Shown here piece by piece: positions 1 through 39,162 of a stretch of DNA of 39,162 nt. This DNA comes from Nitrospira sp. (GTDB lineage Bacteria; Nitrospirota; Nitrospiria; Nitrospirales; Nitrospiraceae): assembly GCA_029240595.1 (NCBI GenBank), contig JARDZZ010000003.1, positions 1-39,162 on the forward strand, written 5' to 3'. The first letter of the stretch is position 1, and each line of letters opens with the position of its first letter. Below the pieces are notes generated by a model. It was not told the DNA's origin. It worked only from the letters and a program-made list of their open reading frames with translations, and searched no databases. Position numbers and translations under genes: made by a program.

Positions 1-146
1 GATGGTGGAGTCATGCCCGGTCTCAGGTATGCCACGAAGCGAGCCTCCGAAGGAGAGGCCAACAGGGCTCGCAGCAAATAGTAGGTATGCCAACCCACCC
101 CTCCGCGATCGCCTGCGACTGGACTGGCATCGATGCCGATCCTCAT
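1..146 (-). CDS. Glycosyltransferase family 4, N-terminal fragment (runs off the left edge)
   Basis: The 48 visible residues begin MRIGIDASPV and continue through GGVGWHTYYLLRALL. This is the usual start of a GT-B fold family 4 glycosyltransferase: a first beta strand, a glycine-rich loop and a helix. The ATG at 146-144 overlaps the TGA of the upstream glycosyltransferase as ATGA, so the two are translationally coupled and this is the next gene of the same operon. The rest of the protein, including the C-terminal nucleotide-sugar domain, lies outside the window, so donor and acceptor cannot be judged. It is too short to be certain, but the coupling and the N-terminal pattern agree. Confidence 0.7.
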   Translation of the reverse strand, partial: MRIGIDASPVAGDRGGVGWHTYYLLRALLASPSEARFVAYLRPGMTPP

Positions 147-1282
147 GTTCGGTTCCGGTGCGCTGAGAGCACCTCCTGATAGAACCGCTCCATCGCTGTC
201 ACCGACGCGCGCAGATCGAATCGATCGTGGACCCATTTCACGGCTCGCTCGCCCATGATCCTTCTCCGGCCGTCATCACGCAGGAGAGACAGCACCGCAG
301 CAGTCAATGCGCAAGGATCATCGGGGGCGACCAAAAGTCCGGTCTCTCCCTCCTCGACGACCTCGGGAAGCCCGCCCACATTCGTCGCGACCACGGCTTT
401 TCCCGCTGCGAGCGCTTCCACGACTGCAATGCCAAACCCCTCCATACGCGCCGGATGAACATAGCAGGACAACGCTCCCAGAAACGGCTTCACGTCCTCC
501 TGAAATCCGACGAAATGGACGTGATCAGAAATCCCGAGTTCGGCCGACAACGCTCGCAACCTCTGTTCATAACCCCCGTCGCCTGTGCCGATGATCACAT
601 AATGCACTGCCGGCGCAGTCCGTATGATACCGGGCAATGCCTTCAGCATGACGTCATACCCCTTCCGCGGAAAGAGATGCGCCACCGTCCCCAACAAGAC
701 GGCTTCGTCCGACACAGCGAGTGAGCGGCAAATTTCCGTTCGATCCGGCATTCCAGCATCGCTTCTGAGCAGTTCTACTCCGCTATAAATGGTCCGGACA
801 GTCCCCTGGTCGACGCCGCCGGCGATCAACGCCCGTTCGACGTGCCGGGAAATCGCGATCACGCCGTCGAGCTCGTGGAGGCGGTATCGCCTGACTTTTT
901 CCGGCTCAATTTCTTGACGCACGTGCGCCACGACCGGTATTCGAAGACCGGGACGGCCGCCGACCGCTGCAAGGGTCTGAGGCACCCACCAGATATCATT
1001 CACGTGAATCAGCGCAGGTTTGAGCTGCTCAAGCAAGGTCCGAAGCTTTTTGATTGCCAACCACCGGATCAACGGCGAAAACCATTTACGCCACGGGGGG
1101 AAGACCATCGGATGAAGCAGGACGCCGGCTTGAACCATGAGTTTCGCAAGCGGCCCCTCGGAGGGACAGGCGACATGGGGCTCCCAGTCGAGCCTGGCAA
1201 GTGTCCGGAGTAGGGCCAGCAGATCACGTTCGGCCCCGCCCACGGCGGCGACCCCATGGATATACAGGATTGGTCGGGCCAC
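143..1282 (-). CDS. GT4 family glycosyltransferase (LPS/exopolysaccharide assembly)
   Basis: A 379-residue cytoplasmic GT-B enzyme that should transfer a sugar from a nucleotide-sugar donor to a growing glycan. The N-terminal domain starts with ILYIHGVAAVGGAER, the acceptor-side glycine-rich loop. The C-terminal domain has GTVAHLFPRKG and the family E-x7-E pattern in EGFGIAVVEALAAGKAVVAT (around residues 282-300), followed by GGLPEVV and GETGLLV, which bind the donor. The start is GTG at 1282, overlapping the TAG of the preceding gene by one base (TAGTG), and its TGA overlaps the next ATG, so it is mid-operon. Length is normal for GT4. The sugar specificity cannot be read from sequence; location in an LPS block suggests outer core or O-chain work. 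Confidence 0.88.
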   Translation of the reverse strand: MARPILYIHGVAAVGGAERDLLALLRTLARLDWEPHVACPSEGPLAKLMVQAGVLLHPMVFPPWRKWFSPLIRWLAIKKLRTLLEQLKPALIHVNDIWWVPQTLAAVGGRPGLRIPVVAHVRQEIEPEKVRRYRLHELDGVIAISRHVERALIAGGVDQGTVRTIYSGVELLRSDAGMPDRTEICRSLAVSDEAVLLGTVAHLFPRKGYDVMLKALPGIIRTAPAVHYVIIGTGDGGYEQRLRALSAELGISDHVHFVGFQEDVKPFLGALSCYVHPARMEGFGIAVVEALAAGKAVVATNVGGLPEVVEEGETGLLVAPDDPCALTAAVLSLLRDDGRRRIMGERAVKWVHDRFDLRASVTAMERFYQEVLSAHRNRT

Positions 1283-2073
1283 TAGCCGTCATCCCGAACG
1301 CCGACGGAGGGTCGGGTCATGTCCCACAACTTGGCATACTTGACGAAGGTGTACATGCCGGCAAAGACGGACACGATCAGACCGCGTATCCCGTCGAGAT
1401 AGCCCCGCTTGAGTACATAACTTTTTACAAAGACGACAAGTGGCCGGAAGAGGAGGTCGGAAGCCCCCACATGGCGAACCCTGCCGGCTTTCTCCTGCGC
1501 CGCCAGGGTCGTATAGTGGCCAAACTTTCGAAAATGGTCCCGGATACGGCGCTCGGTGAAGTGGTCCAACGGATTGGCCAGTTTTCCAATCGCGCCCTGG
1601 ACCATCAAGTTCTCATGCACGGGCACGTCGTTATACCTGGCGTACCCTCGCCGGAAGAGGCGGATCTGGTAATCGGGATAGACACCGGCATGACGCACCC
1701 ATGCTCCATAAAAGAAATTCCTGCGCGCGATTTCATACGCCACAGGTTCCCCTGCTTTCCAGGATCCTATCCGTCCCAGGATTTCATCGCGCAAAGCCGG
1801 CGGCACCCGCTCATCAGCATCCAGGATCAGAATCCATTCGGTCCCGACTTGATCCATGCCGTAGTTTTTTTGCGCGCCAAAACCCGGCCATGGCCGCACC
1901 ATCACCCTTGCGCCGGCGGCACGCGCCAGTTCGGCTGTGCGGTCGCTGCTTTCCGCATCTATCACGATCCGCTCGCCGACCCACGCGACCGATGCGAGGC
2001 AGTCTACGATATTCCCCGCTTCGTTCTTCGAGATCAGAATACAGGCCAAGGATGGGGCATGCCCTGCGCTCAC
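1282..2073 (-). CDS. GT2 family glycosyltransferase, WaaE/KdtX-like
   Basis: A 263-residue GT-A enzyme resembling the LPS core beta-1,4-glucosyltransferase group (WaaE/KdtX). It has the N-terminal strand ACILISKNEAGNI, the VIDAESSDRT loop and the DxD-type metal site in LILDADERV, followed by RRNFFYGAW and HAGVYPDYQIRLFRR, which are characteristic of this subgroup. The C-terminal stretch SDLLFRPLVVFVKSYVLKRGYLDG, then GMYTFVKYAKLW, is amphipathic and probably membrane-associated. It starts at GTG 2073 inside a GTGA overlap with the upstream gene. It is clearly paralogous to the protein at 5443-6246 (same PDYRxxxLFR, VKxYxLxRGxxDG and YxxFxKYAKxW pattern). Likely role: addition of a hexose to the LPS core; acceptor unknown. 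Confidence 0.85.
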   Translation of the reverse strand: MSAGHAPSLACILISKNEAGNIVDCLASVAWVGERIVIDAESSDRTAELARAAGARVMVRPWPGFGAQKNYGMDQVGTEWILILDADERVPPALRDEILGRIGSWKAGEPVAYEIARRNFFYGAWVRHAGVYPDYQIRLFRRGYARYNDVPVHENLMVQGAIGKLANPLDHFTERRIRDHFRKFGHYTTLAAQEKAGRVRHVGASDLLFRPLVVFVKSYVLKRGYLDGIRGLIVSVFAGMYTFVKYAKLWDMTRPSVGVRDDG

Positions 2074-3092
2074 GAGGATGACTCGCCCCTCTGCCAGGCT
2101 CCGGTCCCGAGCACCTCAATTTGGCGGCGGTGCAACTCGACGATCTTTTCAGGTTGCACATACAACCAGCGCCAGGACACGGCCCGCTGCCACTCCCTGG
2201 CCAATTTCTCGAGCGGCTTGCCGACGTGTCGGCGCAGGAGGTCCCGAAACGAACGCCGGCCGGAAGCCGGCTGAAAATAATTGGACTTGTACCACAACCG
2301 TTCCTGCTCTTCTCTCGACCATTTGTCATGGATCGACAGCCGCGGGTGCGTACAAGCAAACGGCTCTCGTCTTCCTTTGACGGTCGCTCGAATGAAGTGA
2401 TGGACGTAGCAGCCTCCGAAAATCTTGCAGCGTCGGACATCCCCCAGCTCTACTTCACGTTTTCGAAGTGTGTAATACAAATCCCAATCCGCCGCCTGAA
2501 CGCGTTCATCCAACAATCCGATTTTCTCGAGGGTAGAACGCCGAAGCATGACGCAGGAACCGTTGAGCCCATCGAAGATAACCTCCGAGAAACTCCGATA
2601 GACTTCGCTGCAGAACGCTTCCCAGTCCCCGTACATCGCACGGATCTTCGCATGGAGTTGGACTTCGCTCTTCCCCGATGAGAGACGGCCTTGCCCGATC
2701 GTCGCCCATCGGGCCTGGATCCAATCCGTCAGCGCCGGCGTCGGCATCATTTCCAAGCCTAACGGCGTGATGGCATCAAGATTGAAGCGCTCCATTGCCT
2801 CGATCAGCCGTCCGTTCCAATCCGGTCCGACATAGAGATCATTGTTGATATGGCACACATAGGCTCCGCTCGAGTTCCGTGTCCCGAGATTCATGGATTC
2901 GGGATAGCACAGATTCGCAGTGTTTCGAATGACGCGGCATCCTTCGGATTCAAAAAACTCAGCCGAACCGTCAGTGGAATGATTGTCGATGACCACCACT
3001 TCGTAGGCACCGGTCGTGTATTGGCGAATGCCTTTGAGAAACAGTTGATTGTGCCCGATCTGATTGTGGACGGCGACGATCACGCTCAACAT
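2070..3092 (-). CDS. GT2 family glycosyltransferase
   Basis: A 340-residue protein with a GT-A domain in its N-terminal two thirds. MLSVIVAVHN is the first nucleotide-binding strand, VVIDNHSTDGS the second, and CHINNDLYVGPDW holds the NND variant of the metal-binding site seen in rhamnosyltransferase-like GT2 enzymes. The segment GSCVMLRRSTLEKIGLLDE is the conserved acceptor-side region of the same group. The C-terminal 100 residues are rich in Arg, Lys and Trp and match nothing I recognise. It overlaps the upstream methyltransferase by 7 bases and the downstream GT2 gene by 4, so it is translationally coupled on both sides. Substrate unknown; probably O-chain or outer core. Confidence 0.85.
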   Translation of the reverse strand: MLSVIVAVHNQIGHNQLFLKGIRQYTTGAYEVVVIDNHSTDGSAEFFESEGCRVIRNTANLCYPESMNLGTRNSSGAYVCHINNDLYVGPDWNGRLIEAMERFNLDAITPLGLEMMPTPALTDWIQARWATIGQGRLSSGKSEVQLHAKIRAMYGDWEAFCSEVYRSFSEVIFDGLNGSCVMLRRSTLEKIGLLDERVQAADWDLYYTLRKREVELGDVRRCKIFGGCYVHHFIRATVKGRREPFACTHPRLSIHDKWSREEQERLWYKSNYFQPASGRRSFRDLLRRHVGKPLEKLAREWQRAVSWRWLYVQPEKIVELHRRQIEVLGTGAWQRGESSS

Positions 3093-3724
3093 GCCGTACC
3101 TGTTCCGTCCGGTTTCACGGCGAATTTAAACTCATCCTTCCAATCCAACACCGTATAATTACATTGCCGGGGAAGCACGCCCTGCAGCTGGTTGAGATCC
3201 TTCAGGGAACCGTATATTCGCCTGATGAATTGTCCATGCCGGCAATGGCAAAAATCGTCAATCGACTTGGCCGTCTTGGGTTCGAATGTGAGCGTGTCCC
3301 CTTCGCCCAAATAGACGAACCACCGGTGGAACGACCAGCCGCGCTCCGCATGAGGGAAATTGTACCCCTGCTCGTAGAACGGACTTGGCGTTTCGATGTA
3401 GCCGGCCCGTGCAATGCGCATGAGTTCTTTACACGCGGAAGCAGGGTCCTGGGTATGCTCCAACACGTGGGAGGCATAGACGTAGTCAAACGTCTTGTCT
3501 TTGAACGGCAGGGATTCAACCGTGGCAACCAGGAGAGGAAGGCCCAGATCTTGTATCGGTTTCCCGCGCTCTGAATTGTCTTCAGGAAGGAGGTCAACCA
3601 AGTGGGTAGCATCCTCATGCGGGCGATGACCGGATCCGACGTCCAAGACCCGCCGTTGAGGCCCTCGTTGCAACTTCCGCCTGAGGCGAAACTTCCAACG
3701 ACGTATGGCCATGGACAATCTCAT
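3086..3724 (-). CDS. Class I SAM-dependent methyltransferase (paralogue of the next gene upstream)
   Basis: A 212-residue Rossmann-fold methyltransferase of the Methyltransf_11 type. RRVLDVGSGHRP is motif I (the SAM-binding glycine loop), LPFKDKTFDYVYASHVLEH is motifs II-III, and the fold is followed by a conserved block GYIETPSPFYEQG, FHRWFV and GQFIR. The same block occurs in the protein at 3791-4561, so the two are tandem paralogues. In a glycosyltransferase cluster such enzymes usually methylate a sugar hydroxyl or modify a chain end; that role is inferred. ATG 3724 was chosen; an in-frame ATG at 3712 is a possible alternative. Confidence 0.82.
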   Translation of the reverse strand: MRLSMAIRRWKFRLRRKLQRGPQRRVLDVGSGHRPHEDATHLVDLLPEDNSERGKPIQDLGLPLLVATVESLPFKDKTFDYVYASHVLEHTQDPASACKELMRIARAGYIETPSPFYEQGYNFPHAERGWSFHRWFVYLGEGDTLTFEPKTAKSIDDFCHCRHGQFIRRIYGSLKDLNQLQGVLPRQCNYTVLDWKDEFKFAVKPDGTGTAC

Positions 3725-3790
3725 TGACTTGCTCTCTTTCAGACGCGCGTGGCGTACGGGACGTTGTTCGGCGCGACGAATACGTCGAGG

Positions 3791-4561
3791 TCAATGGACA
3801 AAGAGCGAGTACTGTCCATACTTGCGAAAGACATCCCTCGACTTGGGAAACTGCCGTGGGAGACGGCGAACTCTACCCGCCCGCAGCAGATCGTTGCAAT
3901 TGGCGATTAGCGCCCGCCTCATCCCGACGAAGCGGCATGGCCTTCGTTCTTGCCGGCAATCAACCATGTGATCGCGCGCCTCCACCTGAAAAGGCCTCTT
4001 CCAGTGGAACACGGTGGTCTTCGCCGACCGTCGAAAGAAATGCTGGGCTTGACCGAAGTCCAACGACTCATAAAATTCCCGGATGAATTGTCCGTCCGCG
4101 CAGGAGCAGAATTGTCTCACCTCCGCCGGCGACTTGGGCTCAAAGACGAGGCGGCCGGACGACGGGGAAAACACGAACCACCGGTGAAACCAATGGTCCG
4201 GAGACGTTTCGTCTTTCAGGGCCAGCCCCTGCTCGAGGAACGGCGAAGGGGTCTCGATGTAGCCGGCCGCAGCAACCCGCATGATTTCCCGGCAAGCCGC
4301 TTCGGGATCGTCTACATGCTCCAGGACATGCGACGCGTAGACGAAGTCGAATGATCCGGCGGCAAAAGGGAGGACCGTAGCTTCCCCGACAATGAGGTGG
4401 GCAGCGGCCGGCACGAGCAAGGCATGTCCGCCGCGTTCCCGTCCGTCCGCGACATTCCTTTCCAGTAAATGCGTGACGCCGGCAAAGGGATTGTGCCCCG
4501 GGCCGATCTCCAACACGCGACGCGAGAAATATGGCCGTCTCCACCAAGACAATCGCTTCAT
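3791..4561 (-). CDS. Class I SAM-dependent methyltransferase (paralogue of 3086-3724)
   Basis: A 256-residue methyltransferase beginning MKRLSWWRRPYFSRR. Motif I is VLEIGPGHNPF and motifs II-III are LPFAAGSFDFVYASHVLEH. It shares GYIETPSPFLEQG, HRWFVF, FEPK and DGQFIREFYESL with the gene just downstream. The frame is open much further upstream, to 4954, but that extension lies antiparallel-free inside the preceding glycosyltransferase gene and has no family similarity, so I start at ATG 4561, 17 bases after that gene's TAG. The C-terminal 50 residues beyond the shared core are Arg-rich and unlike the shorter paralogue. Substrate unknown; a sugar or glycolipid is likely from context. Confidence 0.8.
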   Translation of the reverse strand: MKRLSWWRRPYFSRRVLEIGPGHNPFAGVTHLLERNVADGRERGGHALLVPAAAHLIVGEATVLPFAAGSFDFVYASHVLEHVDDPEAACREIMRVAAAGYIETPSPFLEQGLALKDETSPDHWFHRWFVFSPSSGRLVFEPKSPAEVRQFCSCADGQFIREFYESLDFGQAQHFFRRSAKTTVFHWKRPFQVEARDHMVDCRQERRPCRFVGMRRALIANCNDLLRAGRVRRLPRQFPKSRDVFRKYGQYSLFVH

Positions 4562-4578
4562 GACGGTCGGATCGGTCG

Positions 4579-5424
4579 CTACCCGCGAAACCCTCTGCGG
4601 GCCACTTCGCGGTAGAACCGCCAGTTCAGCCAGCGGGTTCGCCTGCGACCCCACCGACGTGTTGGAGAGATCCGCGCTTTCATAACGGCGGGATGGCTGC
4701 TGCGAAATTCTTTCAAGATGCCGTAGTCCTCGAATCGGAAGGCGTCCCCCGTCAATTCTTTGGCAGCGGCGGGAGGAAGATTGGCGCCATGATAGACCGA
4801 CGCCTGTTCCCGCTTTTTCTCGAGCATGGTTTTCGGATCCTTCACCCATCCATAATGGAACATCCGTGCGCCTGAATAGGCGAGCCACTCCCTCGGACCG
4901 CTTTGCAAATATTGCTGAGTTGCCTTGAAATGAAATCCGACAGCATCGCCGCACGACTCAATCTCGCCGTTGTTCCGGATCACCCGGACGGCCTTGTGAT
5001 AGAACCAGGGATTCGTCGACCAGTAATCCGCGATGAAGTGCAGGTACCGGAACAGCAGCCCCTTTACGTTGGGATTCCCGGCATGCTGCTCCATCGATCG
5101 CCGCAGGACCGGCAGGTCGTCTTCATGAATCACTTCATCGGCCTGGATGTAGAAGGCCCAATCGCCCGTACAGTGGGCCAGTGCGATATTGGTCTGCTGC
5201 GAATAGATCAGGCCGCCTTGTCGGAGCGATTCATCCCAGACTGACTCGACGATTTTGATCTTTGGATCTCGAATCGACTGGATGAGCTCCAAGGTTCCAT
5301 CCCCGCACCGGCCAACGTTGACAATGAACTCATCGCACAGAGGCAGCGCCGACGTGATTGATTCGACGATTGGATAATCATACTTCACGGCATTGCGGCA
5401 GAAGGTGAATCCACTGATCTTCAT
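4579..5424 (-). CDS. GT2-like glycosyltransferase
   Basis: A 281-residue protein with a GT-A-like start (KISGFTFCRNAVKYDYP), a strand FIVNVGRCGDGT in place of the usual DDGSxDxT loop, and FYIQADEVIHEDD at the expected DxD position. RYLHFIADYW, then FYHKAVRVIRNN, and a late MFHYGWVKDP are typical of a GT2-like group found in LPS and glycan clusters. Because the acidic motif is ADE rather than a clean DxD, metal coordination may be atypical. The gene lies 18 bases downstream of the WaaE-like gene and 17 bases upstream of a methyltransferase, so all three should be co-transcribed. Acceptor and donor are unknown. Confidence 0.78.
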   Translation of the reverse strand: MKISGFTFCRNAVKYDYPIVESITSALPLCDEFIVNVGRCGDGTLELIQSIRDPKIKIVESVWDESLRQGGLIYSQQTNIALAHCTGDWAFYIQADEVIHEDDLPVLRRSMEQHAGNPNVKGLLFRYLHFIADYWSTNPWFYHKAVRVIRNNGEIESCGDAVGFHFKATQQYLQSGPREWLAYSGARMFHYGWVKDPKTMLEKKREQASVYHGANLPPAAAKELTGDAFRFEDYGILKEFRSSHPAVMKARISPTRRWGRRRTRWLNWRFYREVARRGFRG

Positions 5425-5442
5425 GACAGGCGACGGGTGCGT

Positions 5443-6246
5443 CTACCTTTCGCTTGTTTTGGTCAACTCCCAGAACTTTGCGTACTTCATGAACGTGTAA
5501 TAGCCATAGAGCCCGGAAAGAATCAACCCCGGCATACCGTCGACAAAGCCCCGCCGCAGTCCATACATCTTGACGAAGGCCGCCAGAGGATGCGTCACCA
5601 GCTGATGTGCTGAAAACCGGCACCCCTGTTCGACCATGCGCCGCGCCATGAGATCCGAATACCGGTCCTGCTTGGCGATGTAATGGTCAATGTCCCGAAA
5701 GGGGTATTGCAGCGCTGGTTGTGACAGATGGCCGACCTTGCCGTCACAGTCAAAGCTTTCATGCACGAGCTCTTCACGGTAGCGCAAGCGGTTCTTGCGG
5801 AAGAGTTGCGGCTGCCGATAATCCGGATACCAGCCGCAGTGCTTGATCCAGCGTCCCAGGAAGTAATTCTTTCTGGGGACAAAATAGGCATCGGACGCGT
5901 TCGGTTGTCCGACCACCTGTTCTATTTCCCGCTGTAATTCAGGAGTCATCCGCTCATCGGTATCGAGACTGAAAATCCATTCGTGCGAACAATAGGCCAC
6001 GGCCTGGTTGCGGAGGGCGCCGAAGCCCGTAAACTCGACTTGGTACACCTTGTCGGTGAACTCCTGGGCGATCGCCGCCGTCCGATCGGTGCTGTGAGAA
6101 TCGACGACGATCAGTTCAGCGGCCCAACCGGCCACCGACTCGAGGCACGCGCGCATGTTCGGCTCATCGTTGTAGGCGATGACATAGATTGATAATGAGA
6201 GAGGACCGGCCGTCACAGTGTTGGTCCGAGTGGCTGCCACGACCAA
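5443..6246 (-). CDS. GT2 family glycosyltransferase, WaaE/KdtX-like
   Basis: A 267-residue GT-A enzyme. Visible features are LSIYVIAYNDEPN (first strand), VVDSHSTDRT, the metal site in FSLDTDERM, then RKNYFLGRWIKHCGWYPDYR and the C-terminal FVKMYGLRRGFVDG and GYYTFMKYAKFW. It is a paralogue of 1282-2073 and belongs with LPS core glucosyltransferase-like proteins. The start is uncertain: the longest frame begins with TTG at 6246, GTG at 6240 is close, and a GTG a few codons before LSLSIYV would give a more typical N terminus. It is 84 bases downstream of a GT4 gene. Role: core sugar addition (inferred). Confidence 0.85.
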   Translation of the reverse strand: MVVAATRTNTVTAGPLSLSIYVIAYNDEPNMRACLESVAGWAAELIVVDSHSTDRTAAIAQEFTDKVYQVEFTGFGALRNQAVAYCSHEWIFSLDTDERMTPELQREIEQVVGQPNASDAYFVPRKNYFLGRWIKHCGWYPDYRQPQLFRKNRLRYREELVHESFDCDGKVGHLSQPALQYPFRDIDHYIAKQDRYSDLMARRMVEQGCRFSAHQLVTHPLAAFVKMYGLRRGFVDGMPGLILSGLYGYYTFMKYAKFWELTKTSER

Positions 6247-6330
6247 CTCTGGTGTTGATTGAGCATCATCTTGGCGACAAGAGACCTTCGAGTCATTGCT
6301 GTACGTCCTCCAATCAGGGCTCCGGCCTTA

Positions 6331-7440
6331 TCAGACGGGAGCCTCGACAAGCTGATGATAGACGCCTTCCATCCGGTCGAGCATTTGTTCGAGCGAATAA
6401 GACCGCTGGACCAACGAGCGCCCTTCGATGCCCATCCGTGTCCGGAGCGTCGCGTCGTCCAACAACCTGGCGATCCGCTCCGCCAGCGCGCCTGCGTCCC
6501 GGGGCGGAACGACAAAGCCTGTTTTCCCCTCGATCACCACATCAGGGATCGACCCGACCGTCGTCGAGACGACCGGAATTCCGACGGCCAGCGCCTGCAT
6601 GAGGACCTGCGGAATCGTGTCTCCCTCCACAGAGGGAATGGCAAACACGTCGCACGAACGAAATACGTTCAAGAGATCCTCGCGAAATCCCAGCAGCCGA
6701 ATTTTGGAAGAGAGACCAAGCCGCTCGATCCGTGTCCTGATCGCTTGCTCTTCGGGACCTTCCCCAGCAATGATGAAGGTGACGTCATCGCGTTGAGCCG
6801 AGATGATTCTCGCCGCCTCGATGAAATATTCATGTCCCTTATAGGACCGGAGATAGGAAATCAGGCCGACGAGCAAGTGCCCTTTCGGCAGGCCGAACTC
6901 CAGACGCAGGTCTCGGTCAGGCGGAGCCGGCCGAAAATACTCGACGTCCAGACCAATGGGGAAAGCTGCGACACGATGAGCAGCGAGTCCATCTCGTTCC
7001 ACGAGCTCGCGCCTCGTTTTGTCCCCTCCGGTCACCACCACCATATCAAACAGATGGCGGTAGAGAATCCGGGTCATGAGATTGCGATTCAAGGGCGCAG
7101 AGATGTGCCGGATTCGAAGCAGCTTAGGCCTGGGCCGGACCAATCGTGCGGCCATCGCGCCGATCCAACTGTCCCGTGAGCTATTGACCTGGAGAATCGC
7201 GGGGCGATGATGCGTCAATAAGGCTCGTAACGAGAGGATGGCCGCGGGATAGCGGGATTTTCGCATGGTCATGAGTATGACCGGGAGCTGCTTATCCATC
7301 GCCATGTTGGCGATCGGGCTCTGCGGTTCCAGAAGCAGGCGCAGATCATGGCCGCGCTTCAAGAGCCCCTCTGCATGCAGGATGACCGCAAGCTCCTGTC
7401 CACCAACCGCGGTGCTGGATTCTGCGATGAAGATTTTCAC
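6331..7440 (-). CDS. GT4 family glycosyltransferase
   Basis: A 369-residue GT-B protein. The N-terminal domain starts MKIFIAESSTAVGGQE (glycine loop). The C-terminal domain has GLISYLRSYKGHEYFIEAA, FIIAGEGPEE and the donor-site region SVEGDTIPQVLMQALAVGIPVVSTTVGS followed by EGKTGFVVPP. The last acidic residue of the usual E-x7-E pair is replaced here by Gln (PQVLMQALA), a variation found in some GT4 subgroups. It starts at ATG 7440, 30 bases after the waaF-gmhB stop, and begins the glycan-extension part of the operon. Likely acceptor: heptosylated core; specificity not readable. Confidence 0.86.
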   Translation of the reverse strand: MKIFIAESSTAVGGQELAVILHAEGLLKRGHDLRLLLEPQSPIANMAMDKQLPVILMTMRKSRYPAAILSLRALLTHHRPAILQVNSSRDSWIGAMAARLVRPRPKLLRIRHISAPLNRNLMTRILYRHLFDMVVVTGGDKTRRELVERDGLAAHRVAAFPIGLDVEYFRPAPPDRDLRLEFGLPKGHLLVGLISYLRSYKGHEYFIEAARIISAQRDDVTFIIAGEGPEEQAIRTRIERLGLSSKIRLLGFREDLLNVFRSCDVFAIPSVEGDTIPQVLMQALAVGIPVVSTTVGSIPDVVIEGKTGFVVPPRDAGALAERIARLLDDATLRTRMGIEGRSLVQRSYSLEQMLDRMEGVYHQLVEAPV

Positions 7441-7470
7441 GTAGGGCTGCTCAGGACCAGGGATCCAAGA

Positions 7471-9201
7471 TCATGACTCTTTAGCAGGATCGGCAGCCGC
7501 TCGGGCCGCGGCGTCGTTGAGTATCCATTCCACCGCCTCAGGCATCGACGACACGACCTTGTCAGGCAGTGCCTGCGCAGCCCGTAATCTCTCGACGGCC
7601 GGCGCGTCCACTTTACCGGTTGTGACCAGGACCGGTTTCGCTCCAACCGACTTGGCCAATTGCATGTCGCTGACGTGGTCGCCGATGAGGTAGGACCGTC
7701 GAAGGTCCAGTTGCAATTCGGACGCAGCACGATCGACCATCCCCCGGGCCGGTTTCCGACAACGGCAGCGGTCATCGGGATGGTGCGGGCAAAAGTAAAT
7801 GGCATCGAGCGCGGCTTCGTGTTGTTCAAGCAGACCTTCCAGGCGTGCGTGAATCGCCTCGAGGTCTTTGAGCGTCAGGAATCCCCGTCCAACTCCGGAC
7901 TGGTTCGTGACCACCACCAGCCGGGCTCCTGCCGATTTCAGACGCGCCAGAGCCGGGCCGACTCCCGGAAGCAGTTTCACATCTGCCGCTGATCTGAGAT
8001 AGCCGGGATCTTCGTTCAAGGTGCCATCGCGATCAAGGAACACTGTAAACCCTTCAAGAATTCGGTGCGGTGAAGGTCGGAAGCGGATTTGTGAACCACG
8101 TCCCTGTTCGGCGATTGACTCGGGGACAGTGAGGAGTTTGTCTGCTGCTGCATAGACGTCATGTACTGTCACGCCGGCCATGCACCGATGATCGATCGGA
8201 CAGTCACGCAGCAGGCAGGGAGCGCACTCAACCGGATGACGAACAAGTGCATGCTTCACGCCGAATGGCGACGTCGTGCGCCAATCGGTCGGACCAAAAA
8301 TGGCTACCACGGGGACGCCAAACGCTGCGGCGATATGCATCGGACCGGTGTCATTCGTGACGAGCAGAGTACATCGCTTGGTTGCGGCCATGAGCTCACG
8401 GATCGTCGTGGATCCGGAAAGGACCGCCGTGGGCGCGGTCAGGTGTGAAGCGATGGCACGTCCCAACGGTTCTTCGCCCCTGGCGCCGAGCAAGACGACC
8501 GCCGCTCGTCGGCCGGACCCATTGAGCCGCCGGCATAAGCGTTCAGCCGCATCGGCGAACCGTTCCGGGAACCAACGCTTCGCGCCGCCGTATGTCGATC
8601 CGGGATTGACGCCGATGAGCACATCCTCCGTCGTAATGCCGACCTGCTTCAAGCGTCCTGCCATGGCCTCTTCTTCTTGCGGCGAGACGACCAATTCTGG
8701 GGACACCGGCTCACCGGTTAGGCCCAGTGGTTTTAACATGTCCCAGTAGTACTGCACTTGGTGGACCACCTTGTGTCGATCAGGCTTCGCCACTGGCTCC
8801 GATAACAACAAGGTGCGCCCATCCGTCGCATAGCCATACCGCCGGGGAATCCCGGCTGCTGCTGCCAGCAACGCCGCTTCGAACGCGTTTTGAAACAGCA
8901 CCGCCAGATCGAACCCACCGCGGCGCAATTCACCGGCCAACCGCCATTTTCCCGACAGCCCCGCGTGACGTCTGCTGTCTTCATATAGCATGAGACGATC
9001 GACGGAGGGATGACGCTCAAACAGGCCGGCAACCGACGGTTTGACCAATAACGTGACCGCGGCCTGAGGGAAGAGTCGTTTGAGGCTACGCAGCGCCGGC
9101 TCACACATCACGGCGTCGCCGAGCCAGTTCGGACCGCGTACCAGAATCCGCTGCACTGAAGTTTTAATCACCGGCTCCCCCTCGAGGACGGGAGAGCTCA
9201 T
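7471..9201 (-). CDS. waaF-gmhB: Fused heptosyltransferase II (WaaF, GT9) and heptose bisphosphate phosphatase (GmhB, HAD)
   Basis: One 576-residue reading frame contains two enzymes. Residues about 18-350 form a GT9 heptosyltransferase: ILVRGPNWLGDAVM at the start, NPGSTYGGAKRWF near 199 and VTNDTGPMHIAAAFGVP near 281, which bind ADP-heptose. Residues about 385-560 form a GmhB-type HAD phosphatase: FLDRDGTLNEDPGY with the nucleophile Asp390 and Asp392, VVTNQSGVGRG, a zinc site CPHHPDDRCRC (Cys471, His473, Cys479, Cys481) and LIGDHVSDM. GmhB removes the 7-phosphate during ADP-heptose synthesis and WaaF uses the finished donor, so supply and use are joined. ATG 9201 overlaps lpxK by 38 bases; GTG 9171, with an 8-base overlap, is an equally plausible start. 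Confidence 0.9.
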   Translation of the reverse strand: MSSPVLEGEPVIKTSVQRILVRGPNWLGDAVMCEPALRSLKRLFPQAAVTLLVKPSVAGLFERHPSVDRLMLYEDSRRHAGLSGKWRLAGELRRGGFDLAVLFQNAFEAALLAAAAGIPRRYGYATDGRTLLLSEPVAKPDRHKVVHQVQYYWDMLKPLGLTGEPVSPELVVSPQEEEAMAGRLKQVGITTEDVLIGVNPGSTYGGAKRWFPERFADAAERLCRRLNGSGRRAAVVLLGARGEEPLGRAIASHLTAPTAVLSGSTTIRELMAATKRCTLLVTNDTGPMHIAAAFGVPVVAIFGPTDWRTTSPFGVKHALVRHPVECAPCLLRDCPIDHRCMAGVTVHDVYAAADKLLTVPESIAEQGRGSQIRFRPSPHRILEGFTVFLDRDGTLNEDPGYLRSAADVKLLPGVGPALARLKSAGARLVVVTNQSGVGRGFLTLKDLEAIHARLEGLLEQHEAALDAIYFCPHHPDDRCRCRKPARGMVDRAASELQLDLRRSYLIGDHVSDMQLAKSVGAKPVLVTTGKVDAPAVERLRAAQALPDKVVSSMPEAVEWILNDAAARAAADPAKES

Positions 9202-10246
9202 GCATGATCGTGCGATGCAAAGCGCCTTCCCCCGCCATCCACACCACCATCAGCCTCACCGCCCACCATTGGTGATCATCCTGACTCAGGAAGGGCTGTA
9301 ATTTCCCTGCATCTTTCTCAGTCGTGAGGACGAGATCGGCACGGAGGTCGGCGGCTCGTTGACGAAGGCGGGCGACCTCATGCGCGGTGTAGCAGTGATG
9401 ATCAGGATTGACCACTTCCTCGAGAACTTTGAGGCCAAGCCGTCCGGCCGTGGCACGAAATGAGGCCGCATGGCCAACACCGCTCACCAGCAGGGCGGAC
9501 TCTCCCTCGCACGTTTCAAGGGATCGCGCACTCCCTGTCATGACCGCCTGCAGGGCCTGCGGGTGAAATGCCACCTGTGCGGTCATGGGCAAGGACTTGA
9601 CGGCAGACCGTAGCCGGTTGAGCACCTCTTCCACATCGGTCTGTTTTTCCGCTCGCGTCACGATCACGGCAGTCGCCCGACCGGCCGCTTCGAGAGGCTC
9701 GCGCAAGCGCCCAGCCGGTAAGACTTGTTCTAAGCCGGAGGGGTCGGTGGCATCAATCAACAGCAGATCTATATCGCGGTGAAGCCCCATATGTTGAAAT
9801 CCGTCGTCCAGAAGGAAACAATCGACGGCGAACCGGCTCAGCACCCACTGCCCAAGCCGGGATCGGTCCACCCCGACCGCGACGACCGCCTGAGGACAGC
9901 GGCGGGCAATGAGATACGGCTCGTCACCGGCCTCCTTCGGTCCGGCCAACAGTCTGACGCCGTCCGACACCAAGAGCATCGGTGCCCGAGCGGTTCGACG
10001 ATAGCCACGGCTCAGCACTGCGACCCGCTTTCCGTCGCGCAGGAGTCGCTCGGCGAGCTCGATGACCATCGGCGTTTTGCCGGTTCCGCCAACCGTGAGA
10101 TTTCCGATACTGACAACCGGAACGGGCAATCTGTGCCGCCGGAACCACCCGGCTTCATACCCGAAGGCCCGAAGACGAGCCAGCGTACGGTACGGGAACG
10201 CGGCCCAAGCCAACCACCACGTCGGCCTCTGTCCAGGAGTGAGCAC
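9164..10246 (-). CDS. lpxK: Tetraacyldisaccharide 4'-kinase
   Basis: LpxK phosphorylates the 4' position of the tetraacyldisaccharide-1-phosphate to give lipid IVA, at the inner face of the inner membrane. The 360-residue protein has the expected N-terminal region (PYRTLARLRAFGYEAGWF), the P-loop SIGNLTVGGTGKTP (Walker A at about 53-59), RGYRR, GDEPYLIARR and a DDGFQH motif, all diagnostic of the family; the length is usual. It starts at GTG 10246, eight bases after the waaA stop, and its end overlaps the start of waaF-gmhB. The order waaA-lpxK is biochemically sensible because LpxK makes the acceptor of WaaA. Confidence 0.95.
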   Translation of the reverse strand: MLTPGQRPTWWLAWAAFPYRTLARLRAFGYEAGWFRRHRLPVPVVSIGNLTVGGTGKTPMVIELAERLLRDGKRVAVLSRGYRRTARAPMLLVSDGVRLLAGPKEAGDEPYLIARRCPQAVVAVGVDRSRLGQWVLSRFAVDCFLLDDGFQHMGLHRDIDLLLIDATDPSGLEQVLPAGRLREPLEAAGRATAVIVTRAEKQTDVEEVLNRLRSAVKSLPMTAQVAFHPQALQAVMTGSARSLETCEGESALLVSGVGHAASFRATAGRLGLKVLEEVVNPDHHCYTAHEVARLRQRAADLRADLVLTTEKDAGKLQPFLSQDDHQWWAVRLMVVWMAGEGALHRTIMHELSRPRGGAGD

Positions 10247-10254
10247 AGGTCTCG

Positions 10255-11613
10255 TCAGCGTCCAGCCATGACCGGAAAGGAGTGTTGGGCCCGTGCCGAA
10301 GAACGAGTGGTTTCCATTGAAGCCAGCTGACCGTCGATCGCTTCTACAGTGGCCTGCAGCGCCCCTTGATTTTGATGGACCACCGACTGGGCCGCTTGCC
10401 CCATGCGAACTCGCTCATCGCGCTGTTCGATGAGACGCAGAAGCTCTTCAGTCAGTTCGCCGACAGACGTCACCCGTCGCCCGCCCCCTGCCTGCGTCAG
10501 GAGAGCGGCGATCTCCACGCAATGGTCGGTGTAAGGGCCGAAGAGCACCGGCTTGCCCCATGATGCCGGCTCCAATAGATTATGGCCCCCGATGGGAACC
10601 AACGTGCCCCCCACAAAGGCTACAGTGGCCTCTTGATAGATCAGAGCCAATTCGCCCCGGGAATCGAGGATGATTACCTGTGGTTTCACTCCCGCGTTGC
10701 CCGACCCGGCAGCTATGGCACTGCGTCTTGAGACGGCTAACCCGCGGCCGCGGACCATAGCCTCCACCGCCTCGACTCGCTCGATGTGACGAGGCGCGAG
10801 CAACAGACGCGTCGACGGATGACGCGAGAGCACGGCGACGAAGGCCTCAACGAGCTGCTCCTCTTCAATTGGGTGCGTACTGCCGCCGATCAAGAGAGGA
10901 GCGTCCTCTTCGATCCCCAGCGTCGCCCGCGTGACTCTGCGCTCGGCCTCGCTCGGCAAGGGCTGATCGAACTTAATGTTCCCCGTCCGGCGAACCGATC
11001 CGGGATCGGCGCCAAGGCAAATGATTCGCTCGGCATCGCGATCGGACTGCATCAGGCACAGTCGCATCGACCGGAGCACGCTCCGATAGAACGATTTTAC
11101 CGGCCGCCACCGGAGACGGGCAAAGGACGCGGAAGAGAGACGGCCATTGATCATGATCGTCGGCACGCCCAGAGCCGACAAATGCCGCAGTAAGTTCGGC
11201 CACAACTCGGTTTCGATAAACACGTACAGCACAGGGCGCAACCGCGCGATCGTACGGGAAACCGCCCAGGGAAAATCGATCGGAGCATAGAGATGCTCTG
11301 CCATGCCCGCGAGCCGCTGTTCCACCGCGTCCCGTCCGGTCTCCGTGCTGGTAGACACCACGAAGCGATGGGTGGGGTGCCGACGGTGGAGTTCCTTGAC
11401 CAAGGGAGTGATCGCGACGACTTCGCCGAGCGACACGGCATGGAGCCAGACAAGCGGTCTTCCATCCGGAGTGATCCGAGGGCTGCTGAATCCGAACCGC
11501 TGTGACAATCCCCGGCGACAACGCGGCTTGGCCAATAAAATCACGAGGATCACCGGCGCGGTGATGATCAACAGTCCGTTGTAGAGGAGGTTCCACATCG
11601 CGCGTGCTCTCAC
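10255..11613 (-). CDS. waaA: 3-deoxy-D-manno-octulosonic acid (Kdo) transferase
   Basis: WaaA (KdtA) adds Kdo from CMP-Kdo to lipid IVA. The 452-residue protein has an N-terminal membrane anchor (LLYNGLLIITAPVILVILLA), then LVWLHAVSLGEV, the Kdo-transferase N-terminal signature, FIETELWPNLLRH, and the C-terminal GT-B donor domain with LIGGSTHPIEEEQLVEAF, LLLAPRHIERVEAVE and FVGGTLVPIGGHNLLEPASWGKPVLFGP. GTG 11613 forms a GTGA overlap with the stop of the acyltransferase read in its corrected frame; an ATG at 11598 is the alternative start. One or two Kdo transfers cannot be distinguished from the sequence. Confidence 0.95.
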   Translation of the reverse strand: MRARAMWNLLYNGLLIITAPVILVILLAKPRCRRGLSQRFGFSSPRITPDGRPLVWLHAVSLGEVVAITPLVKELHRRHPTHRFVVSTSTETGRDAVEQRLAGMAEHLYAPIDFPWAVSRTIARLRPVLYVFIETELWPNLLRHLSALGVPTIMINGRLSSASFARLRWRPVKSFYRSVLRSMRLCLMQSDRDAERIICLGADPGSVRRTGNIKFDQPLPSEAERRVTRATLGIEEDAPLLIGGSTHPIEEEQLVEAFVAVLSRHPSTRLLLAPRHIERVEAVEAMVRGRGLAVSRRSAIAAGSGNAGVKPQVIILDSRGELALIYQEATVAFVGGTLVPIGGHNLLEPASWGKPVLFGPYTDHCVEIAALLTQAGGGRRVTSVGELTEELLRLIEQRDERVRMGQAAQSVVHQNQGALQATVEAIDGQLASMETTRSSARAQHSFPVMAGR

Positions 11614-12289
11614 GACCTGCGGCTTACTGCCTCGTCAGCTTGCGCAGTCACACGATTCAACAGCTCTTCCAACTCCACCCGCTTGAGTTCCAACTCTGTT
11701 GCATCAGCGTCCCGCGGTACCCAAAGCGGCGGTCCCCAAAGAAAGAGTCCGCGCGACAACGGGTATGGAACCATGAATCGATCCCAACTCGCGAACAGTT
11801 TTTTTTTGAGCAGGCGAAGGCAAGGGGGACAATCGGCAGCCCGGAAGCCCGCGCGAGCTGAATCACACCCATCTTCGCGACGTGTGCCGGACCTCTGGGT
11901 CCATCCGGAGTCACGACGAGATCCACTCCCGCCCGTCCCAATCGAATGAGTTCCCGTAAGGCTTCCATGCCTCCCCTCGTGCTGGACCCCCGCACCGCCT
12001 TGAAACCGAATCGTTCCACGATGCGCGCGATGATCTCCCCATCTTGGTGTTGGCTGATGAGAATGTGCGCCAACGTCCCACGGTAGGTCAGCGGCATCAT
12101 GAGCTGACGCGCGTGCCAGAAGGCGATAATGACGCGCTGTCCCGCTCGATACAATCCGTCAACATGCTCCTGTCCCCGTGTCTCGATGTGCATCGACCAG
12201 GCCAGGGTCCGAATGACCGCAGCTCCTATCGGTGGCAAGACCGAGAGCTTGAGCCAGGTCTCGAGCGATGGAAGCACCCCCCTACTCAT
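11610..12289 (-). CDS. DUF374-type lysophospholipid/Kdo2-lipid A acyltransferase, apparent frameshift
   Basis: This looks like the DUF374 branch of the LPLAT acyltransferases, which replaces LpxL in several non-proteobacterial LPS clusters. FWHARQLMMPL (catalytic His region), RGSSTRGGMEALRELIR, VTPDGPRGPAHVAKMGVIQLA and IVPLAFACSKK are all in one frame from ATG 12289. That frame then leaves the family pattern at a run of nine A (minus strand, 11799-11807) and stops at 11657. One base further along, a different frame continues with LFASWDRFMVPYPLSRGLFLWGPPLWVP, the expected C terminus, and ends in a TGA at 11610 that forms a GTGA overlap with waaA. The restored protein would be about 226 residues. 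The cause may be a sequencing error, a true mutation, or slippage. Coordinates cover the restored gene. Confidence 0.8.
11799..11807 (-). repeat. A9 homopolymer at the acyltransferase frameshift
   Basis: Nine T on the plus strand (nine A in the coding strand) lie exactly where the acyltransferase reading frame must change. Ten A would give ACSKKKLFASWDRF and restore the family C terminus; seven A would also restore frame. Such tracts are known sites of sequencing error, replication slippage and transcriptional slippage. Confidence 0.9.
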
Positions 12290-14021
12290 TCGGCACGTCT
12301 TGGAATTGCAACGCGTGGAGCCGTTTGTAGTGGCCGCCCCGGATCAAGAGCTCGTCATGGGTTCCGATCTCCACGATGGCGCCGCGGTCCAAGACGACAA
12401 TCCGGTCGGCCCGCTGAATGGTGGACAGTCGATGAGCGATCACCAGTGTCGTTCGATGCTCCATCAGATTGCTTAACGCGAGCTGCACAACCCGTTCGGA
12501 TTCGGTATCCAGCGCCGAGGTCGCTTCGTCGAGGATGAGTAAGGGTGGATCTCGCAGGATGGCACGGGCAATTGCCAGCCGCTGCCGCTCGCCGCCAGAC
12601 AGCTTGACGCCCTTCTCCCCCACCATCGTCTGGTAGCCCTGCGGCAGCCGTTCGACAAACTCATGGGCATAAGCCAGTTTCGCCGCCTGCACAATCTCGG
12701 CCTCCGTCGCATGCGGTTTTCCAAAGGCAATGTTGTTGAGCACGGTGTCATCGAATAGCACCACGTCCTGAGACACGATGCCGATCTGCGCCCGCAATGA
12801 CGCGAGCGTAAAGGATTGAATGTCGACTCCGTCGATCAGGACCCTCCCTGCGGTTGGATCGTAGAAGCGCGGAAGAAGATTGGCCAGGGTCGTCTTGCCG
12901 CTCCCGCTGCTTCCCACAATGGCGACCATCTCCCCGGCTTGAATGACGAGATCGATATCGGTCAATGCGGGAATGGCCTGACCTTCATACAGAAACGTCA
13001 CATCCTGGTACGTCACCGATTGCCGGATCGGAGGCATGACGGCCCGCCCTCCTTCCGGTTCCGTCTCCAGATCGATGACGCCGAACACCCGTTCAGCGGC
13101 AGCCAGAGCCTGCTGAATGGTATTGTTGGAGCCTGACAATCGCCGGATGGGTGCATAGGCCATGAACATCGCCGTCAAGAAGGAGAAAAATGCTCCGGGC
13201 GTCATGTCGCCATGGATGACCAGTGAGCCTCCATACCAGATGATCGCGGCCACGCCGACCACTCCGATGACTTCCATGTGAGACGATCCCAACGAGGAGA
13301 CTTGAATGGCTTTCATCGTGGTGTTCAAGAAGGCCTTGTTGCTTTCCTTGAACCGCTCTGCTTCGGCCTCTTCTCTTCCGTACGCTTTGACCATGCGGAT
13401 CCCGGCCAGTGTTTCCTGAAGCGTCGATGCCATGTCGCCCATCCGCTCCTGTCCGCTGGTCGCCAAGGCGCGCAACCGCTTGCCCATGCGCATCATCGTC
13501 ATGACGGCCAGAGGGATGACGATGACGGACAAACTGCCGAGCCGCCAGTTTTGATAAAAAATCACGCCCAGCATCGCAAGGAATGTTAACCCTTGCTGGA
13601 ACACGTCTTTCAGCATGCCGGCAATGGCATTCGCCATCAAGGTCACGTCGTTAACGACGCGGGACACGAGGCGTCCGGAAGTGTTGGCATCGTGATACTT
13701 GACCGGCAGCCGGATCATTTTGCCGAATAGCTCCTGGCGGATGTCGGTGATCACCTGGTTCCCAACAAAGTTCATCAAGTAATTCTGCCCGTAACTGAAC
13801 GCACTCTTCAGGACCGACACCGCAAACAATGCCAACGGGAGCGCCAGGAGCAAACTCTCGTTCTTATTGATAAAGATCTCATCCAGCACTGGTTTGACCA
13901 GCCAGGCGTAAGCCCCGGAAAATGCCGCGACGAGTCCCGAACAGACAAACGCCGCGCCCAGCCTCAGGCGATAGGGCTTGAGATAGCGAACGAGTCTGAT
14001 GAAGCGGTCTAAGCTCGACAT
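12282..14021 (-). CDS. msbA: Lipid A export ABC transporter, permease-ATPase fusion
   Basis: MsbA flips core-lipid A across the inner membrane using ATP. The 579-residue protein has a six-helix exporter domain in about residues 1-320, then a complete nucleotide-binding domain: Walker A GSSGSGKTT (370-378), the Q-loop GIVSQD (414-419), signature LSGGERQ (474-480), Walker B LLILDEA (494-500) and a switch HRLS. The length is that of a half-transporter that works as a homodimer. Its position among lpxB, the acyltransferase, waaA and lpxK supports lipid A rather than drug export. The start overlaps lpxB by 13 bases and the end overlaps the acyltransferase by 8. Confidence 0.95.
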   Translation of the reverse strand: MSSLDRFIRLVRYLKPYRLRLGAAFVCSGLVAAFSGAYAWLVKPVLDEIFINKNESLLLALPLALFAVSVLKSAFSYGQNYLMNFVGNQVITDIRQELFGKMIRLPVKYHDANTSGRLVSRVVNDVTLMANAIAGMLKDVFQQGLTFLAMLGVIFYQNWRLGSLSVIVIPLAVMTMMRMGKRLRALATSGQERMGDMASTLQETLAGIRMVKAYGREEAEAERFKESNKAFLNTTMKAIQVSSLGSSHMEVIGVVGVAAIIWYGGSLVIHGDMTPGAFFSFLTAMFMAYAPIRRLSGSNNTIQQALAAAERVFGVIDLETEPEGGRAVMPPIRQSVTYQDVTFLYEGQAIPALTDIDLVIQAGEMVAIVGSSGSGKTTLANLLPRFYDPTAGRVLIDGVDIQSFTLASLRAQIGIVSQDVVLFDDTVLNNIAFGKPHATEAEIVQAAKLAYAHEFVERLPQGYQTMVGEKGVKLSGGERQRLAIARAILRDPPLLILDEATSALDTESERVVQLALSNLMEHRTTLVIAHRLSTIQRADRIVVLDRGAIVEIGTHDELLIRGGHYKRLHALQFQDVPNE

Positions 14022-15139
14022 TCTTCAAGCACCACGCGCGCGGCCCGTCGCGACGCGCCAGGTTCCCCCAGCGCGTGCCGCACCTCGCGCAATCCGTCTT
14101 TCATGCGATTATACGCCTCCCGGTCGTTCAGAAGGTGCCGCACTTCCCCGATGAGCCGTTCGGCATTGGCCTCGTCTTGAATGAGCTCGGGCACGATCGT
14201 TCGCCCGGCAACCAGATTGACGAGGCCGATCCACTTGACCCGAATGAGCAGCCGGGCGAACCAATAGGTCGGAAGCGTCGTTTTATACACTAAGATCATG
14301 GGCGTCCCGATGACGGCGGCTTGGAGCGTCGCCGTGCCTGAAGCAACCACCAACAGATCAGATGCAGCCATCACTTCGCTGGCCTGGTCCTTGACAATCT
14401 GCACGCGAACGGGACTGTCCTCAAGCAGGCGATTGAGCAAATGATCGTCAATTGACGCAGCCTGCGCCACGAGAAATTGCGTGGCCGGCTCCCGAGCGGC
14501 GGTCTGCGCCGCCGTCTCCAGCAACAGCGGGAGCAGCATCGTTACTTCAGCGGCCCGGCTCCCCGGTAAGAGGCCGACGACGGGAGCCGACTCCGGCAGC
14601 TGATAGCGCCGGCGTAGTGCGGTCTTATCGTAATGGGGAGCCACCGAATCGAGCAACGGGTGCCCGACAAACGTGCACCGCACACCTGCACGTTCATACA
14701 GACGAGCTTCGAAGGGAAGGATGACGACCACATGATCCACCCGGCGTCGGATCCATTTCATCCTGCCTGGACGCCAGGCCCACACTTGCGGGGCGATATA
14801 GTAAAGCACCCGGCGGCCCGCAGCCTTGGCGACACGGGCAAAATGCAGATTGAGTCCGGGATTATCGATGAAGACCACGAGATCCCAAGGCTCGGACCTC
14901 AGAATGCGCCGGACGGCGCGCAGACGCCCAATCCACGTGCGAACCGCGGATAAACCAATCAGGCCCATCACGTCCAATTGAGGCACATTGGGGATGAGGG
15001 TCACGCCGGCTGCTCTCATGGCAGCTCCTCCAATGCCGACGACTTCAACTGTGGGGTCTTGTGCGACAATCGCCGCGGCCAAATGGGCTCCATGCAGATC
15101 GCCTGAGGCTTCACCGGTCACAAGGAGGATGCGCGGCAT
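14009..15139 (-). CDS. lpxB: Lipid-A-disaccharide synthase
   Basis: LpxB condenses UDP-2,3-diacylglucosamine with lipid X to give the beta-1',6 disaccharide. The 376-residue GT19 protein opens with MPRILLVTGEASGDLHGA, the family signature, followed by GIGGAAMRAAG, VMGL, FIDNPGLNLHFAR, YYIAPQVWAWRPGR and FVGHPLLD; VGLLPGSRAAEV and VVASGTATLQA lie in the donor-binding half. All are standard for LpxB and the length is normal. It is directly upstream of msbA, with overlap, and 30 bases downstream of the Gfo/Idh gene. Confidence 0.96.
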   Translation of the reverse strand: MPRILLVTGEASGDLHGAHLAAAIVAQDPTVEVVGIGGAAMRAAGVTLIPNVPQLDVMGLIGLSAVRTWIGRLRAVRRILRSEPWDLVVFIDNPGLNLHFARVAKAAGRRVLYYIAPQVWAWRPGRMKWIRRRVDHVVVILPFEARLYERAGVRCTFVGHPLLDSVAPHYDKTALRRRYQLPESAPVVGLLPGSRAAEVTMLLPLLLETAAQTAAREPATQFLVAQAASIDDHLLNRLLEDSPVRVQIVKDQASEVMAASDLLVVASGTATLQAAVIGTPMILVYKTTLPTYWFARLLIRVKWIGLVNLVAGRTIVPELIQDEANAERLIGEVRHLLNDREAYNRMKDGLREVRHALGEPGASRRAARVVLEECRA

Positions 15140-15169
15140 GACTTAACTGAATTCCGCCGTGAGCACGGC

Positions 15170-16126
15170 TCAGCCCTCTTCTTGGTTGCGCCGGACAAAC
15201 ACGTCGATCGCCTTCAACACCTGATGAGCTAAATCCAGCGCTGCCGCGCCGTCTTCGCCTGAGACCGTGGGCCTCGCGCCTGTTCCTGCGGCAGTGAGAA
15301 ACGACTCCAGTTGAAGCTTCAGCGGTTCTTCTTCGCCGCCTTGCAGTTGTTCGATGTCAATCGTCGGCTTGAGGCCCGAGCCGGCTTCCCGCCGGCAGAT
15401 CATCCCCTGTCTGGTCTGGAAATCGATCGACACGTAGTTGTCGCGTTGGAACAGCCGCAGCCGTCGCATCTTATTCGTCGACACGCGGCTGGCCGTGAGG
15501 TTCGCGACACACCCGCTCTTGAACTGGAGACGCGCATTGGCAATGTCGATCGTCGACGAGAGGACCGGTATACCGGCAGCCTGCACGTCTTCAACGGGAC
15601 CCGGGTTGAACGAGAGCACCATGTCCAAGTCATGGATCATGAGATCGAGAATCACATCGACGTCGGTGCCGCGCTCACTGAAGCTGCTCAAGCGATGACA
15701 TTCGATGAAGACCGGGCGCCCGATATGCGGCCGCATCAGCTGCATGACGGGATTGAACCGTTCGCTGTGTCCGACTTGCAGCCGGCAGTGCTTGTCCTCC
15801 GCCAGCCGGACCAGTTCCTGAGCTTCGGCCATCGTGACAGCGATCGGCTTCTCCACCAGCACATGCTTGCCGGCCAACAGGCATGCTCTCGCGACGGCGT
15901 AATGGGAGGAAGTCGGTACGGCGACGCTGACGACATCGACGAGAGGCAGGAGTTCGTCAAGGGATTTGCAGACGCGGGCCCCGTGTCGGTCCCCAATTGT
16001 GTGAGCCCGCTCGGTGGATTGGTCGTTCACGGCCACAAGGCGCGACCCGGGAAGTGAGGCGTACAGGCGTGCGTGATGCTGGCCGAGATGTCCTACTCCG
16101 ATCACACCCGCTCTCAACGGTGTCAC
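15170..16126 (-). CDS. Gfo/Idh/MocA family oxidoreductase in the lipid A operon
   Basis: A 318-residue NAD(P)-dependent oxidoreductase. It has the N-terminal Rossmann motif GVIGVGHLGQHHARLY (residues 7-22), the family VEKPIAVTMAEA segment and the C-terminal substrate domain beginning QVGHSERFNP, with DLMIHDLDMVL supplying the conserved His-Asp pair. It overlaps lpxI by four bases (ATGA), so it is an integral lipid A operon member. In some bacteria the UDP-GlcNAc 3-dehydrogenase GnnA of this family begins formation of GlcN3N lipid A, but the partner aminotransferase GnnB is not in this window, so that assignment is only a possibility. Confidence 0.85.
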   Translation of the reverse strand: MTPLRAGVIGVGHLGQHHARLYASLPGSRLVAVNDQSTERAHTIGDRHGARVCKSLDELLPLVDVVSVAVPTSSHYAVARACLLAGKHVLVEKPIAVTMAEAQELVRLAEDKHCRLQVGHSERFNPVMQLMRPHIGRPVFIECHRLSSFSERGTDVDVILDLMIHDLDMVLSFNPGPVEDVQAAGIPVLSSTIDIANARLQFKSGCVANLTASRVSTNKMRRLRLFQRDNYVSIDFQTRQGMICRREAGSGLKPTIDIEQLQGGEEEPLKLQLESFLTAAGTGARPTVSGEDGAAALDLAHQVLKAIDVFVRRNQEEG

Positions 16127-16986
16127 CGCGCCTCCGACCCTCCGCTCTGATCTGTATTGACCAACCCTACTACGGCTATCCGACTGGATTGCGCCTTCTG
16201 CAAGGTCATTTCGCGATCCAGCAGGATGGTGCGTCCGGCCTCCACGGCCAACACGGCCGCACTGACTGATGCCATGACATCGATGGTCCGGGGTCCGACC
16301 GCCGGAAGGTCGAATCGTAAATCTTGCTGAGGCTTACAACGTTTGACGACGACGGCACCGCCCTTGGCCAATTGCCCGCCGCGTTTGATCGCTTCGTCGG
16401 TACCCTCAACGGCTTCCACGGCGACGACCATGCGGTCTTTGACGACGACGCATTGCCCGATGTCGAGGCGGCCGATCTCTTGCGCGACGTCCCATCCATA
16501 GCGAATGTCTTCCCACTCTTTTTCTGTGGGTTTCCGGCTGGTGAGCGTCCCCTCTTCCGCGAGAATCCCTTCAAGACCGAAGGTCGATTCGCATATCGTG
16601 ATGCCTTCCCCTTCGAGCTCCCTGGCGAACTCCCGCAGGATGTCGTCGTCTTTCCACAGAGCCAATCGAGTGGCCAGCGCCAAGGTGCGGAAATCTGGAC
16701 GCACAGTCGTAAATACGTGGGTTTTCTTAATGCCGCCGAGCATGACGGCATGATGCACGCCGTCTTCCTTAAAGGCATGAATGAGCTTATTGAGTTGGCC
16801 GATCTTGACCCAGTGGATACGATCGACATGGTTCGCCAACTCGGGATCTGTTTCTCCTTCGTGCGCAACAGCCGAAACCTGGTACCCCAGCTTCCTCGCA
16901 TTGTCCGCAAAGATAATGGGAAACCGGCCGTTGCCGGCAATCAAACCCAGCCGCTCACCGCCGCCGACTAGAGGCGCCTGCGTCAC
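16123..16986 (-). CDS. lpxI: UDP-2,3-diacylglucosamine pyrophosphatase LpxI
   Basis: LpxI hydrolyses UDP-2,3-diacylglucosamine to lipid X and UMP; it is the DUF1009 replacement for LpxH used by many bacteria outside the beta/gamma-proteobacteria. The 287-residue protein has GLIAGNGRFPIIFADNARKLG, the N-terminal domain start, WVKIGQLNKLI, AVMLGGIKK and the C-terminal catalytic half with GWDVAQEIGRLDIGQCVVVKD, VEAVEGTDEAIKRGG and DLPAVGPRTID. The start is GTG 16986, three bases after the lpxA stop. It lies between lpxA and lpxB, matching its step order except that LpxC and LpxD are absent from the window. Confidence 0.94.
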   Translation of the reverse strand: MTQAPLVGGGERLGLIAGNGRFPIIFADNARKLGYQVSAVAHEGETDPELANHVDRIHWVKIGQLNKLIHAFKEDGVHHAVMLGGIKKTHVFTTVRPDFRTLALATRLALWKDDDILREFARELEGEGITICESTFGLEGILAEEGTLTSRKPTEKEWEDIRYGWDVAQEIGRLDIGQCVVVKDRMVVAVEAVEGTDEAIKRGGQLAKGGAVVVKRCKPQQDLRFDLPAVGPRTIDVMASVSAAVLAVEAGRTILLDREMTLQKAQSSRIAVVGLVNTDQSGGSEAR

Positions 16987-16989
16987 CGG

Positions 16990-17796
16990 TTACTCCTCGT
17001 CTGCCTGATCTTTACCGACGGAACGGCAGGTCCCCCGCTTGGTTCCCTCCAGGAAGGCCAGTACGGCCATCACGTCCGGCTGATCGCCGAACTCCCGTTT
17101 GGCAAGTTTGGCCGCTTCGGCCATCCGGTGCCCCGACCGGAACAAAATGTCGTACGCGCGCTTGAGGACCGCAATCCGCTCGGCCGAGAACCCATGCCGG
17201 CGCAATCCGACGGAATTCAGCCCGTACATCCGGGCGGGGTATCCTCCGGCCACACGCATGAACGGCGGAACGTCTTGGGTCACGGCGCAGCAGCCGCCCA
17301 CCATCGCGTAGGCGCCGATTCGGACGTATTGATGCACGCCGGTAAGCCCGCCGATGATCGCATGATCGCTGATTGCGATGTGCCCTGCCAGGCTGGCTGC
17401 GTTCGCCATGATCAGATGGCTGCCCAGACGACAGTCATGCGCCACATGGCAATAGGCCATGAGAAAATTCTTGTCGCCGATAGACGTGATTCCGCCGCCC
17501 TGCACCGTCGCGCGATTGACGGTTACATACTCGCGAAAAATGTTGTCATCCCCCACCACGACCTGAGTCGGCTCGCCCTGATACCCCAAATGCTGAGGCG
17601 GCCCGCCCATCGACACGAAGGGGTGGAGCTCGCAACGCGCACCGATCTTGGTCCAGCCTTCGACGTTGACATGGGAGAGCAGACGGGTTCCTGGTCCAAT
17701 GGTGACATGTTCTCCGACAACGCAAAACGGTCCGATGCTCACGTCATCGGCGAGCGTGGCCTTGGGATGGACAATGGCTTGTGGATGAATCTCCAC
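16990..17796 (-). CDS. lpxA: UDP-N-acetylglucosamine O-acyltransferase
   Basis: LpxA performs the first step of lipid A synthesis, moving an acyl chain from acyl carrier protein to the 3-position of UDP-GlcNAc. The 268-residue protein is a left-handed beta helix built from hexapeptide repeats starting IHPQAIVHPKATLADDVSIGP. It has SMGGPPQHLGYQG, NIFREYVTVNRAT and CHVAHDCRLG, which carries the catalytic His, then GGLTGVHQYVRIG and VGGCCAVTQDVPPF, and a helical C terminus. A strong AGGAGGTCC-like ribosome site precedes ATG 17796. fabZ is 70 bases upstream, the common fabZ-lpxA pairing. Confidence 0.96.
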   Translation of the reverse strand: MEIHPQAIVHPKATLADDVSIGPFCVVGEHVTIGPGTRLLSHVNVEGWTKIGARCELHPFVSMGGPPQHLGYQGEPTQVVVGDDNIFREYVTVNRATVQGGGITSIGDKNFLMAYCHVAHDCRLGSHLIMANAASLAGHIAISDHAIIGGLTGVHQYVRIGAYAMVGGCCAVTQDVPPFMRVAGGYPARMYGLNSVGLRRHGFSAERIAVLKRAYDILFRSGHRMAEAAKLAKREFGDQPDVMAVLAFLEGTKRGTCRSVGKDQADEE

Positions 17797-17866
17797 GCAG
17801 GACCTCCTCCTAGGGACGACACGTCAGCAACCGGTCTTCGCTCGTTCCAACCCTTCTCAACGCCGG

Positions 17867-18334
17867 TCACATGGCCGATGGACCGCCACCGGCGCTTTTG
17901 TCTTCCGACACCATGGCGGTGACTTCCGCTTCGCAGACGACCTCCGACTCCACGAAGGCTTTGCCTAACATTTTCCAGAATGGAGACCGCTTTTTGAGGA
18001 CATCGATTTCAATGCGAAGACGATCGCCCGGCACCACCGGCTTGCGAAATTTTGCCCCGTCAATGCCAGTCAAATAGACGAGAGGCTTCGCCGCCGGCCC
18101 CAACGATTTGAAGGCCAAGAGTCCGCCGACCTGCGCCATCGCTTCCACGATCAGGACACCGGGCATGACCGGCCGTCCCGGGAAATGTCCTTGGAAGAAC
18201 GGCTCATTTACCGTCACGTTCTTGATGCCGACTATCCGACGATCCGGTTCGAGTTCGAGGACCCGGTCGACGAGCAAAAACGGATAACGATGAGGTAAGA
18301 GCGCCTGGATCTCGGCTTGTTCCATGACGGCCAT
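17867..18334 (-). CDS. fabZ: 3-hydroxyacyl-[acyl-carrier-protein] dehydratase
   Basis: FabZ dehydrates beta-hydroxyacyl-ACP in fatty acid elongation and competes with LpxA for the same acyl-ACP pool, which explains the pairing with lpxA. The 155-residue protein has [14 protein letters not shown], then [25 protein letters not shown], the hot-dog-fold segment with catalytic His and Glu, and [12 protein letters not shown]. The frame opens at ATG 18355, but an in-frame ATG at 18334 has GGAGG eight bases upstream, so I start there (MAVMEQAE). The C terminus ends SAGGGPSAM. Confidence 0.95.
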
Positions 18335-18341
18335 CGCGGAA

Positions 18342-18346
18342 CCTCC
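18342..18346 (-). promoter_or_regulatory. Ribosome binding site deciding the fabZ start
   Basis: CCTCC on the plus strand reads GGAGG on the coding strand, seven bases before ATG 18334. It lies inside the codons that a start at ATG 18355 would use, which favours the shorter protein. Confidence 0.7.
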
Positions 18347-18553
18347 AAATGGCAAGCGTGCGCGTTACATCTCTCTCGCGCGGGCTGCCTGGGTCCTGCT
18401 GCCACCCACCCAACCCTGCGCATCTTGTGTTCCCGCCGACCCACCGTTGCTTCGCAAGCGATTCCTCGATGTGCGCTTGACTCAGACGAGCGTCGCCTGT
18501 TCGACTCTCGCGTGCACGTGGGGCAGTACCAGGCGCGAGCGGCCTGCGCCACC

Positions 18554-19090
18554 CTATTTGTTCTGCTTATCGAATTCTTTCACGACGTGTTCGGTCACAT
18601 CCAAGGCCGGCTGGTGATAGATCACAATCCTGATGGCGGCTTCACTGCCTCGGTCGATCACGGCGGTGTAGCCCTCCCGTTGCGCGACCGCTTGCGCGGC
18701 CTCTTGGACCTTCTTGGAGTACTCGGTCACCATTTCGCGCTGCTTCTGCTGGATCTCCCGATTGAATTCAGCCAGACGGCGCTGATACGCCTCGAGCTTC
18801 GCCTGGAACTGGTTCTGCTTCTCCTGCTTGGCCGCCTCGCTCAGTTTCGCATCCTGGATCGTCTGCTCCAGCTCTTTGAGTTCCTGATCGTCCGAGTTGA
18901 TGATCTTCTGCCTCGTCGCGGAATAGGCCTTTAACTCCTCGAGGGCACGTTTGCCTGCTTTGGACTTCTCAATCACGAGTTGCTGGTCCATGACACCGAC
19001 CTTCACCGGATCCGCCGCCAGCGCCATCGACGACAGGATCCACCACAGGGAGCCGATACTTGCCAAAAAGACTCGTCTATTCCGCTTCAT
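18554..19090 (-). CDS. skp: OmpH/Skp-family periplasmic chaperone, copy 1
   Basis: A 178-residue exported protein. Residues 1-25 form a signal peptide (MKRNRRVFLASIGSLWWIL, then SSMALAAD, cleavage likely after ALA). The mature part starts VKVGVMDQQLVIEKSKAGKRALEEL, the family N-terminal strand and helix, then a long Lys/Glu/Gln-rich coiled coil (about residues 50-130) and a returning strand YTAVIDRGSEAAIRIVIYH. Skp holds unfolded outer-membrane proteins in the periplasm for BamA. It is 34 bases downstream of a second family member, and bamA lies just before that. Confidence 0.92.
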   Translation of the reverse strand: MKRNRRVFLASIGSLWWILSSMALAADPVKVGVMDQQLVIEKSKAGKRALEELKAYSATRQKIINSDDQELKELEQTIQDAKLSEAAKQEKQNQFQAKLEAYQRRLAEFNREIQQKQREMVTEYSKKVQEAAQAVAQREGYTAVIDRGSEAAIRIVIYHQPALDVTEHVVKEFDKQNK

Positions 19091-19124
19091 GAATACTCCT
19101 CCTCGACCATCCCTCGATCAGGCC

Positions 19125-19694
19125 TCACGGGTATTCTCTGTTGAACTCTTCGATGACTTGATTCGTGAGATCCAACTCTTCGGCCCCGAAAATCGCAGGG
19201 CCTCCTTTGCCTTTATCGATGACGACTTGCAAGCCATTCCTCTTCGCCACCTTGGCGACGACGGCCTCCACTTTATCACGGAACGCTTCGAGAACGTCCT
19301 TTTGTTTTTCCTGCACTTCTCGATTCAGCTCAGCCGCTTTCTGCTGATACTCCGCCATACGTCGTCTGAAAACCTGTTCCCGTTCGTTCTTCGCGGCCGG
19401 ACTGAGCACGCTGGCCTGTTTGACGAAATCTTCCTCCATGCGCCGAAGCTCTTTCTCCTCGATCTCGATCAGCGCCTGGCGATTCTTGGAGAACGCAGTC
19501 AGCGATTCTTTCGCCTTTTTCCCGGCATTCGAGTCGTTGAGCACGCGTCCCGGATCGACGAGTCCGATTTTTCCGTCGATCTTGGGACCGGCCGCCGCAC
19601 AGCCGAAGGCCGTAGCGAGCCACATGGCCAGTGAGAATACCCACAGCCTGCGTGCCAACACCCATGGCCCCTCAATGCGCACTCCTGGGCTCAC
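19125..19694 (-). CDS. OmpH/Skp-family periplasmic chaperone, copy 2
   Basis: A 189-residue protein of the same family as the next gene. After a hydrophobic export segment (LARRLWVFSLAMWLATAFGC), the mature region has KIGLVDPGRVLNDSNAGKKAKESL, a long charged coiled coil and a final strand LQVVIDKGKGGPAIFGAEELDLTNQVIEEF. The sequence TAFGCAAAG contains a Cys at a position that could be lipidated, but it is not a clean lipobox, so ordinary signal peptidase cleavage after AAA is equally possible. GTG 19694 was taken as start because GAGG lies six bases before it. It is 18 bases downstream of bamA. Confidence 0.9.
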   Translation of the reverse strand: MSPGVRIEGPWVLARRLWVFSLAMWLATAFGCAAAGPKIDGKIGLVDPGRVLNDSNAGKKAKESLTAFSKNRQALIEIEEKELRRMEEDFVKQASVLSPAAKNEREQVFRRRMAEYQQKAAELNREVQEKQKDVLEAFRDKVEAVVAKVAKRNGLQVVIDKGKGGPAIFGAEELDLTNQVIEEFNREYP

Positions 19695-19712
19695 CCTTCA
19701 CCTCGACACGTG

Positions 19713-22034
19713 TTAGAACAACGACCCGATCGTGAACTCAAACACGCCTTTCCGCTCGCCTTCGCGAGGATCCAGATTGATACCGTATGCAGCGCGCAGC
19801 GGGCCGAACGGGGAGATCCACCGTCCCTCCAGACCGGCCGATTTGCGCAATGCGCCAAACGAGATCGGCTCGTTGTCATCAAACCCTTTGCCCCAGTCGA
19901 AAAAAATCACACCGTTCAATTTTGCCTCGGAGGAAATCGTGAAAATGAAATCGTTGTTGAAAATGAGTTCCTTGGCGGCACCGATCAGCGAACCGCTGGG
20001 CGTCACCGGGCCCGCCCGACCGAAGACGAATCCGCGCATCGTATTGATGCCGCCGACAAAAAACCGTTCTGTCAACGGAATGGGTTTCCCATCTATTCCG
20101 TCGGCTACACCATAGCGGGCATGGATGGAGAATCGTGTATCGAACGGCAGCGGCGTATATTTGATGGCATCAAGGTAATATTTATAGAAGTTGTTCGTGC
20201 CTCCCAAATAGGGGGTCCCGAAATCGAACCCCACAGCAGTCCGCAGACCGCTTCGCGGGTCCAGAAAATAATCCCGTGTATCGCGCGCCAGCGTCGTGCG
20301 GAATCCGGTCGTGGTTTGCTTGCCCAATTGGCTCAGGATGATCTCAGGCGCATCGATCGTTGGATCGCTGAAATTCAACTCTTCCGCGACGAAGCTGATG
20401 CTTCCCGTCACATATTCGGACAGCCACCGGCCGAAGGTGACGCTCGCGCCCGATTTCTCTTCGAAGTACGTGATGTAGTTGGTCATGCTGCGGTAGATGT
20501 CCAACTGCAGGGAGGTCAGCGAATCGTTCAAGTACGGATTTCGAAACGTGATCAAGCCCAAGGTCCGCTGCTGGCCGAGTTGTCCACGAATCCGGCCCAT
20601 CCATCCGTTGCCCCCGAGATTTCCTTCAGTGATATCGGCGATGGCCACCAGTTTGTCCAAGGTACTGAACCCGCCGCCGATACTGAACTGCCCTGTCGGC
20701 TTTTCTTTTACCCTGACGTTCAAGTCCACCTTGTCCGCGTCCACCTGCTGCGGCAGGATTTCGACCGTTTCGAAGAAGTTGAGATTATTCAGGCGCTGAA
20801 AGCTTCGCTTGAGCGACGGCGTGTCGATGACGTCCTGTTCGTCGACGCGCAACTCGCGTCGGATGACGTTGTCTTTGGTCTTGTCGTTGCCATGAACATT
20901 GATCTGCCGGATGCGCATCATCTCGCCTTCTTTGATATTGAGAATGATGGTCGCGGTGCGTTCTTCGGGATTCGGATTCACGTTGGGAATGACCTCCGCG
21001 AAGGCGTAGCCTTTGCTGCCGTAGAGATCGGTCAGTCGGCCGATTTCATCGCGGATTTTCTGCCGCTGAAAGATTTCTCCCGGCTTGATCTTCATTTTGT
21101 CCCGTAACTCCGGATCTTCGAAAACCGTATTGCCGCGGAACCCGATCTCGGCCACGGTGAACGGCTCTCCTTCGACGACGGCATAGGTGACGACGAACCA
21201 TTTTTTATCGTCGCTCAACTCCACTGAGGGTAAGCCAACCTGGGCGTTCAGATACCCTTTGTTGAGCAACACCTCCCTGATCCGCTCGACGTCATTGTTC
21301 ATTTCCTCGCGCTTCAGGACGCCGGCATCGGAGAGAAAGGAGGGCAGCTTGAGCTGCGTCACCAGGCCATACCAGGGTACCCACTCCCGAGTCGCGGTCA
21401 CCTTAAATATCTCGGCCTTGGACGCGGCCCGCATTCCCTCGAAGTTTACCGTCTTGACCTTGGCTTTCTCGCCTTCCTTGATGAAAAAGGTGAGCCGCTT
21501 ACGATCGGCATCCAAGGTCTGGACGATCGGGATGACTTGGGCACTGAAATAGCCGTCTTCTTGATAGGCAAGGCGAATTTTTTCCGCGCTTTCCTTCGCC
21601 TGCTGCTGATCCAAAAATGCCTGGCTTTTGATCGTGATCTTTTCCTTCAGTTTGTCGTCGCTTAATTCCTCATTGCCATCGAAGACGATTTCGGTAATGA
21701 AGGGTTTCTCTCGGACCACGAACACCAGGGCAATACCGTCCGAAGTCGACTCGGTCTCTGCCTGCACGTCCTCAAAGTATCCGGTGTCATAGAGGATCTT
21801 GATCTGGCCCCGCACGTTCTCGGGGGAGTAGGCATCGCCCGGTTTCAAGGTCAATCGACCCTGAATGGCGGGAAGCTCGATTTTCTGGTTACCTCGAATA
21901 TCGATCGAGGCTACCTTGGCTGTCGGGGCCTGAGCCGGCGCCTCATACACCCCACCCGCCGTCAGGAGAACCAGGCCGAGCACCACCAGCAACCAGCGAG
22001 TGCGTTGCACCAGCGACAACTCTCTCACTCGCAC
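19713..22034 (-). CDS. bamA: Outer membrane protein assembly factor BamA
   Basis: BamA is the central Omp85 subunit that folds beta-barrel proteins into the outer membrane. The 773-residue protein has a signal peptide (hydrophobic LLVVLGLVLLTAGGV, cleaved before about residue 36), then five POTRA domains (VASIDIRGNQKIELPAI and VFVVREKPFITEIVFDGN in the first two; IRQINVHGNDKTKDNVIRRELR in the fifth) and a C-terminal 16-strand barrel with RFFVGGINTMRGF (the conserved VRGF-type loop motif). It ends in TIGSLF, the terminal aromatic typical of barrel proteins. GTG 22034 is the longest start; GTG 22028 is possible. It is the first gene of the LPS/outer-membrane run. Confidence 0.96.
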   Translation of the reverse strand: MRVRELSLVQRTRWLLVVLGLVLLTAGGVYEAPAQAPTAKVASIDIRGNQKIELPAIQGRLTLKPGDAYSPENVRGQIKILYDTGYFEDVQAETESTSDGIALVFVVREKPFITEIVFDGNEELSDDKLKEKITIKSQAFLDQQQAKESAEKIRLAYQEDGYFSAQVIPIVQTLDADRKRLTFFIKEGEKAKVKTVNFEGMRAASKAEIFKVTATREWVPWYGLVTQLKLPSFLSDAGVLKREEMNNDVERIREVLLNKGYLNAQVGLPSVELSDDKKWFVVTYAVVEGEPFTVAEIGFRGNTVFEDPELRDKMKIKPGEIFQRQKIRDEIGRLTDLYGSKGYAFAEVIPNVNPNPEERTATIILNIKEGEMMRIRQINVHGNDKTKDNVIRRELRVDEQDVIDTPSLKRSFQRLNNLNFFETVEILPQQVDADKVDLNVRVKEKPTGQFSIGGGFSTLDKLVAIADITEGNLGGNGWMGRIRGQLGQQRTLGLITFRNPYLNDSLTSLQLDIYRSMTNYITYFEEKSGASVTFGRWLSEYVTGSISFVAEELNFSDPTIDAPEIILSQLGKQTTTGFRTTLARDTRDYFLDPRSGLRTAVGFDFGTPYLGGTNNFYKYYLDAIKYTPLPFDTRFSIHARYGVADGIDGKPIPLTERFFVGGINTMRGFVFGRAGPVTPSGSLIGAAKELIFNNDFIFTISSEAKLNGVIFFDWGKGFDDNEPISFGALRKSAGLEGRWISPFGPLRAAYGINLDPREGERKGVFEFTIGSLF

Positions 22035-22232
22035 CAGATTCCCGAACGAACCACAGAGAATACAGCTTCCATCTCAAGGCCCCGATCAGTGGAGACATGA
22101 CGCCCTTCACCTGGGCACTGTCGCCGCGCATCCGAAGCCGTCGATGACAGCAGCAAGGAAGGTTGCTGACGTGAGATGCCTACGCGTGCGGCGTTGCAGC
22201 ATCAGCCATGAACCCGTGTGAAAAACTGTCGG

Positions 22233-22261
22233 ATTATATGGGGCAAGTATTTCAATGTAAA
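22233..22261 (-). promoter_or_regulatory. Sigma-70-type promoter of the bamA/LPS operon
   Basis: On the minus strand TTTACA (-35, 22256-22261) and a perfect TATAAT (-10, 22233-22238) are separated by 17 bases. The start of transcription would be near 22226, about 190 bases before bamA. This is the best promoter match found upstream of the 22-kb minus-strand run. Confidence 0.65.
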
Positions 22262-22317
22262 GCCGATCTGGTCCGGAACTCCGCGCCGACGTAACCCTCG
22301 AGCCGATTGGCGATTCC

Positions 22318-22346
22318 TTGACATCACCTACCCCATCACATACTAT
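22318..22346 (+). promoter_or_regulatory. Sigma-70-type promoter of galU, probably giving a leaderless mRNA
   Basis: TTGACA (22318-22323) and TACTAT (22341-22346) are separated by 17 bases. The expected start of transcription, six to seven bases beyond the -10 element, falls at or within a base or two of the galU ATG at 22353. No Shine-Dalgarno sequence precedes that ATG. Confidence 0.6.
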
Positions 22347-22352
22347 CGCCGT

Positions 22353-23258
22353 ATGTCTCGAGCCGATGTTCGTAAAGCCATTCTGCCCGCCGCCGGTCTC
22401 GGCACCAGATTTCTGCCCGCGACGAAAGCGTCTCCGAAAGAAATGCTTCCGTTGGTCGACAAGCCGCTCATTCAATATGCGGTAGAAGAGGCCGTCGCCT
22501 CGGGCATCGAGGACATCATCGTGATCACCGGACGAGGCAAGCGCGCAATCGAAGATCATTTCGACCGTTCAGTCGAGCTCGAAGAAAATCTCAAGGGCAA
22601 CGGCAAAGGACAGCTGCTCAGTCAAATCCGGCATATTTCCAATCTGGCTAATTTCTGCTACGTGCGACAGTCCGAGGCGCTGGGTCTGGGACATGCCGTG
22701 CTCTGCGCTCAGCATTTGATCGGCGATGAACCCTTTGCCGTCATGTTGGGTGACGAAATCATCGACGCGTCAGTTCCCGCGCTCGCGCAATTGATTCACG
22801 TCTATAAGAAGCGTCACGGCGCCGTCCTGGGGATTCAGGAAGTCCCGCATCAGGAAGTGAACCGCTACGGCATCATTTCACCGGATCGACTCTCGGACGG
22901 TCTCTACAAAGTGACGGATTTGGTGGAAAAACCGGCCCCATCCGATGCGCCCTCGAATCTGGCCGTCATCGGCCGCTACGTCTTGCCTCCGGAGATTTTC
23001 CCGATTCTCCGGAAGACCAAGCCCGGGAAGAACGGGGAGATTCAACTGACCGATGCGCTGAGAGAGTTGGCCAAGAGTTCGCCGATGTATGCGCTCGAGG
23101 TGAAGGGCAACCGCTACGACGCGGGGGACAAGCTGGGCTTTCTCATCGCCACAGTGGAGTTCGCCTTGAAAAACCCGTCATTAGGCTCCGATTTCGCCGA
23201 ATATCTTCGAAGCCGGATGGAGTCGGCCGGAGAGCAGCGCCGCACCAGCAGAGCCTGA
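22353..23258 (+). CDS. galU: UTP-glucose-1-phosphate uridylyltransferase
   Basis: GalU makes UDP-glucose from UTP and glucose-1-phosphate, supplying the glycosyltransferases of the neighbouring LPS block. The 301-residue protein starts [38 protein letters not shown], with the nucleotide-binding loop and the conserved Lys in [25 protein letters not shown] (the metal-binding acidic site), VEKP and [10 protein letters not shown] follow, and the length matches the family. The frame is open 45 codons further upstream, but those residues are not conserved and the promoter overlaps them, so ATG 22353 is chosen. lon follows 49 bases later. Confidence 0.95.
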
Positions 23259-23307
23259 CCATCGCATCGCTTCTTTCGAACGATTCAGTAGAGATCGTGA
23301 GACGCCG

Positions 23308-25809
23308 ATGAGCGAATCGATCGAACAAGACCTGACGCCTCCGCAGAACGTCGAGATTCCCGACCAACTGCCCCTGCTTCCCGTTCGCGACATCGTCGTA
23401 TTTCCCTACATGGTGCTTCCCTTGTTCGTCGGTCGAGAGATGTCGATCAAGGCGATTGAGGCGGCGCTCGCCGGCAACCGCATGATCTTCCTCGCCACCC
23501 AGAAGGCGCTGGACGTCGAAAATCCCGCTCCCGACGACATTCATTCCATCGGCACGGTCGGCATCATCATGCGCATGCTCAAGCTGCCGGACGAGCGGAT
23601 CAAGATCCTGGTCCAAGGTCTCTCCAAGGCCAAGATCTCCGGATACATCCAGACCGAGCCGTACTACTCCGTGCGGATCGACAAGATCACTGAAGCGAAG
23701 GCCCCAAGTTCGACTCTTGAAATCGAAGCCGTCATGCGTACGGTGAAAGAACAGATTGAACGGATCGTCAGCCTGGGGAAGGTGCTGATTCCCGACGTGA
23801 TGGTCGTCATTGAAAATCTGGAAGATCCCGGCCGCCTCGCCGACATGATCGCCTCAAACCTCGGCCTCAAAGTCGAAGTGACGCAGTCGGTCCTGGAGGT
23901 CACGGACCCGCTGAAGCGCCTGAGGCAGATCAGCGAAATCCTCGCCAAAGAGATTGAAGTCCTGTCCATGCAACAGAAGATCCAGGCCCAGGCCAAGGGC
24001 GAGATGGACAAGACCCAACGCGAGTACTTCTTGCGCGAGCAACTCAAGGCCATCCAGAAAGAGCTCGGCGAGCTGGATGAACGGGCGGAGGAAGTCGCCG
24101 AATTTCGTAAGCGCGTCAAAGACGCCAAGATGCCGGAGAAAGTGTTAAAGGAAACGGAAAAACAGCTGAAACGGCTGGAAAAAATGCACCCGGACACGGC
24201 GGAATCTGCCACCGTCCGCACGTATCTCGAGTGGATGGTCGAACTCCCGTGGTCCAAAAAATCGAAGGACAATCTGGATCTCAAGGCTGCGCACAAGGTC
24301 TTGAACGAAGACCACTACGACCTCGAAAAGGTCAAAGAGCGCATTTTGGAGTATCTCGCCGTCCGGAAGCTGAAAGAAAAGATGAAGGGGCCGATTCTCT
24401 GCTTTGTCGGCCCGCCCGGCGTCGGCAAGACTTCGCTTGGCAAGTCGATCGCCCGCGCGCTGGGCCGCGAATTCGTCCGCATCAGTCTCGGCGGGGTACG
24501 CGACGAAGCGGAAATCCGCGGGCATCGGCGGACCTATGTCGGTGCGCTGCCCGGACGTATGATTCAAGGCATGAAGCAGGCCGGCACCAGCAATCCTGTG
24601 TTCATGCTGGACGAAATCGATAAAGTGGGGATGGATTTCCGGGGCGATCCTTCGGCCGCCCTGCTCGAGGTGCTCGACCCAGAACAAAACAACACCTTTA
24701 CCGATCATTACCTGGGCGTTCCGTTCGACCTGTCGGAAGTGATGTTTATCACGACCGCCAACTTGATCGACCCCATTCTGCCCGCCCTGCGCGACCGCAT
24801 GGAGATCATTGAGATTCCCGGCTACACCGAGGAAGAAAAGCTCGGCATCGCGCAGCGCTACCTGATCCCCCGGCAACTCAACGAGCACGGCATCACCGAA
24901 AAGCACGTCAAGATTGCCGAGGCGGCGATCCGCCAAATTATCATGCATTACACGCGGGAAGCGGGCGTCCGGAATCTCGAGCGAGAAATTGCCAATGTCA
25001 TGCGGAAAGTGGCGAAAAAAGTGGCCGAAGGGAAAGGACTGGGCTTTCCGGTCAATGCCGGAAATCTCCACAAGTATCTGGGCGTCCCCAAGTTCGTTCC
25101 GGAATCCGAACTTGAAAAGGACGAGATCGGGGTCGCGACGGGTTTGGCCTGGACTGAGTCGGGCGGCGACGTCCTGTATATCGAAGCCACGGTGATGAAG
25201 GGCAAAGGCGTATTGACCCTGACCGGACACTTGGGCGATGTCATGAAAGAATCGGCACAGGCCGCCTTGAGCTATGTGCGATCGCGCGAAAAGTCTCTGG
25301 GCATCAACCCCGACATGTTTACCAAGCAGGACTTGCACATCCATGTCCCGGCCGGCGCCATTCCGAAAGACGGACCGTCGGCTGGCATCACGATGGCCAC
25401 CGCCATTGCATCGGCGCTGGCGCAGGTGCCGGCACGCCGGGATCTCGCCATGACCGGCGAAATCACGTTGCGCGGGCGGGTCCTGCCGATCGGCGGCTTG
25501 AAGGAAAAAATTCTTGCCGCGAAACGGGCCAAGCTCACAACGGTGATTCTGCCCAAACGCAACAAGAAAGATCTCGACGAAATCCCAAAACACATTTTAA
25601 AAGGCATTCAACTCGTCTTTGCCGATACGATGGACGACGTCATGAAAGTGGCCTTGCGGCGCCGGCAGCCAGCCAAGAAAAAGACCGGCCAGCCTCAAGC
25701 GCCCCAGGAACCCACGATACCGCCCACACGGATTGACAAATCGAGGCGGGCCGAGCGGACAGCCCACGCACGACCAGCTCGCCTCCATACCGCTCCTCTT
25801 CTTCGGTAG
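23308..25809 (+). CDS. lon: ATP-dependent protease La (Lon)
   Basis: Lon is a homohexameric cytoplasmic AAA+ serine protease that degrades misfolded and some regulatory proteins. The 833-residue protein has the substrate-binding N domain from [24 protein letters not shown], a long coiled region, the AAA+ module with Walker A GPPGVGKT (368-375) and Walker [10 protein letters not shown], and the C-terminal protease domain with the Ser-Lys dyad: Ser691 in DGPSAG and Lys734 in LKEK. The last 40 residues are a basic, proline-rich tail ([17 protein letters not shown] onward) that may not be conserved. thiL begins one base after its stop, so they are co-transcribed. Confidence 0.96.
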
Positions 25810-25810
25810 C

Positions 25811-26860
25811 ATGGCATCTCGGCCCTGGCGCAAGGCCATCTCCACCATCAACGAATTTGACCTCATTCGAGCGCTGCAGCGACGGTATCGAAGCAATGGC
25901 CCTGGAGTTCTCCGGGGCATCGGCGATGATGCCGCCGTCATCGCCTCGGAACCTCGTCGCAGCCACTTGTTCACGACCGATCTGCTGGCGGAAGGCATCC
26001 ATTTCGACCTTGCGACCGCCAGCTTTGTCGATCTAGGGTTTCGTGCGGCGACGGCCAATTTGAGCGATATTGCGGCCATGGGCGGAACCCCTGAATACAT
26101 TCTGGTCTCTCTCGCCATGCCTCAATCCGCCTCGAAAGTGCAGGTCGAACAGATGTATCGTGGTCTCATGACCGCCTGCCGACCCCATGGTGTCAGACTG
26201 ATTGGCGGCGATACCTCTGCATCGGCGACAGGCTGGTTCCTCAACATCACGCTGGTCGGGTCGGCCCCGGCACGCGATGTCCTGCTCCGCAGCGGTTCCA
26301 AGCCCGGCGACACCCTATACGTCACCGGCACCTTGGGGGATTCCCGGGCGGGACTACAGCTCTTACAACACAGCCCTCGAAGGAGCCGACCCTCCATTTC
26401 GTTCCGCCATCGACGGTTCTTGGTTACCAGACATCTGCGCCCGACTGCGCGCATTCGGGAAGGGTGCTGGCTGGCAAGAGGACGTTGGGCGACATCGGCC
26501 ATCGATATCTCCGACGGGCTCTCCGGCGATCTCCGACACCTCTGCGAGGCAAGCCAAGTCGGCGTCGATCTCGATCTTTCGATGTTGCCGATTTCTCCCG
26601 CCTGCCGCGCCTATGCTCACGGCCTCAAGCAGGATCCGGCGATGGTCGCGTTGGCCGGCGGAGAAGACTACGAACTCTTGTTTACCGTCCCGTCGCGCCG
26701 AGCCGCTCGTTTCGAACAGGCGACGAGGGCACACCGTATCCACGTCACGCGAGTCGGAAGAATGCTCCCCCGCGGCCGCGGTCTCCACATCATCATGCCC
26801 AGTGGTCGTCGGCAGCCGTTGCCGGTTGTCAGTTACGAGCATTTCCGGTCTCAACGCTAA
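25811..26860 (+). CDS. thiL: Thiamine-monophosphate kinase
   Basis: ThiL phosphorylates thiamine monophosphate to the active diphosphate, the last step after ThiE and ThiG/ThiS encoded further along. The 349-residue protein has GIGDDAAVI (metal and substrate site near residue 38), TTDLLAEGIHFD, ANLSDIAAMGG, LIGGDTSAS, AIDISDGLSGDL and AGGEDYELLF, the standard order of AIR synthase-like ThiL motifs. Residues about 200-230 (SPRRSRPSISFRHRRF) are Arg-rich but lie in a variable linker. The frame is open to 25733, inside lon; ATG 25811, one base after the lon TAG, is the natural start. Confidence 0.93.
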   Translation: MASRPWRKAISTINEFDLIRALQRRYRSNGPGVLRGIGDDAAVIASEPRRSHLFTTDLLAEGIHFDLATASFVDLGFRAATANLSDIAAMGGTPEYILVSLAMPQSASKVQVEQMYRGLMTACRPHGVRLIGGDTSASATGWFLNITLVGSAPARDVLLRSGSKPGDTLYVTGTLGDSRAGLQLLQHSPRRSRPSISFRHRRFLVTRHLRPTARIREGCWLARGRWATSAIDISDGLSGDLRHLCEASQVGVDLDLSMLPISPACRAYAHGLKQDPAMVALAGGEDYELLFTVPSRRAARFEQATRAHRIHVTRVGRMLPRGRGLHIIMPSGRRQPLPVVSYEHFRSQR

Positions 26861-26875
26861 TGTAAACCCACTCTC

Positions 26876-27355
26876 ATGGCCTCTTTTCGATCGCTGTTAA
26901 GACAGGTGCTGCATCTCGAGGAATCGCCCCAACGCACGGCGCTCGCCTTTGCAGTGGGCGCCGCGATTGCGTTCTGTCCCTTGTACGGCTTTCACATGGT
27001 CCTGGTGGGCATTTGTAGCTGGGCTTTCAGACTGAATTTTGTGGCCCTGCTGGCAGGGGCGTTCATCAACAATCCCTGGACGTTGGTTCCCGTTCTCGGG
27101 GCCACCTATTGGATCGGCGCCGTCATTCTCGGACGCTCCGACCGGCCTTCGTTCGACTGGAACGACCTGGGCTTCCGCGCCATCTATGAACAGGTCATGC
27201 CTTATGCCGTCCCCTTCGCCGTGGGCGGCATGGTGCTCAGTCTGGTGGCGGCTATTGTGTCATACCCTCTCGCCTTGTATTTCATTACCAAGCATCGACA
27301 ACAGACATCAGCGCGCCAGGTGGAGCCATTGCCGCCCGCCGACCCCCTACGATAA
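26876..27355 (+). CDS. DUF2062 membrane protein
   Basis: A 159-residue integral membrane protein with about three hydrophobic segments (residues 22-40, 50-85 and 108-135). SPQRTALAFAVGAAIAFCPLYGFH and LLAGAFINNPWTLVPV match the DUF2062 pattern, in which the INNPWT-like motif is the most constant. The function of the family is not established; members often lie near glycosyltransferase or lipid genes. It begins 15 bases after thiL and ends 15 bases before the HD hydrolase, so it belongs to the same transcript. The C terminus is a short, soluble basic tail. Confidence 0.85.
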   Translation: MASFRSLLRQVLHLEESPQRTALAFAVGAAIAFCPLYGFHMVLVGICSWAFRLNFVALLAGAFINNPWTLVPVLGATYWIGAVILGRSDRPSFDWNDLGFRAIYEQVMPYAVPFAVGGMVLSLVAAIVSYPLALYFITKHRQQTSARQVEPLPPADPLR

Positions 27356-27370
27356 GATGCTGTCGCGCCC

Positions 27371-28798
27371 ATGGCACGACAGGAGCCCACACGCCAATTC
27401 AACGCTCCCTACGATGGCTCGGCCCTGATCGCTGATCCGATTCACAAGTATGTATCCTTCACCGTGCCATCGAGCCATGCCGATCCGCACGAACAAACCG
27501 AAAAAGATCTCATCGATTCCCCCTGGGTTCAACGCCTCCGTCATATTTATCAACTCCAAAGCGCTCGCTGGGTCTATCCCTCTGCGGAGCACACCCGCTT
27601 TGTCCATTCCATCGGCACCATGCACGTGGCCGGCCGGTTTGCACGCCATCTCTACCCGTTCCTGAAAAAAAGCACGCCCGAGGTCCCTTCGGCCAACTAC
27701 GTGGAGGAATTTCTTCGTGTCACCGCGCTTGTCCACGACATCGGTCACGGCCCCTTCTGCCATTTCTTCGACGACAATTACTTGCACGCCCTTCACGCGA
27801 GCCATGAGAAACTGGGCCAGTTGATCATTCGGGATCATCTGGGCCCGATCATCAGAAAGATTCGCCGCAGTCCATCCGGGCCGTTTGCCAAGGGCGAAGA
27901 GCTTCACCCCGATCAGATCGCCCATGTCATCTTGAAGGAAAAGGGCAAGGATAACTCGCGTCTCCCCCGCTGGCTGAACATGCTGCAGCCCGTGATCTCG
28001 GGAAGTTACACGGCCGACAATCTGGATTACGTCCTCCGTGACTCCTACATGTGCGGAGTCGCCGTCGGTCCGGTCGACCTGACCCGGCTCATTCATTACA
28101 CGATTGTCACAGAGAAAGGATTTACGATTCACAAAACGGGACTTCCGGCGCTGCAAATGTTCTTGAACACCAGAATGTACCTCTACTCGAACGTGTACTT
28201 TCACCGGACGACGAGAGCCATCGACATCCATCTTCGCGACATTTTCGGGGACACAATGAAGCTGCTGTTCCCCCACGATCCGCGCAAGAAGATGGATGCG
28301 TATCTGACGCTGACCGATTCCTCCCTGCTCGAAACGGTACGCGGGTGGAAGACATCCCGTCACAGCGGCGAACGGCGTCTCGGAGAGGAATGGGCACGCA
28401 TTTTAGGACGTGACGTGAAGTGGAAAATGGCGTACAGCACGGTGTTGAAGGAAAAGGGGCAAGAACGGGGAATGGACTTCCCGAGCCATTCGCACTTCGA
28501 AAAGCAGATTCGAAAGGAACTGCCCAAGCACCTGCAGCAGGTCGAGTTTCGTGTCGACATGGCACCGCTCGATCCGCGCCCGGACCCCAAGGACCAGCGG
28601 GGCAATCCTCTGTACGTGTACGACCCCGGAACCCGTACCGTTTCCACCGAGCCGCTTGAAGAATTCCTCGACTTGTTGCCGACCCGGCTGATCCAATTCC
28701 GCATCTATTCGCTGGATCACCGGCATGACGCAGTGCTTTCCCGCGCCGCCGGGACGGTGCTCAACAAAACCCCGTCGAGCATCGAATCACACTACTAA
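27371..28798 (+). CDS. HD-domain phosphohydrolase (COG1078, SAMHD1/dNTPase-like)
   Basis: A 475-residue metal-dependent phosphohydrolase. The sequence HTRFVHSIGTMHVAGRFA (residues 74-91), ALVHDIGHGPFCHFFD (119-134, with the His122-Asp123 pair) and DNLDYVLRDSYMCGV (from 216) form the HD metal site and the family DxLDY motif. Members of COG1078 resemble dGTPases and SAMHD1, but their substrate varies and cannot be assigned here. The C-terminal half is a charged accessory domain. It is the last gene of the galU-lon-thiL group and meets the M23 peptidase gene tail to tail. The residue after the HDIGHGPF motif is Cys where many relatives have Ser. Confidence 0.88.
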   Translation: MARQEPTRQFNAPYDGSALIADPIHKYVSFTVPSSHADPHEQTEKDLIDSPWVQRLRHIYQLQSARWVYPSAEHTRFVHSIGTMHVAGRFARHLYPFLKKSTPEVPSANYVEEFLRVTALVHDIGHGPFCHFFDDNYLHALHASHEKLGQLIIRDHLGPIIRKIRRSPSGPFAKGEELHPDQIAHVILKEKGKDNSRLPRWLNMLQPVISGSYTADNLDYVLRDSYMCGVAVGPVDLTRLIHYTIVTEKGFTIHKTGLPALQMFLNTRMYLYSNVYFHRTTRAIDIHLRDIFGDTMKLLFPHDPRKKMDAYLTLTDSSLLETVRGWKTSRHSGERRLGEEWARILGRDVKWKMAYSTVLKEKGQERGMDFPSHSHFEKQIRKELPKHLQQVEFRVDMAPLDPRPDPKDQRGNPLYVYDPGTRTVSTEPLEEFLDLLPTRLIQFRIYSLDHRHDAVLSRAAGTVLNKTPSSIESHY

Positions 28799-28887
28799 AC
28801 GAGCGTGGCAATTCGTCTGCGTGTCCGTCAGTCTGGAACAGGCGCGATGATGGATGTGTGCTTCCACAACGCGTCGTCACCGACAGG

Positions 28888-29898
28888 CTATTCTTTGACC
28901 GGAAGCGCTTCGGGAGAGATTTCGGAGGAAGGCGGCGGAGCCACCGAAGTGGCGCCGGGCAGAGATCGGCTGGGAAACGGAAGCTGGAGCAGTGCGTAGG
29001 GGTTCACGCGGGCGCCATTGAGTTTGACACCCCAGTGCAAGTGCGGGCCTGTGGCACGGCCGGTGGCTCCAACCTTGCCGATGATTTGCCCCGCCTGTAT
29101 GAGATCTCCCTCCTTCACGAGAACCTCTGAGAGATGGAAGTACATACTGTAAAACCCCAACCCATGATCGACGAAGACACCCCGGCCTGAAAATACGTGA
29201 TCCACGACCAGCCGTACCACGCCATCGTTGGTCGCCGCCACGTCAGCTCCCAGGGGGGCGCCGATGTCCTCTCCATTGTGGGGGTTTCGCGGCTGGCCGT
29301 TCATGATCCGGACACTGCCAAAGATACCCGTGCGCTTCCCATTCACCGGTTCCACGAAACTGCTTTGCCAGAGACGCAGTGCCGAATTGTCCGCGAGAGC
29401 CCGCCGAACCTGCTCCTGCTCGGCCTTCCAGCGTGCCAAGGTCTTTTCGTCCAGATCCACCTTGTCCTTCGGTAATTTCAGGTGCTCCACCGCGAATTTT
29501 TCCTTGCTCACCAGCACATGGTAGCTGAGGCGCTGTACCTTCTCGCCATACTTCACGGTAACCGCGAGCTCGTAGGTGCCGGGGGCATCCTGCATATCGA
29601 TGCCGACGAGCCCCAGATAGCCAGATGGCTCGCCGGTTCTCATTTCCCGGAAAAAGGGAATTGTGCGGTCGAGAAAGGTACCTGTGACGTCAGTCGGCTC
29701 TTCCCGGACCGCAACTTTCACCAGCACGACCTGTCCCTGGCGCCCGCTGTATTGCCCGTCAATGCCCTTGGGCAAGGGCGGCGCATTCGGAAACAGTTCG
29801 ACCGGAAACACACTGGTCAGCAACACAATGATGGTGATGAGCATCCGGTCCAGCCGAGAAACCCGTTGACCGACCTGTTTCAAGGCGGGAATGATCAT
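28888..29898 (-). CDS. M23 family metallopeptidase (LytM-type), membrane-anchored
   Basis: A 336-residue cell-wall enzyme or regulator. An N-terminal segment MLITIIVLLTSVFPVELF (about residues 19-36) is a signal anchor. The region to about 190 is beta-rich and may hold an extracytoplasmic Ig-like domain (GTYELAVTVKYGEKVQRLSY). The peptidase domain begins GIFGSVRIMNGQPRNPHNGEDIGAP (the first His and the Asp of the zinc site) and ends GATGRATGPHLHWGVKLNG, with the HxH motif. All zinc ligands appear intact, so it should be active, unlike degenerate EnvC/NlpD-type activators. A GAGGG ribosome site lies just before ATG 29898. Confidence 0.92.
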   Translation of the reverse strand: MIIPALKQVGQRVSRLDRMLITIIVLLTSVFPVELFPNAPPLPKGIDGQYSGRQGQVVLVKVAVREEPTDVTGTFLDRTIPFFREMRTGEPSGYLGLVGIDMQDAPGTYELAVTVKYGEKVQRLSYHVLVSKEKFAVEHLKLPKDKVDLDEKTLARWKAEQEQVRRALADNSALRLWQSSFVEPVNGKRTGIFGSVRIMNGQPRNPHNGEDIGAPLGADVAATNDGVVRLVVDHVFSGRGVFVDHGLGFYSMYFHLSEVLVKEGDLIQAGQIIGKVGATGRATGPHLHWGVKLNGARVNPYALLQLPFPSRSLPGATSVAPPPSSEISPEALPVKE

Positions 29899-29914
29899 CG
29901 TTCCCTCGAACCTA

Positions 29915-30196
29915 GACGCTGTTCAAAAAGTCTGATCTTCACACCCACCTAAACCTTCGCGCGGCGAAACGCGCTATTCCTCCGGCAAGCCGCAACGTGC
30001 GAAGAAGGACAAACCAACGCTTCGTTTGTGCTGTTCGCTTCGATCAGATGCGGGCGGATAGGTACTTTGCCACCAGGTAAATTGACTTGCCGACCCCCTG
30101 AGCGATGTGAGAACGAGGCCTGGAGAAAGGCGGGTCCGGCGGGCTGGGCGCCCCGGGGCGGGCGGGTGAGACAGACCGCCATTGAGGACAGCATCG
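29915..30196. repeat. Degenerate copy of a MITE-like intergenic repeat
   Basis: This stretch between pafA and the M23 gene aligns by eye over its whole length with the better preserved copy at 37263-37520. Shared landmarks in order are a GCTGTTCAAAA-like left end, a GCGCG-N6-CGCGC hairpin (29958-29973), CCCTGAGCGATG then GAGAACGA (30096-30116), GGCGC-CCGGGGCGGG then GGGTGA (30147-30170) and CAGCATC at the right end (30189-30195). The right end meets the pafA stop. No gene is seen in it. Confidence 0.7.
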
Positions 30197-31591
30197 TCAT
30201 CGGTAAAACCGCAGACCGGACACCTGTGACACCAACTCATCGACCCGCCGATTGACCGCACTGAACGGATCCATGCAGAGAATCGTTTCCTCCCAGTAGC
30301 CGTTCAGCTTCAGATAGGTCCAATCGACGGTGTAGGAACGATTCTTCGCCCGGGCAAATCGAATGAAGTCCCCACGCACTTTTGCCCTGGTCGTTTGCGG
30401 CGGCGTCGACATGGCCCGCTGCACGGCGTCTTCTTCGACCACCCGCTCGACCAATCCACGTGACTCCATGAGGTAGTACAGCCCTCTCGTGCGTTTGACA
30501 TCATGGAACTGCAAATCAAGGAGAAAGACCCGGGGATCGTCCCAGCTGCAGCCCTTCTTATCGACATAGGACTGGATCAGATGCCGTTTTGTGATCCAAT
30601 CGATTTCACGCACGAGTTGCATGGGATCCTCTTCGAGCTTGTCCAGAATCGTCGCCCACCGCTTCCAGACATCGTCCAAAATCGGATCGTGATCTTGCTG
30701 AGTCAGGTAGTCATGCGCCCGCTCCAAATACACGCGTTGGATCTCGACCGCCGTCATCTGACGGCCGTCGTCAAGTTTAACTTTGCGTTTCACCGTTGGG
30801 TCTCGGGAGATTTCGCGGATCGCCTTGACGGGATCTTCCAGTTCCATACCGTGCACGGAAAAACCTTCCTCGATCATCGAGAGCACGAGCGTTGCGGTTC
30901 CCACCTTGAGGTAGGTGACCAGTTCCGACATGTTGGAATCTCCGACGATGATATGCAGCCGCCGATAGCGCTCCGCATCCGCGTGCGGTTCATCGCGCGT
31001 GTTGATGATGCTGCGCGAGGAAGTGGTCGAGGAGGAGGTTTTTTCGTGTATGTGTTGCGCGCGCTGAGAAATGAAAAACTGAGGTTTGCCGGAAACCTTC
31101 AACACTTTCCCCGCGCCGCTGTAAATCTGCCGGGTGACAAAAAATGGGATAAGCTGCTCGGTCACTTTCCAGAAATCCACATCCCGGCGCATGAGGAAAT
31201 TTTCATGGCACCCGTAGGTGTTCCCCAGTGAATCCGTATTATTTTTAAAAATGTAGATCTCTCCGGAAAGCCCTTCTTCACGCAGCCGTTCTTCGGCCGC
31301 CGGCAAACAGGCCTCCAGCAATCGCTCACCGGCCTTATCATGGACGACGAGATCGAGAATGTTGTCGCATTCAGGGGTGGAGTATTCCGGATGGCAGCCG
31401 GTGTCCTGATAGAAACGCGCCCCGTTCACCAGGAACGCATTGGATGGCCAGCTGTTGGGAATCAAGCCCTCAAAGATATAGCCCAGGACTTTCTCCATGG
31501 GCAGATAGATCCGCCCGTTCGGCGAGAAAATGAGGCCATACTCATTTTCAAGACCGAAGATCCGTTGCTTCATTGGACCGGAAGATGGCAT
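30197..31591 (-). CDS. pafA: Proteasome accessory factor PafA (Pup/UBact ligase)
   Basis: PafA attaches the C terminus of a Pup-like protein to lysines of substrates, marking them for the proteasome. The 464-residue carboxylate-amine ligase has IFGLENEYGL (residues 11-20) with the ATP-binding Glu residues, FYQDTGCHPEYSTPEC with the catalytic Asp63, FKNNTDSLGNTYGCHENFL, and NTRDEPHADAERYRRLHIIVGDSN. It lacks the insertion that distinguishes Dop. It is the last gene of the proteasome operon, 75 bases after prcA. The start may be ATG 31591 or ATG 31573; the family usually begins very near the IFGLENEYG motif, which slightly favours the shorter form. Confidence 0.95.
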   Translation of the reverse strand: MPSSGPMKQRIFGLENEYGLIFSPNGRIYLPMEKVLGYIFEGLIPNSWPSNAFLVNGARFYQDTGCHPEYSTPECDNILDLVVHDKAGERLLEACLPAAEERLREEGLSGEIYIFKNNTDSLGNTYGCHENFLMRRDVDFWKVTEQLIPFFVTRQIYSGAGKVLKVSGKPQFFISQRAQHIHEKTSSSTTSSRSIINTRDEPHADAERYRRLHIIVGDSNMSELVTYLKVGTATLVLSMIEEGFSVHGMELEDPVKAIREISRDPTVKRKVKLDDGRQMTAVEIQRVYLERAHDYLTQQDHDPILDDVWKRWATILDKLEEDPMQLVREIDWITKRHLIQSYVDKKGCSWDDPRVFLLDLQFHDVKRTRGLYYLMESRGLVERVVEEDAVQRAMSTPPQTTRAKVRGDFIRFARAKNRSYTVDWTYLKLNGYWEETILCMDPFSAVNRRVDELVSQVSGLRFYR

Positions 31592-31666
31592 AAGCGGCTC
31601 GAGACAGAATACACGGCCTCCCGCCCATCTTCAACAGAAGCGGAAGGATTCAACATGCAGGATTGA

Positions 31667-32350
31667 TTATGCCAGGAACTGCTTCGTTTCGGCGGGGGTG
31701 TACCGACGGAACTTTCGGTTTTCTCGTGTGCGGTCCAACACGGCCACTTCCAACGTCTCGAGCGACAGTTTCTGATTCCCCGTCTGCTCAAGAGCCAGGA
31801 TGGAGAGATTCAGCGCCGCTTTCAGATCAGGCGGCTTAGCTGGCACTTTTTCCTTGAGCGCCGCCTGCACGGCCTCGGATTTTCCACCGATGACGGCAAA
31901 CTGCTTCTCATCGATGATGCTGCCGTCGAAAGAAATCCGGTACATCTCGTTGCTATGCCCGTTGTGCCCGATCTGGACCACGAGAATTTCGACCTCCAGT
32001 GGCTTCATCTCCTGGCTGAAAATCGTCCCCAGACTTTGCGAGTAGCCATTGGCCAGCGAGCGGGCCGTGACGTCCTCACGGCTATACATGAAGCCCTTGA
32101 GGTCCGCATGCCTAATCCCGGCCTTCCGCAAGTTTTCGAATTCGCTGTATTTGCCGGCGCCGGCGAAGGCGATGCTGTCATAAATTTCCGAGATTTTGTG
32201 CAAGCTTGCGCTCGGGTTCTCCGCCGCAAGCAAAATGCCGTCCACGTACTCCATGGCAATGATCGAACGCCCCTTGGCGATGCCCTTCTTGGCATACTCC
32301 GCCTTGTCCTGCATCATCTGCTCGGGCGAGACGTAGTAGGGCATCGGCAT
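31667..32350 (-). CDS. prcA: 20S proteasome alpha subunit
   Basis: PrcA forms the outer heptameric rings and gate of the bacterial 20S proteasome. The 227-residue protein starts MPMPYYVSPEQMMQDKAEYAKKGIAKG, the alpha-type N-terminal segment, followed by AAENPSASLHKISEIYDSIAFAGAGKYSEFENLRKAGI, YSREDVTARSLANGYSQSLGTIF and YRISFDGSI. There is no N-terminal threonine nucleophile or propeptide, as expected for alpha subunits. The C terminus RRYTPAETKQFLA is shorter than in mycobacteria. It starts two bases after the prcB stop, so equal production of the two subunits is likely. Confidence 0.96.
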   Translation of the reverse strand: MPMPYYVSPEQMMQDKAEYAKKGIAKGRSIIAMEYVDGILLAAENPSASLHKISEIYDSIAFAGAGKYSEFENLRKAGIRHADLKGFMYSREDVTARSLANGYSQSLGTIFSQEMKPLEVEILVVQIGHNGHSNEMYRISFDGSIIDEKQFAVIGGKSEAVQAALKEKVPAKPPDLKAALNLSILALEQTGNQKLSLETLEVAVLDRTRENRKFRRYTPAETKQFLA

Positions 32351-32352
32351 GT

Positions 32353-33180
32353 CTATCGCTCCTTCGCAATGCGGGTCGCTAGCATCGCCTCGTATACGCT
32401 TCGGATCTCAGATTCGGACACGTCGGTAATCCCTTGACCGTTGACGATCTTTGCGGTGGGATAAATGCCTCTGACCAGATCGGGGCCACCCGTCCCGACG
32501 TCGTCATCCGCCGCATTATAGAGGGCCAGGAGCGCCAACTTGAGGGCATCTTGTTCGGTCATGGCCTTCTTGAAATGCTCGCGCATCGTGTTGCGGGCAT
32601 CCTTTCCGCCTGACCCGATCGCGTGATAGTCCGATTCTTCGTAGCGTCCGCCGGCCAGATCGTACTTGAAGATGCGTCCCTCTCCCCGCTTGAGGTCGTA
32701 TCCGACATACAGCGGCATGACCACCAATCCTTGGAAGACCATCGGAAGATTAGCCTTGACCATCTGCCCAAGCTTGTTGGCCTTCCCTTCACAAGACAGT
32801 TGCATGCCTTCGAGCTTCTCGTAATGCTCAAGCTCGGTTTGGAAGAGTTTCGCCATCTCGATGCACGGTCCCGCGGCACCGGCGATCGCCATGGCCGAGT
32901 AGTCGTCGATCTTAAAGACTTTTTCAATCCGGCGTTCGGCGATCTGAAAGCCTTCCGTTGCACGGCGATCCCCGGCAATGACCACCCCTGCTTGTGACTT
33001 GACCGCCAACACGGTCGTCGCCTGCGGGACGATCACAGGGCTCACCGCCCGCGGGAGCTCATGAACCGGAAGCGGCGGTTCGGGCGGCCGGCGTCCTCCG
33101 GGCGTCAGCTCAGGGTGCTGCCTGGTCAGGAAATCAAAAAAACTCGCGTCGTCGTGGTTGGGAAGGAAGGGGAGCTTCAT
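32353..33180 (-). CDS. prcB: 20S proteasome beta subunit, catalytic
   Basis: PrcB carries the threonine protease of the 20S core. The 275-residue precursor has a 54-residue propeptide and then TTVLAVKSQAGVVIAGDRRATEG. Counting from Thr55 as mature residue 1 puts Asp at 17 and Lys at 33 (RRIEKVFKID), exactly the catalytic set of proteasomal beta subunits. The residue before the cleavage site is Ala, not the usual Gly. The segment ALYNAADDDVGTGGPDLVRGIYPTA is typical of bacterial PrcB. ATG 33180 overlaps the dop TAA by one base (TAATG); the longer frame upstream lies inside dop and is not used. Confidence 0.96.
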   Translation of the reverse strand: MKLPFLPNHDDASFFDFLTRQHPELTPGGRRPPEPPLPVHELPRAVSPVIVPQATTVLAVKSQAGVVIAGDRRATEGFQIAERRIEKVFKIDDYSAMAIAGAAGPCIEMAKLFQTELEHYEKLEGMQLSCEGKANKLGQMVKANLPMVFQGLVVMPLYVGYDLKRGEGRIFKYDLAGGRYEESDYHAIGSGGKDARNTMREHFKKAMTEQDALKLALLALYNAADDDVGTGGPDLVRGIYPTAKIVNGQGITDVSESEIRSVYEAMLATRIAKER

Positions 33181-34679
33181 TATGCCTTCAGCTTGGAGAG
33201 CAACGCCTCTGCCGTGTCCGACTGGTCGAGCAATTCGGCCGTCAGAGATTCCGTCCCCCGCAAGGGATCCATCAGCGGCACCTTCTTGATCGTGGTATTG
33301 CCCACATCGAAGAGCACCGACGTCCAGCTGGCGCCATAGATGGATTTCGAAAACTTGCCGATACACCGTCCCCGGAAGTAGGCACGCGTGCCCGAAGGCG
33401 GGGTGAATTCGGCGCGGATGACTTCGACATCCTGCACCACCCGCTCGATCAGATGGCTCCGCTCCAGCGTATAGTAGAGTCCTCTGTCAGGCCGGATGTC
33501 ATGATACTGCAGGTCCATAAGGCGCACGCGTGGATCGTCCCACCCGCATCCCTTTCGGTCCATATACGACTCGATCATGTGCCGCTTGGCCGCCCAATCA
33601 AGTTCTCCGGCCAGCGATCGCGGATCCCGTTCAAGCTTGTCCAGCACGTCTTCCCACCGGACGAGAACGTCCTTGGTCACCTGATCCAATTCATGGCAGG
33701 CGTAAAAATTCATGGCAGACTTGAGATACGCGCGCTGAATTTCCACGGCGGTCGTCGAGCGGCCGTCCGTCATTTTTAACGTTCCCTTCATCGTCAAATC
33801 GCGCGAGACCTGCTTGATCCCCATCACAGGATCGTCCAGTTCAATATCAGGGACATCCACTCCGGCCTCGAGCAGATCCAAGACAATGCCCAGGGTCCCA
33901 ACCTTGAGATACGTGGACAGCTCCGCCATGTTCGCATCGCCGACGATGACGTGAAGCCGGCGGTACTTGCCATAGTCGGCATGCGGCTCATCCCGCGAGT
34001 TGACGATCGGCCGCTTGACCATGGTATTCAGGTCAACCAGGCATTCGAAAAAATCGGCCCGCTGAGATATCTGAAATTCGGTGAAACTGGTTTGATTTTC
34101 TGCACCGACTTTACCGGCGCCCGCATAGATCAATCGGGTGACGAAGAAGGGAGCCAGCGTCTTCACGATCCGTTCAAAAGGCACCGACCGTGAAAGCATA
34201 TAGTTTTCATGATACCCGTAACTGTTTCCCTTGCCGTCCGAATTGTTCTTGTACAGCACGAATTGGTCTCGCCCTCTGAGCCGCGCCATGTTGTCGAGGC
34301 ATTGACCGAGAATCCGCTCGCTGATGCGCTCGTATGCCACAACTTCACGCGGGTTTGTGCATTCGGGCGTGGAATACTCCGGATGAGCGCCATCGACATA
34401 GAGCCGGCCGCCGTTGGCGAGGACCTTGTTCAATTGGCGGTTGTAATCGGGGTTCGGCCGTTCCCGCTCGCCCTCCACTTCAAACCCTCGAGCATCGAGC
34501 AGCGGATTCTCGTTCTCATAGTCCCACACCGCATGAGGAACCGAAATGCCGGGATAATGGCCGATGACTGCCAGTGAATTTGATATCGGATCGACCGCGG
34601 AAGCATCCCGTGAGGCGATGCCGAATTCCGTTTCGGTTCCCAGTACGCGAGGCGTCGTCAGGGGTGTGGAGTCCCGCAT
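33180..34679 (-). CDS. dop: Depupylase/deamidase Dop
   Basis: Dop removes Pup from substrates and, where Pup ends in Gln, deamidates it to Glu. The 499-residue protein has GTETEFGI (residues 14-21) with the ATP/metal-binding acids, then a long insertion rich in charged residues (about 36-78, including WDYENENPLLDARGFEVEG) that corresponds to the Dop loop and separates it from PafA. RLYVDGAHPEYSTPEC contains the key Asp96, and NSRDEPHADYGKYRRLHVIVGDAN and RAYFRGRCIGKFSKSIYGASW follow. It is six bases downstream of arc and overlaps prcB by one base. Confidence 0.94.
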   Translation of the reverse strand: MRDSTPLTTPRVLGTETEFGIASRDASAVDPISNSLAVIGHYPGISVPHAVWDYENENPLLDARGFEVEGERERPNPDYNRQLNKVLANGGRLYVDGAHPEYSTPECTNPREVVAYERISERILGQCLDNMARLRGRDQFVLYKNNSDGKGNSYGYHENYMLSRSVPFERIVKTLAPFFVTRLIYAGAGKVGAENQTSFTEFQISQRADFFECLVDLNTMVKRPIVNSRDEPHADYGKYRRLHVIVGDANMAELSTYLKVGTLGIVLDLLEAGVDVPDIELDDPVMGIKQVSRDLTMKGTLKMTDGRSTTAVEIQRAYLKSAMNFYACHELDQVTKDVLVRWEDVLDKLERDPRSLAGELDWAAKRHMIESYMDRKGCGWDDPRVRLMDLQYHDIRPDRGLYYTLERSHLIERVVQDVEVIRAEFTPPSGTRAYFRGRCIGKFSKSIYGASWTSVLFDVGNTTIKKVPLMDPLRGTESLTAELLDQSDTAEALLSKLKA

Positions 34680-34685
34680 GGGGGG

Positions 34686-36455
34686 TTAGAGATAATGGCC
34701 GGTGGTGATAGTTTCGATCTGACGGGACTCGGCCGGGCCGCCGCTGATCGTCCTGATGTGCACGATCTTCTCACCTTTCTTACCGGCGACTTTCGCCCAG
34801 TCATCCGGGTTAGTCGTATTAGGCAGATCTTCGTGCTCTTTGAACTCTTCGCGAATCGCCCGGATCAGGTCGTCCGATCGAAGGCCGCGGCCCTCTTGGG
34901 CAAGAGCCCGTTTGACCGCATACTTCTTGGCGCGCGACACGATGCCTTCAATCAAGGCACCGCTGGCAAAATCCTTGAAATACAGAATCTCCTTCTCGCC
35001 GTTGGCGTAAGTGACCTCGATGAATTTATTTTCTTCGGAGGTCGCATACATGGCTCCCACAGTCAGGTCGGTCAAATGCTCGACCAACGCCTTGGGATCG
35101 CCTCCGTGACGCTTTAACTCATCTTCATCGAAGGGCAGACTCGTTCCCACGTATTTCGAGAAAATGTCCTTGGCGGCGACCGCATCGGGGCGCCCCACCT
35201 TCACCTTCACGTCCAATCGTCCCGCACGCAGCACCGCCGGGTCGATGAGATCTTGGCGATTGCTTGCACCAATCACGATGACGTTGCGGAGGCGCTCAAC
35301 ACCGTCGATCTCGGAGAGGAACTGCGGGACGATGGTGGATTCAATATCTGAGGAAATCCCGGTTCCCCTCGTGCGGAACAACGCATCCATCTCGTCAAAA
35401 AAAACGATGACCGGGTTCCCGTCGGCGGCGCGCTCTTTGGCCTTCTTGAACACCTCACGCACCTGCCGTTCGGACTCGCCAACATATTTATTGAGGAGCT
35501 CCGGTCCTTTGACGTGAAGGAAATAGCTCCGAACTTCCTTTCCGGTGAGGTGCCCCAGCTTTTTCGCAATGCTGTTCGCCACGGCCTTGGCAATGAGCGT
35601 CTTGCCGCAGCCCGGAGGGCCATACAGCAACACGCCTTTGGGTGCACTGAGCTGGTATTCCGCAAACAGGTGGGGATGCAGGAATGGCAGCTCGACCGCG
35701 TCGCGTACCTGCTCCAGTTCGTGCTGGAGTCCGCCAATGTTGGCATAATCGACATCCGGCACTTCCTCCAACACCAATTCTTCGGCTTCGGACTTCGGCA
35801 GCTTTTCGATCACGCAGCCGGAGCGTGGATCGAACAGAAGATGATCGCCGACACTCAGCCGCTCAGCCAGCAGCGGATCGCCCAATTCGGCCACTTTTTC
35901 TTCATCGAAATGCAGAGTGACGAGCGCGCGGTTGCCTTCCAGTAAATCCTTCAACCGCACGACTTCACCCTGGACATCGAATCCGCGAGCCTCGATGACG
36001 TTCAAGGCTTCATTCAAAATCACTTCCTGTCCCTTCCGCAAACCCTTGCCCATAAGGGACGGGTGCAAGCTCACTTTCATCTTCCGTCCCGACACGTACA
36101 CGTTGCCCGTCCCGTCCTGGTTGAGACTGGAAAAGATCGCGTATGTCGAAGGCGGAGCGGTCAGTTTTTCGACTTCAGCACGCAGCGCTTCAATTTGCGC
36201 TTTGGCTTCCTGGAGGGTATTGACCAGTTTTTCGTTTTGTTTATTGGCTTGATCGAGCTGGTAACGGGATTGGTACAGCCGACGGATTTCTTCTTCCATC
36301 GACTGAATTTGGACGCGAAGCTTTTCGATCTCTCTCGCTTGTTCGTCGTTACGATGAATCACGTCTGGATCTCCCTCGGACAACCGCTTGGTGATGTGCT
36401 TCACGGAATCTCGGAGGGACCGTAGGCGGCTTGGTCTTCCTTTCGTATCAGCCAT
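34686..36455 (-). CDS. arc: Proteasome-associated AAA ATPase (ARC/Mpa)
   Basis: ARC/Mpa unfolds tagged substrates and feeds them into the 20S core as a hexameric ring. The 589-residue protein has an N-terminal coiled coil (about residues 35-98), where Pup-type tags bind, then two OB-fold domains (about 100-220), and the AAA module with Walker A GPPGCGKT (279-286), pore-loop region LLNKYVGESERQ and Walker B VIVFFDEMDALF. It ends in GHYL, equivalent to the C-terminal GQYL motif that docks into the alpha ring. The frame also opens at TTG 36479, but ATG 36455 has AGGTGG five bases upstream and is chosen. Confidence 0.95.
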   Translation of the reverse strand: MADTKGRPSRLRSLRDSVKHITKRLSEGDPDVIHRNDEQAREIEKLRVQIQSMEEEIRRLYQSRYQLDQANKQNEKLVNTLQEAKAQIEALRAEVEKLTAPPSTYAIFSSLNQDGTGNVYVSGRKMKVSLHPSLMGKGLRKGQEVILNEALNVIEARGFDVQGEVVRLKDLLEGNRALVTLHFDEEKVAELGDPLLAERLSVGDHLLFDPRSGCVIEKLPKSEAEELVLEEVPDVDYANIGGLQHELEQVRDAVELPFLHPHLFAEYQLSAPKGVLLYGPPGCGKTLIAKAVANSIAKKLGHLTGKEVRSYFLHVKGPELLNKYVGESERQVREVFKKAKERAADGNPVIVFFDEMDALFRTRGTGISSDIESTIVPQFLSEIDGVERLRNVIVIGASNRQDLIDPAVLRAGRLDVKVKVGRPDAVAAKDIFSKYVGTSLPFDEDELKRHGGDPKALVEHLTDLTVGAMYATSEENKFIEVTYANGEKEILYFKDFASGALIEGIVSRAKKYAVKRALAQEGRGLRSDDLIRAIREEFKEHEDLPNTTNPDDWAKVAGKKGEKIVHIRTISGGPAESRQIETITTGHYL

Positions 36456-36514
36456 GGAACCACCTGGGACAAGCGACAAGCGCTGCTAAATCGCATCGTC
36501 CAAGTCTTGAGCGG

Positions 36515-36543
36515 ATTCTAACACTCGTTATTTTTACGGTCAA
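36515..36543 (-). promoter_or_regulatory. Sigma-70-type promoter of the proteasome operon
   Basis: On the minus strand TTGACC (-35, 36538-36543) and TAGAAT (-10, 36515-36520) are separated by 17 bases. Transcription would start near 36508, leaving a leader of about 53 bases before the arc ATG. The spacer is AT-rich, unlike the surrounding sequence. Confidence 0.6.
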
Positions 36544-36568
36544 CTAGACGACTGATTCCGGCGCGCAG

Positions 36569-36603
36569 AATGCGCCGATACGGCACGATCACACCGGCGC
36601 ATT
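36569..36603 (-). terminator. Stem-loop at the end of thiE
   Basis: AATGCGCCG (36569-36577) and CGGCGCATT (36595-36603) form a perfect 9-bp stem around a 17-base loop; it includes the last thiE codons and stop. There is no T-run after it, so it may be a weak terminator or an mRNA 3'-end structure separating thiE from the proteasome promoter. Confidence 0.4.
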
Positions 36604-37221
36604 CACCGCCTCGAGCAGCTCGGTGGTCGCGGCTTCGACATCGTCTGCGCAAAGGATGGCTGTGATCACGGCGACGCCAAAAGCGCCTGCACGGCGCAAC
36701 TCTCGTGCGCGACCGGCAGTCACGCCGCCGATTGCAAAGATCGGCAGCCGAACGGCTCGTGCCGCCTCTTCCAATGTCGGCAACCCCAGCGGAGGCCCGA
36801 ACAGTCGTTTCGACGGTGTATCATACACCGGACCGAGCACGACGTAGTCCGCCCCGTTTGCTTCGACTTCCACGGCTTCCGCCACTGAATGCGCCGACGC
36901 CCCGAGCAGCCTGAGAGGGTTGAGCAACCTGCGGGCGACGCCCACCGGCAGGCTGTTGCTGCGCAGATGGACCCCGGCTTCTTCAAGCGACAGCGCCACA
37001 TCGAGACGGTCGTTGATCAGGAGCTGGCCTTTATGAGGCTCCATCAACTGCTGTATCTCAGCTGCAAGAGTGAGGAGATTTTTCGCGCAGAGGTCGCGCT
37101 CTCGCAATTGGATCGCAATCTTCCCGGCCCTCAACGCCTGGTCAAGGACTGACAGTAGCGGTCTGCCCTTGGTGTGTTGACGATCCGTGATTAAGAGAAG
37201 ACGCGACTCAAGCGCAGCCAT
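36589..37221 (-). CDS. thiE: Thiamine-phosphate synthase
   Basis: ThiE couples the pyrimidine diphosphate HMP-PP to the thiazole phosphate made by ThiG, giving thiamine monophosphate. The 210-residue TIM-barrel protein has LLLITDRQ at the start, IQLRERDL (pyrophosphate-binding Arg), LLINDRLDVAL, GVHLRSNSLP, GADYVVLGPVYDTPSK and FAIGGVTAGRARELRRAGAFGVAVI, all expected for the family. ATG 37221 is the start. It is separated from thiG by a MITE-like repeat, so whether all three thi genes are still on one transcript is unclear. Confidence 0.93.
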   Translation of the reverse strand: MAALESRLLLITDRQHTKGRPLLSVLDQALRAGKIAIQLRERDLCAKNLLTLAAEIQQLMEPHKGQLLINDRLDVALSLEEAGVHLRSNSLPVGVARRLLNPLRLLGASAHSVAEAVEVEANGADYVVLGPVYDTPSKRLFGPPLGLPTLEEAARAVRLPIFAIGGVTAGRARELRRAGAFGVAVITAILCADDVEAATTELLEAVNAPV

Positions 37222-37262
37222 GAAAGGCCAGAAAAGTACGCAGGATCATTGGTAGGTTCGTT

Positions 37263-37520
37263 CAGGATGCTCAAAACGGTTTTCTGTTCTCACCCGCCCA
37301 CCCGGGCGCGCCGAGACGCGCTTGTCACCATGAGCAAGGCCGCAGCAAGCGCAGGGACGAAGCGTAAACCTTTCTCACCCGCCCGCCCCGAGCTGCAAGA
37401 GCAGCTCATTGCCCGCGCCTGTACGCTGAGCTCCCTGAGCGATGCGAGAACGAACTCGGTGGAGGTGCGTCTTGGCGCACCGGGGCGGGTGGGTGAAAAG
37501 GTGGCGTTTTCAGCATCCTG
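37263..37520. repeat. MITE-like element with 16-bp terminal inverted repeats
   Basis: The ends are CAGGATGCTCAAAACG (37263-37278) and, inverted, CAGGATGCTGAAAACG (37505-37520): 15 of 16 bases match. Inside are the hairpins GCGCG-N6-CGCGC (37306-37321) and GAGCTGC-AAGA-GCAGCTC (37390-37407), and CACCCGCCCGCCCC near 37376 pairs imperfectly with GGGGCGGGTGGGTGA near 37482. The element is non-coding and about 258 bp. Its right end is immediately next to the thiG stop codon (37521-37523). A degenerate copy lies at 29915-30196. No clear target-site duplication was found. Confidence 0.78.
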
Positions 37521-38294
37521 CTAGAGCATGCCTTCGATGGGACTGCTAGCCGTCGCGTACAGTTTCCGGGGAATGCGGCCGGCTTTGTAAGCCAACCGGC
37601 CGGCATGCACGGCGTATTTCATGGCCTCTGCCATCGCGATGGGATCTTGTGCACCTGCGATGGCCGTATTCATGAGTACGGCATCGGCTCCGTACTCCAT
37701 CGCCAGCGCCGCATCTGAAGCCGTGCCGACTCCCGCATCAACAACGATGGGGACCTTGACCGTTTCCATGATGATTTTCAAATTATACGGATTGCGTATG
37801 CCCAGGCCCGATCCGATGGGTGCCGCCAGCGGCATGACGGCAGGACAGCCGATGTCCACGAGCTTCTTGGCGACGATGGGATCGTCGTTCGTGTAAGGGA
37901 GGACAATGAATCCTTCCTTGATGAGAATCTTGGCGGCTTCGATCAAGCCTCCCGTATCGGGAAACAATGTTTTCTCATCCCCCAGCACTTCCAGCTTGAC
38001 GAGATCAGACACTCCGGCCGCCCGCGCGAGCCGCGCATACCGCACGGCATCCTCCACCGTGTAACAACCGGCCGTATTGGGAAGGATCGTATATTTCTTC
38101 GGATCGATGAAGTCGAGCAGATTCTCTTTCGAGCGATCCGTGATGTTCACGCGGCGCACCGCCACCGTCACGACGTCCGCTCCGGAGACTTCGATCGCCT
38201 TCTTGGTCTCGGCAAAATCTTTGTACTTACCGGTTCCCACCCACAGCCTGGATTTGAACTCACGGCCGGCGATCACCAGTCGGTCATTGTGCAT
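37521..38294 (-). CDS. thiG: Thiazole synthase
   Basis: ThiG forms the thiamine thiazole ring from deoxyxylulose phosphate, a glycine-derived imine and sulfur delivered by ThiS thiocarboxylate. The 257-residue protein has [15 protein letters not shown] at the start, [40 protein letters not shown] with the Schiff-base Lys, [47 protein letters not shown] and [10 protein letters not shown]. The ATG at 38294 lies inside the end of thiS and has AAGGAGGG just upstream. Intact and of normal length. Confidence 0.96.
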
Positions 38295-38541
38295 GGGTCG
38301 GAACCCTCCTTATCCAGCCGTCATCCGGACCACCGCCGCCGATGAAGCTCAAAATCTCCACTCGATCCCCTGCTTTGAGGCCACGCCGATCGAATTCCTG
38401 GCGATCCAAAATTTCCAGGTTTAATTCCACAGCCACCCGCTCAGTCTTGAGGTCCAAATCCCGCAACAGATCACCGACCGTGGCTCCGGAGGGGCAATCG
38501 CGGGATTCGCCGTTGACCTGAATCTGCAATGGCTCAGCCAT
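38284..38541 (-). CDS. thiS: Sulfur carrier protein ThiS with a C-terminal extension
   Basis: ThiS is a ubiquitin-fold protein whose C-terminal Gly-Gly is adenylated by ThiF and carries sulfur to ThiG. The 85-residue protein has [36 protein letters not shown] and [14 protein letters not shown], the whole beta-grasp fold. Instead of ending at the glycines it continues with [15 protein letters not shown]; four glycines occupy 68-71 and 14 residues follow. The tail codons contain the thiG ribosome site and its ATG, so the extension may reflect gene overlap. As it stands the carrier could not be activated without removal of the tail. Confidence 0.88.
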
Positions 38542-38549
38542 GGACTACA

Positions 38550-38579
38550 ATCCTAGGGAACCCTAATTCCCGTTGTCAA
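38550..38579 (-). promoter_or_regulatory. Promoter-like sequence just before thiS, with a small inverted repeat
   Basis: On the minus strand TTGACA (38574-38579) and TAGGAT (38550-38555) are separated by 18 bases. The -10 element ends eight bases before the thiS ATG, so the transcript would be leaderless or nearly so. The spacer contains GGGAA-TTAGGG-TTCCC, an inverted repeat that could be an operator. No THI-box/TPP riboswitch pattern was recognised in these 108 bases. Confidence 0.4.
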
Positions 38580-38649
38580 TCAACGCGCACCCGCTTCCTA
38601 GTTGCCACTCTCGCGATGAACGCTGCAGAATAGAACGCCGGAACACCCG

Positions 38650-39123
38650 ATGCCCATCCCACAGCACAACGTGCAGCTTGCCGGTCTTTTTCGCTCCATC
38701 GCCGAGCTCCTGGCCGCGCAGCGGGCGAATCCCTATCGAGTGCGGGCCTATCGGCGCGGAGCCGACGCCTTGTTGGCGCTAGATGAAGACATTGCGGAAG
38801 TGGCGCAACGCCAAGCGTTGGAAGAGATCGAGGGCATCGGCAGGGACTTATCGGAGAAAATTCAAGAATTTCTCAGGACAGGGAAGATCGCTCTCCTGGA
38901 AACTCTCAGAATCCCCTTGCCCGAGCATATCAGAGAGTGGGCAGGCTTACCGGGTCTCTCCGAATCGCTGGTCGCCTACCTGCACAGCCGGCTGAATATT
39001 GGCACTCTGGCCGACTTGGAACAGCTCGTACGATCGCGCATGCTCAGAACGGTGCCGGGATTTTCCGGTTCCGATGAGGACCTGCTCACGGCCATCGAAG
39101 ACCTCCGACGCCGGAGGCCCTGA
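38650..39123 (+). CDS. Helix-hairpin-helix protein resembling the N-terminal part of DNA polymerase X
   Basis: A 157-residue protein. Residues 1-75 match the 8-kDa domain of bacterial PolX/polymerase beta: FRSIAELLAAQRANPYRVRAYRRGADALLAL, then EIEGIGRDLSEKIQEFLRTGKI, a helix-hairpin-helix. A second hairpin-like region (GLPGLSESLVAYLHSRLNIGTLADLEQLV, then VPGFSGSDEDLLTAIEDL) follows, as in PolX. The palm with catalytic aspartates and the C-terminal PHP domain are absent, and a TGA follows at once. It may be a DNA-binding or dRP-lyase-like module in its own right, or a remnant of a longer polymerase. It is divergent from thiS. Confidence 0.75.
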   Translation: MPIPQHNVQLAGLFRSIAELLAAQRANPYRVRAYRRGADALLALDEDIAEVAQRQALEEIEGIGRDLSEKIQEFLRTGKIALLETLRIPLPEHIREWAGLPGLSESLVAYLHSRLNIGTLADLEQLVRSRMLRTVPGFSGSDEDLLTAIEDLRRRRP

Positions 39124-39162
39124 TCAGGACGGCCGGAGCTCTTTAAATATCTTCCAGGTTTT

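Follow-up and report, generated by a model that had tools for sequence, protein, structure and literature searches.

The 258-bp block between thiG and thiE in the window, the whole stretch of 39,162 nucleotides analysed here, is very probably a decayed, non-autonomous MITE of an IS5-family group living in the Nitrospiraceae, judging from comparison of its copies within and between genomes. Nitrospira play a key part in nitrite oxidation and in complete ammonia oxidation. No published description of this abundant Nitrospira repeat family was found in the literature searched, and the analysis gives the family its ends, its target rule and its probable transposase. The window's ThiG is 92–97% identical to proteins from many Nitrospira genomes, which places the window in the Nitrospira group. 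As originally predicted, the block sits among thi genes, with ThiE, ThiG and ThiS all encoded on the minus strand:

36589–37221, minus strand: thiE (thiamine phosphate synthase), from its ORF and protein identification
37222–37262, minus strand: 41-nt spacer from the element to the thiE start, in which no tail, right terminus or right CTAG can be recognised
37263–37520, minus strand: the MITE copy, very probably a hairpin core of family size 122–126 bp that nested G+C-rich modules have brought to 258 bp
37263–37278, plus strand: inverted copy of the left end (the C end, CAGGATGCTCAAAACG), the last recognisable part of the window copy and internal in full-length relatives
37287–37319, plus strand: nested REP-like module TTCTCACCCGCCCACCCGGGCGCGCCGAGACGC, also found alone elsewhere in the genome
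37372–37390, plus strand: third, short module piece near the apex, from repeat comparison
37467–37499, minus strand: second, inverted nested module, 82% complementary to 37287–37319
37505–37520, minus strand: left terminus (the G end), CAGGATGCTGAAAACG on the minus strand, from repeat comparison and the family consensus
37521–37523, minus strand: thiG stop codon TAG, at which the element directly begins
37521–37524, minus strand: target tetranucleotide CTAG on the element's left, from the sequence, the end of the thiG ORF and the family's YTAR flanks and duplication
37521–38294, minus strand: thiG (thiazole synthase), from its ORF and protein identification
38284–38541, minus strand: thiS, from its ORF and protein identification

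The thi genes are adjoined at 33180–36479 by genes for a Pup ligase and a proteasomal ATPase, a bacterial proteasome locus.

Repeat comparison agrees with the original prediction of 16-bp inverted ends (37263–37278 and 37505–37520, 15 of 16 nt matching, 94% complementary), and the predicted internal hairpin arms and inverted G+C-rich arm are likewise found, for example at 37287–37319 and 37467–37499. The sequence AGGATGCTSAAAA occurs at two places only in the window, the two ends of the block, with 0.05 expected. The description of both repeats as terminal holds for the left end, which is a true terminus; relatives show 37263–37278 to be an internal inverted copy. Folding, proposed as a check, gives one long hairpin: on the thi strand, the 263 nt from 37260 to 37522 reach −142.5 kcal/mol against −107.6 ± 5.2 kcal/mol for shuffled sequences (z −6.7; 0 of 200 shuffles as low). 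The predicted lack of a transposase is borne out by the ORF list, which holds no transposase ORF inside the block; the sole long ORF over it, at 37249–37524, is a mechanical frame of 91 codons with a TTG start. To the right of the window copy there is no recognisable tail, right terminus or right 4-bp duplication, and CTAG is present at the left only, so that the copy is probably decayed, its tail and right flank having probably been lost.

Three pieces of a REP-like G+C-rich module lie within the window copy. This module (TTCTCACCCGCCCACCC with GGCGCGCCGAGACGCGCC) is separate from the MITE; it is scattered through the genome, sometimes in tandem, and nests inside MITE copies, with sites at 37287–37319, 37372–37390 and 37467–37499 of the window and at loci L005–L009, L012, L014 and L019.

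On sequence similarity, the element is a repeat family spread through the Nitrospiraceae. Searched as nucleotides against the genome it comes from, the block gave 20 matches including itself, mostly partial, and the AGGATGCTSAAAA end occurs at four further places in that genome. Fifty-four canonical copies were used to build a covariance model of the core, which found 24 places in the window's genome (an assembly 85% complete) and at least one match in each of the 25 genomes searched; genome G014, which is 99% complete, held the most core copies of these, at least 142. The exact G end was present in all 32 species of the G014 genus, with 1 to 145 copies each, while a reversed control pattern gave zero matches in nearly all genomes and one stray match. 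The block is thus multicopy in its own and related genomes, the opposite of the single-copy status named beforehand as speaking against a mobile repeat. No similar sequence was present in a plasmid collection or a phage collection, and spread via plasmids or phages was accordingly set aside. Origin as a known structured RNA family was also rejected, there being no Rfam match up to E 0.1 at four copy-bearing loci, the window copy included.

At full length, elements of the family measure about 200 bp: they start with CAGGATG(C/T)TGAAAAA, continue through the hairpin core and a variable tail of about 60 nt, end in TTTTTCCGCAGCCTG and lie between two copies of a YTAR tetranucleotide. The core measures 122–126 bp in most copies, longer copies having nested modules. 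Its G end and C end (73 and 73 exact ends in G014) differ by one base, and copies therefore have a direction. At filled proB and carA sites in the G014 genus, about 76 nt extend beyond the C end to TTTTTCCGCAGCCTG or a variant, and at filled sites an end of this type is directly followed by a tetranucleotide (for example CTAG, TTAG or CTAA). The tail was recognised in about a third of all copies scanned. The outer flanking 4-mers, mostly CTAG, are identical in 19 of 39 pairs, among them CTAA/CTAA, TTAG/TTAG and CTAT/CTAT; shuffling gave a mean of 10.1, and none of 5000 shuffles reached 19, which amounts to a 4-bp YTAR target duplication. A single-ended mechanism without duplication, considered because the C end has no CTAG flank, was dropped once the tail and the second end appeared. 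At what is apparently the same site, L044 (8414–8535) holds a 122-bp core and L054 (near 8414–8475) a 62-bp core, with nearly identical tails.

The termini and the duplication also bear on whether the family could be a REP/REPIN element moved by a RAYT, a Y1 single-strand transposase. The long palindrome, the intergenic position and the REP-like modules nested in the window copy are features that would fit, and Y1 transposases are present in some Nitrospiraceae. Terminal inverted repeats and a duplication of 4 bp, such as this element has, are nevertheless not known to be made by Y1 transposases. A RAYT/REP origin was rejected as highly improbable because no Y1 transposase was found in copy-rich G014 (99% complete, at least 142 core matches) or in the window's incomplete assembly.

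Filled and empty orthologous sites were found for carA and proB in the G014 genus and for thiG. In relatives with an empty carA site, the TAG is followed by the spacer; in those with a filled site, the element follows the TAG and the spacer resumes past the right tetranucleotide. A family element directly adjoins the thiG stop in four genomes, the window's and those of L029, L034 and L056, and in a ThiG and ThiE tree the nearest relatives of these four have no family element at thiG. The thiG–thiE site of L044, L048 and L054 comprises 28 bp only, and other relatives hold different palindromic repeats there. Independent insertions at thiG are the simplest reading, with loss the alternative. Conservation of the same sequence at this locus, also named beforehand as speaking against mobility, is not what the relatives show: the site is filled in few of those examined, and the versions differ and are scattered on the tree. 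Other palindromic repeats, made of heptamer-like units (GAGTGCTGAGT..., GTGATGCGTGATGGG...), fill these spacers in other species, directly behind thiG at L028, L030 and L041 and behind proB at L272, L281 and L288.

A search for the second end of the MITE led to L352. This element is 1318 bp long, has CAGGCTGCGGAAAAA as its two ends, lies between CTAG and TTAG, and encodes a 363-residue IS5-family protein that matches the transposase family NF033581 (E 1.4e-79). Its relatives in G017, G080, G081 and an Azospirillum plasmid have ends and flanks of the same kind, an ISAzs10-like Azospirillum element having TTAG at both sides; among relatives in other Nitrospiraceae, ends such as CAGGATGTTGAAAAA/CAGGGTGTTGAAAAA occur together with CTAG flanks. 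IS5 is reported to duplicate YTAR (PMC10359306). The IS ends CAGGATGTTGAAAAA, which is exact in several MITE copies, and CAGGCTGCGGAAAAA are 15-mers identical to MITE ends, and the left end of the window copy matches IS5-family ends at 13 of 15 positions by inspection. The ends are the only sequence that IS and MITE have in common. A full IS5 partner was not found in the window's assembly (85% complete) or in G014. The 1.3-kb IS5-family IS is the probable source of transposase for the MITE, and together with the multicopy status and the target duplication this candidate transposase supports the original suggestion of a MITE or mobile passenger. IS110 was rejected as the driver, since the 1269-bp copy at L136 1022–2290 in G017 is an ordinary MITE copy that a gene for an IS110-family (RNA-guided) transposase interrupts.

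An IS5-family transposase, supplied in trans by the 1.3-kb element with the same ends, would move the MITE, and insertion into a YTAR site would duplicate 4 bp. Where the site is a TAG or TAA stop, the duplication would restore the stop codon, leaving the protein unchanged and allowing the insertion to survive; copies may lie directly behind stops because such insertions are harmless to the protein. By using a target with a stop codon in it, which duplication restores, a transposon would have a simple route to harmless insertion. The window copy would have entered at the thiG stop, later gaining REP-like modules and losing its tail and right flank.

Consistent with such a target, 83 of 122 directed copies have a stop triplet right before the G end (TAG 60, TAA 18, TGA 5). 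Long frames of the window and related loci use TGA most often (140, against 78 TAA and 73 TAG), and yet the copies favour TAG and TAA, which indicates that the TAG/TAA sequence is preferred and not stops in general. The triplet at the G end closes a frame of at least 80 codons in 60 of the 122 copies, and at the C end in 2. Thirteen copies that were located by the model rather than through their ends behave alike: a stop triplet precedes the left end in 11, and in 8 of these it closes a frame of at least 90 codons. The TAG-containing target accounts for part of the stop-codon position, yet stops are more frequent than the motif alone would give: of 36 full-length copies, 25 touch a long-frame stop at either end, compared with 38 of 372 intergenic YTAR sites that are stops. 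Given a rough YTAR background, drawn from other loci with greedy ORFs, and a set of copies that includes orthologous ones, the stop excess is taken as real and its size as uncertain. Where one end alone lies at a stop, it is the left end in 17 cases and the tail end in 6.

This excess of stop codons, about seven-fold at filled YTAR sites, and the precise position at 0 nt from the stop, could mean that the transposase itself prefers gene ends by targeting beyond YTAR, rather than that selection removes other insertions. We consider this unlikely, as rough gene calls at different loci and in different species supplied the YTAR background, and purifying selection against promoter and gene hits could give the same picture.

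The same excess beyond the motif, the 60 copies that begin at a long-frame stop and the left end's greater frequency at stops would suit an RNA element at gene 3′ ends that the host selects, its copies being kept because the hairpin ends transcription or else shields or exposes the mRNA upstream. That 9 of 31 pairs in the consensus of the family hairpin have changed in a compensatory way suggests that the hairpin is kept, whether as RNA or as DNA, although covariation in palindromes can also come from DNA-level repair. In Yersinia, ERIC elements alter mRNA stability (PMC2229807). Such an origin is nonetheless doubtful: presence at thiG and carA is patchy among relatives, unlike that of a needed regulator, TAG is favoured over the commonest stop, TGA, and the window element has no terminator-like site. 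The last result, a count of 0 intrinsic terminators (G+C stem-loop then U run) in 37100–37700, also leaves the terminator role first proposed for the block without support. With no such site, and compensatory changes ambiguous between RNA and DNA, the block is rated a mobile passenger with a possible effect on thiG–thiE mRNA. Towards the thi genes the element probably acts passively, lengthening the thiG–thiE spacer to 299 nt and placing a very stable hairpin in the transcript. More speculatively, and with little confidence, the transposon system might place a ready-made 3′ untranslated hairpin exactly behind stops family-wide, YTAR overlapping TAG/TAA, the duplication restoring the stop, the hairpin taking on an mRNA-end role, and targeting or selection for gene ends acting beyond the motif. 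Filled and empty orthologous sites across the 32 species of one genus make an effect on gene expression directly testable.

One of the closest known systems is MITEPsy1 of Pseudomonas syringae, a 100-nt, gene-less element with terminal inverted repeats, a CTAG or YTAA 4-nt duplication and ends resembling the full IS ISPsy2; its end sequence is different, and the part of its description consulted here mentions neither a hairpin core with tail nor a stop-codon bias (PMC3189936). The IS5-family ISs (ISAzs10-like; NF033581) have CAGG..GAAAAA ends and YTAR flanks in common with the MITE, but are 1.3 kb long and carry a transposase. The ERIC/IRU elements of enterobacteria are 127-bp intergenic MITE-type elements, some affecting mRNA, but have TA at their termini, another sequence and no IS5 ends (PMC2229807). 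RUP of pneumococcus is likewise a MITE assigned to an IS via common ends and target, though of IS630 type with a TA target (PMC2229807). REP/REPIN elements with RAYT are also palindromic, intergenic and multicopy, but the Nitrospiraceae element has terminal inverted repeats and a duplication, and copy-rich G014 is without RAYT. Different end types (CAGGATGCT, CAGGATGTT, CAGGCTGTT, CAGGTTGTT) occur at L003, L013, L020, L152, L382, L385 and L395; several of the odd-ended copies share one kind of core, which looks as though it were combined with the ends of several IS5 subgroups.
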